Shown here one piece after another: positions 1-61,462 of a stretch of 61,462 bases of DNA (positions within the stretch are counted from its first letter, which is position 1; every line of letters starts with the position of its first letter). Under the pieces are notes generated by a model that saw nothing but the letters and a program-made list of their open reading frames with translations, had not been told where the DNA came from and did no database searches. The position numbers and the translations under genes are program-made. The stretch is from assembly GCA_029243595.1 (NCBI GenBank), contig JAQWRQ010000027.1:1-61462 (forward strand). The letters run 5' to 3'. The DNA comes from Gammaproteobacteria bacterium (lineage in GTDB: Bacteria; Pseudomonadota; Gammaproteobacteria; PS1; Pseudothioglobaceae).

Positions 1-50
1 GTGGCTACCATGCCAGCACTATGAACTGCGCTGGCCAGCTATTAGTCTAA
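1..50 (+). CDS. Possible 3' end of a truncated gene
   Basis: Only 50 bases are available. One plus-strand frame is open from the window edge to a TAA at 48-50 and reads as 15 residues ending QLLV. Its stop would overlap the hisH stop on the other strand, matching the overlapping convergent ends seen elsewhere in this window. A minus-strand ORF beginning at an ATG near position 11 is equally possible. The fragment is too short to name. Confidence 0.2.
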   Translation, partial: GYHASTMNCAGQLLV

Positions 51-661
51 GTTTTCCAATTCACAAAATTGGTTAATAACTGTAAACCATCGTGCTGTGA
101 TTTTTCCGGGTGGAATTGCACTGCAAACATATTATCTTTTGCGATGGCGCAGGTAAAGTCAATGCCATAATCAGTCGACCCAGCTACAACAGAGTGATCG
201 GCTTCTTTTACATAATAACTGTGCACACTATAAAAACGTGCATTGTCATCAATATTGTGCCAAAGTGGGTGGTCAAATTCTTGTTTTACGGTATTCCATC
301 CCATGTGTGGGATTTTAAGATCACTTTTATCAAACTTTACCACATCTCCTGGGATTATTGACAACCCATTAGTGCCGTCATTTTCTTGAGAATGATCAAA
401 TAAAAGTTGTAATCCTAAGCAAATACCTAAGAAAGGTTTTTCATGGGCCGCTTGCTTAATAACATCGACCAAACCATGTTCGTTGAGTGCTTGCATACAA
501 GCACCCATTGCACCTTGACCAGGAAACACAACACGATCAGCTTCACTGATTAGCGCTGCATCATCAGTAAGAAAGACTTTATCATTAGGTGCGACGTGCT
601 CAATGGCTTTTTGCACTGAGCGTACGTTGCCCATGCCATAGTCAACAATGGCTATGGACAT
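47..661 (-). CDS. hisH: Imidazole glycerol phosphate synthase, glutaminase subunit HisH
   Basis: This is the class I glutamine amidotransferase subunit that supplies ammonia to HisF for imidazole glycerol phosphate formation in cytosolic histidine synthesis. The 204-residue length is normal. The nucleophile Cys81 lies in PFLGICLGLQLLF, and the His184/Glu186 pair lies in VQFHPEKS. The N-terminal DYGMGN and FPGQGAMGAC stretches form the oxyanion region. The ATG start lies 3 bases after the hisB stop, so the two genes are probably cotranscribed. HisF, its obligate partner, is not in the window; it could lie beyond the left edge or elsewhere, because hisA is far away at 28304-29035. Confidence 0.95.
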   Translation of the reverse strand: MSIAIVDYGMGNVRSVQKAIEHVAPNDKVFLTDDAALISEADRVVFPGQGAMGACMQALNEHGLVDVIKQAAHEKPFLGICLGLQLLFDHSQENDGTNGLSIIPGDVVKFDKSDLKIPHMGWNTVKQEFDHPLWHNIDDNARFYSVHSYYVKEADHSVVAGSTDYGIDFTCAIAKDNMFAVQFHPEKSQHDGLQLLTNFVNWKT

Positions 662-664
662 AAT

Positions 665-1246
665 TTATAAACTACCTTTGGTCGATGGGATAACGCCAGC
701 TTGACGTTCATCTGGTGTGACTGCCATGCGTAATGCTCTACCAAAAGCTTTAAAGATGGTTTCAGCTTGGTGATGAGAATTTACGCCCTTGATATTATCA
801 ATGTGTAGCGTAATCAACGCATGATTAACAAACCCTTGGAAAAACTCAGAAATTAGATCTACATCAAACGTACCAATCATTGCGCGTGTAAAGCTAACAT
901 TAAGCTCTAAGCCAGGACGACCAGATAGATCTAACACCACACGTGACAAAGCTTCATCTAATGGTACATAAGAATACCCATAACGAGTAAATCCTGCCTT
1001 ATCGCCGACCGCTTGTGCAAATGCCTGACCTAAAGTAATGCCAATATCCTCAACACTGTGGTGATCATCGATCTCGGTATCGCCATCACATTTAATGTTT
1101 AAATCCATTAAACCATGGCGTGCAATTTGATCCAACATGTGGTCTAAAAAAGGCACACCAGTATCGATACTTGCCTGGCCAGTGCCATACAAGTTAAGCT
1201 CGACATTAATGTCTGTTTCGTTGGTTTTTCTTGATACTTTAATCAT
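665..1246 (-). CDS. hisB: Imidazoleglycerol-phosphate dehydratase HisB (monofunctional)
   Basis: HisB dehydrates imidazole glycerol phosphate to imidazole acetol phosphate in histidine synthesis. The 193 residues cover only the dehydratase domain; the histidinol-phosphatase domain fused to it in Escherichia coli is absent. Metal-binding signatures are visible: [22 protein letters not shown], and [17 protein letters not shown] near the C-terminus. The gene sits between asd (12-base gap) and hisH (3-base gap), consistent with one transcript. Histidinol phosphatase must be supplied by another gene outside this window. Confidence 0.96.
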
Positions 1247-1258
1247 GGTTATTATTGT

Positions 1259-2284
1259 TTATAAGTATTCTTCAATCAAAATTTCAGCAATTTGAATCGT
1301 GTTCAGTGCTGCGCCTTTACGAATATTATCAGAAACCACCCACAAGTTGAGGCCTTTATCGTGAGATATATCTTCACGGATTCGACTGACAAACGTATCA
1401 TCATGGTTAGTTGCTTCAACAAATGGAGTTGCATAACCACCATCTTCACGCTTATCCATCACTGTAATGCCATTCGCTTCAGATAAAATTTTAGTGGCTT
1501 CAGCGGCTGTAATCTTAGTTTTAGTTTCGATATTAATCGCTTCAGAATGGCCATAAATTACCGGCACACGTACTGCTGTCGGGTTAACTAAAATATTTTT
1601 ATCTTCAAAAATCTTTTGCGTTTCCCACACCATTTTCATCTCTTCTTTTGTGTAGCCATTGTCTTGAAATACATCAATATGTGGAACCACATTAAATGCG
1701 ATTTGCTTAGGATAAACCTCAACATCAACATTGGTATCGCCACCAAGCAGTTTAGTAGTCTGGTTAATTAGCTCAGAAATAGCTTCCTTGCCAGAGCCTG
1801 ACACTGCTTGGTAAGTAGCAACATTAATACGCTCAATACCCACCGCATCATAAATTGGCTTAAGCGCCACTAGCATTTGAATGGTTGAACAATTTGGGTT
1901 AGCAATAATATTGCGCTGCGTATAGCCTGCAATTGCGTGTGGATTGACCTCAGGAACAACCAAAGGAACATCTTCATCACGGCGAAAATGTGCTGTATTG
2001 TCAATAACCACACAGCCAGCTGCTGCTGCAATAGGGGCGTATTTTTCAGAAATGTGGCCACCTGCTGAGAACAAACCTACCTGCACTTGAGAAAAGTCAA
2101 ACGTGTCTAGGTCTTGCACTGTCCAGCTTTTGCCTTGGCACAATACCTTCTTACCTGCAGAATTGGCACTCGCTAATGGGTATAAATTATTAATTGGAAA
2201 ATTACGCTGTTCTAAAATCGAAAGAATGGTTTCGCCTACAGCGCCTGTTGCACCAACAACGGCAACGTCATATGTCTTGCTCAT
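1259..2284 (-). CDS. asd: Aspartate-semialdehyde dehydrogenase
   Basis: Asd reduces aspartyl phosphate to aspartate semialdehyde, the branch point to lysine/diaminopimelate, threonine and methionine. The 341 residues start with the NADP-binding GATGAVGETIL loop. Catalytic Cys132 lies in ANPNCSTIQML, and a GHSEAI motif near residue 246 provides the expected His. The NPNCST context favours true Asd over the related Usg protein. It sits inside a minus-strand run between the NIF3-family gene and hisB, an unusual place relative to classical his operons. Confidence 0.93.
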   Translation of the reverse strand: MSKTYDVAVVGATGAVGETILSILEQRNFPINNLYPLASANSAGKKVLCQGKSWTVQDLDTFDFSQVQVGLFSAGGHISEKYAPIAAAAGCVVIDNTAHFRRDEDVPLVVPEVNPHAIAGYTQRNIIANPNCSTIQMLVALKPIYDAVGIERINVATYQAVSGSGKEAISELINQTTKLLGGDTNVDVEVYPKQIAFNVVPHIDVFQDNGYTKEEMKMVWETQKIFEDKNILVNPTAVRVPVIYGHSEAINIETKTKITAAEATKILSEANGITVMDKREDGGYATPFVEATNHDDTFVSRIREDISHDKGLNLWVVSDNIRKGAALNTIQIAEILIEEYL

Positions 2285-2317
2285 AAGTGTAAAAATTGAA
2301 AATTGAAAAACTCAGTT

Positions 2318-2323
2318 ATTATA
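2318..2323 (-). promoter_or_regulatory. Possible -10 element for asd-hisB-hisH
   Basis: Read on the minus strand this hexamer is TATAAT, 34-39 bases upstream of the asd ATG and overlapping the stop of the upstream NIF3 gene. No good -35 sits 16-18 bases away. It may be a weak internal promoter or a chance match in AT-rich sequence. Confidence 0.3.
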
Positions 2324-3059
2324 CTTGATTGTCAATGTCGATAAATTGATGCTTAAGATCAAATTTATCACTCAAGTGTTGGCATAGTGCTTGCACACCG
2401 TAACGCTCAGTGGCATGATGACCTGCTGAAATAAAGGCAATGTCGTTTTCTTTGGCAATGGCAGGAATCTGCTCAGACACCTCGCCTGTTAGAAAAATAT
2501 CAGCATTCACATCAATCGCATGATCAATATAACCCTGCGCGCCGCCTGTACACCAAGCAATGCGTTTAAGCTGTTTGTTGTCATCGCCAAATACCAACGG
2601 CGCTCTATCCAATGTTTGGGCAACCGTTTGTGAGAAACTTGCCAACGTTGTATCGACTTCACCTTGCCACACTAAGGTATCGCCAATTGGGGTTGGATTT
2701 TGAATGCCAAGTTTTTTTGCCAGTTCAATATTGTTACCCACCTTGGTGTGTGCATCAAGAGGTAAATGATAAGCAAACAAATTAATATTATTGGCAAGTA
2801 ACTGTGCAATTCTGTTGCGCTTTATACCGGTAATATTAGCGTCTTCGTTTTTCCAAAAAAAACCATGATGCACAAACAAGGCATCGGCCTTTGAATCAAT
2901 TGCACGTTCAATCAAATCCAAATTAGCACTAACGCCGGAGATAATATTAGTAATTTCATCTCGACCTTCAATCTGCAAACCATTCGGGCAGTAATCATCA
3001 AACTGACTAACGTTTAAGTAGTCAGCACAATAATTAGTCAGGTCTTGTCGATTAACCAT
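2319..3059 (-). CDS. NIF3-like dinuclear metal-centre protein (YbgI family)
   Basis: This is a member of the NIF3/YbgI family, annotated variously as GTP cyclohydrolase 1 type 2 homologue or Nif3-like hexameric metalloprotein; its physiological role is not settled. The 246 residues match the short bacterial form. Metal ligands expected for the family are visible as VHHGFFW near residue 64, YHLPLDAH near 97-104, and AGHHATERYG near the C-terminus. The ATG overlaps the end of hisC by 8 bases, suggesting translational coupling. A 34-base gap separates it from asd. Confidence 0.85.
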   Translation of the reverse strand: MVNRQDLTNYCADYLNVSQFDDYCPNGLQIEGRDEITNIISGVSANLDLIERAIDSKADALFVHHGFFWKNEDANITGIKRNRIAQLLANNINLFAYHLPLDAHTKVGNNIELAKKLGIQNPTPIGDTLVWQGEVDTTLASFSQTVAQTLDRAPLVFGDDNKQLKRIAWCTGGAQGYIDHAIDVNADIFLTGEVSEQIPAIAKENDIAFISAGHHATERYGVQALCQHLSDKFDLKHQFIDIDNQV

Positions 3060-4113
3060 AATGCGCTTTTACAATATTAATAAACAATGTGTTTTCTTCA
3101 ACACTGCCAACTGTAACACGCAAACAGTTATCTAGGTTTGCTGCACTGCTCAGGTTCTTAATTAATACGCCTTGGTTTTTTAACGCTTCAAATAGTTTAT
3201 TAGCTTCTGGCGCCTTAAACAAAATAAAGTTCGCTTGAGATGGGTAAACCACTAAACCATTAATGGCACTCAATGATGCTGATAAATTAGCACGCTCATC
3301 GATGATTGCTTGTGCATTTTTATCGATTTCATCCTTTTCTTGTAACAAGAAATTAGCGCTCACTTGGGTCAAAGTATTGATGTTATAAGGCAATCTTAGT
3401 TTGTCTAGCTCAGACACGGTGTCTTTGGCGCCAATCAATAAACCCAAACGTAAACCAGCAAAGCCAATTTTAGAAACTGTTCTAAGTAAGACCAAGTTTG
3501 GATACTTGGCAATATCCATCAAAAAGCTGTCATCTGCATAAGCATAGTAAGCCTCATCTAACACCACCATTGCATTGGTTGAACTAATAATTGTTTCAAT
3601 TGACTTACGATCAAATGCATTGCCAGTTGGATTGTTTGGATAAGCAATAAAAATAAGTTTTGGATTGTGCGCTTTAATGGCTGATAGCGTAGCCGACAAG
3701 TCAATCTCAAAATCATCATTCAGATTAACACCTTGATAATCTAGGCGCGTGAACTTTGCAATCATGCCATACATAACAAAGCTTGGCTCAATACTCAAGA
3801 TGGTATCGCCCGTCTCACAAGCCAACGCTAAGAGTTGAATCAATTCATCAGAGCCGTTACCCAACAACACACCAAACTCATTAGGTATATTCATCAAATC
3901 ACGTAATGTTTGCTGTAAGTCATCAGCACTAGGATTAGGGTATCGATTCAGATCAGCGTCTGCCAAATAGGCTAAATACTGCCCGATCAACTCATCTGGT
4001 AGAGGAAATGGGGACTCCATCGCATCGAGCTTAACCATATCATCAGACGCAGGTACATGATAAGCATTAATTGCTTGAATATCAGAACGCAGCCAATTGT
4101 GAATAAAACTCAT
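3052..4113 (-). CDS. hisC: Histidinol-phosphate aminotransferase
   Basis: HisC is a PLP-dependent class I/II aminotransferase that converts imidazole acetol phosphate to histidinol phosphate. The 353-residue protein shows the phosphate-binding GNGSDELI segment, YPNNPTGN, VVLDEAYYAY, and the Schiff-base Lys215 in RTVSKIGFAGLRLG. Its ATG overlaps the thiD stop as TAATG, and its 3' end overlaps the NIF3-family ORF by 8 bases, so it is tightly packed in the operon. The family also contains aromatic aminotransferase-like paralogues, but nearby his genes favour HisC. Confidence 0.92.
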   Translation of the reverse strand: MSFIHNWLRSDIQAINAYHVPASDDMVKLDAMESPFPLPDELIGQYLAYLADADLNRYPNPSADDLQQTLRDLMNIPNEFGVLLGNGSDELIQLLALACETGDTILSIEPSFVMYGMIAKFTRLDYQGVNLNDDFEIDLSATLSAIKAHNPKLIFIAYPNNPTGNAFDRKSIETIISSTNAMVVLDEAYYAYADDSFLMDIAKYPNLVLLRTVSKIGFAGLRLGLLIGAKDTVSELDKLRLPYNINTLTQVSANFLLQEKDEIDKNAQAIIDERANLSASLSAINGLVVYPSQANFILFKAPEANKLFEALKNQGVLIKNLSSAANLDNCLRVTVGSVEENTLFINIVKAHYG

Positions 4114-4874
4114 TATTTAGGTAATTCTCGATTAGGATGATATTGCATTTTACCTATACTCTTTGCATTTAATAAGCTTTGGTAAGTGTAGTCTAGCGCA
4201 CGCTTGCACGCAATATCAACATCAACCCCAGAAGCCAGTAATGCGCCAATAGCGCTAGACAACGTACAGCCAGAGCCATGGTATTGGCCAAGCAATTTAA
4301 CATAAGTAAAACGCTCAACACATTGCCCATGGTGATATAGGCGGTGTTCTATCTCGTCCTTTGATGTATCTGTTGTAGTAAGTAATACCCACTCACAAGG
4401 CAAAGATTCAATTGCTTTTTGCTCATCGACCATCGATGATAATGCTTTTAGTTCTGCAACATTTGGTGTTAGCACAGTAACTATCGGCAACAAGTCTTGC
4501 TTAAGAGTCTTTAACGCTTGATCTTCTAACAATTGTTGGCCAGTGCTCGAACTAACAATAGGGTCAAGCACAACGGCTGCTGTTTCGCAGGTTTTTAACA
4601 AGGAAGCAATTGTTTGAATTTGAGCATTGGATGACAACAAACCAATTTTTACCACTGAAAAATCAACATCTTCTTTAAGGTGGTTAAATTGCTCAGCAAT
4701 GAGTTTTTCATCTACAGCTTGTGCTGATTTAACTGATTGTGTATTTTGTACAGTTAGCGTGGTAACAATGGGTAATGGCGTTACGCCGAATTGATTAATG
4801 GTTTCAATATCAGCGCTGATACCTGCCCCGCCACAAGGATCAAGACCAGATAAAACTAAAACGGAGTCTAGCAT
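4113..4874 (-). CDS. thiD: Hydroxymethylpyrimidine/phosphomethylpyrimidine kinase
   Basis: ThiD phosphorylates HMP and HMP-P to HMP-PP for thiamin synthesis. It is a ribokinase-like fold protein of 253 residues. The N-terminal GLDPCGGAGISADI motif and the C-terminal anion-hole GSGCTLSSAIGALLASG motif are intact, and VLDPIVSSSTG supplies another family signature. No thiamin riboswitch is visible nearby; the gene is embedded between dsbA (6-base gap) and hisC (1-base overlap), implying expression as part of the run. Confidence 0.93.
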   Translation of the reverse strand: MLDSVLVLSGLDPCGGAGISADIETINQFGVTPLPIVTTLTVQNTQSVKSAQAVDEKLIAEQFNHLKEDVDFSVVKIGLLSSNAQIQTIASLLKTCETAAVVLDPIVSSSTGQQLLEDQALKTLKQDLLPIVTVLTPNVAELKALSSMVDEQKAIESLPCEWVLLTTTDTSKDEIEHRLYHHGQCVERFTYVKLLGQYHGSGCTLSSAIGALLASGVDVDIACKRALDYTYQSLLNAKSIGKMQYHPNRELPK

Positions 4875-4880
4875 GTTGTG

Positions 4881-5501
4881 TTACTGAGATTCTTTTTGAA
4901 TCAAGTAATCCACTACTTTAAATAAACGCTTTTCACCGCCCGCATGTTTTGAATCTACCCAGTATTTACCATTAACAACAAACACCGGCACACCACTGGT
5001 TTTGTATTTAACCGTATTGAGTTTTGATTTGTTAACCTTGATGCGCACTGAGAAAGATTTAAAAGCATTGTTAGCATCTTCTTTATTAACATTATGGTCA
5101 ACCAGCCAATTGATAAAATCTTCATTGTCTACGAATGCAGTCTTATGCAAATGGATCGCATCAAACAACTTAGCATGAAGTCTATCAACTTCATTCAACT
5201 GCTCTAATACATAATAAAAAATTGCGCCATTCACCCAACGATCAGATAATACCGCAGGTTGGCGAATAAACTTGGCAGATTCAGGTAATTTTTTTAGGTA
5301 ATTTTCGACCAGTGGTTCGACATTAAAACAATGCGGACAGTAATACCAAAACAACTCTCGAACCTCTACCTTGTCGCCCGTTACCGTTTTAACCGGTTTG
5401 TCTAATACAACATAATCCTCGCCTGCTACAAAGCTTGCCGCAGCAATGTTGCTGTAAATAACCACAAAACAAGCAATCAAAAAGGTGTGTAATTTTTTCA
5501 T
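4881..5501 (-). CDS. dsbA: Periplasmic thiol:disulfide oxidoreductase DsbA
   Basis: The protein has a cleavable signal peptide (basic MKK, hydrophobic residues 5-20, AAAS near the predicted cleavage site) and a thioredoxin fold. The redox site is C55-P-H-C58, the canonical DsbA CPHC, and the cis-proline segment is SGVPVFVVNG. It would introduce disulfides into exported proteins. At 206 residues it is of normal length. DsbB, its usual reoxidant, is not in the window. The gene sits in a biosynthetic operon 14 bases after folK and 6 bases before thiD, with no sign of a separate promoter. Confidence 0.93.
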   Translation of the reverse strand: MKKLHTFLIACFVVIYSNIAAASFVAGEDYVVLDKPVKTVTGDKVEVRELFWYYCPHCFNVEPLVENYLKKLPESAKFIRQPAVLSDRWVNGAIFYYVLEQLNEVDRLHAKLFDAIHLHKTAFVDNEDFINWLVDHNVNKEDANNAFKSFSVRIKVNKSKLNTVKYKTSGVPVFVVNGKYWVDSKHAGGEKRLFKVVDYLIQKESQ

Positions 5502-5515
5502 AAATTTACCATTAT

Positions 5516-6010
5516 TTATTTAAGGACTTGATCAATATTATACTGCGATAAATCAAAGGTATTGCTTGATTGGAAACCTAGCCAGAGCGCCTGATAAGAA
5601 CGCTGTTCGACTGGATGGATTAACTCAGAATTTAGCTCTGCTAATGGCGCCAAAACAAAGGCGTATTTTAAAATGTCATCTCTAGGTAAGTTGGCTGACT
5701 CATCAATTACATCATCATACAATACCAAATCCAGGTCAATTTTCCTAGAAGAAAATCTTGGCTGAGTGCGGTCTCTACCTTGTTGTTGCTCGATATCGCG
5801 TAATGCTTTAGCTGTGTCTTTAACGGATAAATCAGTATTGGCATTCACACCCACATTGTAAAAATCATCGCCTTCAAAGCCTTCGGCAGGACTTTGATAG
5901 ACTGATGAAATCACCACATCTGTGAACAAAGCCCTTAAGGCACTAATTGCGGATGTAATGTTTTGTTGGCGATTTTGGTTAGAACCAATATTAATATGAA
6001 TATTAGCCAT
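5516..6010 (-). CDS. folK: 6-hydroxymethyl-7,8-dihydropterin pyrophosphokinase FolK
   Basis: FolK transfers pyrophosphate from ATP to hydroxymethyl-dihydropterin in folate synthesis. I chose the ATG at 6010 (164 residues, beginning MANIHINIGSN) over a GTG 39 bases upstream, because the family starts at this strand and the ATG gives an 8-base overlap with the folB stop. The FYNVGV segment, QQGRDRTQPRFSSRKIDLDLVLYDD (signature with the Mg-binding DLDL) and the C-terminal FVLAPLAEL are family features. It is paired directly with folB, the preceding step in the pathway. Confidence 0.92.
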   Translation of the reverse strand: MANIHINIGSNQNRQQNITSAISALRALFTDVVISSVYQSPAEGFEGDDFYNVGVNANTDLSVKDTAKALRDIEQQQGRDRTQPRFSSRKIDLDLVLYDDVIDESANLPRDDILKYAFVLAPLAELNSELIHPVEQRSYQALWLGFQSSNTFDLSQYNIDQVLK

Positions 6011-6359
6011 TATTTGATCTTTCAATAATAACGCCAACACCTTGTGCACCGGTGACTGCCTCGCCCTTATTAAGGGTTAACTTAACTTTTTTAACGCCAA
6101 ATTCATTAAGAATAATGTCAGTAATCCTCTCAGCTAGTGTTTCTACCAGCTGGAATTCACTGGTTTGAACAAACTCGATTAATCGCTTTGAAACTGCTTT
6201 GTAGTCTAGTGTTTGGTCGATATGGTCAGTTTCACTCGCGGCTTTAATATCGGCAGACATCTCCAAATCCAACACAATATCTTGGCGGATTTCTCGCTCC
6301 CAATCATAAATACCAATTACGGTATCAATCTTTAAACCTTGTATAAATACGATATCCAT
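6003..6359 (-). CDS. folB: Dihydroneopterin aldolase FolB
   Basis: FolB produces hydroxymethyl-dihydropterin, the substrate of FolK. The ORF is open further upstream, but the family begins at MDIVFIQGL, so I take the ATG at 6357-6359, giving 118 residues, the usual length. Visible signatures are the IGIYDWEREIRQDI segment, DYKAVSKRLIEFVQ, LVETLAERI and LTLNKGEAV. It is probably the first gene of the minus-strand run reaching to hisH. Its 5' end is divergent from plsY with only 38 bases between the two start codons. Confidence 0.93.
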   Translation of the reverse strand: MDIVFIQGLKIDTVIGIYDWEREIRQDIVLDLEMSADIKAASETDHIDQTLDYKAVSKRLIEFVQTSEFQLVETLAERITDIILNEFGVKKVKLTLNKGEAVTGAQGVGVIIERSNNG

Positions 6360-6397
6360 GCTTAAATCAAAAGTTAAAAATTCAAAGTTGAAATTAT
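6360..6397. promoter_or_regulatory. Divergent folB / plsY intergenic region
   Basis: This 38-base AT-rich gap separates two divergent start codons. It contains near-repeats of the type AAAGTTAAAAATTCAAAGTT but no clear consensus -10 and -35 pair on either strand. Any promoters must overlap the opposite gene. It lacks an obvious Shine-Dalgarno sequence for plsY. Confidence 0.3.
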
Positions 6398-6979
6398 ATG
6401 TTACCCACACTCATTATTTGCGCTTATCTGGTTGGATCAATTTCCGCAGCGATTATTGTTTGTAAAATATTAAACCTGCCTGATCCGAGAACACAAGGAT
6501 CAAATAATCCTGGTGCAACTAACGTACTACGTATTGGCGGCAAAAAAGCGGCGGCTGTTGTATTGGTCGGCGATGGCTTAAAAGGCGTACTACCTGTACT
6601 TGTGGCGCAATATTTGGGTATTAATTTATTTGAAATGACGTTGGTTGCTATGGCCGCATTTTTAGGGCACGTTTACCCTATCTTTTTTGGTTTTAAAGGG
6701 GGTAAAGGTGTTGCGACATTTATAGGCGCTTTATTAGCACTAAACTATTTAGTCGGTTTGAGCTTTGCTTTGACTTGGTTGTTTGTTGCTAAGGTGTTAA
6801 AAATATCCTCACTTTCGGCATTGGTTGCTACCTTATTAACACCGCTCTACTTTTATTTACTCACTAGTGATCTTAATGCAACTTATGTGATTGGGGTGAT
6901 TTGTATTTGGATTTTTTATACACATAAAAGCAATATTCAGCGCATACTTTCTGGTGAAGAAAGCTCGATCAAGTCTTGA
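6398..6979 (+). CDS. plsY: Acyl-phosphate:glycerol-3-phosphate acyltransferase PlsY
   Basis: PlsY is an integral membrane enzyme that makes lysophosphatidic acid from acyl phosphate and glycerol-3-phosphate. The 193 residues form about five hydrophobic segments. Conserved motif 1 (QGSNNPGATNVLR) and motif 2 (GHVYPIFFGFKGGKGVATF) are intact. PlsX, which makes acyl phosphate, is not in the window. The last 11 bases overlap the 3' end of the convergent ABC permease gene, and no terminator separates them. Confidence 0.94.
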   Translation: MLPTLIICAYLVGSISAAIIVCKILNLPDPRTQGSNNPGATNVLRIGGKKAAAVVLVGDGLKGVLPVLVAQYLGINLFEMTLVAMAAFLGHVYPIFFGFKGGKGVATFIGALLALNYLVGLSFALTWLFVAKVLKISSLSALVATLLTPLYFYLLTSDLNATYVIGVICIWIFYTHKSNIQRILSGEESSIKS

Positions 6980-7727
6980 TATTAACGCCTTTCTTTAGTA
7001 AGTAAAAGGACACGGATGCTAGCACTATAATCATCACTAGCAAGACACTCATTGATGTCAAAAAATCAGATGTACTCACCCCTAAAAACCCTAGTCTAAA
7101 GCTATCTACCATATAATAAATTGGGTTAAATTTACTCAGATCCTGCCAAAATTGCGGCAAGATATCAATACTATAAAACATGCCGCCAAGATAAGTCATC
7201 GGCATCAAAATAAAGGTGGGAACAATTGATATATCATCAAATGACTGTGCAAATATCGCATTAATAAAGCCCGCTAATGAAAACAAAATAGCGGTTAATA
7301 AAAATGTCATGAATGTAATAAAAAGGCTGTCAATCGTAAATTCAACAAAAAATGAAACTGCGATAAATACGCCTAAGCCAACAATAAAACCACGCACCAC
7401 GCCTCCTGAAATATAACCTAATAAGATTACCCAATACGGCACAGGTGCAACCAATAATTCTTCAATACTATGATTAAATTTGGCTAGAAAAAATGACGAC
7501 ACTGTATTGGCATATGAGTTGGTAATTACCGTCATTAAGATAATGCCCGGAATAATATATTGTAAATAGTCAATCCCTTGCATTTGTCCAATTCGCTCGC
7601 CCATCAAACCACCAAAGATTAATAAATAAAGTGAAGTAGTGATAATCGGCGGGAAGATAGTTTGTACCCAAATACGGGAGAATCTTAACACTTCCTTAAT
7701 GACAATGGTTTTATAAGCTATCCACAT
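6969..7727 (-). CDS. ABC-2 type transporter permease (YadH-like)
   Basis: This 252-residue protein has about six membrane segments and the ABC-2 permease pattern. Hydrophobic stretches follow the IFPPIITTSLYLLIFGGLMG, SYANTVSSFFLAKF and PTFILMPMTYLGGMFYSI segments, the last being the family signature. It most resembles the YadH half of the YadGH exporter pair, whose substrate is unknown. It follows its ATPase partner after 13 bases. Its 3' end overlaps plsY by 11 bases on the opposite strand. Confidence 0.87.
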   Translation of the reverse strand: MWIAYKTIVIKEVLRFSRIWVQTIFPPIITTSLYLLIFGGLMGERIGQMQGIDYLQYIIPGIILMTVITNSYANTVSSFFLAKFNHSIEELLVAPVPYWVILLGYISGGVVRGFIVGLGVFIAVSFFVEFTIDSLFITFMTFLLTAILFSLAGFINAIFAQSFDDISIVPTFILMPMTYLGGMFYSIDILPQFWQDLSKFNPIYYMVDSFRLGFLGVSTSDFLTSMSVLLVMIIVLASVSFYLLKKGVNIKT

Positions 7728-7740
7728 GCTAATACTCCGA

Positions 7741-8655
7741 TTAATTCTTTTTAGTTAAACGCAAGAACAGCGTCTCTAGACGATTTTGTGCACTACGCAC
7801 ATGATCAACACTCACCCCTTGTTTAGATAAGTTTTGTAAAACATCAGTAATGTTGATATCAACCCCAAGCACAACTTGCAAAGAGTAATCATCCAATCTT
7901 TCACACTCAAACCCATCTTCTTTAATTTGCTTAGGCAGGATGCTCGCACTTTCTAAAATAATAACTTGATGCGCCACCTTAGAAAGTAATTTTTTCATAC
8001 TGGTTTGTTCAACTACTTCGCCTTCGTTCAAAATAGCGATATTTCGGCATAAAGACTCTGCTTCTTCTAAATAATGCGTGGTCAAAATAATGGTCATACC
8101 TTCACGATTTAACTCTTTAAGATACGCCCACATAGATCGACGAATCTCAACATCAACACCGGCTGTAGGCTCATCCAAAATTAAGATTTTTGGCTGGTGA
8201 ATGAGTGCTCTGGCCAACATTAAGCGACGTTTCATGCCGCCTGATAGCGACTTTGCCATATCAAAGCGCTTATCCCACAACTGCATTTTCTTAAGCAAAA
8301 TTTCAGCTTGTACTCTAGATTCTGCACGGCTAATGCCGTGATAGCCTGCTTGATTAATTAGAATTTCTTCAATGGGCTCGAAGGGGTTAAAATTAAACTC
8401 TTGTGGCATCAGCCCAATTAGGCGTTTAATGTCGTTCGCACGGGTGTTTTGATCAAACCCCAATACCTCAATATCGCCTGCAGTTTTAGTAAGCAAACCA
8501 CAAACAATACCAATAGCGGTTGTTTTCCCCGCGCCATTACTTCCCAACAATGCAAAAAAATCTCCCTGCTCAACTTGCAGATCAATACCTTTTAGTGCTT
8601 TCAGATGATTGGCATAAGTTTTTTGTAAACCTTGAATCGACAATGCAACTTGCAT
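7741..8655 (-). CDS. ABC transporter ATP-binding protein (YadG-like)
   Basis: This is the ATPase of a two-gene ABC-2 exporter. Walker A is GSNGAGKTTAIGI (near residue 38), the Q-loop follows at LMPQEFNF, the ABC signature is LSGGMKRRLMLARAL, Walker B is ILILDEPTAGVD and the switch His is in ILTTHYLEEA. At 304 residues it has a C-terminal extension of about 80 residues after the nucleotide-binding domain, common in the CcmA/YadG group. The substrate cannot be read from the sequence. It is divergent from aceF across 144 bases. Confidence 0.9.
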   Translation of the reverse strand: MQVALSIQGLQKTYANHLKALKGIDLQVEQGDFFALLGSNGAGKTTAIGIVCGLLTKTAGDIEVLGFDQNTRANDIKRLIGLMPQEFNFNPFEPIEEILINQAGYHGISRAESRVQAEILLKKMQLWDKRFDMAKSLSGGMKRRLMLARALIHQPKILILDEPTAGVDVEIRRSMWAYLKELNREGMTIILTTHYLEEAESLCRNIAILNEGEVVEQTSMKKLLSKVAHQVIILESASILPKQIKEDGFECERLDDYSLQVVLGVDINITDVLQNLSKQGVSVDHVRSAQNRLETLFLRLTKKN

Positions 8656-8799
8656 AGATTTTAATACCTTAAATAATCGGGTTAATTTTTAGCTTTTTAT
8701 CATACCGTCTGACTGTGCAAAACATTTTAACATTTATCCCCTTTTATCAACTATTTTTGCGATAATTATCATCTTTATAATTGCATTTAAATACTGATT
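8656..8799. promoter_or_regulatory. Divergent control region upstream of aceF and the ABC exporter
   Basis: This AT-rich gap contains a perfect 10-base palindrome GATAATTATC at 8761-8770, followed by a consensus TATAAT at 8776-8781 reading toward aceF, which starts at 8800. A TTGCGA upstream is only 13 bases from the -10, too close for a sigma-70 -35, so the promoter may be activator-dependent. The palindrome could be an operator. No Shine-Dalgarno sequence is obvious before the aceF ATG, although the start fits the lipoyl domain. Confidence 0.35.
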
Positions 8800-10347
8800 A
8801 TGTCAAGCATTAAAAACATTGAGCTCCCCGATATTGGCGATTTTGACGAAGTAGAGGTTATTGAGATTTTAGTATCTGTTGGCGACACAATAGCAGCAGA
8901 AGACAGCATAATAACCTTAGAGAGTGACAAGGCTTCAATGGAAATCCCTTGCCCATCCGCTGGTACAGTGACGCAAATCAACATCAATATTGGCGATAAA
9001 ATTAAGCAAGGTGATTCACTAATCAGCCTAGAAAGCACTCAAGAATCTGAAGAAAGTTCAGCCGATGAAGAGGAATCTGTCGTAGCAGAAGAAGAAACAG
9101 GTGCAAAAATAGTGCCAGTGGTAGTACCTGATATTGGCGATTTTGACGAAGTAGAAGTGATTGAAATTTTGGTGAATGTTGGCGATAAACTGGGCGAAGA
9201 AGACTCCATAATCACCCTAGAAAGCGATAAAGCATCAATGGAAATCCCAACACCAATTGCAGGCACGGTTGAGAGTATCAATATTAGCCTAGGTGACAAA
9301 ATTCGCTTGGGCGATCTAATACTTAACATGCAAAGTAGTGGCACCACTAAAACCACGGCACCAGCACAAGAATCCACACCAGCCGCTGCAACACCAGCGC
9401 CAGCGCCGACTAAGCCAGCAGCACCTACACCAGTCGCTAATGACGAATCTGTATCCAACACACCAACAGGCGATTCACACGCCTCACCTTCGATTCGAAA
9501 ACTGGCCAGAGAGCTTGGTGTTGATTTATCCAAAGTCACTGGTACTGGGCAAAAAAATCGTATTTTAGATACAGACCTTAAAGGCTACGTTAAACAAATT
9601 ATTACTTCAGGCGGTACTGGTAGTGCCATCCCTAAAGTGCCGGTGATTGATTTTTCTAAATTTGGCGATACTGAACTACAACCCCTTTCAAGAATCAACA
9701 AGCTTTCAGGCAAACACCTAAGTGCTTGCTGGCTTAATATCCCTCACGTTACTCAATTTGATGAAGTCAATATTGATCAAATGGAGATTTTCAGACAAGA
9801 ACAAAAGGCCAAAGGCGTTAAATTAACACCATTAGTTTTCATTATGAAGGCTGTAATCCAAGCCTTAAAACAACACCCACGTTTTAATTCTGCCTTAGAT
9901 GAATCTGGTGAGAATTTGATCATTAAAAAGTACTTCAACCTCGGTATTGCCATGGACACACCAAATGGATTGGTAGTGCCAGTCATTCGAGATGTTGATC
10001 AGAAGTCACTGAGTGATTTGGCCACAGAACTTGGAGAAACTTCAGCGAAAGCCCGTGATGGAAAACTCAAACCTGGCGATATGCAAGGCGCTGGTTTCAC
10101 CATCTCAAGTTTGGGTGGTATTGGTGGTACACAATTTACCCCGATTGTAAATGCGCCAGAAGTGGCGATTCTGGGTGTTTCGCGCTCACAAACTAAACCA
10201 ATTTGGGATGGTAAGAATTTTGTACCAACATTAATGCTGCCGCTGGCTTTATCCTACGACCACCGTGTGATTGATGGTGCGCAAGGCGGGCGATTTATGG
10301 CAGATTTAAACTCAATCTTACAAGATATTAGAGAGATCCTATTATGA
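8800..10347 (+). CDS. aceF: Pyruvate dehydrogenase E2, dihydrolipoyllysine acetyltransferase
   Basis: E2 carries acetyl groups on lipoyl arms and transfers them to CoA. The 515 residues contain two N-terminal lipoyl domains spaced exactly 100 residues apart, with lipoyl lysines at about 44 and 144 in ESDKASMEIP. These are followed by an Ala/Pro-rich linker (about 185-222), a peripheral subunit-binding domain (about 227-264) and the catalytic domain (about 280-515) with SYDHRVIDGAQGGRF carrying the active His. The double-lipoyl layout and pairing with lpdA favour pyruvate over 2-oxoglutarate specificity. The E1 gene aceE is not directly upstream as would be usual. The stop overlaps the lpdA start by 4 bases (ATGA). 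Confidence 0.93.
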   Translation: MSSIKNIELPDIGDFDEVEVIEILVSVGDTIAAEDSIITLESDKASMEIPCPSAGTVTQININIGDKIKQGDSLISLESTQESEESSADEEESVVAEEETGAKIVPVVVPDIGDFDEVEVIEILVNVGDKLGEEDSIITLESDKASMEIPTPIAGTVESINISLGDKIRLGDLILNMQSSGTTKTTAPAQESTPAAATPAPAPTKPAAPTPVANDESVSNTPTGDSHASPSIRKLARELGVDLSKVTGTGQKNRILDTDLKGYVKQIITSGGTGSAIPKVPVIDFSKFGDTELQPLSRINKLSGKHLSACWLNIPHVTQFDEVNIDQMEIFRQEQKAKGVKLTPLVFIMKAVIQALKQHPRFNSALDESGENLIIKKYFNLGIAMDTPNGLVVPVIRDVDQKSLSDLATELGETSAKARDGKLKPGDMQGAGFTISSLGGIGGTQFTPIVNAPEVAILGVSRSQTKPIWDGKNFVPTLMLPLALSYDHRVIDGAQGGRFMADLNSILQDIREILL

Positions 10348-11747
10348 TTAAAACGCAAGTTGTTGTCATTGGATCTGGCCCTGGTGGCTATACCGCTGCC
10401 TTTCGTGCTGCTGACTTGGGCAAAGAAGTTGTTTTGATTGAACGCTATGAAAACTTAGGTGGCGTTTGTCTTAATGTTGGTTGTATCCCTTCAAAAGCAC
10501 TACTGCATACCGCGCAAGTGATTAACGAAGCAGCCGAAGCGCCACATCTTGGTGTGACTTTTGGTGAAACCAAAATTGATGTCGATGGTGTACGCACCAA
10601 TAAAGAAAATATTGTTTCTAAACTGACTGGCGGTATTAAAGCATTAGCTAAAGCCAGAAAAGTACAAGTAGTCACAGGCTATGGAAAATTTATCTCAGCC
10701 AATCAAATTGCTATCGATGACTCAGACGAAGTGATTGAATTTGAACACTGTATCATTGCAGCTGGCTCACGTGTTAGCAAGATTCCAGCCTTTCCTTTTG
10801 ATGATCCACGAGTCATGGATTCAACCGATGCACTCGAATTAGACAGTGTTCCTGAACGATTATTGATTGTTGGTGGCGGTATTATCGGCCTAGAAATGGC
10901 AACCGTTTACAACGCGTTAGGTAGTGAAATTACCGTAGTCGAATTAGCTGATCAGTTAATTGCCAGCGCTGATAAAGATGTAGTTACCCCACTTGCTAGG
11001 CGTATCAAAAAACAATATAAGGAAATTTATCTTAATACCAAAGTAACCAAAATGGAAGCAACTGATGCCGGCATTAAAGTGGGCTTTGAAGGCAAGAAAG
11101 CACCAGAAACAGATACCTTTGATAAAGTATTGGTGTCTATTGGTCGCTCACCAAATGGGCAGTTAATTGATGCTGACAAAGCAGGTGTTGGAGTCAATGA
11201 ATGGGGTTTTATCCCAGTTGACAAGCAAATGCGTACTAACGTTAATCATATTTTTGCGATTGGCGATCTTGTTGGTCAACCAATGTTGGCACACAAAGCT
11301 GTACATGAGGCCAAAGTCGCTGCTGAAGTTATTTGTGGGCACAAGTCTGGCTTTGATGCGCTTACCATCCCATCAGTTGCGTACACAGACCCTGAAGTTG
11401 CTTGGACGGGCAAAACCGAAAAAGAACTTAAAACTGAAGGGGTTGCTTATGAAAAAGGCGTATTCCCTTGGGCCGCTTCGGGCAGAAGCCTAAGTATTGG
11501 CCGCAATGAAGGCATGTCCAAAGCTTTATTTGAAGCCAAAACAGGCCGCATACTGGGCATGGGTATTTGTGGCACAAATGCTGGGGAACTTATTGCCGAA
11601 GCAACACTCGCCATTGAGATGGGCTGTGATATGAGTGACATTGCGCTCACCATTCACGCACATCCAACACTTTCTGAAACCACCGCTTTTGCCACTGAAA
11701 TGGCTGAAGGCACCATTACTGATTTATTACCACCAAAAAAGAAATAG
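10344..11747 (+). CDS. lpdA: Dihydrolipoyl dehydrogenase (E3)
   Basis: E3 reoxidises the dihydrolipoyl arm of E2 with NAD+. The 467-residue protein has the FAD-binding GSGPGGYTAAFRAADLG near the N-terminus, the redox-active Cys42/Cys47 pair in GGVCLNVGCIPSKALLH, an NAD-binding GGGIIGLEMATVYNALG segment and the C-terminal interface motif HAHPTLSET carrying the active-site His. Translational coupling to aceF through an ATGA overlap indicates it serves the pyruvate dehydrogenase complex, and probably also other lipoyl enzymes. Confidence 0.95.
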   Translation: MIKTQVVVIGSGPGGYTAAFRAADLGKEVVLIERYENLGGVCLNVGCIPSKALLHTAQVINEAAEAPHLGVTFGETKIDVDGVRTNKENIVSKLTGGIKALAKARKVQVVTGYGKFISANQIAIDDSDEVIEFEHCIIAAGSRVSKIPAFPFDDPRVMDSTDALELDSVPERLLIVGGGIIGLEMATVYNALGSEITVVELADQLIASADKDVVTPLARRIKKQYKEIYLNTKVTKMEATDAGIKVGFEGKKAPETDTFDKVLVSIGRSPNGQLIDADKAGVGVNEWGFIPVDKQMRTNVNHIFAIGDLVGQPMLAHKAVHEAKVAAEVICGHKSGFDALTIPSVAYTDPEVAWTGKTEKELKTEGVAYEKGVFPWAASGRSLSIGRNEGMSKALFEAKTGRILGMGICGTNAGELIAEATLAIEMGCDMSDIALTIHAHPTLSETTAFATEMAEGTITDLLPPKKK

Positions 11748-11756
11748 GAACACAAC

Positions 11757-12410
11757 ATGAATACAACACAAGCAAGAAGCAACTCAATTGACCAACAAAT
11801 CAGACCATGGGGTGGCTTGAATTATATTGCTAATAACGCACTTAGAAATACACCGAGAGAAGACTTTGTGCCTGAAAAATACCAAAATCTTGCATTTGCT
11901 GATATTGAGATTCCGCTCAGCGCCAAGGCAAAAATGTTTAGCCCAAAAATCGAAGGTCGCTTACTAGATGCACTAGACATACAAAAAAATGAAACTGTAT
12001 TGGAGGTTGGAACCGGTAGTGGTTATTTAACCGCTGTGGTTTCAAAGCTTTGTAAATCAATCACCAGTATTGAAATTGACGAAGAGCTCAGCGAAAACGC
12101 ACAAGAAAGACTCAACACACTTAATATTGACAATGCTCAACTTGAAGTCGGTGACGCATCGAAAGGTTGGAGTTCAAATGACTTCTTTGATGTCGTTATT
12201 GTTGGAGCAGCAGTACCAGAGATTACCGGTCGCTATTTTCACCTACTTAATGTCGGTGGTCGTATTTTTGTCGTAGAAGGCACAGGTAACGCCATGAGCG
12301 CAAAGCTCATTACCCGTATTAGCGAACACAAATGGGAAACTAAAGCATTATTCGAAACTCACCTGGATACGATGCAAGGCCTAGAAACAGCAAAAAGTTT
12401 TGAGTTCTAA
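11757..12410 (+). CDS. PCMT-family methyltransferase (protein-L-isoaspartate O-methyltransferase-like)
   Basis: This 217-residue SAM-dependent methyltransferase has motif I VLEVGTGSGYLTAVVSKL. The start has the IDQQIRPWGGLN and PREDFVPEKYQNLAFADIEIPL segments typical of a Pcm subfamily. Canonical Pcm repairs isoaspartyl residues. This divergent subfamily, often found near exporter genes in proteobacteria, may have another substrate. It lies 9 bases after lpdA, with an AGGAA ribosome-binding site, and 15 bases before the RND exporter gene. Confidence 0.8.
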   Translation: MNTTQARSNSIDQQIRPWGGLNYIANNALRNTPREDFVPEKYQNLAFADIEIPLSAKAKMFSPKIEGRLLDALDIQKNETVLEVGTGSGYLTAVVSKLCKSITSIEIDEELSENAQERLNTLNIDNAQLEVGDASKGWSSNDFFDVVIVGAAVPEITGRYFHLLNVGGRIFVVEGTGNAMSAKLITRISEHKWETKALFETHLDTMQGLETAKSFEF

Positions 12411-12425
12411 ATCAGTAAACCTTTA

Positions 12426-14801
12426 ATGAAAAAATTCTATAACTTAGTTTTAAAAAAATCTGGTGATAGTCTTGTTTTATTATTACTCATTGCCGGCTTT
12501 TTCATTGCACAAATTCCAGATTTTCAACTAGACGCCTCTTCAGATTCATTGGTATTAGAAGGAGATGACAACCTTCGTTATTATCAAAGCATCAAAAAAG
12601 ACTATGGTTCTGATGATTTTTTAGTCATAAGTTATCAAGTTAAAGGCAACCTGCTCGACCCAGCACAACTCAAGCACTTAGGTAGCTTCAGAAAAGACTT
12701 GCAAGCCATTGAGCAAATTAAATCGGTTACTACTATTTTAGATGTGCCACTGTTTCGCTCACCGCCATTATCTCTATCTGATCTAGGCTCCAACGGCGTA
12801 TCTATCGACAATGGCAATGCTGACCTTGTGCTAGCCAATCAAGAATTTAGATCATCGCCTTTATATGGTGACAATCTAGTCAGTAAAGATGGCAAAACAA
12901 CTGCAATCTTAGTAGCGCTTAAAGGTAATGAGCGTTTTGAGAAAAGACGCCAAACCCGTGATGCAATGCGTTTTAAAAGAGCGGCTAACGAACTTTCTAA
13001 AGAAGAATTAGCCAAACTCAAAAGTATTGAAAAACAAGTGTTAAAAGATGCAACTTCGCAAAGCGACTTGCAAGCCAAAACCATTGCCACTATTCGTACA
13101 ACGATTGGTAAATATCGAGATAAAGCCAGCTTATTCTTAGGTGGTCTACCCATGATTACCACCGATATCATCGGCTACATTAGCAGTGATTTGATCGTCT
13201 TTAGTTTAGCAGTGATTGGATTAATGACAGCCATTCTGGCATTAATTTTCAAAGGTATTCGCTGGGTACTGATGCCAATTGGCATCAGTATTACTGGCGC
13301 ACTTATTATGACGGGTGTCTTGGCGTTTTTAGGCTGGAAAGTTACCGTTATATCAAGTAATTTCTTCTCGTTACTATTGGTAATGACACTCTCGGTCACT
13401 ATTCACCTAGTAGTACGCTACCGAGAGCTGGCACAAAATGATCCAGACCTTGAGTACCAAACCCTGATTAAAAACACCTTAGAGCAAATGTTAAAACCTT
13501 GCCTATTTACCACACTCACTACCATTGCTGCCTTTGGATCATTGCTCATTAGTGGTATTCGCCCCGTAATTGATTTTGGTTGGATGATGTCAATTGGTGT
13601 CAGTATTGCTCTAGTACTGTCTTTTATTGCATTCCCAGTGATCATGAGCCTATTGCCAAAAGCCAAAGTCTCAAAGTTTAAAACTGAGTTGGGCGTAACC
13701 CATGGTTTGGCCAAATTTACCGAAAGATTTGGTAATCATTTGCTGGTGGTTTTAGTATTGTTTATTGGTATTTCCGCCGTAGGAATTAGCAAGTTGAGTG
13801 TTGAAAATCGCTTTATTGATTACTTTAAAGAAACCACCGAAATCAACCAAGGTCTAACTCTGATTGATGAGCAACTTGGCGGCACCATTCCACTAGAAAT
13901 TGTGTTTGACGAACTGGCAGAAGACTATTGGTATGATGAAGATTTACGTGCTGATATTCACAAAATACACACTTACTTAGACAGCCTAGATGAAACTGGA
14001 AAAGTACTCTCAATCGATACTTTAATGCAAATCCTAACTAAAGCCAATGATGGTAATGCACTGAATGGATTTTTCTTAAATATTGTCAAAGGGCAAATCC
14101 CAGATAGTGCTAGAGCACATGTATTAGACCCTTATATCAATGAAGATAACGGCCAGTTACGTATGGTGATTCGTATTCGAGAAACCAATAAAGACCTTAA
14201 ACGTGGAGAGCTGATTAATAAAATCGAAACACACATCTCGAAAGAGCTTGGCTTTAGAGAAGACAGCTTCCATACAACTGGTATGTTGGTGCTGTACAAC
14301 AATATGCTGCAAAGCTTATTTAATTCACAGATCAAAACCATTGCTGTGGTGTTTGGCATGATTTTCATCATGTTCTTGTTTGTCTTTAAATCAACAACCT
14401 TATCTATTTTGGCACTGATTCCAAACACATTGCCATCGCTATTTATTCTTGGCATTATGGGGCTGATGAACATCCCACTTGATCTAATGACCATTACTAT
14501 TTCAGCTATTGCCATTGGTATTGGTGTTGATAATGCCATTCACTACATCCACCGTTTTAAGGCAGAGTTCCAAAAAGACCAAGACTACATGGCCACCATG
14601 TATCGCTCACACGCCTCAATTGGTCTAGCCATGTTTTACACTTCTATCACGGTAACGCTAGGCTTCTTAATCTTGGCACTATCTAACTTTATTCCGAGTA
14701 TCTATTTTGGCGTCTTTACTGCTATTGCAATGATCAGCGCCCTATTAGCCAACCTGACTTTACTGCCTAAGTTAATTCTCATGGTAAAGCCAAAGATTTA
14801 A
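12426..14801 (+). CDS. RND/MMPL-superfamily membrane exporter
   Basis: This 791-residue membrane protein has the duplicated architecture of the MMPL group. TM1 at about residues 14-30 is followed by a large extracytoplasmic loop, then TM2-6 at about 250-410, a second TM and loop, and a C-terminal block of TMs at about 635-790. Signatures include ISSNFFSLLLVMTLSVTIHLV and ISAIAIGIGVDNAIHYIHRF, the second carrying the charged relay residues. It resembles the predicted lipid exporter group that includes HpnN, rather than drug-type AcrB (about 1030 residues). No membrane fusion protein or outer-membrane partner is adjacent. Its substrate is unknown. Confidence 0.83.
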   Translation: MKKFYNLVLKKSGDSLVLLLLIAGFFIAQIPDFQLDASSDSLVLEGDDNLRYYQSIKKDYGSDDFLVISYQVKGNLLDPAQLKHLGSFRKDLQAIEQIKSVTTILDVPLFRSPPLSLSDLGSNGVSIDNGNADLVLANQEFRSSPLYGDNLVSKDGKTTAILVALKGNERFEKRRQTRDAMRFKRAANELSKEELAKLKSIEKQVLKDATSQSDLQAKTIATIRTTIGKYRDKASLFLGGLPMITTDIIGYISSDLIVFSLAVIGLMTAILALIFKGIRWVLMPIGISITGALIMTGVLAFLGWKVTVISSNFFSLLLVMTLSVTIHLVVRYRELAQNDPDLEYQTLIKNTLEQMLKPCLFTTLTTIAAFGSLLISGIRPVIDFGWMMSIGVSIALVLSFIAFPVIMSLLPKAKVSKFKTELGVTHGLAKFTERFGNHLLVVLVLFIGISAVGISKLSVENRFIDYFKETTEINQGLTLIDEQLGGTIPLEIVFDELAEDYWYDEDLRADIHKIHTYLDSLDETGKVLSIDTLMQILTKANDGNALNGFFLNIVKGQIPDSARAHVLDPYINEDNGQLRMVIRIRETNKDLKRGELINKIETHISKELGFREDSFHTTGMLVLYNNMLQSLFNSQIKTIAVVFGMIFIMFLFVFKSTTLSILALIPNTLPSLFILGIMGLMNIPLDLMTITISAIAIGIGVDNAIHYIHRFKAEFQKDQDYMATMYRSHASIGLAMFYTSITVTLGFLILALSNFIPSIYFGVFTAIAMISALLANLTLLPKLILMVKPKI

Positions 14802-14823
14802 ACATCTGCACTCGCGTTTAATC

Positions 14824-16380
14824 ATGTCAACACAGCACCATTTTGATGTTCTTATTATTGGCACTGGCAGTGCCGGGCTAATGAGTGCGCTGCAGCTTTC
14901 TGATGATCTGTCCATTGCACTGATTGCCAAAGACAAAGTGCTCGAAGGTAGCTCATATTATGCCCAAGGCGGTGTTTCAGCAGTACTAGACAATAATGAT
15001 GATTTCGAATCACACATCAAAGACACACTCTTAACTGGCAATGGATTGGGCAATGAATCTACTGTTCGTTTTATGGTTGAACAGGCGCCGGCCGCTATTA
15101 AAGCATTAGAAGAATCAGGTGTAGTATTCACCAAAAAAGACGATCAATACCACCTTACCACTGAAGGTGGTCATAGCAATAGACGTGTTGCTCATGTTGC
15201 CGATAAAACTGGGCAATCTATCCAAACCAATTTACTCGATAGTGTTAAAGCAAAAACAAACATCACCTTGTTTGAGCACTTTATTGCGATTGACTTATTG
15301 ACAAAAGATCAGCATTGTTATGGCGCTTACGTCCTCAACAAGGCTACCAATGAAGTCGAGAGCTTCATTACCCACAAAACCATTATTGCCACAGGTGGTG
15401 CGTCTAAAGCTTATCTTTATACTTCTAACCCAGACACCTCAACCGGTGATGGCATCGCCATGGCTTATCGTGGTGGTTGCCATATTGTTAATATGGAATT
15501 TACCCAATTTCACCCTACTTGCTTGTATCACCCGCATGCCAAATCATTTTTAATTTCTGAAGCATTGCGTGGTGAAGGCGCCAAACTCATCTTGCCAAAT
15601 GGCGAGCAATTTATGCATAAATATGACCAACGCGCTGAGCTTGCACCACGCGATATTGTCGCCAGGGCGATTGATTCAGAAATGAAAACCCATGGTTTTG
15701 ACTGTGTGTATTTAGATATCTCCTTTAAAGATAAAGATTGGATTGAGTCACATTTCCCAACCATTGCAAAAAAATGCGCCTCTTTTGGTATTGATATTTC
15801 ACAAGACCCAATCCCAGTCGTGCCTGCTGCACACTACACTTGTGGTGGTATTCAAGCTGATATTCACGCACAAAGTAACATTGATAATTTATACGCCGTT
15901 GGTGAGGCTGCCCACGCAGGTGTGCACGGCGCTAATCGCATGGCCAGTAATTCATTATTAGAATGTGTTGTATTTGCCAAAGCATGTGCCATCCATATTA
16001 ATCAACAAGATTTAAAATCACAACACATCAATTTTGACGATTGGGATGCATCCAGAGTAAGTTTATCCAAAGAAAAAGTAATGGTTACTCACTTGTGGGA
16101 TGAAATCAGGCGCATCATGTGGAACTTTGTTGGCATTGTACGTAGTAACAAACGCCTACATTCTGCACAAATGCGCCTTACGCAAATTCAAAATGAGGTC
16201 GACGAATACTATCGCCTTTATCTAATTTCAAGTGATTTAATCGAGCTAAGAAATTTGGTATCGACTGCCCAGTTGATTGTCAAATCTGCCATCTCTCGAG
16301 CTGAAAGCCGTGGCCTACATTACAACGAAGACTATCCTCAAACCTCTGACAAAGCGAAAGACACTATAATAGAGCTATGA
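14824..16380 (+). CDS. nadB: L-aspartate oxidase
   Basis: NadB is a flavoprotein that oxidises L-aspartate to iminoaspartate, the first step of NAD synthesis. The 518 residues show the FAD-binding GTGSAGLMSALQLS, the YYAQGGVSAVLDNNDD substrate segment, EFTQFHPTCLYHP, LRGEGAKLILPNG, and the C-terminal NRMASNSLLECVVFAKACA typical of NadB rather than of succinate dehydrogenase. NadA and NadC are not in the window. The stop overlaps the def start as ATGA. Confidence 0.94.
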   Translation: MSTQHHFDVLIIGTGSAGLMSALQLSDDLSIALIAKDKVLEGSSYYAQGGVSAVLDNNDDFESHIKDTLLTGNGLGNESTVRFMVEQAPAAIKALEESGVVFTKKDDQYHLTTEGGHSNRRVAHVADKTGQSIQTNLLDSVKAKTNITLFEHFIAIDLLTKDQHCYGAYVLNKATNEVESFITHKTIIATGGASKAYLYTSNPDTSTGDGIAMAYRGGCHIVNMEFTQFHPTCLYHPHAKSFLISEALRGEGAKLILPNGEQFMHKYDQRAELAPRDIVARAIDSEMKTHGFDCVYLDISFKDKDWIESHFPTIAKKCASFGIDISQDPIPVVPAAHYTCGGIQADIHAQSNIDNLYAVGEAAHAGVHGANRMASNSLLECVVFAKACAIHINQQDLKSQHINFDDWDASRVSLSKEKVMVTHLWDEIRRIMWNFVGIVRSNKRLHSAQMRLTQIQNEVDEYYRLYLISSDLIELRNLVSTAQLIVKSAISRAESRGLHYNEDYPQTSDKAKDTIIEL

Positions 16381-16934
16381 TATTACCAATCCTTAACTAT
16401 CCTGATTCACGATTACGCACCAAAGCGAAAGAAGTTAGTACAGTAGATAATAAAATCAAAACACTGGTTAAAGACATGTATGAAACCATGTATGCTGAAG
16501 ATGGCATTGGCCTAGCCGCCACCCAAATAGACCAACACATACAAGTAGTGGTAATGGACGTTCCAGACTCACAAGATGATTATGAGTTACTCCTGAAAAA
16601 TCGAAAAAATGATTCAGACAAAAAACCCGACACACAGCATCATCCCTTGTGTTTTATCAACCCAAAAGTAACAAGTGCAAGTGGGCATGAAAAGCATGTC
16701 GAGGGTTGTTTGTCAGTTCCTGGCTATCATGCCGAAGTCGAACGAGCCAGCCAAATTACAGTCGAAGCGTTAAATGAGCAAGGCGAGATGTTTACGCTAC
16801 ATGCAAGCAATTTACTTGCTGTATGCATTCAGCACGAGTTAGATCATTTAAAAGGTATTTTGTTTGTCGATTACTTATCCAAACTTAAACAAAAGCGCCT
16901 ACTCGAAAAAACCAAGAAAGCAATTAAAGGTTAA
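16377..16934 (+). CDS. def: Peptide deformylase
   Basis: Def removes the formyl group from the initiator methionine of nascent proteins. All three metal-site motifs are present: GIGLAATQ (residues 43-50), EGCLS with metal ligand Cys111, and QHELDH with ligands His153 and His157 and catalytic Glu154. At 185 residues it is longer than the 169-residue Escherichia coli enzyme, because of a charged insertion at roughly residues 67-90. It overlaps nadB by 4 bases, whereas def is usually paired with fmt, which is absent here. Confidence 0.95.
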   Translation: MILPILNYPDSRLRTKAKEVSTVDNKIKTLVKDMYETMYAEDGIGLAATQIDQHIQVVVMDVPDSQDDYELLLKNRKNDSDKKPDTQHHPLCFINPKVTSASGHEKHVEGCLSVPGYHAEVERASQITVEALNEQGEMFTLHASNLLAVCIQHELDHLKGILFVDYLSKLKQKRLLEKTKKAIKG

Positions 16935-16937
16935 TCT

Positions 16938-17912
16938 GTGCCTATCCAAATTGGTGATTACCAATTAAAATCCCAAGTACTACTTGCCCCAATGGCAGGC
17001 ACTAGTGACAAACCTTTCAGAACGATTTGTCGCACACAAGGCGCAGCACTCACCACCTCAGAAATGGTGGTTATTCAACACCATTTACTCAATACCAACA
17101 AATCTAAACACCGTCTTGATTTCACTGGCGAACCAGCGCCTATTAGTATTCAAATTGCTGGCTCCCAAGCTGATGAATTAGCCTATTCAGCGCAGCAAGC
17201 GCTAACATTTGGCGCTGATATTATTGATATCAACATGGGCTGCCCTGCCAAAAAAGTGTGCAACAAAGCCGCAGGATCCGCCCTCATGCAAGATGAGTCT
17301 TTAGTCAAAGACATTCTTAACGCCGTGGTGAGTGCAGTTGATATTCCGGTGACTTTAAAAATGCGTACCGGTTGGAATGTTACTAATAAAAATGCACCCA
17401 TGATTGCTAAGATCGCCCAAGATTCTGGTATCCAAATGCTTAGTGTGCATGGCCGAACACGTGAAGATAAATATACCGGCATGGCAGAATACGACACCAT
17501 TAAAAAAGTTAAATCACAAGTTAGCATTCCAGTGATTGCGAATGGCGACATTACTTCAGCTGAAAAAGCCCAACAAGTGCTCGATTACACATCGGCCGAT
17601 GGTGTGATGGTTGGCAGAGCTACTCAAGGCAATCCGTGGATTATTCATGAGATTGATCATTACTTAAAAACCGGCCAAAAAACGGCTGACATCCCACTTG
17701 ATATCAAAAAACAAACGATTTTGGATCACATTAAGCAAATTCACACCTTTTATGGTGAAAAATTAGGCACTCAGTTATCCAGAAAGCATATTTTTTGGTA
17801 TGCTATTCACCTTGACAAAGATAGTGGTCAAACCTTCTGGAAAAAAGTGAATAAAATCACCGACCACAAACTGCAATACCAACTACTTGAGGAATATCTA
17901 CAACAACTATGA
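16938..17912 (+). CDS. dusB: tRNA-dihydrouridine synthase B
   Basis: DusB is an FMN- and NADPH-dependent TIM-barrel enzyme that reduces uridine in the tRNA D-loop. The 324 residues begin at a GTG preceded by an AAAGG site. The catalytic Cys is in INMGCPAKKVCNKAAGSALM, and the LAPMAGTSDKPFR and DGVMVGRATQGNPWI segments bind FMN. Pairing with fis through an ATGA overlap is the classical gammaproteobacterial dusB-fis arrangement. Confidence 0.95.
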   Translation: MPIQIGDYQLKSQVLLAPMAGTSDKPFRTICRTQGAALTTSEMVVIQHHLLNTNKSKHRLDFTGEPAPISIQIAGSQADELAYSAQQALTFGADIIDINMGCPAKKVCNKAAGSALMQDESLVKDILNAVVSAVDIPVTLKMRTGWNVTNKNAPMIAKIAQDSGIQMLSVHGRTREDKYTGMAEYDTIKKVKSQVSIPVIANGDITSAEKAQQVLDYTSADGVMVGRATQGNPWIIHEIDHYLKTGQKTADIPLDIKKQTILDHIKQIHTFYGEKLGTQLSRKHIFWYAIHLDKDSGQTFWKKVNKITDHKLQYQLLEEYLQQL

Positions 17913-18133
17913 CTGACTTACCCGCTTGCATTAATACAAAACTTGATCGCTATTTTGATCAGCTAAACGGCGAATCAGCGTCTGGCGTATTTAAAATGGT
18001 CATGCAAGAAACCGAATCAGTCACCATTAAGTTTGTTTTAGATATGGTTGAGCAAAACCAAAGTGAAGCAGCGAGAATCTTAGGTATGAATCGCGGCACT
18101 TTAAAGAAAAAAATTGAGCTGTATAAGCTATAA
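17909..18133 (+). CDS. fis: Fis-family nucleoid/DNA-binding protein
   Basis: Fis is a small dimeric DNA-bending protein that in Escherichia coli activates rRNA promoters and shapes the nucleoid. This 74-residue version is shorter than the 98-residue Escherichia coli protein, mainly at the N-terminal beta-hairpin arm. The C-terminal helix-turn-helix (NQSEAARILGMNRGTLKKKI) is well conserved. Translation is coupled to dusB. A TATAAT-like sequence at the end of the ORF (about 18129-18134) might contribute to purH transcription. Confidence 0.93.
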   Translation: MTDLPACINTKLDRYFDQLNGESASGVFKMVMQETESVTIKFVLDMVEQNQSEAARILGMNRGTLKKKIELYKL

Positions 18134-18172
18134 TATTTTCTTTAGTTTTTCACCAAATATCAAAGGAATAAA

Positions 18173-19714
18173 ATGGCCATACAACGTGCTCTAATCAGTG
18201 TTTCTGATAAAACTGGTATTATCGAATTAGCCCAGGCTTTGGCTGATAAAAATATCGAAATCCTTTCAACAGGTGGCACAGCCAAGCTGTTGGCCGATAA
18301 TAACATCCCAGTGATCGAAGTATCAGACTACACAGGCTTTCCTGAGATGATGGCAGGTCGTGTTAAAACGCTTAATCCAAAAATTCATGGTGGCATTCTA
18401 GCGCGTCGTGGCCTTGATGAAGGTGTGATGGCTGAGAATGATATTAATCCTATTGATTTGGTTGTTGTTAATTTATACCCTTTTCAGGCAACCATTGCAA
18501 ACCCTGATTGCACACTAGAAGACGCGATTGAAAATATCGATATCGGTGGCCCGGCAATGCTTAGATCAAGTGCAAAAAATCATGCCTCAGTTACGGTTGT
18601 GGTAGATGCCTCTGATTATCAAACAGTGATTGATGAGATCAACGCAAGTGGTGATACATCGCTTGAGACGCGCACAAAACTAGCACTCAAAACTTTTGAA
18701 CATACAGCGCAGTATGATGGCGCTATTGCTAACTATCTTGGTAAAGAAGAAGATGGATTCTCAAACACCATGAATCTTCAATTTCACAAAACTCAATCAA
18801 TGCGCTATGGTGAAAACCCACATCAAAATGCAGCATTCTATGTGGAAAACAACATTGCCGAATCTTGCGTTGCATCAAGCACACAATTCCAAGGTAAAGA
18901 AATGTCATTCAACAACATGGCCGATGCCGATGCCGCGCTTGAGTGTGTGCGTAGTTTTGATGCACCAGCTTGTGTGATTGTTAAGCATGCTAACCCTTGT
19001 GGTGTTGCAGTGAGAGACAACATTCATAACGCTTATTTAGATGCCTTTAAAACGGATCCAACTTCAGCTTTTGGTGGCATCATCGCCTTTAACCGACCAT
19101 TGGATAAAGCGACTGCTAAAGATATTATTGATAAACAATTCGTAGAAGTAATCATCGCACCTAGTGTTGATGACGATGCCAAAGAAGCACTATCAACCAA
19201 GCAAAATGTTCGTGTATTAGAATGTGGTGATCTAAGTACTGCAAAGCCTTCGCTAGACTACAAGCGTGTTACTGGCGGCTTGTTAGTGCAAGACAAAGAT
19301 CTAGGTGTTATCACTGAAGACGACATCAAATGCGTTAGCGACATCCAGCCGACTGCTGATCAAATCAAAGATTTATTATTCGCTTGGAAAGTGGCTAAAA
19401 CCGTTAAATCAAATGCTATTGTTTACGTTAAAAATGAAATGACGATTGGTGTAGGTGCAGGGCAAATGTCACGCGTATACTCAGCCAAAATTGCTGGCAT
19501 TAAAGCTGCTGATGAAAATCTGGTAGTTGAAGGTTCAGTGATGGCATCAGACGCATTCTTCCCATTTAGAGATGGCATTGATGCAGCAGCTGAGGCCGGC
19601 ATTAAAGCCATTATTCAGCCAGGTGGCTCAATGCGTGACAATGAAGTGATTGAAGCAGCTAACGAACATGGTATTGCGATGGTGTTGACGGGAATGCGTC
19701 ATTTCAAGCACTAA
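18173..19714 (+). CDS. purH: Bifunctional AICAR transformylase / IMP cyclohydrolase
   Basis: PurH performs the last two steps of IMP synthesis. The 513 residues comprise an N-terminal MGS-like IMP cyclohydrolase domain (about 1-195, with [22 protein letters not shown] and [16 protein letters not shown]) and a C-terminal formyltransferase domain. The latter includes the KHANPCGVA active-site segment and [25 protein letters not shown]. The start follows a CAAAGGAAT ribosome-binding site. It lies downstream of fis after a 39-base gap. purD, a common neighbour, is absent; after 31 bases the convergent avtA begins, with no clear terminator between. Confidence 0.96.
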
Positions 19715-19745
19715 ATTCTAAGGGCGCTTTTCATCCATATTTTTG

Positions 19746-21002
19746 TTATAAGAAAATTTCATTATAGATCAATTCAAGACCTTTTCTTAAAGTTACCTCA
19801 TCTTTAGCGTAGTTGATACGAATGCATCGGTGTTGGTGTGTCCAGTTGTCATCCATGCCGATAAAGAAGTTATGCCCAGGGATGATGTAAACGTCTTTAG
19901 CCCTTAGTTGTTGATAGAGTTCTTCTGAGGTAATCTTTAAATCTGGAAACCAGATCCACATAAAAAATGCGCCTTCGAGCTTGTGTAATTTTGCGCTAGT
20001 GCCGCCAAATATTTCATAAAAAATGGCTTTTGCAGTTTCGGCCTTGTCTTGGTAAAAAGTCTTAACCACATTATTTGCCAAATGCAGTATTTCTTGATTT
20101 TGTACCAGTCGTGTTACCAGGGTTGGCCCAACACTACTTGGTGCTAAGGTTAGTATTCCGCTCACTCTACTCATGGCTTCAATGGTCTCGTGATTAGCAA
20201 TCACAATGCCTGTGCGAATGCCGGGCAACCCCAGCTTAGACAGTGACATACATAAGACAGTGTTGTCATTCCAGCTGAGTGTTGCATCGGTATAGATTGC
20301 GCCTGGGAATGGATTTCCGTAAGCATTATCAACAATTAAAGGAATGTTATGTTCTTGTGCAATTTGATCAAGCTTATCTAACTCATCATCAGTAATCACA
20401 TTACCCGTTGGGTTGGTTGGGCGCGAGATACAAATAACACCAATATTTTTTTGTTTAAGGGTTTGTGTTAGTTTGTCAAAATCAATCTGATATTTAAACT
20501 GCTGATTATCAAGCTCATGAATCTCAGGCTTGACTGATACAAACATGCCTTCTGATAAACCTTGATCAGCATAGCCAATGTATTCAGGTACGATTGGCAG
20601 CAATACCTTCTTATAACTGCCATCTGGCATTTCGCCAGCAAACAAATTAAACAAAGTAAAAAAGCTTGCTTGAGATCCGTTAGTAATAGCAATATTACCC
20701 TCATCTAAGCGCCAGCCATAATTTGTATTAAACATTTCTACCAAGGTTTGGATAAATACTTCAGAGCCTTTTGGGCCATCGTAATGGCTTAACATTTGGT
20801 CAACTTCTTTATTATCAATAAGTAACTTCAACTCATTCACAAACACTTCATGTGCTTGTGGTATTAACGCAGGGTTGCCACCGCCGAGCATAATAATATT
20901 TTCATCATTACTATGATTGGCTCTACCCAAATCATCCATTAGGCGAGTAATACCGGAATAGCGGGTAAACTTTTCACCAAATTTTGAGTAGTCTTGATTC
21001 AT
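19746..21002 (-). CDS. avtA: Valine-pyruvate aminotransferase
   Basis: AvtA is a PLP aminotransferase (transaminase C) exchanging amino groups between valine and pyruvate/alanine. The 418-residue length and the N-terminal FGEKFTRYSGITRLMDDLG match the family. The PLP lysine lies in CMSLSKLGLPGIRTG, and SRPTNPTGNVITDDELDKL and IVDNAYGNPFPG form cofactor contacts. It is a single-gene unit, convergent with purH and divergent from the unrecognised gene at 21097. Confidence 0.92.
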   Translation of the reverse strand: MNQDYSKFGEKFTRYSGITRLMDDLGRANHSNDENIIMLGGGNPALIPQAHEVFVNELKLLIDNKEVDQMLSHYDGPKGSEVFIQTLVEMFNTNYGWRLDEGNIAITNGSQASFFTLFNLFAGEMPDGSYKKVLLPIVPEYIGYADQGLSEGMFVSVKPEIHELDNQQFKYQIDFDKLTQTLKQKNIGVICISRPTNPTGNVITDDELDKLDQIAQEHNIPLIVDNAYGNPFPGAIYTDATLSWNDNTVLCMSLSKLGLPGIRTGIVIANHETIEAMSRVSGILTLAPSSVGPTLVTRLVQNQEILHLANNVVKTFYQDKAETAKAIFYEIFGGTSAKLHKLEGAFFMWIWFPDLKITSEELYQQLRAKDVYIIPGHNFFIGMDDNWTHQHRCIRINYAKDEVTLRKGLELIYNEIFL

Positions 21003-21081
21003 GGCTTTATTTTATGACAAATACCAATGGGCTTTATAAGTATAAACACACTTCACTATCGATTAAAATGACGCATCACTA

Positions 21082-21093
21082 CAAAATATTTTG
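21082..21093. repeat. 12-base perfect palindrome upstream of an unrecognised gene
   Basis: CAAAATATTTTG is a perfect inverted repeat that ends 3 bases before the ATG at 21097. It occupies the place where a ribosome-binding site would be expected. It could be an operator or a short hairpin, or a chance AT palindrome. Confidence 0.4.
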
Positions 21094-21096
21094 AAC

Positions 21097-21510
21097 ATGA
21101 GTATAGAAAAAATTACCGCTTATCCAGAAATCACCAACACCGTCATTGAAGGTGATGATGTTGTTTCCGTTACCCAAGGGGGTTACGATACTGACAAGGT
21201 AGTCGCACACATTAAAACCAGTATCGCCATGGTCAGAAGATACGAAAAAAAAGGCTACTACACCTTAGAAAAACCCGCATTCGTTGGTGAAGTGATCACC
21301 ACCTTTACTGATTTAGAAGTAAATAAAAAAGACGTGATTCGCGCTAATAACTTTATGGATATCCAAGGGTATCAAGAGTGTAATCGCGTTTGGCAACTGC
21401 CTGATGAGATGAAAGCGCAAGTTTCAGAAATGCTGTACGGCTTCTATATTACTTACGATACCGACAACTGGGAAGACTTTAGCGTCGAGCCCATTGAAAA
21501 AACAGACTAA
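21097..21510 (+). CDS. Unrecognised small acidic protein
   Basis: I do not recognise this family. From the ATG at 21097 the protein has 137 residues; a TTG two codons earlier is also open. It is acidic, has no signal peptide or membrane segment, and contains no cysteine pair except one Cys in YQECNRVW. Features are an N-terminal VIEGDDVVSVTQGGYD stretch, IAMVRRYEKKGYYTLEKP, and an aromatic acidic C-terminus (YGFYITYDTDNWEDF). The gene overlaps the 3' end of dbpA by 4 bases and is divergent from avtA. There is no recognisable Shine-Dalgarno site. Codon usage looks like that of its neighbours, so I believe it is real. Confidence 0.75.
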   Translation: MSIEKITAYPEITNTVIEGDDVVSVTQGGYDTDKVVAHIKTSIAMVRRYEKKGYYTLEKPAFVGEVITTFTDLEVNKKDVIRANNFMDIQGYQECNRVWQLPDEMKAQVSEMLYGFYITYDTDNWEDFSVEPIEKTD

Positions 21511-22892
21511 GAGAGAATTCTCACTCTAAATGATCGGCCTTTGAGTTTGTCATTGCTGATTTTCTTAAGCGCCACTTTTACCAGTTCTGAGCTTACCGCC
21601 ACATAAGACCAATTACTCGATACGTTGATCTTGCCGATTTTGTCGCCAGGAATACCACCCTTACCCGTTAAACCACCAACAATATCACCAGGGCGAAGTT
21701 TTTGTTTTTTGCCACCATCAATCTTCAGTGTGGTCATTAGTGGTTTTTTAATTGGCTTATCTAGGTAACTATCGCTCGGTAGTGGATCAGTGTATCGGTC
21801 AAAATCAATATCTAGCTCTAAAGCATCCAGTTTGTGGGTTTCTCTATCACCATACAAAGTACAAGCAATACCACTACGCCCTGCTCTGCCAGTACGGCCA
21901 ATACGATGTACGTGTACTTCAGGATCGTGCGCAATATTAAAATTGACCACCATATCCAGCGCATCAATATCCAAACCACGCGCTGCGACATCAGTCGCCA
22001 CTAAAACCGACACACTTTTGTTTGAGAATCGAATCAGTGCTTGATCGCGCTCTCGCTGATCGAGATCGCCATGGATTGCTAACGCATAAAAACCATAATA
22101 AATAAGTTCATCGGCCACATCCTGCGTATCAATCTTGGTATTACAAAATACCAAAGCAGAGATAGGTTTGTGCTTAGCTAATAACAACCGTAAAGCGGTC
22201 ATGCGGTCATCCGCACTATTGGCTTTATGAAAATACTGTTTAATGGTAGATTCCTCATGGGCAGAAGGTGCCTCAACCATGGCAGGATTTTGCATCACTC
22301 GCTCGGCAATGCTGGCAATTTCATCGGGGAAAGTAGCGCTAAATAATAAGGTTTGGCGCTTTTTAGGAATTTTTTCAATAATTTCATCAATGGTATCTTG
22401 AAAGCCCATATCTAGCATACGGTCTGCCTCGTCCAACACCAATGTAGTAATATGATCTAGCTTGAGTGTTTTCTTACGCAAGTGTTCTTCAATACGCCCT
22501 GGTGTGCCAACTACAATATGCACACCATGTTCTAATGAGCCAATTTGCGGGCCAAACGGTGCACCACCACAAAGGGTTAATACTTTAATATTATGGATTG
22601 CTCTGGCCAGTTTGCGTATTTCAGCAGCTACTTGATCAGCCAACTCACGTGTTGGGCATAGCACGATTGATTGCGCTTTAAAAGATTTAACATCAAGCTT
22701 CTGCAGCAAACCCAAACCAAAGGCTGCGGTTTTACCCGAGCCAGTTTTGCCTTGGCCAATCACATCTTCACCTGACAATATTGCCGGCAAGCTTAGCGCC
22801 TGGATTGGTGTCATCGACTCATAGCCCAATGAGTCCAGGTTCTTTAATAAATCAGGATGTAAATCTAGCGATGAAAAATCAGTGGTACTCAC
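21507..22892 (-). CDS. dbpA: ATP-dependent RNA helicase DbpA
   Basis: DbpA is a DEAD-box helicase that acts in late 50S assembly and in Escherichia coli is targeted to hairpin 92 of 23S rRNA. The 461 residues contain the Q motif region, Walker A GQGKTGSGKTAAF, LVLDEADRMLDMGF, LFSATFP, and HRIGRTGRAGRSG. The C-terminal RNA-binding domain (about 385-461: LRPGDIVGGLTGKGGIPGDKIGKI, YVAV, KLKGRSFRVR) identifies DbpA specifically. It is convergent with the unrecognised gene at 21097, overlapping it by 4 bases. Confidence 0.94.
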   Translation of the reverse strand: MSTTDFSSLDLHPDLLKNLDSLGYESMTPIQALSLPAILSGEDVIGQGKTGSGKTAAFGLGLLQKLDVKSFKAQSIVLCPTRELADQVAAEIRKLARAIHNIKVLTLCGGAPFGPQIGSLEHGVHIVVGTPGRIEEHLRKKTLKLDHITTLVLDEADRMLDMGFQDTIDEIIEKIPKKRQTLLFSATFPDEIASIAERVMQNPAMVEAPSAHEESTIKQYFHKANSADDRMTALRLLLAKHKPISALVFCNTKIDTQDVADELIYYGFYALAIHGDLDQRERDQALIRFSNKSVSVLVATDVAARGLDIDALDMVVNFNIAHDPEVHVHRIGRTGRAGRSGIACTLYGDRETHKLDALELDIDFDRYTDPLPSDSYLDKPIKKPLMTTLKIDGGKKQKLRPGDIVGGLTGKGGIPGDKIGKINVSSNWSYVAVSSELVKVALKKISNDKLKGRSFRVRILS

Positions 22893-22928
22893 AATGGATG
22901 CTCGAAAATAAGATAGAAGGATTTTACC

Positions 22929-23033
22929 TTAATCTACAATGTTAATATCAATGCCCTGCTCTAGCAACTCTAGCTGTCGTACTTTGAGGTAATCGCCAAA
23001 TCTAGAAAAATATGACAAGAATCGAGTGTTCAT
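22929..23033 (-). CDS. Possible 34-residue small protein
   Basis: A short ORF fills much of the 260-base gap between dbpA and the 6S RNA. It runs from ATG at 23031-23033 to TAA at 22929-22931 on the minus strand and encodes 34 residues, with an N-terminal MNTRFLSYFSRFGDY and a charged amphipathic VRQLELLEQGIDI segment. The composition (aromatic, basic, then Leu/Glu helix-like) looks coding rather than random. A weak AAAG lies upstream and no strong ribosome-binding site is evident. The rest of the gap holds nothing I recognise. Confidence 0.5.
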   Translation of the reverse strand: MNTRFLSYFSRFGDYLKVRQLELLEQGIDINIVD

Positions 23034-23141
23034 AATACTTTCAAATAGCCTAAACTTTTTTAATACTACCCCTATTATTAATGGATATATCACTTTATTT
23101 ATACAAAAAAGTTGGTTAATGGCCGTTCAAGCGGTGATAAT

Positions 23142-23147
23142 TATAAT
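23142..23147 (+). promoter_or_regulatory. Probable -10 element for 6S RNA
   Basis: A consensus TATAAT lies about 6 bases before the predicted 5' end of the 6S RNA terminal stem. No good -35 match is seen at 16-18 bases upstream; the sequence there is GC-richer (ATGGCC). Confidence 0.5.
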
Positions 23148-23152
23148 TGTCT

Positions 23153-23321
23153 GTTGTGTTTGTTGTTGACTATATCCCCTGAGCCGATAAATAAACAAAC
23201 CAGGATTCGCGATAGCTTACTATTGTGCAAGCCCACCAAGAAGTGGGAAGCCTGCGGTAATCTTCTACTTTCCGCCTTGAGCCTTATGGTTCAGGTTTCT
23301 GTTCAACGCGATACAATGGAC
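23153..23321 (+). ncRNA. ssrS: 6S RNA
   Basis: 6S RNA mimics an open promoter and sequesters sigma-70 RNA polymerase. The diagnostic CCCCTGAGCCGATA on the 5' side of the central bubble is at 23176-23189. On the 3' side, CCTTGAGCC and GGTTCAGG (about 23276-23298) form the hairpin seen in gammaproteobacterial 6S. The ends can pair: TTGT at 23154 with ACAA near 23313, and GTTG with CAAC. The length, about 169 nt, is close to the usual 180. The gene lies directly upstream of the 5-formyltetrahydrofolate cyclo-ligase gene, as ssrS does in Escherichia coli. The ends are approximate. Confidence 0.9.
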
Positions 23322-23369
23322 CCTTCTTATCTTTAGTTTCTCTTTAATACTTCAGTTATAATCCCTAGC

Positions 23370-23924
23370 ATGAAGACGCTTAGACAATCTATTCGCATCC
23401 AAAGACGTTCAATCTCAGCTTCTGATCGAGAGAGATCTGCCAAGCAATTATTAGCTCAAGTTAAAAAATTAACAAATTTTCAAAATGGAAAAAAAATTGC
23501 CCTTTATTTGCCAAATGATGGCGAAATTGACACAAAATACATACAAAACTTCTTCAAAAATAGGGGTTTTAGCATTTATTTACCGATATTAGTCGGTAAA
23601 AGTCTTAAATTTTCAAAAGTTGGTAAAAATTTCAGAAAAAATCGATATGGCATTAATGAGCCTGTTTCTACTGATATTTTGAACGCCAATCAGCTTAATA
23701 TTATCTTTATGCCGTTAGTAGGTTTTGATCAATTCAAAAATCGCATTGGTATGGGCGGTGGTTTTTATGATCGAACCTTAAGCTTTAAAGCACGACAACA
23801 AAATTATAAAAATCCTAAGCTCTATGGGTTGGCTTTTGATTGTCAAGAAGTGGCTAAGCTCAATGTAAAGTCATGGGATGTGCCGTTAGATGCAGTCATC
23901 ACACCAACTACAATTTACCGGTAG
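23370..23924 (+). CDS. ygfA: 5-formyltetrahydrofolate cyclo-ligase
   Basis: This enzyme converts 5-formyl-THF to 5,10-methenyl-THF using ATP. The 184-residue length is normal. An N-terminal LRQSIRIQRRSIS binding segment, LPNDGEIDTKYI and the C-terminal nucleotide-binding motif RIGMGGGFYDRTL are visible. It follows the 6S RNA after about 48 bases and is probably cotranscribed with it, as in other gammaproteobacteria. Its last 17 bases overlap the convergent ubiH-family gene. Confidence 0.93.
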   Translation: MKTLRQSIRIQRRSISASDRERSAKQLLAQVKKLTNFQNGKKIALYLPNDGEIDTKYIQNFFKNRGFSIYLPILVGKSLKFSKVGKNFRKNRYGINEPVSTDILNANQLNIIFMPLVGFDQFKNRIGMGGGFYDRTLSFKARQQNYKNPKLYGLAFDCQEVAKLNVKSWDVPLDAVITPTTIYR

Positions 23925-25065
23925 CGTGCGCTTGAAAAAAAGACTTTAGTGTCGGGTTTTCATTAATTAAATTCATGCCAAAACCACGTAGCCAGCGAAG
24001 TGGTTCATTGTTTTCTTTATAAATCCAATTTAACCCAGTCATGGTTTTTGCCATTAATTCGTTATCGAGTCGGCGTGCTCTGGCATAAGTGCGTAATACG
24101 CCATAATTACCAAGCGATTTAGCGCTGTCACGTAGTTGATTAGAGAGTTCTTCAACATCTGCAAAGCCTAGGTTAACCCCTTGCCCTGCTAATGGATGAA
24201 TGTTGTGCGCTGCATCACCAATAAGAGCAATATTTGCTTTAACATAATCCTTAGCGCTGCGTTCAATCAGTGGAAAGGCTTGAACCTCGCTTAACACTTC
24301 AAACCGGCCAAAGCGATATTCAACCCCTGCTGATAGTCGGTCAGCAAAATCCTGTGTAGACAACGCCACTAGCTCATCTGCCAGATGGTTTTCTGCAGAC
24401 CAGACGATTGATGCCTCATGATCACTCAGCGGTAATAAGGCAATAATGCTGTCGGACAAAAACCGTTGCCAAGTGGTTTGTTCAAATTTTTGACTTGATC
24501 GAATATTGCATACAATGGCTTTTTGCTGATAATTGGTTTCACTAAATTCGATGTGTGCCAGATTACGAATACGTGAACGTGCACCATCAGCACCAATGAG
24601 TAAACCACAAGATAACGACTGGTCATCATCAAGTTTTAGCTGATAGCCTTTTTCAGTTTTTTCAATGTCATCAAGTTTTGCACTGATAAACGTCACTTTA
24701 GTATCATTTAAGGCTGTGAACATAGCTGATTGAATCGCATCGTTTTCAACAATATGGCCTAGATGGGTTAGGTCATCATCAGTGGCGTTAAAGTCTAAAT
24801 TGCCATGAGAATTTTGATCCCACACCTTGGTTTGGGTAAAGGCATGTTTGCGTTTGATTAAATCCCAAACACCAATGCTTTGTAAAAAGGATTCTGAAGT
24901 AGGAGTGATGGCGCTAACACGTGTGTGAAAATCTTTGTTTAGCTTTGGATTGGGATTGTTTGGCTCAATAATAGCAATCGTGGCGTTGGTTTTTTGCGAC
25001 ATGCTGAGTGCAAATGCTTGCCCAACCATGCCGCCACCAACAATCACCACATCAAAGTTATTCAT
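23908..25065 (-). CDS. ubiH: UbiH/UbiF/VisC-family FAD-dependent hydroxylase
   Basis: This flavin monooxygenase belongs to the ubiquinone ring-hydroxylase family. I place the start at the ATG at 25065 (385 residues, MNNFDVVIVGGG), because an AGGAG lies 6 bases upstream; an earlier TTG would overlap that site. The FAD motif is VVIVGGGMVGQAFALSM; GADGARSRIR and the C-terminal GDAAHNIHPLAGQGVNLGFADVEEL are the family's DG and GD motifs. Which ring position it hydroxylates (UbiH, UbiI or UbiF) cannot be decided from sequence alone. It overlaps pmbA by 8 bases. Confidence 0.87.
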   Translation of the reverse strand: MNNFDVVIVGGGMVGQAFALSMSQKTNATIAIIEPNNPNPKLNKDFHTRVSAITPTSESFLQSIGVWDLIKRKHAFTQTKVWDQNSHGNLDFNATDDDLTHLGHIVENDAIQSAMFTALNDTKVTFISAKLDDIEKTEKGYQLKLDDDQSLSCGLLIGADGARSRIRNLAHIEFSETNYQQKAIVCNIRSSQKFEQTTWQRFLSDSIIALLPLSDHEASIVWSAENHLADELVALSTQDFADRLSAGVEYRFGRFEVLSEVQAFPLIERSAKDYVKANIALIGDAAHNIHPLAGQGVNLGFADVEELSNQLRDSAKSLGNYGVLRTYARARRLDNELMAKTMTGLNWIYKENNEPLRWLRGFGMNLINENPTLKSFFQAHATGKL

Positions 25066-26380
25066 TGGCTTCTCCTGCAATGGTCATTTGCTTGATCAAT
25101 ACCGAGCCCACTTTCATATTACTGCGCTGATCAACATCATTGCCCACATGGACAACACCTAAAAGCATGTCTTTAAGATTGCCAGCAATGGTTAGGCCTG
25201 AAACCGGGTATTGGATTTCACCATTTTCTACCCAAAAACCGAGTGCGCCACGAGAATAATCACCCGTTGTGGCATTCACCCCTTGCCCCATAAGTTCGGT
25301 CACTACTAGGCCCTTACCCATGTCTTTAATAATCTCATCTAGTCCGCCATCAAAATTGGCTTCAATCATAACATTATTAGTGCCACCGGCATTAGCCGTG
25401 GTTTTTAAACCGAGTTGATTGGCAGAATATTGCCCCATTACGTAACTACATACTCGGCCGTCTTTAACAAAATATTGCTCGCGTTTTAACACGCCGTCTC
25501 GATCAAAAGCTTTAGCTCCTAATGTTTTTTTAACAAAAGGATTCTCAAACAAACTGATGTTTTCTGGCAAGACGATTTGATCAATACTGTTTAATAAAAA
25601 AGTCGATTTTTTGTATTGTCTTGAACCTCCTAAGGCGCCTAAAAGCTGTGCGAATAATCCACCCGATAATCTCGATGTAAAAATTACTGGGCACTTTTGA
25701 GAAGGCAGTGAGCGAGCACCGAGTTTTTCCTGTACCAATTCAGCGGCTTTAACGCCTACTTGTGTTGGCGTTTGCATATCGCTTGCATCCAGCGCTGTGG
25801 TGTATTCATAAGCTGTTTGCATGTCGTCATCACGCTTGGCAATAAGCGAACAATTAAGTGAGTGACGTGTACTGCTTTGTGAAGCAATTAAACCGTTGGA
25901 GTTGGCGTACAAGCCTTCACCTTGAAAGCTGGAAACTTCTGCACCTTCAGAGTTATCAATTTCAGATTGTTCTAGGGCAATTGCTTCACATTCCTTAGCA
26001 AGGTTAATACTGTGCTGTGCATCTAAATCCCAAGGGTGATAAAGGTCTAAATCTGGCGCATCAAATGCCATTAGTTCTTTTGGCGCTAGGCCATTAAAAG
26101 GGTCGTCTTGTGTGTATTTTGCAATCAAGCAGGCAGACTCAATGGTTTTATTAAGGCTGTCTTTACTTAGGTCGACACTTGAGGCATGGCCTTTTTTTTG
26201 ACCTAAAAAAACATTAATCTCAAAACTTTTGTCTAGGTGGTACTGCAACGTTTCTACTTCGCCAAGCCTAACTGCAGTCGAAACGCCTGAGCTTGATCCT
26301 AATGATATTTCATAATCACTAACGTTGTATTTTTTGAGTAGCTCGATGGCTAATTGTGCGGTTTGTTCTAAAGATGACAT
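25058..26380 (-). CDS. pmbA: Metalloprotease TldE/PmbA
   Basis: PmbA (TldE) pairs with TldD to form a heteromeric metalloprotease that matures microcins and degrades the CcdA antitoxin in Escherichia coli. In the known complex TldD carries the metal site. The 440 residues match the family. The C-terminal conserved segment includes GLVVTELMGQGVNATTGDYSRGALGFWVENGEIQYPVSGLTIAGN. TldD is not in this window. The gene follows the TauE/SafE-like gene after 8 bases. Confidence 0.93.
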   Translation of the reverse strand: MSSLEQTAQLAIELLKKYNVSDYEISLGSSSGVSTAVRLGEVETLQYHLDKSFEINVFLGQKKGHASSVDLSKDSLNKTIESACLIAKYTQDDPFNGLAPKELMAFDAPDLDLYHPWDLDAQHSINLAKECEAIALEQSEIDNSEGAEVSSFQGEGLYANSNGLIASQSSTRHSLNCSLIAKRDDDMQTAYEYTTALDASDMQTPTQVGVKAAELVQEKLGARSLPSQKCPVIFTSRLSGGLFAQLLGALGGSRQYKKSTFLLNSIDQIVLPENISLFENPFVKKTLGAKAFDRDGVLKREQYFVKDGRVCSYVMGQYSANQLGLKTTANAGGTNNVMIEANFDGGLDEIIKDMGKGLVVTELMGQGVNATTGDYSRGALGFWVENGEIQYPVSGLTIAGNLKDMLLGVVHVGNDVDQRSNMKVGSVLIKQMTIAGEANE

Positions 26381-26388
26381 GGGTAGAA

Positions 26389-27147
26389 TTATACTAAGTA
26401 ATCTAAATCAGTTGGCTGTGGAAATTCAGTTGAATGATGTGAATGCTGAATATCAAGTATGAGCGATTTGGCTGGCGTCCATAAAGCAAAGATACCTAGA
26501 GTAATAATCATTGCACCAGAGAGTTTTCTTACTAAAGGTTTTTTAATGGCTTCGCTTAGTTTTGAAGAAAACCCTGCCATTAACAATAAACTGGGCAATG
26601 TACCTAGCCCAAAAGCCAACATAATTAACCCGCCTTGAACAGTAGAGCCAGATAGTGCGGCAAAACTCAGCGCGCCATAAACCAAGCCACAAGGAATTCC
26701 GCCCCAAAATAATCCCACCAAAAAGGCGCTTTTTAAACTGGTCACTGGTAAGAATTTTTGGCTAATAGGCTGTAACTTTGCCCAAAGTTTAGCGCCAACT
26801 TTTTCCAACAATTGTATGCCAGCATACCAATTAGCGATATACAAACCTACTAATATCATTAGCACGCCTGAGAAAATCCTTAGCGCATGATCAAGCGCAC
26901 TCATTTTTAACATGTTTGAAAGCAACTCACCAGCCAAACCAAAAATAGCACCCATTAGGATATAACTAAGAATCCGACCCGTGTTGTAATTAAGGTGATA
27001 TAAGGATGTTTTTTTAGCGTTAGATCTAAGCTCTGCTGGCAGAGCTGAAGTCAGTAGTGCAACCACGCCACCACACATACCCAAACAATGCACACCACCC
27101 AACAAGCCCATCAAAAAGACAATGGTTAGCGTGTTTATATCGATCAT
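26389..27147 (-). CDS. Membrane protein of the TauE/SafE-like / DsbD_2 transmembrane family
   Basis: The 252-residue protein has about six hydrophobic segments. The N-terminal FLMGLLGGVHCLGMCGGVVALL carries the HCLGMCGG motif of the family annotated as sulfite exporter TauE/SafE or cytochrome biogenesis transmembrane protein, often found near cbb3 oxidase assembly genes. The two cysteines flanking Gly-Met could bind metal or a thiol, but this is inference. A second conserved block is GLFWGGIPCGLVYGAL. It starts within the corC stop (ATGA, 4-base overlap). Its substrate is unknown; a sulfur role would suit the suspected lifestyle but is not shown. Confidence 0.8.
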   Translation of the reverse strand: MIDINTLTIVFLMGLLGGVHCLGMCGGVVALLTSALPAELRSNAKKTSLYHLNYNTGRILSYILMGAIFGLAGELLSNMLKMSALDHALRIFSGVLMILVGLYIANWYAGIQLLEKVGAKLWAKLQPISQKFLPVTSLKSAFLVGLFWGGIPCGLVYGALSFAALSGSTVQGGLIMLAFGLGTLPSLLLMAGFSSKLSEAIKKPLVRKLSGAMIITLGIFALWTPAKSLILDIQHSHHSTEFPQPTDLDYLV

Positions 27148-27977
27148 TGAATTTTAGTGACTTCCAATAAATGTAGTCGTCTGGAATCGGTTTTTAACAC
27201 TTTAAAATTAAAGCCTTGTAGATCGATATCATCCATCTGCTCTGGTAAATAAGTGAAGCCAGAAACCACAAAACCAGCAACGGTATCTACATCGCCAACT
27301 TCAAGTGAGACGTCAAAAAATTCATTAAATTCTTCTAGCGGTGTATTGGCCTTAAGTAAATAACGACCCTCGCCAAAATCAATAATATTGTCTTCTTCGA
27401 AATCATGCTCGTCTTCAATCTCGCCTACGATTTGCTCAAGCACGTCTTCGAGTGTAACTAGGCCAGCAATCTCACCATACTCATCCATCACAATCGCCAT
27501 GTGTGAGCGCTTTTGTTGGAAATCTCGCAGCAATGCACCCAAGGTTTTGCTTTCTGGCACCAAGATAGCAGGGCGTAGATATTCTTTATAGCTAAATTCT
27601 TTTTTCTGATTACTAACCAAATGACTAAGCAAGTCTTTTGCCAAAATCACGCCTTGTACTTTGTCTTCTTTTGTGTTTAATATAGGGAATCTTGAATGGG
27701 CAGACTTCACCATGACTGCTAGCAAATCTTTGGTTGAAATATCGTGTTGAATCAGTACCATTTTGGTTTTTGGTACCATGACATCACGCACCTCTAAATT
27801 TTCAAGTTGCATGGTGCCTTCAATCAAAGATCGAGAATGTGAATCAACGATATGATTCTCTTCAGACTCTTTTAAAGCTTGTAGTAGTTCGTCGCTAGAA
27901 TTGATTGGGGAATGGAAAAATTGTTTTTTTAATCTTTGTAAAAAAGACAATGTCGAGGGAGGTTGTTCTTCGTTCAT
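27144..27977 (-). CDS. corC: CBS-domain protein CorC (YbeX-like)
   Basis: This 277-residue cytosolic protein has an N-terminal segment, two CBS domains (about residues 65-185, with RDVMVPKTKMVLI and HMAIVMDEYGEIAGLVTLEDVLEQIVGEIEDEHD) and a C-terminal CorC_HlyC domain (about 200-275). CorC/YbeX proteins are linked to Mg/Co efflux and to ribosome maturation. It lacks the membrane domain of full-length CorB-type proteins. The usual gammaproteobacterial neighbours ybeY and lnt are absent. It is coupled to the downstream membrane protein gene. Confidence 0.9.
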   Translation of the reverse strand: MNEEQPPSTLSFLQRLKKQFFHSPINSSDELLQALKESEENHIVDSHSRSLIEGTMQLENLEVRDVMVPKTKMVLIQHDISTKDLLAVMVKSAHSRFPILNTKEDKVQGVILAKDLLSHLVSNQKKEFSYKEYLRPAILVPESKTLGALLRDFQQKRSHMAIVMDEYGEIAGLVTLEDVLEQIVGEIEDEHDFEEDNIIDFGEGRYLLKANTPLEEFNEFFDVSLEVGDVDTVAGFVVSGFTYLPEQMDDIDLQGFNFKVLKTDSRRLHLLEVTKIQ

Positions 27978-28017
27978 TTAAAATTAAATATTTATCAGGT
28001 CGCTATTGTACCAAAAA

Positions 28018-28314
28018 TCAAGTTTTTTTACCACTACGCATAACTTTTCCCTTTGCAGCACGCTCTTTGCGTACTTGTTTTGGGTCAGCAATCAGCGGTC
28101 GATAGATTTCTACACGGTCTTTTTCACGTAACACGGTATCTAGTTTAGCAATTTTTCCAAAAATACCGGTTTTGTCCTTGGTTAAATTGATTTGAGGGTA
28201 AGTATCAATAATGCCAGACAATTCAATCGCTTGCTTAAGCGTTGTGCCTTCGTCTACCTCTAAAGCAAGTAGGGTTTGTTTTTTTTCTAATGCGTAAGCA
28301 ACTTCAACTAGCAT
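28018..28314 (-). CDS. rnfH: RnfH-family ubiquitin-like protein
   Basis: RnfH proteins have a beta-grasp fold and often accompany ratA and smpB; their function is poorly defined. I choose the ATG at 28314 (98 residues, [13 protein letters not shown]), because the family starts with this beta strand; an upstream ATG at 28338 lies deeper in hisA. Conserved segments are [22 protein letters not shown]-like [26 protein letters not shown], and a basic C-terminal tail ([16 protein letters not shown]). It overlaps hisA by 11 bases, an unusual partner. Confidence 0.9.
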
Positions 28315-29035
28315 CGCAGAGCTGTTGTGCCTTAGCAAAGTCTAACGTACCTTCATAAATAGCACGGCCAGTAATCGCACCGGTGATTCCGTGATGTGCT
28401 TCAACCAATAAATTGGTAATATCGTCCATATTGGTAATACCGCCTGAAGCAATAATAGGGATTGAGGTTTGCTTGGCTAAATCAGCAGTAGCTTCTACAT
28501 TCACTCCTTGCATCATGCCATCTCTAGCAATGTCGGTATACACAATAGAACTTACACCATCTTGTTCAAACTTCTTAGATAGATCCACCACGTGTAAGTC
28601 AGTTTGCTTGGCCCAGCCTTCAGTCGCAACCAAGCCGTTATTTGCATCTAGGCCAACAATAATTTTGCCAGGGAACTCACGACACAGTTCTGATACAAAT
28701 TCAGGGTGTGTGACTGCCATGGTGCCAATAATCAAATAACTGATGCCTGCCTCAATGTAAGTGTTGGCAATCTGCATATTACGGATACCGCCACCAATTT
28801 GTACAGGTAGATCTGGAAATGCCTTGGTGATCTCGGTTACGCTAGTGGCGTTGATTGGCTTGCCTTCAAAAGCACCATTAAGATCTACCAGATGCAAACG
28901 CTTAGCGCCTTGCTCTACCCATTGCGCTGCCATTTCAGCCGGATTGTCAGAAAATACCGTAGTATCGTCCATCAATCCTTGTCTTAGGCGAACACACTGG
29001 CCATCTTTTAAATCAATTGCGGGAATAATAATCAT
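28304..29035 (-). CDS. hisA: Phosphoribosylformimino-5-aminoimidazole carboxamide ribotide isomerase HisA
   Basis: HisA catalyses the Amadori rearrangement of ProFAR to PRFAR, feeding HisF/HisH. The 243-residue TIM barrel starts [18 protein letters not shown] with catalytic Asp8. It also contains [11 protein letters not shown], the central [12 protein letters not shown] with the second acidic residue, and the phosphate-binding [13 protein letters not shown] and [11 protein letters not shown]. It is separated by 27 kb from hisB/hisH, so his genes are dispersed in this genome. It is followed by rnfH and preceded by comM (9-base gap). Confidence 0.96.
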
Positions 29036-29044
29036 ATTTTTTAT

Positions 29045-30553
29045 TTATGCGTTGTTATGGCGGCGATAACCAATCGCTTCAATTAAATGTTGTTTATCAA
29101 CTGTCTCACTGCTATCAATATCAGCAATGGTTCTAGCGACTTTAAGTATTCGATGATAAGCTCTCGCTGAAAGCTGTAATTTATCAATTACAGCTTCTAG
29201 TAACTGCGTATTTTCTTTATCTAACGGTACCATTTTTTCTACTTCATCGGGGGTCAGCAAGTCATTCGATTTACTCTGCCTGCTCAGTTGCCTATTATAA
29301 GCACTTAGCACTCTATCGCGTATGGTTTCACTATTTTCAATCTGCTCTTGGGATTGACTCAATAACACTTCTTTAGGCAGTGGTGGCACATCCAGCACCA
29401 TATCAATACGGTCTAGCAGTGGGCCTGATATCTTTGAATGATATTTATCTACCTGGTCTTCAGTGCAGTGGCATTTGGCCGTTCCATCGCCAAAATGCCC
29501 ACAAGGACAAGGATTCATCGCACCAATCAATTGAAAATTAGCAGGGAATGTGGTTTGTTGCGCCGCACGAGACAAATGCACTTCACCATTTTCTAAGGGT
29601 TGTCTTAACACTTCTAAAACATTACGAGGAAACTCGGGCAACTCATCTAAAAATAACACACCTTCATGTGCTAAAGATATTTCACCTGGTTTAGGGTTGG
29701 CGCCACCACCTACTAGAGCGACTGCAGATGACGAATGATGAGGCGATCTAAAAGGTCGAATTTGCAAATCATTCAAACTCAGTGGTTTGTTTGCAACTGA
29801 ATAAATTGAAGCACGCTCTAATGCTTTATCGGTGGTTAGTGGCGGCATGATCGACGGCAGTCTTTCTGAAAGCATGGTTTTTCCAGAACCTGGCGGACCA
29901 ATGAGCAGGATATTATGCCCACCAGCGGCAGCAATCTCTAATGCGCGCTTTGCATGATATTGCCCTTTAACTTGGGAAAAATCTTTATTATATACAGCGG
30001 CTTTCTGCGCACCAATACTGGGTTTCTTTATTTCAGAAACGCCTTGCAAAAATCCACAAACTTCTAGTAAGTGCTGACTTGGATAAATTGACGCACCTTC
30101 AACTAGTGCACCTTGATCGTAATTTTCTTTTGGGATAACAACAGAATGCTGATTATTTGTCGCTTCAACAATGGCAGGCAATAGACCTTCTGTTGGTCGG
30201 AGCAGGCCATCAAGACCCAGCTCACCAAAAAATTCAAACTTAGTGATATCGAGTTTTGTCTTAAGCTGGCCTGATGCAATTAACAAGCCTAGGGCAATTG
30301 GCAAATCATAACGACCCCCGCTTTTAGGTAAGTTTGCTGGCGCCAAGCTCACGGTAATTCGCTGGTTGGGAAATTTAAATTGTGAGTTCATTAGTGCGCT
30401 TCGCACACGATCTTTAGACTCTTTAACCGCACCCTCTGGTAAGCCGACAATTGCAAAACTTGGCAGACCGCCTGAAATATGCACCTCGATCGTCACCAAG
30501 GGAGCATCCATTCCTGTAGACGCTCGGGTAAAAACTTTAGCTAGTTGACTCAT
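29045..30553 (-). CDS. comM: ComM/YifB-family AAA+ ATPase (Mg-chelatase-like)
   Basis: ComM is a hexameric branch-migration helicase that promotes integration of DNA in natural transformation in Vibrio and relatives; it is also widespread outside competent species. The 502 residues include an N-terminal Lon-like S5 domain (about 1-190, with [18 protein letters not shown]), Walker [16 protein letters not shown], and Walker [13 protein letters not shown] zinc-finger-like [15 protein letters not shown] and a C-terminal helical domain with [18 protein letters not shown] follow. It overlaps tsaD by 4 bases. Confidence 0.93.
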
Positions 30554-31572
30554 ACAGCTTCTAACTCTTCAAGGCTCCATCTGGGCTTGACGATGATCTC
30601 ATTACCAACTGAAACTTGTCCTTTGGTTAATCGTAAATGCCCAGCAAGAGCGATCATTGCACCGTTATCAGTGCAAAACTCTTGCCTAGGATAGAATACT
30701 TCGGCATCTAGTTTTTTTCCCATTTTGTTTAAAACCTGGCGCAAAGATTGATTAGCACTAACGCCACCTGCTACCACCAAGGTGGAATATTTAGTTTTCT
30801 CTAATGCACGTCTACACTTAATCATCAGAGTTTGTGTGGCTGCTACTTCAAAAGCCTTAGCAATATCGGCTTTTTGCTCTGGGTGTTTGGCAAATGTATT
30901 GCGTGCAAATGTCTTTAAACCACTGAAACTAAAATCCAGGCCTGGGCGATCTGTCATCGGCCTTGGAAATTTGAACTGAGTATCGTCACCTTGTTCAGCT
31001 AACGTTGCCAGTGCTGGCCCGCCTGGGTAGCCCAGTCCTAAAATTTTGGCAGTTTTGTCAAACGCCTCGCCCACGGCATCGTCTAGTGATTCACCTAGTA
31101 TTTGATAATCACCAATGCCTTTAACATCGACCAACATTGTGTGCCCACCAGACACCAATAATGCTACAAATGGAAATTGTGGCTGTGTTTCTTCAAGTAG
31201 TGGTGCTAACAAATGCCCTTCCATATGGTGCACTGCTAAAGCAGGAATATTAAGACTCCAAGCCAAACTCCTAGCAACTGATGAGCCTACCAATAAAGCC
31301 CCTGCCAAACCTGGACCAGCTGTATAGGCAATACCGCTAACATCACTAAGCTGGAGCTTTGCCTCAGATAAAACCGCTTTAATTAAAGGAATGGTACGTT
31401 GAATGTGATCACGCGAAGCTAGCTCTGGCACTACGCCACCATATTCTGCATGCATCTCAACCTGTGAAAACAATTGATGCGCGATCAAGCCTTGGTCTGA
31501 TGAGTACAGGCCGATACCAGTTTCATCACAAGAGCTCTCAATACCTAGTGTAACAAAGGGCTTAGTGCTCAC
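30550..31572 (-). CDS. tsaD: tRNA N6-threonylcarbamoyladenosine transferase TsaD
   Basis: TsaD transfers threonylcarbamoyl to A37 of ANN-decoding tRNAs with TsaB and TsaE. The 340-residue protein starts [14 protein letters not shown], has the metal-binding HHMEGH (about residues 115-120), the VSGGHTMLV segment, and the C-terminal [16 protein letters not shown]. Many gammaproteobacteria place tsaD beside rpsU; here it lies between comM and lptB, overlapping both (4 and 11 bases). Confidence 0.96.
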
Positions 31573-32296
31573 TATTTGATTCGCCTAAGTAGACTTTTTT
31601 AACATCCTCATGAGATAAGATTTCTTCTTTATTGCCTTTGGCAATAATTTGCCCACCATGAAGCACGTAAGAGTGATCACAAGTATCTAGCATTTCTCGA
31701 TAATTATGATCAGTAATAAGCACACCAATGCCTTTGTCTCTCAGGTGATAAATAATTTGCTGAATATCACCCACTGAAATTGGGTCAACGCCAGCAAAAG
31801 GCTCGTCTAACAATACAAATTTTGGATCCATTGCCAACGCTCTAGCAATCTCAACACGTCTACGCTCACCGCCTGAAAGACTTAAGCCGTCAATATGACG
31901 AATGTGCCCAATACTAAACTCATCTAACAATTCTTCTAATCGGTGTTTTCTTTGTTTTTTATCTAGCTCAGTATTGAGCTCCAAAACCGCCATGATATTA
32001 TATTCAACAGACAGCTTTCTGAAAATAGAAGGCTCTTGAGGCAGGTAACCCAACCCTAGTTTTGCGCGCTTATGCATCGGTAATTTACTTACTTTGGTGT
32101 TGCCAATATACACCTGGCCTTTGCCTGCTCTTACTAGACCGCAAGCAATATAAAAACACGTGGTTTTACCTGCACCATTCGGCCCTAACAAACCAACAAT
32201 TTCACCCGCTTTTACTTCAAAAGAAACATCGCTAACAACCTCACGTCGAGTGTATTTTTTTCGAATATTTTGAACAGTTAATGTGTTTTCTTGCAT
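31562..32296 (-). CDS. lptB: LPS export ABC transporter ATPase LptB
   Basis: LptB powers extraction of lipopolysaccharide from the inner membrane with LptF/LptG/LptC. The 244 residues contain Walker [14 protein letters not shown], the Q-loop region [19 protein letters not shown] typical of LptB, signature [15 protein letters not shown], Walker [14 protein letters not shown] and switch His in [12 protein letters not shown]. LptA and LptC genes, normally directly upstream, are absent; birA lies upstream instead after 38 bases. Confidence 0.94.
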
Positions 32297-32334
32297 AAAT
32301 TAACAAAGCATTGTTTTGAGTGCCTAATCTTACC

Positions 32335-33084
32335 CTAAATTAGGCGAATTTGTTCAGAGCTATAAGCTTCAATCATAGTGTTGTCTGACTTGATCAATAA
32401 CGCACCTTGCTCGTTGACTCCGCTGGCAATGCCGACAGTTCTGCTGTTTTGATAATCAAGTTCCAACTGCTTTCCTAGTAAATAATCATACTGATGCCAT
32501 TGGGACTTGAAACCGGAAAATCCGTGTTGTTCAAAATACTGACAAGACTTTAATAAGTTGTTGATCAGTTTTTCATGCAAGGCTACTAAATTAGGAAGAT
32601 TTGAACAAATTTTTGACAAATCAGTCCATGGCGTATCGCATTCAAAGCTTGCATCCAATTGATAATTTAGGCCCAAGCCTATAACCACTGATTGGTGATT
32701 ATCTTGCACAGTATTTTCGATCAAGATACCAGCAATTTTTTGATCTTTAAAATAAACATCATTTGGCCATTTAAGCTTTAAGTGTTCAACTTGATATTCG
32801 TCTTCTAATGTATTAATTATCGATAGGCCTATTGCTAAACTTAGGCCGTTTAAAGCAACATCAACAGAAAATGGTCGGCGCAACGACAACAAAACACTAC
32901 TGTCTTTTTTGCTCAGCCATGTTCTTTGGTACTGTCCTTTGCCGGCAGTTTGCTCTCTCGCAATACAGACTTTAACATCTTTAGAAAAAGGAAACTTAAC
33001 TAGGTAGTCATTGGTGCTAGTTGTTGATTCTAAAACAAAGCATTCAACACCACTATCAAGTCTTAAATCAGAATAATCAATCAT
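32335..33084 (-). CDS. birA: Biotin-[acetyl-CoA carboxylase] ligase, short form
   Basis: BirA activates biotin with ATP and attaches it to carrier lysines such as AccB. The 249 residues cover the catalytic and C-terminal domains only: STNDYLVKF, the adenylate loop EQTAGKGQYQRTWLS (family GRGRxGRxW, here with Gln substitutions), LKWPNDVYFKDQKIAGILIE and the C-terminal SH3-like VNEQGALLIKSDN. The DNA-binding domain that lets Escherichia coli BirA repress biotin genes is missing, so this is a class I, non-regulatory ligase. Confidence 0.92.
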   Translation of the reverse strand: MIDYSDLRLDSGVECFVLESTTSTNDYLVKFPFSKDVKVCIAREQTAGKGQYQRTWLSKKDSSVLLSLRRPFSVDVALNGLSLAIGLSIINTLEDEYQVEHLKLKWPNDVYFKDQKIAGILIENTVQDNHQSVVIGLGLNYQLDASFECDTPWTDLSKICSNLPNLVALHEKLINNLLKSCQYFEQHGFSGFKSQWHQYDYLLGKQLELDYQNSRTVGIASGVNEQGALLIKSDNTMIEAYSSEQIRLI

Positions 33085-33134
33085 AGAGCAATATTTGATA
33101 AAATAACTAAATTAATTTTACACCTTAATTATTT

Positions 33135-33878
33135 ATGAAATTAGCACTCGGTGTTGAGTACCTAGGTACAGACTTCCATGGCTGGCAGTTGCAAAAATCT
33201 GGAATTCGAACGGTTCAACAAGTGGTTGAAGAGTCTTTATCGAGCATTGCTGACGAACCTGTTCGCGTGTTTTGCTCTGGCAGAACTGATGCTGGTGTCC
33301 ATGCTTTGGAGCAAGTCATTCATTTTGAAACTGATGTAGTTCGAGAAGATAAAGCCTGGTTGTTTGGTGGTAATGTTAACCTACCTTACGATGTAAATTT
33401 TAAATGGGTTAAGCGAGTGGATGATGATTTTCATGCGCGTTTCAACGCCCATGCTAGGCAATACCACTACAAAATCCACAATACGCCAGTACGCTCTGCG
33501 TTAGTGTCTGCATATACATTGTGGGAGCCGAGAGTATTAGATATAGCGGTCATGAAGCAAGCTGCTGAGTACTTATTGGGTGAACATGATTTTTCTAGCT
33601 TTAGAGGGAGTTTGTGCCAGGCAAAATCCCCTATCAAAACCATTGAATTCATTCGCTTGGCCCAGGCCGGAGATGAAATATTATTAGACATTAAAGCCAA
33701 CGCCTTCTTGCACCACATGGTGCGTAACATCGTAGGCACACTACTCAAAGTTGGTAGAGGTGAAAAACCGGTTGGATGGGTTAAAGAAGTGCTAGATGCA
33801 AAAGACAGAAAACGTGCTGGCGCTACTGCCGAACCACAAGGTCTATACTTTGTAAAAGCCTTTTACAAAAAGCTGTAA
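33135..33878 (+). CDS. truA: tRNA pseudouridine synthase A
   Basis: TruA makes pseudouridine at positions 38-40 in the tRNA anticodon arm. The catalytic Asp52 lies in CSGRTDAGVHALEQ. Other family segments include YLGTDFHGWQLQ at the N-terminus, RFNAHARQYHYKI, DFSSFRGS and the C-terminal FLHHMVRNIVGTLLKVGRG. The 247 residues are a normal length. It is divergent from birA across 50 bases. The downstream sulP gene is convergent, 46 bases away, and I see no convincing terminator in that gap. Confidence 0.96.
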   Translation: MKLALGVEYLGTDFHGWQLQKSGIRTVQQVVEESLSSIADEPVRVFCSGRTDAGVHALEQVIHFETDVVREDKAWLFGGNVNLPYDVNFKWVKRVDDDFHARFNAHARQYHYKIHNTPVRSALVSAYTLWEPRVLDIAVMKQAAEYLLGEHDFSSFRGSLCQAKSPIKTIEFIRLAQAGDEILLDIKANAFLHHMVRNIVGTLLKVGRGEKPVGWVKEVLDAKDRKRAGATAEPQGLYFVKAFYKKL

Positions 33879-33924
33879 ATACTAGGCCTCAAACAACTAT
33901 CACAACAACAGTTTGCAAGTGTTT

Positions 33925-35682
33925 TTATGATATTAAGTGTTTGAGAGGACTGTGAGAAGCCGCCTCTTCATCACCCAGCTCTTTCCAAGCAAAACGAAGT
34001 GCATCGGTACGACGCTCATAAAAACGCTCTTCACCATATTTGTCCATAAAGCCTGAGCGCTTAAGCACTCTTTCAATGCCCTCAGTACGAGCAAATAAGA
34101 TTTCTACGCCACCGGCAGAACAACGATCTAAAAGCCCTGACAAAACATCTTCTCCAGAAGCGTCAATCTGGTTAATACCGGCCATATCAACAATAATGTA
34201 CTTTAAACACTCGTGTTTATCGGCAATTAGTTTTAAGATTTTATCTTCAAAATAACCTGCGTTAGCAAAGTAAAGCGAGCCAGAATATTTAACAATTGAA
34301 ACCACTTCACAACGATCTAGTTTATTGTCTAGTGCGTTAACAAACATTGACGACCCATCATGGGCAGATAATTCAGTAAATCTTGGCTCCATCGTGCGAT
34401 ACAAGAACAACGTTAATGACAAAATCACACCGATTACAATGCCGTTTTCAAGATGTGGTGCAAATAATAGCGTCAATACAAACGATACAACTGCAACAAT
34501 CGCATCATGCTTTTCAACTTTCCAAGCGTGCATGATTGGTGCAAATTTGATCAGATTAATTACTGCCATGATAATTACAGCTGCTAAAGTTGCTTGAGGT
34601 AAGTGATATAAAAGAGGTGTTAAGAATAACAAAGTAATACCAACAATGACTGCTGTCACTACCGATGAAAAACCTGTAACCGCGCCTGCAGAAATATTAA
34701 CCGCAGAACGTGAAAATGAGCCTGATACTGCATAACCTTGGAAAAGACTAGAAACAACATTTGCCAAGCCTTGGCCCATTAATTCTTGATCAGCATTCAG
34801 GCGCTGTTTGGTTTGCGCAGCCATGGCTTTAGCAATAGAGATAGCTTCCATAAAGCCAATGAGACCAATGGTGATAGCTGTAACAACCATTTGATTGATT
34901 ACAGAAAAATCGAAGCTAGGCATCATCATTGCTGGTAAGCCCTCAGGAATAGCGCCAACAATCGCGCCACCAAGGCCGCCATCTTCCACAGACAAACCAA
35001 AGCTCATTGCCCAAGAGATAATTGTTGTTACTGCAACTGCAATCAAAACGCCGGGTAATTTTGGTGCGTATTTTTTAACACCGATCATAATGGCAAAAGC
35101 AACAATTGCAGCAAATAAAGTCCAACTATTGGTATGCTGAGTGGCATTAACTAACGTACCCCATACTTGCTCGTAAGTATGTTCACCCATACCTTTATCA
35201 ACACCAAATACTTTGTTTAACTGTGATGTTCCAATAATAATCGCAGCTGCGTTGGTAAAACCAACCACCACCGGATGTGATAAGAAGTTAATAACTAAAC
35301 CAAGCTTTAATGCGCCCAAAGCAAACTGAAATACACCTACTAAGAACGCTAATAACGAGGCGTAAGCTGCGTATGTCACCATGTCTGCGCCTGGTGGAAT
35401 AATGGTTGGAATCGCTGCTGCTGTTAATAAAGATACAACGGCAACAGGGCCTGTGCCTAATTGGCGAGATGAGCCCATCAATGCTGCGATCATCACTGGT
35501 AAGAATGAAGCGTATAAACCGTATTGTGGCGCAAGGCCTGCCAATTGTGCATAAGCCATTGATTGTGGCACTAACACCAATGCAACGGTTAAACCTGCAA
35601 CTAAATCTGCTTTTAATATATCTTTATCTTTAATCTCATGAATCCACGCCAAAAAAGGCAAAAACCTTGCAATCTTATCCAT
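33925..35682 (-). CDS. SulP-family anion transporter with STAS domain (first of a divergent pair)
   Basis: This is a SLC26/SulP inner-membrane transporter of 585 residues from the ATG at 35682, which has GGAA 6-7 bases upstream and matches the family N-terminus. An upstream in-frame ATG-like start at 35811 would run through the divergent promoter. The membrane domain (about residues 25-420) has the signature VALVLVPQSMAYAQLAGLAPQYGLYAS. The C-terminal STAS domain (about 440-550) has YIIVDMAGINQIDASGEDVL. Family substrates include sulfate, bicarbonate and other anions; which one applies is not visible. It is divergent from a second SulP gene. Confidence 0.9.
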   Translation of the reverse strand: MDKIARFLPFLAWIHEIKDKDILKADLVAGLTVALVLVPQSMAYAQLAGLAPQYGLYASFLPVMIAALMGSSRQLGTGPVAVVSLLTAAAIPTIIPPGADMVTYAAYASLLAFLVGVFQFALGALKLGLVINFLSHPVVVGFTNAAAIIIGTSQLNKVFGVDKGMGEHTYEQVWGTLVNATQHTNSWTLFAAIVAFAIMIGVKKYAPKLPGVLIAVAVTTIISWAMSFGLSVEDGGLGGAIVGAIPEGLPAMMMPSFDFSVINQMVVTAITIGLIGFMEAISIAKAMAAQTKQRLNADQELMGQGLANVVSSLFQGYAVSGSFSRSAVNISAGAVTGFSSVVTAVIVGITLLFLTPLLYHLPQATLAAVIIMAVINLIKFAPIMHAWKVEKHDAIVAVVSFVLTLLFAPHLENGIVIGVILSLTLFLYRTMEPRFTELSAHDGSSMFVNALDNKLDRCEVVSIVKYSGSLYFANAGYFEDKILKLIADKHECLKYIIVDMAGINQIDASGEDVLSGLLDRCSAGGVEILFARTEGIERVLKRSGFMDKYGEERFYERRTDALRFAWKELGDEEAASHSPLKHLIS

Positions 35683-35743
35683 TTGTATTCCAATTAATTT
35701 AAAAAATCTAACGTCAGACGAGTTAGAAGAATATAAGCGATAT

Positions 35744-35788
35744 ATTATATAATAATACCCCCATTTAATGGGTGTTATTTTGTATAAT
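35744..35788. promoter_or_regulatory. Mirror-symmetric divergent promoter for the two SulP genes
   Basis: A TATAAT reads rightward at 35783-35788 and a TATAAT reads leftward at 35749-35744. Exactly midway (position 35766) is a 13-base palindrome, CCCATTTAATGGG, at 35760-35772. With 17-base spacers, each promoter's -35 hexamer is one palindrome arm (CCCATT), a poor sigma-70 match. This geometry suggests one dimeric regulator controlling both genes. Predicted leaders are about 55 and 60 nt long. Confidence 0.6.
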
Positions 35789-35853
35789 ACTTCACTTGTC
35801 TTTTTCGGCAAAAATTCTTAACTACAGCTCTTAATCATCAACAAGGATGCATC

Positions 35854-37458
35854 ATGAAATTAATTGAAAATCTACACTTTAACAATGTCCGTGGCGATAT
35901 TACTGGTGGTATTACAGCAGGTGTAGTAGCACTACCATTCGCTATTGCCATGGGTTTAGCTTCGGGCGCAGGCGCAATTGCAGGCTTGTACGGTGCAATT
36001 ATCACTGGTTTCTTTGCAGCTTTATTTGGCGGCACAGGTGCACAAGTTTCTGGCCCGACTGGCCCAATGACAGTAGTTATGGCGCTGATTGTAACTAAAT
36101 ACATCGCCATGTTTCCAGAAACGGGCTTGGCTATTGCTTTCACCACCGTGGTTTTGGGTGGTTTATTCCAGATTGGTTTTGGTATTTTAAAGCTTGGTCG
36201 CTTCATCAATCTAATGCCTCACCCAGTAACTTCTGGCTTTATGACTGGCATTGGCGTCATTATTATTATCTTACAAATTCCACAAGTGTTAGGCTTGTAC
36301 GAGATCAAAGGCTCAACCATGGGGATTTTTTCTCAATTAAGTGATGTTGAAAGCTATTTTGCAAATACTGGCGCTATCACCATTGCACTTATTACGTTAG
36401 CAGTTGTTTATTTATTACCTAAGAAAATTGGTAAATTTATCCCTTCACCCTTGTTTGCATTGATTACAGGTACTTTAATCTTATTCTTCTTTCCTGAGTT
36501 TTTCTCATCAGAAGCAGAACCGTTAAACAACATGATTCTAGGTGAGATACCAACAGGATTACCTTCATTCCAAATGCCAGTTTGGGAAGCGAGTATTATT
36601 TTTGATATGGCCGCCTCAGGCATGATGCTGGCTATCTTAGGCTCAATTGACTCGCTATTGACTTCCTTAGTATCAGATGAAATCACTCGCACCCATCATA
36701 AATCAGATCGTGAATTAATTGGCCAAGGTATTGGTAATACCGTATCAGGTTTATTTGGTGGTTTGCCGGGTGCAGGTGCAACCATGCGAACTATGACCAA
36801 CGTTAAAGCTGGTGGCTTAACACCAATTTCTGGTGCATTACACGCTGTTCTGCTATTGGCAATTGTTTTAGGTGGTGCGCAATACGCTCAGTCAATTCCG
36901 TTAGCCGTACTTGGTGCAATCTTAGTTAAGGTAGGCACTGATATTATTGACTGGGAATATTTGAAAGGCTTAATTTCAGCACCGAAGTCTGGCGCACTTA
37001 TTATGATTGTTGTTCTAGGTATTACTGTACTTTACAATCTAATGGCTGCTGTCGGTGTTGGACTGGTGATGGCAAGCTTGATTTTCTTACAAAGAATGAC
37101 AGATGTGCAATTAGCCAGTATTGTTTCTGTGCAAACTATTGAAGATGCTTCACATTTGGATGAAACGCATCAAGAGTTGATTCGTGCTGGCAATACCTTG
37201 TTTTACCAACTTAATGGCCCTATGAGTTTTGGCTCAGCCAAAGGCATTGTTCGAGACTTCTCGACTAAAACTAATTACAATAGAGCGATTCTAGATCTAT
37301 CAAATGTGCCTGTAATTGATTACACCACTTCACGCGGCATTGCTGAGATTTGCAATATTTGTATTGAAAAATCTGCCGATATCACCATTGTTGGCGCCAA
37401 TACCAAAGTTAGGCACTTCTTAGAGAATGTTGGCATTGACAAATCTTTGTTAAGTTAA
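35854..37458 (+). CDS. SulP-family anion transporter with STAS domain (second of a divergent pair)
   Basis: This 534-residue transporter belongs to the same superfamily as the protein encoded at 33925-35682 but to a clearly different subgroup. Its N-terminal signature is GGITAGVVALPFAIAMGLASGAGAIAGLYGA. The SLLTSLVSDEITRTHHKSDRELIGQGIGN segment is well conserved in SulP proteins. The C-terminal STAS domain (about 435-534) has RAILDLSNVPVIDYTTSRGI. The ATG follows AAGGA. It may carry sulfate or bicarbonate. A strong terminator follows at 37475. Confidence 0.9.
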   Translation: MKLIENLHFNNVRGDITGGITAGVVALPFAIAMGLASGAGAIAGLYGAIITGFFAALFGGTGAQVSGPTGPMTVVMALIVTKYIAMFPETGLAIAFTTVVLGGLFQIGFGILKLGRFINLMPHPVTSGFMTGIGVIIIILQIPQVLGLYEIKGSTMGIFSQLSDVESYFANTGAITIALITLAVVYLLPKKIGKFIPSPLFALITGTLILFFFPEFFSSEAEPLNNMILGEIPTGLPSFQMPVWEASIIFDMAASGMMLAILGSIDSLLTSLVSDEITRTHHKSDRELIGQGIGNTVSGLFGGLPGAGATMRTMTNVKAGGLTPISGALHAVLLLAIVLGGAQYAQSIPLAVLGAILVKVGTDIIDWEYLKGLISAPKSGALIMIVVLGITVLYNLMAAVGVGLVMASLIFLQRMTDVQLASIVSVQTIEDASHLDETHQELIRAGNTLFYQLNGPMSFGSAKGIVRDFSTKTNYNRAILDLSNVPVIDYTTSRGIAEICNICIEKSADITIVGANTKVRHFLENVGIDKSLLS

Positions 37459-37474
37459 GCGGCTCATTATTAAT

Positions 37475-37501
37475 AAAAAACCCGCAGTTGCGGGTTTTTT
37501 T
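37475..37501. terminator. Bidirectional rho-independent terminator between sulP and rimM
   Basis: A hairpin with arms AAAAAACCCGCA and TGCGGGTTTTTT closes over a 2-4 base loop. The A run before and the T run after make it usable from both strands, ending the plus-strand sulP and the minus-strand rpsP-rimM transcripts. Confidence 0.85.
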
Positions 37502-37523
37502 ATTGTGTGACATTCTGATATCT

Positions 37524-38081
37524 TTAAAAATCCTCATCCCAATCAACTAATATTTGCTGTTTATCAATATCAACTGAAATCAAAAATGGCTCAATATACG
37601 GCACCCAATGTTCTTTTTTGCCGTTAACCACCAAGACGTTATTGGCGCCTGTGTCTACTAAATTTAACACCTTTCCAAGAACAACATTGTTTTGGTTAAT
37701 GACTTCCAGTCCAATCAAATCTTCCCAATAATGTTTGCCTTTAGGTAATTTTGGTAGTTGTGACTTCTCAATGTATAAATCAACACCAATCATTGGCTTG
37801 GCCTGGTCACGATCATTAGTATCTTTAAGCTGGGCAACAATAGTCTTGCCTTGCTCTCGCCCCTTAATAATATTTAGCGTTTGCCACTGGCCATCTACCT
37901 TGATATGCCAAGGCTGATAAGATAGGATATTTTTTCTAGGATGGGTATGTGAAAATATTTTCACCCAGCCCTGAACGCCAAAAAGGCCATTGATCTTGCC
38001 GACCAACAGCCTTTTAGGACTAGAAGTGGTTGCTGTTGAATTACTCAGCAGCTTTTTCCTCTTCTGCTGGAGTTTCTGCAT
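37524..38081 (-). CDS. rimM: Ribosome maturation factor RimM
   Basis: RimM assists 30S head assembly by binding S19 and 16S rRNA. The protein begins, after a Ser/Thr-rich leader, at [22 protein letters not shown], followed by the PRC-barrel region [33 protein letters not shown], and the C-terminal [28 protein letters not shown]. The ATG at 38081 gives 185 residues but overlaps rpsP by 41 bases; a TTG 25 codons in (near 38006), preceded by AAAAGG, would avoid that overlap. The usual operon partners trmD and rplS do not follow. Confidence 0.9.
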
Positions 38082-38508
38082 CGGCTTCAGCGGCTGCAGC
38101 AGCTTCTGCTTCAGCTGCTGCCTTAGCTTCCGCTTCCTCTGCCGCTTTTGCCTCAGCTTCTGCTTTCGCTTCTTCGTCTGCTTTTGCTTTTGCTTCAGCT
38201 GCTAATTTAGCCGCTATTGCTGCTGCTCTAGCATCTTGCGCCGCAACACGTTTTTCACGAATTGAAGGGTCTTTAAACTCTTTAACAAGTTGCTTAACAC
38301 GATCAGAGATTTGTGCACCTTTTGATGTCCAGTAATCTAATCTATCTTCTTCGATGGTAAGCCTAACTTCTTGTCCACGAGCAACTGGATTAAAATATCC
38401 AATACGCTCAATGTAACCACTGTCTCTACGCTTTCTAGAGTCTGTTGCTACAATTGAATAAAAAGGTTTTTTCTTGGCTCCACCTCGGGCTAGTCTAATT
38501 TTAACCAT
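38041..38508 (-). CDS. rpsP: Ribosomal protein S16 with a long acidic C-terminal tail
   Basis: Residues 1-82 are a standard bS16 ([51 protein letters not shown]). The family is usually 80-90 residues, but this ORF continues to 155 with about 70 residues almost entirely of Ala, Glu, Lys and Asp, predicted to be helical or disordered. A ribosome-binding AAGGAG lies 10 bases before the start. The tail is in frame without a break, so I do not think it is a sequencing artefact. It overlaps rimM. Confidence 0.93.
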
Positions 38509-38569
38509 GGGTTTTTTGCTCCTTTATATTATTTATTTACTCATGCCAAAAACGACATAAGACGCGAAA

Positions 38570-39979
<1,410 letters not shown>

Positions 39980-40012
39980 TTATACGCCTTATATGATTCA
40001 CTTATTAAACAG

Positions 40013-42571
40013 ATGAAAACAGCCTATTTAGCTCACATTGACGAGCGCGCCCGAGACAATTTACCACCATTGGCACTCAATGCAGAACAAACTAAATCTG
40101 TTGTTGAAAATTTAGTTAACAACAATGACGAAAAATTTTATCTTGACCTGTTAACGCATCGAGTGCCACCTGGTGTTGATGAAGCAGCATACGTTAAAGC
40201 TAGCTTTCTATCCAGTGTCGCCAAGGGTGAGCAAAACTGTAACGCGATTAACCCAGAGCAAGCCACTTTTTTGCTAGGCACAATGCTAGGTGGTTACAAC
40301 ATTACGCCGCTAATTGATTTGTTAGACATTGATGCGACCGCTCAGATGGCTTGTGATGCACTGTCTAAAACACTGTTAATTTATGAGGCGTATCAAACGA
40401 TTGTAGAAAAATCTACCGACAATGTCTTTGCCAAAAAAGTGGTTGATAATTGGGCAAATGCTGACTGGTTCACTACCAAAGATGAATTGCCAAGAGAAAT
40501 AAAACTTACAGTCTTTCGTGTTGAAGGTGAAATCAATACTGATGATCTATCGCCTGCTACTGAAGCCTGGTCACGCCCTGATATTCCACTCCATGCACAA
40601 TCAATGCTTGGGAAAACAATGGAAAACCCTTTGGAAACTATCGAAAAGCTAAAAGGAAAAGGCTTGCCATTAGCTTTCGTTGGCGATGTGGTTGGTACCG
40701 GCTCTTCACGTAAATCGGCTATTAATTCTGTACTTTGGCACATGGGTAATGATATGGATTACGTGCCAAATAAACGTGGTGGTGGTGTGGTGCTCGGTGA
40801 CAACATCGCTCCAATTTTCTTTAACACAGCAGAAGATTCGGGCGCATTGCCGATTGAATGTGATGTGACTAAACTCAAGATGGGTGACGAAATTACTGTC
40901 TATCCATACGAAGGTAAAATTATTAACGCCAATGGCAAGGTTGTTTCTACGTTTAAATTAGCGCCAACTACCATGCCAGATGAAGTGCGTGCAGGTGGCC
41001 GTATTCCTTTAATTATTGGCAGGGGCCTTACAGACAAAACCCGTCAAGACTTAGACCTTCCTGTTAGTGAACTTTTCTTGCGCCCACACGATGCTAGTGA
41101 TAGTGAAACAGGCTACACATTAGCCCAAAAAATCGTTGGTAAGGCTTGTGGTGTTGATGGCGTACGTCCTGGCACTTATTGCGAGCCACGCATGACCACT
41201 GTTGGTTCTCAAGACACAACTGGTGCGATGACTCGCGATGAACTAAAAGAATTGGCCTGTCTAGGATTTTCTGCTGACCTGGTCATGCAGAGCTTTTGTC
41301 ATACCGCTGCCTACCCAAAGCCGGTGGATTTAGAATTACAACATTCATTGCCTGACTTTATGCAATCTCGTGGCGGTGTGGCACTTAAGCCAGGTGATGG
41401 TATTATTCACTCATGGCTTAATCGCATGCTACTACCTGACACGGTTGGCACAGGTGGTGATTCACACACACGCTTTCCAATTGGCATCAGTTTCCCAGCA
41501 GGCTCTGGTTTGGTGGCTTTCGGTGCATCAATTGGGGTATTGCCGCTGGATATGCCAGAATCAGTATTGGTTAAATTTAGTGGCGCCATGCAAGAAGGTA
41601 TAACACTGCGTGATTTGGTTAATGCTATCCCGTATGTTGCTATTCAGCAAGGCCTATTAACCGTTGAGAAATCTAATAAGAAAAACATTTTCTCAGGTCG
41701 TATTCTAGAAATTGAAGGTTTGGGCGATCTTAAAATTGAACAAGCTTTTGAACTCACTGATGCTTCTGCAGAACGCTCAGCCAATGGCTGTACTATTAAA
41801 CTTAACAAAGAGCCTGTAGCGGAATACTTACAATCCAACATTGCCTTATTGTCTTCAATGATAGAAATGGACTATGAAGATAAAAAAACCATTGCGCGTC
41901 GCATCCAAGCCATGCAAAAGTGGTTAGATGCACCTGAGTTATTAGAGGCGGATAGTAATTGTGAATATGCAGCAGTAATAGAAATTAATCTTAATGATGT
42001 TAAAGAGCCGATTCTCGCCTGTCCGAACGATCCAGACGACGTTAAGTTGCTCTCTGATGTGGCCAATACTCAGATCGATGAAGTCTTCATCGGCTCTTGC
42101 ATGATGAACATTGGACATTTTAGAGCGGCTGCACAATTGTTAAAAAACACAACAGAAACAAAAACAGAACTATGGATTGCGCCGCCAACCCGCATGGACG
42201 AAGCGCAACTCAAAAAAGAAGGTGTCTACACAGTCTTTGAAAATCTTACAGAACGCACTGAAATACCAGGCTGTTCACTGTGCATGGGTAACCAGGCACG
42301 TGTTGAGAATAGCGCCACTGTGGTTTCAACTTCAACACGTAATTTCCCAAATCGTTTGGGCGATGGTGCTGATGTATATTTGTCTTCTGCTGAAGTCGCA
42401 GCGATTACTTCTAGATTAGGCCACATCCCTACCCATGAAGAATATCTCAATGCAATGAAAGAGATACAGCCTATGTCTGATGACATTTATCAATACTTAA
42501 ACTTTGATCAAATCTCTGAATACCAAGAAGCAATCGGGCACATTGCGCTCGATACAATTCTTGAAAAGTAG
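40013..42571 (+). CDS. acnB: Aconitate hydratase B
   Basis: AcnB interconverts citrate and isocitrate with a [4Fe-4S] cluster. The N-terminal HEAT-like domain includes [22 protein letters not shown], followed by the swivel domain ([25 protein letters not shown]) and the catalytic domains. Cluster ligands are the Cys in [18 protein letters not shown] and the two Cys in [13 protein letters not shown] choose the ATG at 40013 (852 residues; family about 865), since the family starts near this helix; an in-frame ATG at 39971 would add 14 unmatched residues that overlap the likely promoter. Confidence 0.94.
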
Positions 42572-42586
42572 CATTTACCAATAGAC

Positions 42587-42618
42587 AATAAAAAAGCCGC
42601 TACTGCGGCTTTTTTATT
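42587..42618. terminator. Bidirectional rho-independent terminator between acnB and rpmG
   Basis: The hairpin arms are AAAAAAGCCGC and GCGGCTTTTTT around a TACT loop, flanked by further A/T on both sides. It can end the plus-strand acnB and the minus-strand rpmB-rpmG transcripts. Confidence 0.87.
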
Positions 42619-42636
42619 GAAATTTATTAAAGAAAC

Positions 42637-42792
42637 TTATTTAATCTTGGCTTCTTTGTACATAACGTGTTGTCTAACAACTGGATCAAACTTTTTAACT
42701 TCTACCTTTTCTGGATGAAGACGCTTGTTCTTAGTTGCTGTATAAAAATGGCCAGTTTTAGCCGATGATACTAATTTGATTTTTTCTCTCAT
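42637..42792 (-). CDS. rpmG: Ribosomal protein L33
   Basis: Translating the minus strand from the ATG at 42790-42792 to the TAA at 42637-42639 gives 51 residues beginning [20 protein letters not shown] and ending YKEAKIK, clearly bL33. It lacks the CxxC zinc motifs of the zinc-binding form, so it is the C-minus type. It follows rpmB after 9 bases, the standard rpmB-rpmG operon. Confidence 0.95.
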
Positions 42793-42801
42793 ATCTTACT
42801 C

Positions 42802-43038
42802 CTAAACCTTTTCGCCACGTGCGCGGATTTCCGCGAGCACAGTGTCAATGCCCTTCTTATCAACAACGCGCAAACCTTTTGCTGTTAACTTTAATTTAAC
42901 AAAACGATTTTCACTCTCTACCCAAAAACGATGCGTGTGAAGATTTGGATAAAAACGACGACGCGTTCTGTTGTTCGCGTGTGACACATTATTACCACTA
43001 ATTGGGCGCTTACCGGTGACTTGACATACCTTTGCCAT
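42802..43038 (-). CDS. rpmB: Ribosomal protein L28
   Basis: bL28 is a small 50S protein. I choose the ATG at 43036-43038 (78 residues, [23 protein letters not shown]), matching the family, rather than one four codons upstream. The core [20 protein letters not shown] and [16 protein letters not shown] are conserved. It is first in the rpmB-rpmG operon, and a consensus-like promoter lies 33-61 bases upstream. Confidence 0.96.
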
Positions 43039-43070
43039 AACTAAACTCATCTAAAATCTAAAAGAAAGGA

Positions 43071-43099
43071 ATTATACTTAAAAAATTAACTAATTTCAA
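43071..43099 (-). promoter_or_regulatory. Sigma-70-type promoter of rpmB-rpmG
   Basis: On the minus strand, TTGAAA (43099-43094) and TATAAT (43076-43071) are separated by 17 bases. Transcription should begin near 43064, giving a leader of about 26 nt before the rpmB ATG with an AAGGAA-like element within it. Confidence 0.72.
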
Positions 43100-43122
43100 A
43101 GCGAATTTATATAAATATCCTA

Positions 43123-43151
43123 TTTACTATTAGTTCAACAGACTGTATGAT
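43123..43151 (+). promoter_or_regulatory. Probable promoter of tRNA-Ser
   Basis: TTTACT (43123-43128) and TATGAT (43146-43151) are separated by 17 bases, with a TG immediately before the -10. The predicted start near 43158 lies about 5 bases before the tRNA. Confidence 0.45.
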
Positions 43152-43162
43152 ATCTCCACAAT

Positions 43163-43252
43163 GGAGGGATGGCAGAGCGGCTGAATGCACTGGTCTTGAA
43201 AACCAGCAAGGGTTAATACCCTTCTAGGGTTCAAATCCCTATCCCTCCACCA
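43163..43252 (+). tRNA. tRNA-Ser (anticodon UGA)
   Basis: The acceptor arm GGAGGGA pairs with TCCCTCC. The anticodon loop CTTGAAA gives anticodon TGA (43197-43199). A long variable arm (CAAGGG with CCCTT) marks a class II tRNA, and the T-loop is TTCAAAT. CCA is encoded at 43250-43252. Position 73 reads as A (43249), whereas Escherichia coli serine tRNAs have G. The 90-nt length is normal. Confidence 0.95.
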
Positions 43253-43272
43253 CTATTCTTATAGAAAAAACC

Positions 43273-43545
43273 ATGCCAATAACCCGCTATACCATTTCAG
43301 GCATTACCAAAGACGGACAAAAATTCAGACCCAGTGATTGGACTGAAAGACTGGTATGCATCCAACCAGAGCAATTAAAACGCTATAACGGCCACCTGAA
43401 AATTAGCAAAATTGATGGTATTAAGTCTATTGTTTTTGACGATGACCTTAAATACGCTTGTGAACTTACTCATGAACGCATTCTTTCTTTTGCCAAAACT
43501 AATCACTTAAACGTTACTCAAGAAATAATTGAAGACGATAAATAG
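43273..43545 (+). CDS. DUF3579-like protein
   Basis: This 90-residue protein starts 20 bases after the tRNA-Ser. The N-terminal ISGITKDGQKFRPSDWTERL closely matches the conserved start of DUF3579 proteins, whose function is unknown. No signal peptide or membrane segment is present. The rest is a small alpha/beta-like region with YNGHLKISKIDGIKSIVFDDDL and an acidic C-terminus. It is convergent with the pirin gene, 6 bases away. Confidence 0.75.
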   Translation: MPITRYTISGITKDGQKFRPSDWTERLVCIQPEQLKRYNGHLKISKIDGIKSIVFDDDLKYACELTHERILSFAKTNHLNVTQEIIEDDK

Positions 43546-43551
43546 CTCGCA

Positions 43552-44289
43552 CTAATCAACATAAGGGCCGTGCTGATAGATCGGCTGATGATGCGGAAAA
43601 CCGCAACAAAACATAAATTCACTGCCTGTCTTTGCTTGGATAGATAAATTCTGTTCTTCATCGGCTTTAATCAGTAACGATTCAGTTGGGCTAAGTGCCT
43701 CGCCCGCCAAAACAATATCACCTGATAACACATAAATAACCGCATTAAGCCCTTGGTTAATATAGATTTGGTACTGTTTATTTTGTTCAATTTTTACATG
43801 CTGATAAGTAATATCTGTATGCAATTCAATCGGCGATCCCTCGCCAACAATCGTCCGACAATAGCCGCCTTCAAAAGTAGTGACAGGCAAATTTTTACTT
43901 AAAATCTGTTGATAACTGGGTTTAGTTGTTTTTAAGTGCTTGGGCAAATTAATCCACAGTTGAATACCGACACTTTGATTTTCTGCTGCTGGTATTTCTG
44001 AATGCACTATGCCTGAGCCTGCACAAAATACCTGAGCCCCGCCTTTACTAACAAATGCATCATTGCCTAAATTGTCTTTATGGTGCATGCCACCGGCCAA
44101 CATATAGGTAATCGCCTCAAAGCCACGATGGGGATGGTCTGGAAAGCCGTGTCCAGCAGAAATATTAAAATGATCCCACAATACAAACGGATCAAAATTC
44201 ATTCGTTGTGATATTGGAAATAGTCGATTGACAACCACACCATCACCTTCGAGTGTTTCTTGCGGATAAGCTTTAGTCAGCATATCCAA
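43552..44289 (-). CDS. Pirin-family bicupin protein
   Basis: Pirins are cupin proteins; some, such as YhhW, have quercetinase activity, while others bind enzymes such as pyruvate dehydrogenase E1. The 245 residues contain the metal-site pattern HGFPDHPHRGFEAITYMLAG with His residues near 54-60, and GMHHKDNLG and FCAGSGIVHSEIP that complete the N-terminal cupin. The C-terminal cupin (about 150-245) lacks metal ligands, as is usual. Its substrate is unknown. Confidence 0.9.
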   Translation of the reverse strand: MDMLTKAYPQETLEGDGVVVNRLFPISQRMNFDPFVLWDHFNISAGHGFPDHPHRGFEAITYMLAGGMHHKDNLGNDAFVSKGGAQVFCAGSGIVHSEIPAAENQSVGIQLWINLPKHLKTTKPSYQQILSKNLPVTTFEGGYCRTIVGEGSPIELHTDITYQHVKIEQNKQYQIYINQGLNAVIYVLSGDIVLAGEALSPTESLLIKADEEQNLSIQAKTGSEFMFCCGFPHHQPIYQHGPYVD

Positions 44290-44331
44290 AATTTCTTATA
44301 AATCGTGCATTATTCATACTACAATACTAGC

Positions 44332-45438
44332 ATGATTATCGGCATCCCAAAAGAAATTAAAGTGCACGAGTATCGTGTTGCTCTAACGCCACATGGTGCC
44401 AAGATATTGGTTGAAGCTGGCCACCAAGTCATTGTTCAATCAGGTGCAGGAAGTGCTATTGGATTTAGTAATCAAGATTATCAAGATTCAGGTGTTAGTA
44501 TTGTCAATTCAGCCCAAGCTATTTTTGATCAAGCCGATATGGTTATTAAAGTCAAAGAGCCACAGCCAAGCGAATGCAAACTACTCAATAAAAATCAAAT
44601 TCTCTTTACCTATCTACATCTAGCTGCTGACCCTAAACAAACCGAACTACTATTAGAATCTGGCAGTACTTGTATCGCCTATGAAACCATTACAGATAAC
44701 AATAACCGTTTACCACTTTTACAACCGATGAGTGAAATTGCCGGCCGAATGTCGATTCAATCTGGTGCCCACCACCTAGAAAAAACCCAAGGTGGGTCAG
44801 GAGTATTACTAAGCGGCGCTACAGGCGTAAATCCAGCTCAAGTATTGGTGTTAGGTGGTGGCGTTGTGGGTATGAATGCTACTAAAGTGGCGCTTGGCAT
44901 GGGTGCAAAAGTCACTATTCTTAATCGATCGCTTTCCAAGCGACTAACTGATTTTCAACAAAATCACGGCTCACAACTGTCTGTCGATCTATCTAGCCAA
45001 ACCAATATTGAGCATCAGCTAAAATCCGCAGATTTGGTGATTGGCGCAGCACTTGTTGCAGGCGCTTCAGCACCAAAACTGATTACTCGAGAGATGCTTA
45101 AACTAATGAAAAAAGGCTCAGTTTTAGTGGATGTCTCTATTGATCAAGGTGGTTGCTTTGAAACTTCAAAAGTCACCACGCATGATCAACCAACTTATAT
45201 GGTTGACGAAATTATTCATTATTGTGTGGGCAACATGCCAGGTGCGGTTGCACAAACGGCAACCCTGGCACTAACGAATGCTACTTTGCCTTATATTGTT
45301 AAACTTGCTAATAAGGGCGTTCAACAAGCCCTGCTTGATGATAATTTTATGAATGGTCTGAACATTCACCAAGGAAACATTACACACAGGTCTGTCGCTG
45401 AAGGCTTAGGCTATCAATATAGTCCAGCTCGGCTCTAA
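44332..45438 (+). CDS. ald: Alanine dehydrogenase
   Basis: Ald reversibly deaminates L-alanine to pyruvate with NAD. I take the ATG at 44332 (368 residues, [20 protein letters not shown]), matching the family; a GTG nine codons upstream is not supported. The substrate-binding KVKEP, NAD-binding [22 protein letters not shown] and [14 protein letters not shown] motifs are intact. A TACAAT at 44320-44325 would place the transcription start at or near the ATG, and there is no ribosome-binding site, so the mRNA may be leaderless. It overlaps pyrE by 4 bases at its 3' end. Confidence 0.92.
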
Positions 45439-46073
45439 ACGCCGTATTGATCTCTATAAGACTCAATACGCTCGATTAACACCTGATCATCGCCTTGCTT
45501 TAAATAATCAATGAGATGCGATAAGCTGATAATACTTAGAACAGTAATGCCGAAATTTTCTTCGACCTCCTGAATGGCTGATTTATCACCCTTGCCTTTT
45601 TCTTGACGATCAACAGCAACAATCACGCCTTTGGCCTTAGCGCCGTTTGCATCAATAATATCCATTGCTTCTCGAATCGCAGTGCCGGCCGTAATCACAT
45701 CGTCAATAATCAAAATATCGCCTTCCAATGCATGGCCAACAATATCGCCACCTTCGCCATGGGTTTTGGCTTCTTTGCGATTAAAACTATAAGGTACATT
45801 TTTACCAAATGAATCATTCAGTGCCATTGCGCAAGCAGTAGCTAGTGGAATGCCCTTATATGCAGGCCCAAATAACACGTCAAACTCTAGCCCGCTTTCA
45901 GTAATGGCTTGTGCATAAAACTTGCCTAATTTTGAGAGGTGATCACCAGTATTAAATGAACCCGCATTAAAAAAATAAGGGCTAACACGCCCAGACTTCA
46001 ACGTAAATTCGCCAAATTTTAGTGCGCCAATTTTCAACATAAAGTCTACAAAGTCTTTTTGATACTGCTGCAT
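45435..46073 (-). CDS. pyrE: Orotate phosphoribosyltransferase
   Basis: PyrE joins orotate and PRPP to form OMP in pyrimidine synthesis. The PRPP-binding motif [19 protein letters not shown] is intact, and [18 protein letters not shown] and [13 protein letters not shown] are the substrate and flexible loops. The 212 residues are normal. It is divergent from xth with 31 bases between start codons, a pairing seen in many proteobacteria. It overlaps the convergent ald gene by 4 bases. Confidence 0.95.
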
Positions 46074-46104
46074 ACAATCCTCTTAAATCATTAAAATATT
46101 TCCA

Positions 46105-46872
46105 ATGAAGAGAATTATAACGGCTAACGTCAACGGAATTCGTGCAGCTGAACGAAAAGGTTTTTTCCAGTGGATGGAAACTCAGAATGCTGACGTGGTT
46201 TGTGTGCAAGAAATCAAGGCACAAGAAGATCAATTGGATGATAAATTTTATCCAAAAGGCGTGCACACTTATTATAAACCTGCCGAACGTAAAGGCTATA
46301 GTGGCACGGGTTTATACTGTAAACAAAAACCCGATCAAGTAATTTTTAGCCCTTGGGAAGATTTTGATTTCGAAGGGCGATTCATCCAGGCTGATTTTGG
46401 TAATCTCAGTGTTATTTCTATTTACATACCCTCTGGCTCAGCTAAGCAAGAACGTCAAGACTATAAGATGGAGTTTATGGTCAAACGCTTTATGCCTTAC
46501 CTTGAAGCACTACAAAAAGACGGGCGAGAATATATCATTTGTGGCGATATCAATATTGTGCATAAAAAAATTGACATCAAAAACTTCAATGGCAATAAAA
46601 ACCGCTCAGGCTGCTTACCAGAAGAACGTGCTTGGCTAGATCAACTCTTTGGTGAAGCCGGGTTTATTGATGCTTTTCGTGAAATTAACCAAGAGGCCGA
46701 TCAATACACTTGGTGGTCTAATCGAGGGCAGGCTTGGGCTAACAATACCGGCTGGCGTATTGACTACCACATTCTCAGCGCCAATCTAAAAGGCACGCCG
46801 CAACGCGTTGAAGTATACAAAGAAGAGCGGTTCTCTGATCATTCGCCTTTAATTATTGATTACGATTTTTGA
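46105..46872 (+). CDS. xth: Exodeoxyribonuclease III
   Basis: This is an AP endonuclease / 3'-exonuclease of the EEP superfamily that acts in base-excision repair. The 255 residues contain TANVNGIRAAERKGF (metal-site Asn), VVCVQEIKAQ with catalytic Glu, ICGDINIVHKKIDIKN, RIDYHILS and the C-terminal SDHSPLIIDY with catalytic Asp-His. It heads a plus-strand run and overlaps trmB by one base (TGATG). Confidence 0.94.
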   Translation: MKRIITANVNGIRAAERKGFFQWMETQNADVVCVQEIKAQEDQLDDKFYPKGVHTYYKPAERKGYSGTGLYCKQKPDQVIFSPWEDFDFEGRFIQADFGNLSVISIYIPSGSAKQERQDYKMEFMVKRFMPYLEALQKDGREYIICGDINIVHKKIDIKNFNGNKNRSGCLPEERAWLDQLFGEAGFIDAFREINQEADQYTWWSNRGQAWANNTGWRIDYHILSANLKGTPQRVEVYKEERFSDHSPLIIDYDF

Positions 46873-47552
46873 TGGAAAAAATCACACACAAAATCCAAAG
46901 CTTTGTCAGACGCTCAGGCCGACTAACCCTTGGGCAAAAAACTGGGCTGATTGATTTATGGCCACAATTTGGCATTGATACCCCTACCGGACTAATTGAT
47001 TTAGACAGCGTGTTTGCAAAAATCCAGCCTATCACATTAGAGATTGGATTTGGCAATGGCGACAGCCTATTAGAGATGGCAATTAATATGCCTGACCAAA
47101 ACTTCTTAGGCATTGAAGTGTATGAGGCCGGTATAGGTAGGTTGATTAACGAGGCCAATAAACATCAACTCACCAACCTAAAAATTATTAAAGAAGACGC
47201 GGTTGAAATACTCAAACATCATATCAAAGATAAAAGCCTTGAGTCTTTTCAGCTGTTTTTTCCTGACCCATGGCACAAGAAAAAACACCACAAACGCCGT
47301 ATCGTACAAACAGATTTCCTAGATTTAATTTCGAACAAACTGCAAAATGAAGGCACAATACACATGGCAACAGATTGGGAAAACTACGCACAACACATGA
47401 TGGAAACACTAGAAAAACACCCGCACTTTAAAAACACGCTGGGTGCCCATATCTATTCATCAAGACCCGAACATCGGCCAGTGACTAAATTCGAACGCCG
47501 AGGCGAGCGACTAGGACACGGCGTTTGGGATTTGATTTTTATTAAGGAGTAA
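46872..47552 (+). CDS. trmB: tRNA (guanine-N7-)-methyltransferase TrmB
   Basis: TrmB methylates G46 in the tRNA variable loop. I take the ATG at 46872 (226 residues), which overlaps the xth stop as TGATG. SAM motif LEIGFGNGDSLLEMA, LGIEVYEAGIGRL and FFPDPWHKKKHHKRRIVQ are diagnostic, as is the C-terminal TKFERRGERLGHGVWDL. Confidence 0.95.
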   Translation: MEKITHKIQSFVRRSGRLTLGQKTGLIDLWPQFGIDTPTGLIDLDSVFAKIQPITLEIGFGNGDSLLEMAINMPDQNFLGIEVYEAGIGRLINEANKHQLTNLKIIKEDAVEILKHHIKDKSLESFQLFFPDPWHKKKHHKRRIVQTDFLDLISNKLQNEGTIHMATDWENYAQHMMETLEKHPHFKNTLGAHIYSSRPEHRPVTKFERRGERLGHGVWDLIFIKE

Positions 47553-47554
47553 GC

Positions 47555-48007
47555 ATGCTATTCCCTTTATTTGTTGTTGTAACGTTACTTGAAATCTATG
47601 TATTGGTATCCGTGGGTGAATCAATCGGTGGATTTTCTACAGTTCTGCTGGTGATTATCACCGCACTCATTGGCTCCACCTTGCTCAAACAACAAGGCTG
47701 GTCAACCATGGCTAAAGCACAAAGCGCTATGGCTAATGGACAAACACCAGCGTTTGAGATGATGGAAGGTGTGGTTATTTTAATCTCAGGTGTGTTGTTA
47801 TTAACACCTGGGTTTCTCACTGATATACTTGGTTTATTAGGCCTAATGCCCTGGTCAAGAACTTACTTTATCGATCAATTTTTAAGTAAGAATGCTTCAA
47901 AGGTATTTTCCCAAAACAACTCGGTTTTTATTCACAAAACTGACTCTTCAGAAGATAAAAAACCTAAAAAAAATGGCACTATTGAAGGCGAGTTTTGGGA
48001 AGACTAA
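47555..48007 (+). CDS. fxsA: FxsA-family membrane protein
   Basis: FxsA is a small inner-membrane protein whose overproduction suppresses F exclusion of phage T7; its normal role is unknown. The 150 residues have three hydrophobic segments (about 1-20, 25-45 and 70-95) and the family pattern LLVIITALIGSTLLKQQGWSTM followed by GVVILISGVLLLTPGFLTDILGLL. A good AAGGAG precedes the ATG. The C-terminal tail is charged and polar. It overlaps folC by 13 bases. Confidence 0.9.
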   Translation: MLFPLFVVVTLLEIYVLVSVGESIGGFSTVLLVIITALIGSTLLKQQGWSTMAKAQSAMANGQTPAFEMMEGVVILISGVLLLTPGFLTDILGLLGLMPWSRTYFIDQFLSKNASKVFSQNNSVFIHKTDSSEDKKPKKNGTIEGEFWED

Positions 48008-49191
48008 AAACCCTAAACGAATGGCTTGATTGGCAAGAAGGTCTACACACTCAAGAAATTGATCTTGGGCTTGAACGCATACAACGCGTTTATCAACAGC
48101 TATTTCCTGATGACTCTCCCTTTCAAGTCATTACCGTTGCAGGTACAAACGGCAAAGGCTCTACCATTGCTTTTATCGATAGTATTTACCAGCAATCAGA
48201 TTTTAAAGTGGGCGCTTTCACCTCGCCACATCTTATTAAATATAATGAGCGATTTAACATTAATGGGAAAATGGCAAGTGATGAAATTATCTGTCAGGCC
48301 TTTGATACAATTGAAGCTTGTCGATCTGAAACGTCTCTAACCTATTTTGAATTTTCCACCTTAGCTGCACTGGTTATTTTTGCCTTTGAAAAAGTAGATG
48401 TTGCCGTTTTAGAGGTAGGCCTAGGCGGCCGACTTGACTCAGTAAACATAGTAGACCCTAATGTCAGTGTCATCACAAATATTGACATTGATCACACCGA
48501 CTATTTGGGCGATACACGCGAAGCCATTGGTTTTGAAAAAGCCGGCATTATGAGAAGCAATACTCCTTGTGTTTGTGGCGATCAAGACCCGCCTAATACC
48601 ATTCAAAAACAAGCTGATAATATTGGCGCCTTACTTACTTTTGTTAACAAACCTTATCAAGGCACCATCACACTCAAAGGCAAGCATCAACAATATAACG
48701 CAGCACTTGCAGTTGAAGCAGTTAACCAGCTACAGTCAGCACTTCCTATAGATCAAAATCAATTATCTCAAGGACTAAAAAAAGCCAGTCTTCCTGGTCG
48801 TTTTCAAATCAAGGAAATCAACAATAAGGCCATCGTGCTAGATGTTGCCCATAATGAAGCATCCATACAAGTCTTAGCCGAAACTCTAAAAGTAGAAAAA
48901 ATATCAACTTTGGCAATCTTCTCGGCGCTTAAAGATAAAAACATTGAGCTTATGATTGGCGCAATCGAGTCTTGCATCGACGAATGGTTAATTGTGCCAC
49001 TTTCAGTCAATCGTGCAATCAGCACCCAAAAATTAGTCGAAAAATTTAGTCTATCGAGCAAACTCACGACTTGTAAAGACATGGCGTCCGCTATCCATCA
49101 GGCACTCAATACACCCCAATATCAACGTGTTGTTATTTTTGGTTCGTTTCACACTGTGGCTGATGCCATAAAGATCCTAGATAAATATTAA
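47995..49191 (+). CDS. folC: Folylpolyglutamate/dihydrofolate synthase
   Basis: FolC adds L-glutamate to dihydropteroate and polyglutamate tails to folates. The best start is a TTG at 47995, giving 398 residues and a 13-base overlap with fxsA. The N-terminal LNEWLDWQEGLHTQEIDLGLERI, P-loop VAGTNGKGSTIAFIDSI, FTSPHLIKYNERF and LEVGLGGRLDSVNIVDP are conserved, and DVAHNEASIQVL marks the C-terminal domain. A folC-cvpA-purF order is common in gammaproteobacteria, although here the usual dedD is absent. Confidence 0.93.
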   Translation: MGRLKTLNEWLDWQEGLHTQEIDLGLERIQRVYQQLFPDDSPFQVITVAGTNGKGSTIAFIDSIYQQSDFKVGAFTSPHLIKYNERFNINGKMASDEIICQAFDTIEACRSETSLTYFEFSTLAALVIFAFEKVDVAVLEVGLGGRLDSVNIVDPNVSVITNIDIDHTDYLGDTREAIGFEKAGIMRSNTPCVCGDQDPPNTIQKQADNIGALLTFVNKPYQGTITLKGKHQQYNAALAVEAVNQLQSALPIDQNQLSQGLKKASLPGRFQIKEINNKAIVLDVAHNEASIQVLAETLKVEKISTLAIFSALKDKNIELMIGAIESCIDEWLIVPLSVNRAISTQKLVEKFSLSSKLTTCKDMASAIHQALNTPQYQRVVIFGSFHTVADAIKILDKY

Positions 49192-49215
49192 ACCTTCATG
49201 GTCTACGCATAGCGA

Positions 49216-49221
49216 TATAAT
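49216..49221 (+). promoter_or_regulatory. Possible -10 element upstream of cvpA
   Basis: TATAAT lies 34-39 bases before the cvpA ATG, with no convincing -35 at 16-18 bases. The leader would contain the strong ribosome-binding AAGGAG at 49244-49249. Confidence 0.3.
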
Positions 49222-49254
49222 CTTGTAAAATTAGCGATTAATTAAGGAGTAAGA

Positions 49255-50103
49255 ATGAGTGATTTTTTTGCAAATATTTGGGAAACAATTGGCCTATTAG
49301 TTTGGTCTGACTGGCTGACGATTGCCATCTTGATTGGCTTTCTTGTGGTTGGCATTAAACGTGGACTTGCTAAAGAGTTAATTAACCTAGCATTTTTAAT
49401 ATTGGCTATTATTGTTGCTTGGCTATTTTATCAATGGCTTGCTGGCACGGTACTGATTACCTGGCTAACACTCTCTCATCAATCACACTTAGCTATTGCT
49501 TTTGGCGTTCTTTTTATTGGCACTTTATTGATAAAAAAAGCATTATATAAACTCACAAACGCCTCATCTAGTATTAGCAACCCTTGTACGCTCAACCAAA
49601 TCTTTGCCTTATTTGTATTTTTTACCGCCACGGCAGTTGCGAGTTGGCACTATTTGGACGGTATTGCCGGACTAGGTATTATGGAGATTGTTGTTACTAA
49701 TGAATCACTACGAATTGGGTTGTCATTCGCTATTGTCTTTGCTATTATTGTCGGCGTGTGCTCTGCTATTTCAAACGCATTAAATATTTCAATTGGCTCA
49801 AGCAAGCCTTGTTTACTTGAGTCGTTTTTTCAAAAGATTTTAAACGGCCTTCATGGCGTTGACAGTGCTATCAACGCACGCAATGTTGATAGCACTAAAA
49901 ATAAATTACTAGGTGGTCTAATCGGGCTAATCAAAGGCAGTTTAGCTATTTTGATTATGGTATTAGTTCTACAAAGTATTGAGTGGGTTTCCCAGCAAGA
50001 CTATTGGGTTGAAACCAAAGGCACGCTCAGAACTTTTCAAGACGTGGCTTCAGATATAAAACCTGAATTGTCGCAACATTTATTATTTATCGAAAGCGAA
50101 TAA
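49255..50103 (+). CDS. cvpA: CvpA-like membrane protein, elongated
   Basis: CvpA is an inner-membrane protein needed for colicin V export and envelope stress resistance; its biochemical role is unknown. The N-terminus (WLTIAILIGFLVVGIKRGLAKELINLAFLILAI) matches the family, and the position directly before purF is diagnostic. At 282 residues it is far longer than the 162-residue Escherichia coli protein, with about six or more hydrophobic segments and a polar middle (about 185-215). Confidence 0.8.
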   Translation: MSDFFANIWETIGLLVWSDWLTIAILIGFLVVGIKRGLAKELINLAFLILAIIVAWLFYQWLAGTVLITWLTLSHQSHLAIAFGVLFIGTLLIKKALYKLTNASSSISNPCTLNQIFALFVFFTATAVASWHYLDGIAGLGIMEIVVTNESLRIGLSFAIVFAIIVGVCSAISNALNISIGSSKPCLLESFFQKILNGLHGVDSAINARNVDSTKNKLLGGLIGLIKGSLAILIMVLVLQSIEWVSQQDYWVETKGTLRTFQDVASDIKPELSQHLLFIESE

Positions 50104-50114
50104 GGAAATAACCT

Positions 50115-51632
50115 ATGTGCGGCATTGTTGGTATTTTATCCACCACTAAAAAAGACACGGCGCTTTATATCTATGACGCCTTAACCATTCTCCAACATCG
50201 TGGGCAAGATGCCGCTGGTATTGTCACTTCGCATAAGGGTCGCTTCTACATGCGTAAGTCAAATGGCCTAGTTAGAAATTCATTTAGAACTAAGCACATG
50301 GCTAAACTTTTAGGTGATATGGGTATTGGTCATGTTCGTTATCCAACAGCTGGCAGCTCATCTGGTGCAGAAGCGCAACCTTTTTATGTGAACTCACCTT
50401 ATGGTATTGCCTTTGCTCATAATGGCAACCTGACTAATACCAAACAGCTCGAAAAAGAGCTATTTGAACAAGACTTACGCCACATTAACACCAATTCAGA
50501 TTCTGAAATCTTGCTCAATGTTTTCGCCAGTGAATTAGCCAAGTTAAAAAAACAACGCATTAACGAAAAAGATATCTTTGACTCAGTAAGCCAAGTACAC
50601 AAACGCGTGCGTGGCGCCTATGCCGCAATCGGCATGATCCCAGGTTACGGTATTTTTGGCTTTCGCGACCCAAATGGCATTCGCCCCCTCATTTTAGGAA
50701 AGCGTACTACCGAAGGTGGCACTAAGTATATGCTGGCCTCAGAGAGTGTCGCCTTAACCGCATTAGGCTACCAAATTACGCGTGACATTGAGCCAGGAGA
50801 AACGGTTGTAATCGATCGAGAAGGCAATGTATTTACACAACAATGTGCAGATAATGCCAAATACTCGCCTTGTATTTTTGAGTTTGTTTATTTTGCCCGA
50901 CCAGATTCAGTCATCGACAATATCTCGGTTTATAAATCTCGTCTAAGAATGGGTGATCGCCTTGCAGATAAAATTAATCGAGAATGGGATGTTAACGATA
51001 TTGATGTTGTGATTCCAATTCCAGACACTTCTCGCGTTGCCGCCTTACAATTAGCCCACAAATTAAAAGTTAAATATTCTGAGGGTTTAATTAAAAACCG
51101 CTATATTGCTCGCACTTTTATTATGCCGGGGCAAAAACAACGCAAAAAATCAGTACGACAAAAACTCAGTACCATTGAGCTAGAATTTAAAGGAAAAAAC
51201 GTTTTGCTAGTAGATGACTCCATTGTGCGTGGCACTACCAGTGAGCAGATTGTACAAATGGCGCGTGATGCTGGTGCTAATAAGGTATTTTTTGCCTCAG
51301 CTGCACCACCGGTGCGCCATCCCAACGTTTATGGCATTGATATGTCTAGTGAAAAAGAATTTATTGCACATGATAAAAATGTAGATCAAATCTGCCAAGC
51401 TATTGGTGCTGACAAGTTAATATACCAAGATTTAGACGATCTAATTTGGTGTGTCCAGCAAGGTAATTCAAACATTACTGAGTTTGATTGTTCTTGTTTT
51501 AATGGTGAGTATGTCACTCAAGATATTGACAAAAATTATCTTGATCAAATCGAATCTTTGCGTTCTGATTCTGCCAAGCAAAAAAATAACACCCTTGATA
51601 CTTCTGAATTGATTTGTAATGATGTAGAATAA
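50115..51632 (+). CDS. purF: Amidophosphoribosyltransferase
   Basis: PurF commits PRPP to purine synthesis. Residues 2-230 form the glutamine amidotransferase domain, with the nucleophile exposed as Cys2 (MCGIVGIL) after Met removal, and [11 protein letters not shown]. The C-terminal PRPP-binding motif is [18 protein letters not shown]. The 505-residue length is normal. It lies 11 bases after cvpA and 27 before metZ, matching the pseudomonad cvpA-purF-metZ order. Confidence 0.97.
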
Positions 51633-51659
51633 GCATTATTTAACGATTATTATCCAGAC

Positions 51660-52823
51660 ATGAAAGACTTAAAATTCGATACCAAAGCCATACGCGAAGG
51701 CTATCGAACCACACAAGAGCAGGAGCATTCCGAGGCTATTTTTTTAACCTCAAGTTTTGTCTTTGATTCTGCCGAACAAGCCGCCAACCGATTCTCTAAA
51801 GAAGAGCCGGGCAATATCTATGCGCGCTTTACCAACCCAACAGTTGATGCATTTGAAAAAAAACTAGCCGCACTTGAAGGTGCCGATGCTTGCGTTGCCA
51901 CATCAAGTGGCATGGCGGCAATCTTTGCCAGCATTATGGCTTTAGTCGAATCGGGTGACCATATTGTCGCTTCGCGTAATATGTTTGGCACTTCTATTGT
52001 CTTATTAAACACCATTGTTAGTAAATTTAATGTGGGCATTAGTTATGTTGATTTGGGTGATTTATCCCAATGGCAAGACGCAGTTCAAGACAATACAAAA
52101 TTATTTTTATTAGAGACGCCATCAAACCCATTGGGCGAAGTGGTGGATATCACTGCGCTTAGCAAAATCAGCCAGGCCAACAATATTTTACTGGCAGTTG
52201 ATAACGCAATTTTGTCTCCAGCATTACAAAATCCAATCAAACTAGGGGCGGATGTTGTGATTCACTCAGCCACTAAATACATTGATGGCCAAGGTCGTTG
52301 TTTGGCAGGTGCGGTATTAGCCAATGAAGCCATTATTGAGCAGGTCAGTGCATTTACTCGTGCAACAGGGCCAAGCCTAAGCGCCTTTAATGCTTGGATT
52401 GTTTTAAAGGGTTTAGACACACTTAGCTTAAGAATGAAAGCGCATTGTGATAACGCCCTCAAATTAGCGACTTGGCTGCAAGATCAAGATCAAGTTGAAA
52501 AAGTACACTATCTGGGCTTAGACTCTCACCAAGATCATGCCTTGGCCAACGTCCAACAATCTGGTTTTGGTGGTATTGTCTCGTTTGAAGTTAAAGGCGG
52601 TCGTGAAGCAGCGTTTAAGATTATTAACGCCACTAAAATACTCTCTATTACTGCAAATTTAGGTGACACCAAAACTACCATTACACATCCAGCTAGCACT
52701 ACACATGGAAGACTCACTGACGATGAAAAACAACAAGCCAATATTACCGAAGGGCTTATTAGAATATCAGTTGGACTGGAAGATGTGGGTGATGTGATAA
52801 ACGACATTAGTAATGGGCTTTGA
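51660..52823 (+). CDS. metZ: O-succinylhomoserine sulfhydrylase MetZ
   Basis: This is a PLP enzyme of the Cys/Met-metabolism family that makes homocysteine directly from sulfide. The PLP lysine is in HSATKYIDGQGRCLAGA. The N-terminal DTKAIREGY, GNIYARFTNPTVDAFEKKLAALEG and FLLETPSNPLGEV segments match MetZ rather than MetB or MetC. The 387-residue length and placement next to purF agree. In a sulfide-using organism this direct route would make sense, but that link is inference. Confidence 0.9.
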   Translation: MKDLKFDTKAIREGYRTTQEQEHSEAIFLTSSFVFDSAEQAANRFSKEEPGNIYARFTNPTVDAFEKKLAALEGADACVATSSGMAAIFASIMALVESGDHIVASRNMFGTSIVLLNTIVSKFNVGISYVDLGDLSQWQDAVQDNTKLFLLETPSNPLGEVVDITALSKISQANNILLAVDNAILSPALQNPIKLGADVVIHSATKYIDGQGRCLAGAVLANEAIIEQVSAFTRATGPSLSAFNAWIVLKGLDTLSLRMKAHCDNALKLATWLQDQDQVEKVHYLGLDSHQDHALANVQQSGFGGIVSFEVKGGREAAFKIINATKILSITANLGDTKTTITHPASTTHGRLTDDEKQQANITEGLIRISVGLEDVGDVINDISNGL

Positions 52824-52861
52824 AGTATAATTTTCGGAAATACAGACATAAGGACTGATTG

Positions 52862-53368
52862 ATGCAAAACTCTTATTCATACGAAGAATTAATCAAATGC
52901 GGTAATGGTGAATTGTTCGGCCCTGGTAACGCACAACTACCACAACCACCGATGCTGATGTTTGATCGCATCACTCATATTTCTGATAAAGGCGGCAAAC
53001 ACGATAAAGGTCAAATTATTGCTGAACTCGATGTTAATCCTGACTTGTGGTTTTTTGGTTGTCACTTTAATGACGATCCAGTCATGCCAGGTTGTTTGGG
53101 CCTAGATGCCATGTGGCAGCTTATTGGCTTCCACTTGGGCTGGTTAGGTGGCCCTGGTCGTGGTCGTGCGCTGGGTGGTAGTATCAAATTTACTGGCCAA
53201 GTACTACCGACTGCTAAAAAAGTAGTTTATAAAATTGACTTATCTCGCGTCATTGCGCGCAAGCTTTACATGGGTATTGGCGATGCCACCATGGAAGTTG
53301 ACGGTAAAGTTATTTACGAAGCCACTGGCTTAAAAGTAGGCTTATTCACTGACACGAGTGGCTTCTAA
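52862..53368 (+). CDS. fabA: 3-hydroxydecanoyl-ACP dehydratase/isomerase FabA
   Basis: FabA dehydrates 3-hydroxydecanoyl-ACP and isomerises trans-2 to cis-3-decenoyl-ACP, starting unsaturated fatty acids. I take the ATG at 52862 (168 residues), preceded by AAGGA; a TTG one codon earlier is also open. Catalytic His68 lies in [25 protein letters not shown], with Asp82 in the same segment. A TATAAT lies at 52826-52831 without a clear -35. It is coupled to fabB (TAATG). Confidence 0.96.
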
Positions 53369-54585
53369 TGAATAGAGTTGTTGTTACCGGCATGGGCATT
53401 GTGTCTAGTTTAGGCGCAAATTGTGGTGAAGTTTTAGAGTCTTTAAAAACAGCCAAATCAGGCATTAAGTTTGATGAAAAACAAGCTGAAATGGGACTTA
53501 GATCTCATGTTTCAGGTCAAGTTGTCGAAGTAGATTCAAATGATATTATTGATCGAAAAATGAAACGTTTTATGGCCGATGCTGCGATTTACAATGCAGT
53601 CGCCTTAGACGAAGCTATCAAGCAATCTGGCTTGACCGAAGATCAAATTTCTAATCCACGCACAGGCCTTATCATGGGCTCTGGCGGCGCTTCAAACCAG
53701 AACGTGGTTGAAGCAGCAGACATCTTAAGAGAAAAAGGCATTAAGCGTGTTGGCCCTTATCGCGTACCGCGTACCATGGGATCAACGACTTCAGCTTGTT
53801 TGTCTACTATGTTTAAAATTAAAGGCATTAACTATTCAATTAGCTCCGCCTGTTCAACCAGTGCACACTGTATTGGTAATGCTATGGAGCAAATCCAGCT
53901 TGGTAAACAAGATGTGGTTTTTGCTGGTGGCGGTGAAGAACTTGATTGGTCGTTAACAATGTTGTTTGATGCTATGGGTGCGCTGTCTTCTAAATACAAC
54001 GAAACCCCTGAAAAGGCTTCTCGCGCTTACGATGCTGATCGTGATGGTTTTGTTATCTCTGGTGGTGGTGGTGCTTTAGTACTTGAATCTTTAGAACATG
54101 CCGAGGCACGTGGTGCAACAATCTTAGCCGAGCTTACTGGTTACGGTGCAACTTCTGATGGTTATGATATGGTTGCACCAAGTGGTGAAGGTGCAAAACG
54201 CTGTATGGAGTTAGCCATCTCAACGGTTGACGGCCCTATTGACTACATCAATGCACATGGCACTTCAACACCAGTTGGCGATGTGAAAGAGCTTGGCGCC
54301 ATTAAAGAAGTATTTGGTGACAACATCCCTAATGTTGGCTCAACTAAATCACTCTCAGGTCATGCTTTAGGTGCGGCTGGTGTGAATGAATCAATCTACT
54401 CACTGCTCATGCTACAAAATGACTTTATGGCAGAGTCTGTGAATATTGAAAGCCTTGATGAGGTGGCAGAGGGCATGCCCATTGTACAAGCAACAACCAT
54501 TCAATCACTTAATCGAGTGATGTCAAATAGCTTTGGTTTTGGTGGAACAAACGCCTGTTTAGTTTTCGAAAAGTTTAAACCGTAA
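53368..54585 (+). CDS. fabB: 3-oxoacyl-ACP synthase I FabB
   Basis: FabB elongates cis-3-decenoyl-ACP and other acyl-ACPs by Claisen condensation. The catalytic triad is Cys162 ([13 protein letters not shown]), His297 ([13 protein letters not shown]) and His332 ([12 protein letters not shown]). At 405 residues it is the FabB rather than FabF length, and its one-base overlap with fabA confirms the assignment. A terminator follows. Confidence 0.97.
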
Positions 54586-54603
54586 GCTGTTTCAATAAAT
54601 ACA

Positions 54604-54632
54604 AAAAAACCGCTAATTTTAGCGGCTTTTTT
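54604..54632. terminator. Bidirectional rho-independent terminator between fabB and secF
   Basis: CCGCTA pairs with TAGCGG around an ATTT loop, with seven A residues before and six T residues after. It can end the plus-strand fabA-fabB and the minus-strand secD-secF transcripts. Confidence 0.85.
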
Positions 54633-54652
54633 ATTGTCTGATCGCTTAACCC

Positions 54653-55573
54653 TTATGGTCTAGCATCTATCTCTTTTTCTTCTTTCTCAGACGGCAACAT
54701 ATCTTCCTTGCTAATGCCGAGCGCTAGAATCATTGAACTGGCCACATAAATTGAAGAATAAGTACCAATCACCACACCAATCAGTAAAGCCAAGGCAAAG
54801 CTGTGAATAATCTCACCACCTAAAAAGAACAAGGCTAACAATACCAATAACGTTGTTAATGACGTCATAATCGTCCTTGACAGGGTTTGGTTTAGTGCGT
54901 CATTAATAATTTTAGCCGGGTCTACATGGCGAGTTGATAGGAAATTTTCACGGATTCGGTCAAACACCACAATCGTATCATTAAGCGAGTAACCAATGAC
55001 CGCAAGAATTGCCGCCAATACGGTTAAATCAAACTCTATTTGTAATAATGAAAACACACCTAGGGTGATAACTACATCGTGAATTAGAGCCGATATCGAA
55101 CCCAACGCAAATCGATACTCAAAACGAAATGCCACATAAATCAAAATACCAATCAATGCGTACAGCATCGCTAAACCACCGTCGTTAGTTAGCTCTTCAC
55201 CCACTTTGGGGCCGACAAATTCAACACGACGAATATCTACGCCATCGCCTAATAAGCGAATAATTTTTGAACTAAGCTTGGCACTTGAAATCGCTTGTGG
55301 TTCAAGGCGAATTAAAATTTCATTAGTAGAGCCAAAGTATTGAACATTTGCCCCTTTAAATTTGGCCTCACTCAACGTATTTCTCACAGATGACAAATCC
55401 ACACTTTGTTCATAGCCCACTTCAATTAAGGTGCCACCAGTAAAGTCAATGCCAAACTTTAAGCCTTGTGTTGATAATGAGAATATTGAAGTTGCAATCA
55501 ATATTAATGAGACAATAATCGCATACGTGCGCTTGCCAACAAAATCAATTGTAGGGATGTTTAACGCCTTCAT
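54653..55573 (-). CDS. secF: Protein translocase subunit SecF
   Basis: SecF works with SecD and YajC to drive late Sec translocation using the proton gradient. The 306 residues include TM1 (about 12-32), the periplasmic P1-like loop with LKFGIDFTGGTLIEVGY, and a C-terminal block of five TMs containing AVIGYSLNDTIVVFDRIREN and the SRTIMTSLTTLLVLLALFFLGG pattern. It overlaps secD by 4 bases. Confidence 0.96.
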   Translation of the reverse strand: MKALNIPTIDFVGKRTYAIIVSLILIATSIFSLSTQGLKFGIDFTGGTLIEVGYEQSVDLSSVRNTLSEAKFKGANVQYFGSTNEILIRLEPQAISSAKLSSKIIRLLGDGVDIRRVEFVGPKVGEELTNDGGLAMLYALIGILIYVAFRFEYRFALGSISALIHDVVITLGVFSLLQIEFDLTVLAAILAVIGYSLNDTIVVFDRIRENFLSTRHVDPAKIINDALNQTLSRTIMTSLTTLLVLLALFFLGGEIIHSFALALLIGVVIGTYSSIYVASSMILALGISKEDMLPSEKEEKEIDARP

Positions 55574-57423
55574 ATTGATAACTCCTCTAGCTTTTTACCG
55601 CCGTAAATTTTATTAATAATCGCACGCGAGACAATAATGGCTGTAAACATTGAAGTCACAATGCCGATTGACAAAGTAATTGCAAAGCCTTTGATTGGGC
55701 CCGTGCCAAAACTAAACAATACCAAAGATGCAATCAATGTCGTAATATTTGCATCTGCGATTGTCAACACAGCTTTATCATAACCACTTGAAATGGCTTT
55801 TTGAATATTGCTTTGTGCGCCTAACTCTTCTTTAATACGCTCAAAAATCAATACATTAGCATCTACCGCCATACCAACGGTTAATACAATACCAGCAATA
55901 CCTGGCAACGTCAGTGTGGCTTGTAAGAGTGATAACACTGCCACAATCATCACCAAGTTAAGTGTCAAAGCAACATTCGCCACCATACCGAATACTCGAT
56001 AACGCACCACCATAAATACCAATACTAAAACAAAGCCAGCAATCACCGACAACACGCCTTTTTCGATATTGTCTGCACCTAGGCTTGGGCCAATGGTGCG
56101 CTCTTCAATGATTTCAATCGGTGCTGAAAGTGAGCCCGCTCTAAGCAATAGAGCCAAGTTACGCGCTTCACGTGCGCTGTCAATACCGGTAATTTGAAAA
56201 CGCGATGAAAAAGTACCTTGAATCGTCGCTGCGTTAATAATGTCTTTAGTGGTTGATCGATTTTTAACAATCTTGCCATCGACCAACGATGTCTCAACTT
56301 TATTCTCAATAAACACAACAGCCATACGATGGTGCAAATATTTCTTGGTGGTGTCAAGCATTGCACGACCACCTGCATTATCCAAAGTAATATTCACCAT
56401 AGGAATGTTGTTTTCTTGGTCAATGCCTGAAGCAGCGCCTGTGATATTTTCACCGGTGGCAATTACCCGAGTTTTTAAGAGTAGTGGCCGTCCATCTTTA
56501 AAATAATACAGTTTTGAGCCGATCGGTGTTCTGCCTGATTGAATGGCTGTTTGTGCGTCGTTCTTTTCATCTACCAGTCTAAACTCTAGTGTTGCTACCG
56601 CACCTAAGATCTCTTTAGCTCTGGCGGTATCTTGCACGCCTGGTAGTTGCACCACAATACGCTCTAAGCCTTGCTGTTGAATAATCGGCTCAGCAACACC
56701 AAGCTCATTAACTCGGTTTCTTAACGTGGTAATATTTTGTTTTAAAGCGCTATTTTTTGCTATTTTTTGTGCATCATCACTAATACCCACTTGAATCAAC
56801 AAGGCGTCTTGATTATCAGTTTCTAAAACCACCAAATCACTTAAATCTGACTTAATAATGCCTAGCACTTTGTCTTTTGATTCAGCCGTTTTAAGATAAA
56901 TAGCAATACTTTCACCGTCTTTCTTGATGCTCTTATACAAACGGTCAGTGCGTAATAAAGTACGTAATTCGTTATAGTATTTATCAATTGACATGGACAT
57001 AACTGCCTGCATATCCACTTCTAATAAGAAATGTACGCCACCTCTAAGGTCCAAACCAAGCGACATTGCCTTACCGCCCAAATCTGACAACCATAACGGC
57101 ACCGAAGGCGCTAAGTTAAGTGCAACCACATAATTACGGCCTAACTCTGCTTTCAGCAAATCCTTAGCGGACAACTGAGAAGTATTGTTTTCAAAACGCA
57201 CTAAAATACGGTTATTTGACAACCCTGCTGATTTGTAATCAATGTTTTTTGCTTTTAACGTGTTTGTGATTTTGGTTAGATCAGTCTGTTCAATAGCCGC
57301 GTCACCCGCGCTAGAGACCTGCACGGCTAAGTCTGAACCAAAAATATTTGGCAAAGCGTAAAGTGCTGATAATAACAAGAAAAAAGCGATTAACGCATTT
57401 CTCAAAGCAGAGTAATGATTCAT
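55570..57423 (-). CDS. secD: Protein translocase subunit SecD
   Basis: The 617-residue protein has an N-terminal TM (about 9-28), a large periplasmic P1 domain including MSLGLDLRGGVHFLLEVDM and VNELGVAEPIIQQQGLERIVVQLPG, then six TMs from about residue 455 onward. The conserved GMAVDANVLIFERIKEEL carries the functionally important Asp. It lies between yajC (20-base gap) and secF, the standard order. Confidence 0.96.
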   Translation of the reverse strand: MNHYSALRNALIAFFLLLSALYALPNIFGSDLAVQVSSAGDAAIEQTDLTKITNTLKAKNIDYKSAGLSNNRILVRFENNTSQLSAKDLLKAELGRNYVVALNLAPSVPLWLSDLGGKAMSLGLDLRGGVHFLLEVDMQAVMSMSIDKYYNELRTLLRTDRLYKSIKKDGESIAIYLKTAESKDKVLGIIKSDLSDLVVLETDNQDALLIQVGISDDAQKIAKNSALKQNITTLRNRVNELGVAEPIIQQQGLERIVVQLPGVQDTARAKEILGAVATLEFRLVDEKNDAQTAIQSGRTPIGSKLYYFKDGRPLLLKTRVIATGENITGAASGIDQENNIPMVNITLDNAGGRAMLDTTKKYLHHRMAVVFIENKVETSLVDGKIVKNRSTTKDIINAATIQGTFSSRFQITGIDSAREARNLALLLRAGSLSAPIEIIEERTIGPSLGADNIEKGVLSVIAGFVLVLVFMVVRYRVFGMVANVALTLNLVMIVAVLSLLQATLTLPGIAGIVLTVGMAVDANVLIFERIKEELGAQSNIQKAISSGYDKAVLTIADANITTLIASLVLFSFGTGPIKGFAITLSIGIVTSMFTAIIVSRAIINKIYGGKKLEELSI

Positions 57424-57443
57424 GGGTTTATTTATACCTTAAT

Positions 57444-57782
57444 TTAGATCTTAGCACTGCCTTTTGGTAGCTTTTGATTGATGCCTTGTTTCTGTACTTT
57501 AACCACCACACCATCAGCAATTTCCAATGTAGCAAAAGATTCATCAACTGATGCTACCTTGGCAACAATACCGCCGTTTGTAACTACTTCATCGCCCTTC
57601 TTCAGTGCCGCTAAAAGCGCCTTATGGTCTTTTGCACGCTTTTGTTGTGGTCTAATCAGTAAAACATACATCACCACAAGCAAAAGCCCTGGCAAGATTA
57701 ATTGGCTCAAACCCGATGGGTCAGAATTGATGCCGTCAGCAGCTGCAAATGCGGGTGGTACGATTAAGTCTAATAAGTTCAT
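57444..57782 (-). CDS. yajC: Sec translocase accessory protein YajC
   Basis: This 112-residue protein has one membrane segment (about 25-43: LSQLILPGLLLVVMYVLLIRP), then the conserved RPQQKRAKDHKALLAALKKGDEVVTNGGIVAKV. YajC associates with SecDF. The gene tgt, commonly upstream, is replaced here by serS (28-base gap). A good AGGAG ribosome-binding site precedes the ATG. Confidence 0.95.
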   Translation of the reverse strand: MNLLDLIVPPAFAAADGINSDPSGLSQLILPGLLLVVMYVLLIRPQQKRAKDHKALLAALKKGDEVVTNGGIVAKVASVDESFATLEIADGVVVKVQKQGINQKLPKGSAKI

Positions 57783-57810
57783 TGTTATCTCCTAATAAAA
57801 AATAAAAAAA

Positions 57811-59118
<1,308 letters not shown>

Positions 59119-59182
59119 TTATATAGATTGAATGCCGATTCATAACCGTATTCACTTAAAAAACTTGTTAGGGGATTATACT

Positions 59183-59470
59183 ATGTTCAACTCATTTTCT
59201 GGAAACGATGCTTGCAAACTATTGTCTGAAGGCGCACAATTAGTTGACGTTCGATCATCTGCAGAATTTGCGCGTGGCGCATTACCTGATGCGATCAATT
59301 TGCCATTGCAATCAATCATGGGCGCTAAGAATGTTCTTGATACAGATAAGCCCGTAATTTTATATTGCGTTACTGGTGCTCGCTCTTCAACCGCTAAAAA
59401 TTATTTAGTTCAAATGGGTTTTGACAACGTCAACGACTTAGGTTCTTTTCGAAACTACAACTGCGAATAA
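59183..59470 (+). CDS. Rhodanese-like sulfurtransferase
   Basis: This single-domain rhodanese has 95 residues from the ATG at 59183, preceded 8 bases upstream by AGGGGA. An earlier in-frame ATG at 59132 adds residues without family match. The active-site Cys62 lies in LYCVTGARSSTAKNYL, with LVDVRSSAEFARGALPDAINLPL as the N-terminal rhodanese motif. It has no signal peptide, so it should act in the cytosol, moving sulfane sulfur. A TauE/SafE-like protein and MetZ elsewhere in the window give a loose sulfur theme. Confidence 0.9.
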   Translation: MFNSFSGNDACKLLSEGAQLVDVRSSAEFARGALPDAINLPLQSIMGAKNVLDTDKPVILYCVTGARSSTAKNYLVQMGFDNVNDLGSFRNYNCE

Positions 59471-59494
59471 ATCCCTTACTGTTAAAATCTCCTT

Positions 59495-60127
59495 ATGCGA
59501 GTAAAGAGTAAATGGCACAAAACCCAAGTTAAAACCATTGAAGACATCGGTGGCGCCATGGCGTTTATTTGCTGGCGTATAACCAAAAATCACCTTGAAG
59601 ACCTAATCAACGAAGGCTTTGTCATTGAAAAAGAGCAAGTTTTTAATGTCATTGTAGAATATCTCTGCTTCCTTATTCAGTCTATCGATCGTCTAGTGTT
59701 TAAAACACTGAGCGCTGAACAACGACAAGAGCTTATTAATAAACTGGCCAAACAATCTGCTTTTTATTACCAAGAAAATAAAGAAGACCGTATCGGCGAA
59801 GGCAATCATTGGAAGGCGTTTATTAATACTTATAATCAACGATCAAAAGATTATTCAGATTATGACTTTGTTGGTGGTGAGCCTGATTATCATTTTTTAA
59901 GATATTTTGCCGAAAAGGTAAAATTGGCCATGACCGATGTTGATGAAAAATGGATTGTGCAGCAAATGATTGAAATTCAAGCGCCAAAAGCCTTTAAAAA
60001 AATCAGCCAAAGTGTTGATGACTTAGTCTCAGTTGATAGTATTATTTCTAAAGATGAACAAATCAAGCAAAAAGAGAATAAAGTATCACGTTCAAAACGC
60101 CCATCAACTCGCAAAGACTTGCAATAA
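59495..60127 (+). CDS. Unrecognised protein with a basic C-terminus
   Basis: I do not recognise this family. The 210-residue protein has no signal peptide. Its N-terminal half has a hydrophobic-helical region (ICWRITKNHLEDLINEGFVIEKEQVFNVIVEYLCFLIQSIDRLVF). A central aromatic stretch has YNQRSKDYSDYDFVGGEPDYHFLRYF. The C-terminal tail, about 30 residues, is Lys/Arg/Ser-rich and probably disordered. The gene lies 24 bases after the rhodanese gene and 56 bases before the thioredoxin gene on the same strand, so it may be cotranscribed with either. Confidence 0.7.
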   Translation: MRVKSKWHKTQVKTIEDIGGAMAFICWRITKNHLEDLINEGFVIEKEQVFNVIVEYLCFLIQSIDRLVFKTLSAEQRQELINKLAKQSAFYYQENKEDRIGEGNHWKAFINTYNQRSKDYSDYDFVGGEPDYHFLRYFAEKVKLAMTDVDEKWIVQQMIEIQAPKAFKKISQSVDDLVSVDSIISKDEQIKQKENKVSRSKRPSTRKDLQ

Positions 60128-60183
60128 GACTCAGCTACCCATAGATAAACCATAATAAGGTAATAAAAAATTAGGATAAATTT

Positions 60184-60606
60184 ATGATAACTATGTGTAC
60201 GAGTTGTGGTGGACTTAATAATGTTCCAGAGGCTAAATTAAGCGATAATCCAAATTGTGGGAAATGCAAAAAACTACTGTATACAGGTGAACCTATATCA
60301 ATGACAGGTGCACAACTAACACGTGCCATTGAAAAAACTGATGAATTATTAGTGGTAGATTTTTGGGCAACTTGGTGTGGCCCATGCCAACAATTTGCAC
60401 CGACTTTTAAACAGGTTGCTACACAACTCGAGCCCAAAGCAAGATTTATTAAAATTGAAACGGAAGCCGAAGAAGCAATTTCTGCCAAATACAGTATTCG
60501 ATCTATTCCAACGTTAGCCATTTTCAAAAATGGCAAGGAAATTGATCGTGTTTCCGGCGCACTCAGCGCTCCAGACTTTACTAATTGGGTAAATCAGCAC
60601 CTATAA
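60184..60606 (+). CDS. trxC: Thioredoxin 2 (TrxC)
   Basis: TrxC is a cytosolic thioredoxin with an N-terminal zinc finger. The zinc-site cysteines are Cys5/Cys8 and Cys25/Cys28, followed by the thioredoxin domain with W-C65-G-P-C68. The 140 residues match the family. A TTAGGA precedes the start. In Escherichia coli trxC is OxyR-regulated; no OxyR site was recognised here. A plausible terminator follows. Confidence 0.93.
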   Translation: MITMCTSCGGLNNVPEAKLSDNPNCGKCKKLLYTGEPISMTGAQLTRAIEKTDELLVVDFWATWCGPCQQFAPTFKQVATQLEPKARFIKIETEAEEAISAKYSIRSIPTLAIFKNGKEIDRVSGALSAPDFTNWVNQHL

Positions 60607-60784
60607 AACACTCATTCGTAAAATTTCATAAATTTTTATAAAAGTAGGAATAAATAGTCATTTATTAGCTAAATATCATTAAAAAATGGCTATTTTTTAT
60701 TATATTTAAGAGTTTTTATCGGTAGTTTTGATTATTTAAAATTTTTTTAACAAGTTATTTTGCAGACAATCTCTAAACCTAAGA
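60607..60784. other. AT-rich gap between trxC and the rRNA operon terminator
   Basis: This 178-base region contains no gene I can support. A hairpin described separately lies at 60652-60698. The rest is AT-rich with runs of T and A. Confidence 0.4.
60652..60698 (+). terminator. Probable terminator downstream of trxC
   Basis: AAATAGTCATTT (60652-60663) pairs with AAATGGCTATTT (60684-60695) over 12 positions including one G-U pair, with a 20-base loop and a run of T at the end. The long loop and AT-rich stem make it weaker than the other terminators in the window. Confidence 0.5.
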
Positions 60785-60825
60785 CAAAAAAATACCCCAG
60801 CATCATCGATGTCTGGGGTATTTTG
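60785..60825 (-). terminator. rRNA operon terminator
   Basis: ATACCCCAG (60792-60800) pairs with CTGGGGTAT (60813-60821), and inner CATC and GATG can extend the stem. On the minus strand it is followed by a run of T (plus-strand A run at 60786-60792). It lies just beyond the 5S 3' end. Confidence 0.85.
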
Positions 60826-60832
60826 AATTTAA

Positions 60833-60952
60833 AGCCTAGCAATGTCCTACTCTCACATGGGGAGACCCCACACTACCATCGGCGCTAAGTGGTTTCACTT
60901 CTGAGTTCGGTATGGGATCAGGTGGGTCACACTCGCTATTGTCACTAAGCAA
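60833..60952 (-). rRNA. rrf: 5S ribosomal RNA
   Basis: Read on the minus strand, the segment contains the conserved CCGAACTCAGAAGTGAAAC, AGCGCCGATGGTAGTGTGGG and TCTCCCCATGTGAGAGTAGG. The ends GCTTAG and CTAGGC pair to close the molecule. The length is about 120 nt; exact ends are approximate. Confidence 0.97.
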
Positions 60953-61144
60953 ACTGGTTGCAAGCGGCTGCATAAATGCAGTGCTTGCGAATTAAAAAGT
61001 TTTTATACCTTGATTATAAATAATCAGAAGATATAACAATTAATACATGTAATAAGTTTGTCACTGTACATCAGTGTATTGCATGACACATCAACACAAA
61101 AATTATGGATCGAATAATAAATTATTCAAATAATTTGGGTGTTA
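60953..61144 (-). other. 23S-5S internal transcribed spacer
   Basis: About 190 AT-rich bases without a tRNA. It contains several potential stem-loops: GCAAGC with GCTTGC (60960-60988), CACTG with CAGTG near 61062-61076, and GAATAAT with ATTATTC (61112-61127). These may be RNase processing stems of the precursor rRNA. Confidence 0.6.

Positions 61145-61462
<318 letters not shown>

Follow-up and report, generated by a model that had tools for sequence, protein, structure and literature searches.

A conserved, predicted back-to-back promoter pair between two divergent SulP transporter genes in the SUP05/Thioglobus group

Classical divergent promoters of the back-to-back type overlap within a short divergent intergenic region, where two outward-facing -10 elements enclose abutting -35 positions. 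The locus described here lies in a window of 61,462 nucleotides (the whole stretch of DNA that was analysed) and shares with this arrangement the outward -10s, the abutting -35 positions and the short gap. It differs from it in that canonical -35 hexamers are missing, and in that the spacing and the centre are unusually strictly conserved.

A second related system is the bidirectional promoter of Warman and Grainger. According to the accessible part of PMC12825309, these are pseudo-symmetric sequences that give rise to divergent mRNAs from one shared -10 and often lie between functionally linked genes; distances of 10, 18 or 23 bp between the starts are common. Divergent transcripts are likewise predicted at the present locus, and steric competition between polymerases is possible in both cases. 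Here, in contrast, 33 bp lie between the two -10s and approximately 58 bp between the predicted starts. The Warman-Grainger geometry could fit only the left block of the element and a symmetric ATTATAAT found in two related genomes (G027 and G031), and not the main pair.

The third comparison is with cyanobacterial bicA, whose product is resembled by that of the plus-strand gene at this locus, ligand residues included. The cyanobacterial bicA repressor NdhR/CcmR recognises the motif ATAG-N8-CTAT (in the accessible part of PMC13249358), which by eye is not the conserved core found here, and the LysR model is not found in every genome that carries the present element. Divergent promoters with overlapping elements are already known. 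Three things are particular to this locus: a split mirror form strictly conserved in one clade, its replacement by one symmetric -10 in G027 and G031, and the fact that the two genes apparently encode a sulfate-type and a bicarbonate-type transporter. A literature search on the locus found no such element described in titles and the beginnings of abstracts, which is not proof of absence, and the accessible part of PMC5928099 holds nothing on these genes.

The locus thereby offers a sequence-defined, conserved and putatively regulatory element that joins a sulfate-type and a bicarbonate-type transporter in the SUP05/Thioglobus group. Members of this group are expected to live on sulfur oxidation and CO2.

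The gene pair and the intergenic element

A gap of 171 bp separates the minus-strand SulP gene (ATG at 35682) from the plus-strand SulP gene (ATG at 35854; Table 1). The mechanically called reading frame of the former extends to 35811, and the ATG at 35682 was taken as its start. The minus-strand protein scores 475.8 bits against TIGR00815, above the cut-off of 380.45, and its closest solved structure by sequence is plant chloroplast sulfate transporter 4.1 (7lhv_A, E 8.5e-93). The plus-strand protein scores 549.2 bits against NF050096, which is below the equivalog cut-off of 880. Its closest solved structure is 6ki1_A (E 3e-111), whose entry is labelled a low affinity sulfate transporter and which we take to be BicA. 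Comparison with 6ki1_A (by eye, with an offset of +1) shows that T69, D258, T262, G300, A301 and T302 are identical at six of six positions; in cyanobacterial BicA, these residues are reported to bind HCO3- and Na+ (PMC13249358, accessible part). The plus-strand gene is BicA-like, and its product is a putative bicarbonate transporter.

Table 1. Coordinates of the genes and of the sequence features between them (window positions)
Feature	Position	Strand	Basis or remark
SulP, sulfate-permease type, 585 aa, Sulfate_transp + STAS	33925..35682	-	PF00916, PF01740
Terminator-like hairpin + T-run in predicted sulP leader	35707-35727	-	Terminator rule
AATATwAG box at predicted sulP transcript start	35730-35737	either	Conserved in 15 copies
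-10 TATAAT of predicted sulP promoter	35749-35744	-	Invariant in 15/15 aligned copies
TATAATAAT, a possible additional plus -10 that overlaps the minus -10	35748-35756	+	35753 is T in 14/15, rest invariant
CCCATTTAATGGG, 13-base palindrome	35760-35772	both	Centre 35766; outer arms not conserved
CATTTAATG, conserved core	35762-35770	both	Inside CCCATTTAATGGG
TTTTGTATAAT, predicted bicA -10 + invariant TTTTG	35778-35788	+	Invariant in 15/15 copies
Candidate bicA leader stem-loop TTGTC-TTTTTC-GGCAA at predicted transcript start	35796-35811	+	13/18 carriers
BicA-like SulP, 534 aa	35854..37458	+	NF050096, 6ki1_A, ligand residues

As the original prediction had stated, a TATAAT on each strand is equidistant from the centre of CCCATTTAATGGG. 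Each begins at a distance of exactly 17 bases, and the plus-strand copy occupies 35783-35788. An outward TATAAT-like -10 on each strand thus falls within a single polymerase footprint. The two hexamers at the -35 positions (YNCATT) stand back to back inside CCCATTTAATGGG. It was also read correctly that these positions are poor at a spacing of 17 bp: both strands present CCCATT, which matches TTGACA at one of six bases, and neither promoter has a recognisable -35 hexamer at 16-18 bp. Transcripts would be expected to start near 35737 (minus strand) for sulP and near 35795 (plus strand) for bicA. Given the possible plus-strand -10 within it, the left block ATTATATAAT could itself be two-way.

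Conservation and the tie to the gene pair

To define the element across the family, a composite pattern was used that comprises the left block, two letters of the centre and the right block, with other lengths permitted. It matches in 15 of the 83 family genomes, once in each, always at the SulP locus and always with a length of 41 bases, against 0 matches for the control. Three variant carriers bring the total to 18: G018 (45 bp), G025 (44 bp, one base shorter) and G092 (50 bp, five bases longer), the last of which retains the ATTTAATGT core.

The 45-bp copies from 15 of the 18 carriers (all except G021, G025 and G092) were aligned. CATTT and TTTTGTATAAT are the same in every copy, and so is ATTATATAATAAT apart from a single copy that differs at 35753. 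At 35760, 13 copies have T and two have C; 35761 and 35771 are variable. Most flanking columns carry little information, the exceptions being the box at 35730-35737, the bases TAT at 35741-35743 and some of the columns of the bicA leader stem-loop. Since the sequences are related by descent, the alignment columns are not independent. Near-identical copies are nevertheless excluded as the cause of the conservation, because the flanks have diverged.

The comparison of relatives therefore bears out one half of the original prediction and not the other: the spacing and the -10s are retained, while the 13-base palindrome, which had been proposed as the unit shared by both promoters, is missing from most. 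Its exact sequence is present in only two of the 18 carriers, the window and G006, owing to variation at 35760, 35761 and 35771, and the consensus is reduced to the core CATTTAATG. This core, of 9 bp, is conserved as a consensus. Two-fold symmetry of the centre is supported in part: over the 15 copies, a mean of 5.33 of nine pairs match about the midpoint, compared with at most 4.13 at 24 other centres. Together, the strong conservation of the -10s, the spacing and the centre supports the proposal that this is a shared divergent promoter for both SulP genes.

The element is tied to the gene pair. At a threshold of E<=1e-150, 20 of the 83 family genomes have a bicA orthologue; 14 of these (G021 among them) hold the exact pattern and two hold a variant. 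In the remaining four, a single symmetric ATTATAAT stands between the two genes in place of the element (G027 and G031), no sulP orthologue is found at the threshold used and the element is missing (G012), or a contig end cuts bicA (G095). Two carriers lie beyond these 20, one with bicA cut by a contig end (G015) and one with a bicA remnant (G018). Conversely, among the six genomes with a sulP orthologue in which no bicA orthologue was found (G007, G098, G102, G032, G100 and G014), the pattern occurs in none, nor was the element seen by eye upstream of sulP. Outside the family, ten more distant bicA-like loci were compared; only one has sulP in the examined flank, in tandem and not divergent. 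With one symmetric -10 in G027 and G031 and a split, mirrored pair of -10s in the carriers, the family would provide a natural series in which to study the evolution of divergent promoters.

Two of the carriers show disrupted loci. In G018 (L067), both -10s and the CATTT core persist beside the bicA remnant, and the left block reads TATAAC on the plus strand where the other form is TATAAT. In G021, Candidatus Thioglobus pontius (L011/L037/L121 and L062), the left block is interrupted at TATA; by eye, TATA is found at each of the two contig ends, which also have an inverted stretch in common, a picture that resembles the insertion of a transposable element.

Named relatives of the plus-strand gene include Candidatus Thioglobus perditus, Candidatus Thioglobus pontius and an uncultured SUP05 cluster bacterium, as well as a Candidatus Ruthturnera and a Bathymodiolus heckerae symbiont, which places the window in the SUP05/Thioglobus group. 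A review whose figure is based on finished genomes describes the Thioglobus/symbiont clade as being without inorganic-carbon transporters. The presence of BicA-like genes in 20 of 83 family genomes sits badly with this statement, which is worth re-examining.

Mirrored -10 elements might simply arise by chance in AT-rich DNA, and several counts show how readily they do. ATTATA-N33-TATAAT occurs once in the window, where 0.01 would be expected, although the expectation rises to 0.42 when any gap of 20-50 is accepted. In 823 kb of the organism's own genome, gaps of 10-80 yield 11 outward mirror pairs, two of them at gap 33, against seven inward-facing pairs. Hand tallies of the search tables for the family and for genus g4 (12 genomes) point the same way: the gap-33 pair is found at 50 sites in 36 of the 83 family genomes, which does not exceed the 62 sites of the reversed-pattern control, and in g4 gaps of 20-50 yield 148 sites against 297 in the control. 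At gap 33, g4 has 21 sites against three in the control, but these are largely orthologous repeats. Judged from sequence, mirror geometry alone is thus unremarkable in such DNA; what is notable is its recurrence at one locus with extra conserved letters. Fifteen of the 50 family sites come from the SulP locus alone, where further letters are conserved within diverged flanks, and a chance arrangement is accordingly very hard to credit.

The idea that a gap of 33 is a preferred promoter architecture was likewise set aside: the 21 of 148 sites in g4 are mostly orthologous, and at least the gaps of 35 and 40 recur in the same way. The second gap-33 pair in the organism's own genome (G000:C51:13579-13623, L157) lies between rhodanese-like and dxs-like genes, named by eye, and has an unrelated centre. 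A second conserved mirror element with this gap, ATTATAATACTT...TATTTATAAT, is present in nine of the 12 g4 genomes (G028, G021, G097, G098, G101, G103, G032, G100 and G011); at L175 it lies between divergent reading frames, of which the plus-strand one is RelA/SpoT-like and the minus-strand one begins like a lipoprotein and by eye resembles BamD.

Promoter architecture and the question of a dedicated regulator

The reading that we favour, with a probability of roughly two in three, is that two sigma-70 promoters overlap back to back in a compact arrangement. The minus-strand -10 would drive the sulfate-permease-type SulP gene and the plus-strand -10 the BicA-like gene. As the -35 positions abut, a polymerase bound in one orientation would be expected to cover the opposite promoter, such that only one could be occupied at a time. 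CATTTAATG, TTTTG and TAATAAT can be understood as promoter contacts at the -35 position, in the spacer and in the AT-rich upstream region. The -10 region of each promoter would then sit at the upstream contact zone of the other, and mutual exclusion is expected for this reason. The expression ratio of the two transporters could in this way be coupled without a dedicated regulator.

Several statements in the accessible part of PMC12825309 bear on this mechanism. Opposing polymerases cannot simultaneously bind promoters with a shared -10, and AT-rich spacer DNA makes up for a missing -35. Divergent but separate promoters are, on the other hand, unaffected by such clashes, and at five E. coli bidirectional promoters the basal activity is too low for competition; exclusion may therefore matter little.

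The same bases allow a different assignment, in which a bidirectional promoter of the Warman-Grainger type, with starts near 35737 and 35760, occupies the left block ATTATATAAT and the right -10 belongs to an extra plus-strand promoter, making three promoters in all. The start distance of 23 bp is among those common at bidirectional promoters (PMC12825309, accessible part), TATAATAAT is nearly invariant on the plus strand also, and G027 and G031 have their one symmetric ATTATAAT between the genes. By eye, however, the hexamer 17 bp upstream of the plus-strand -10 of the left block is not a -35, and the conservation of TATAATAAT could be accounted for by its bases serving as the AT-rich spacer of the minus-strand promoter. 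A set of three promoters is consequently a tentative reading, and on balance an unlikely one.

In the alignment columns, YNCATT stands 17 bp upstream of the -10 in both directions and is not a sigma-70 -35; its conservation fits a bound protein at least equally well, and counts against the favoured reading. The same is true of G092, which has the parts at a different spacing, and of G021 with its interrupted left block.

As the original prediction proposed, a dedicated dimeric regulator might bind a central pseudo-palindrome (approximately 19 bp, ACMYNCATTTAATGNRKGT, from the alignment columns) and switch both promoters jointly or oppositely; we consider this a possibility at clearly worse than even odds. 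It draws on the symmetry of the centre described above, on the invariant CATTT and conserved AATG, both of which lie outside any sigma-70 consensus, and on the retention of ATTTAATGT in G092 despite the altered spacing. Such a regulator may exist, because the centre is symmetric and conservation of its letters exceeds that required of a simple spacer. Against it, conservation within the core is weaker on the right side than on the left, and no regulator was noticed by eye among the reading frames at window positions 30000-41000.

Nor does the element appear to belong to a regulon. The exact 13-mer, which it had been suggested to seek elsewhere, occurs once in the organism's own genome of 1.098 Mb. 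Matrix scans of 823 of the 1,098 kb gave no comparable second site, so that a regulon sharing the composite or its centre was rejected. The full matrix scores 63.9 here, 13.4 when this site is read on the opposite strand, and 6.4 at the best site elsewhere (reversed control -2.8). In these 823 kb, the plus-half matrix likewise scores 41.4 here and 15.8 at best elsewhere (control 13.4), the minus-half matrix 37.0 and 14.0 (control 9.5), and the centre-only matrix performs no better than its control.

The suggestion that the regulator is of the LysR or Crp type is disfavoured. These two families were searched with PF00126 and PF13545, which at E<=0.001 are found in 15 and 12 of the 18 carriers, respectively. 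Allowing for possible assembly gaps, PF00126 was not found in G021 (99% complete), G096 or G015, and PF13545 was not found in the organism's own genome, G003 (99% complete), G004, G008, G025 or G101. The proposal of a single dimeric regulator thus keeps its footing in the symmetry and the conserved letters, and loses it with respect to a second site and to the families named; it is possible and unproven.

The argument that the poor -35s in themselves call for a regulator is also weak, since many TATAAT sites of this genome have a poor -35. In 823 kb, 71 TATAAT sites lie upstream of genes; a -35 match of at least four in six is found at 14 of them, which is close to the 16% at random positions, though a match of five or six is found at five, compared with 3%; the divergent-gap list of this survey leaves out the present pair, the sulP reading frame having been called too long. 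A general promoter type of the form CATT-N17-TATAAT was also considered for this genome and rejected, there being no peak at that spacing.

Transcript leaders and other recurring elements

The inverted repeat might alternatively form an RNA or DNA hairpin, such as a terminator or the end of a mobile element. A fold can be drawn (z -1.86), and a scan finds 5-bp stems on both strands. Yet 13 of 200 shuffles fold equally well or better, the CCC/GGG arms are not conserved, the best Rfam hit reaches 19.9 bits where the gathering score is 176, and the central repeat lies upstream of both predicted starts. A hairpin at the centre is therefore most improbable.

Better candidates for RNA structure lie in the two predicted leaders. 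The bicA stem-loop occurs at the same place in 13 of the 18 carriers, with no anchored hairpin in G013, G023, G025, G018 or G092, and in 11 of the 13 (all but G003 and G008) the fold surpasses those of 96% or more of the mononucleotide shuffles. Over all 18 carriers the mean z of this part of the leader is -2.9, compared with -0.4 in the next part. Pairs were counted from the folds, MAFFT having misaligned loops of differing length. Pair 4 covaries as T-A, C-G, G-C and T-G. Pair 5 is either C-G or T-A, except for one mismatch, and pairs 1 and 6 are broken in five and three genomes, respectively. The predicted stem-loop is thus supported by compensatory changes, and would probably serve mRNA stabilisation, protection of the 5' end or the tuning of translation.

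The predicted sulP leader contains a hairpin with a T-run behind it in 11 of 17 carriers (G021 left aside), compared with 3.4 expected from dinucleotide shuffles, the genomes not being independent. This hairpin was aligned within two groups of carriers; by eye, the first group shows mostly one-sided (G-U) changes and the second a few two-sided ones. Partial termination would be its likely role.

Combining these leaders with the predicted promoter pair, one could envisage an either/or switch that needs no regulator: across a fixed 33-bp gap, one polymerase would choose the sulfate-type or the bicarbonate-type transporter, the two promoters having split from a single -10 such as that of G027 and G031, with the leader hairpins tuning each transcript. 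This fuller scheme is speculative, and we hold it to be rather doubtful.

Another motif suggested by other matches in the family, TTAGAA-N-TTCTAA, was discarded, as it is not enriched in the organism's own genome (five sites against four in the control). A further promoter-like element, TTAGAA...TTCTAATAT...TATAAT with variants, recurs just upstream of reading frames for secreted WGPF-repeat proteins at L168, L169, L170, L171 and L173, that is, twice in G029, twice in G103 and once in G018; in G097 (L172) it faces off the contig end. These WGPF-repeat proteins presumably resemble sulfur globule proteins.
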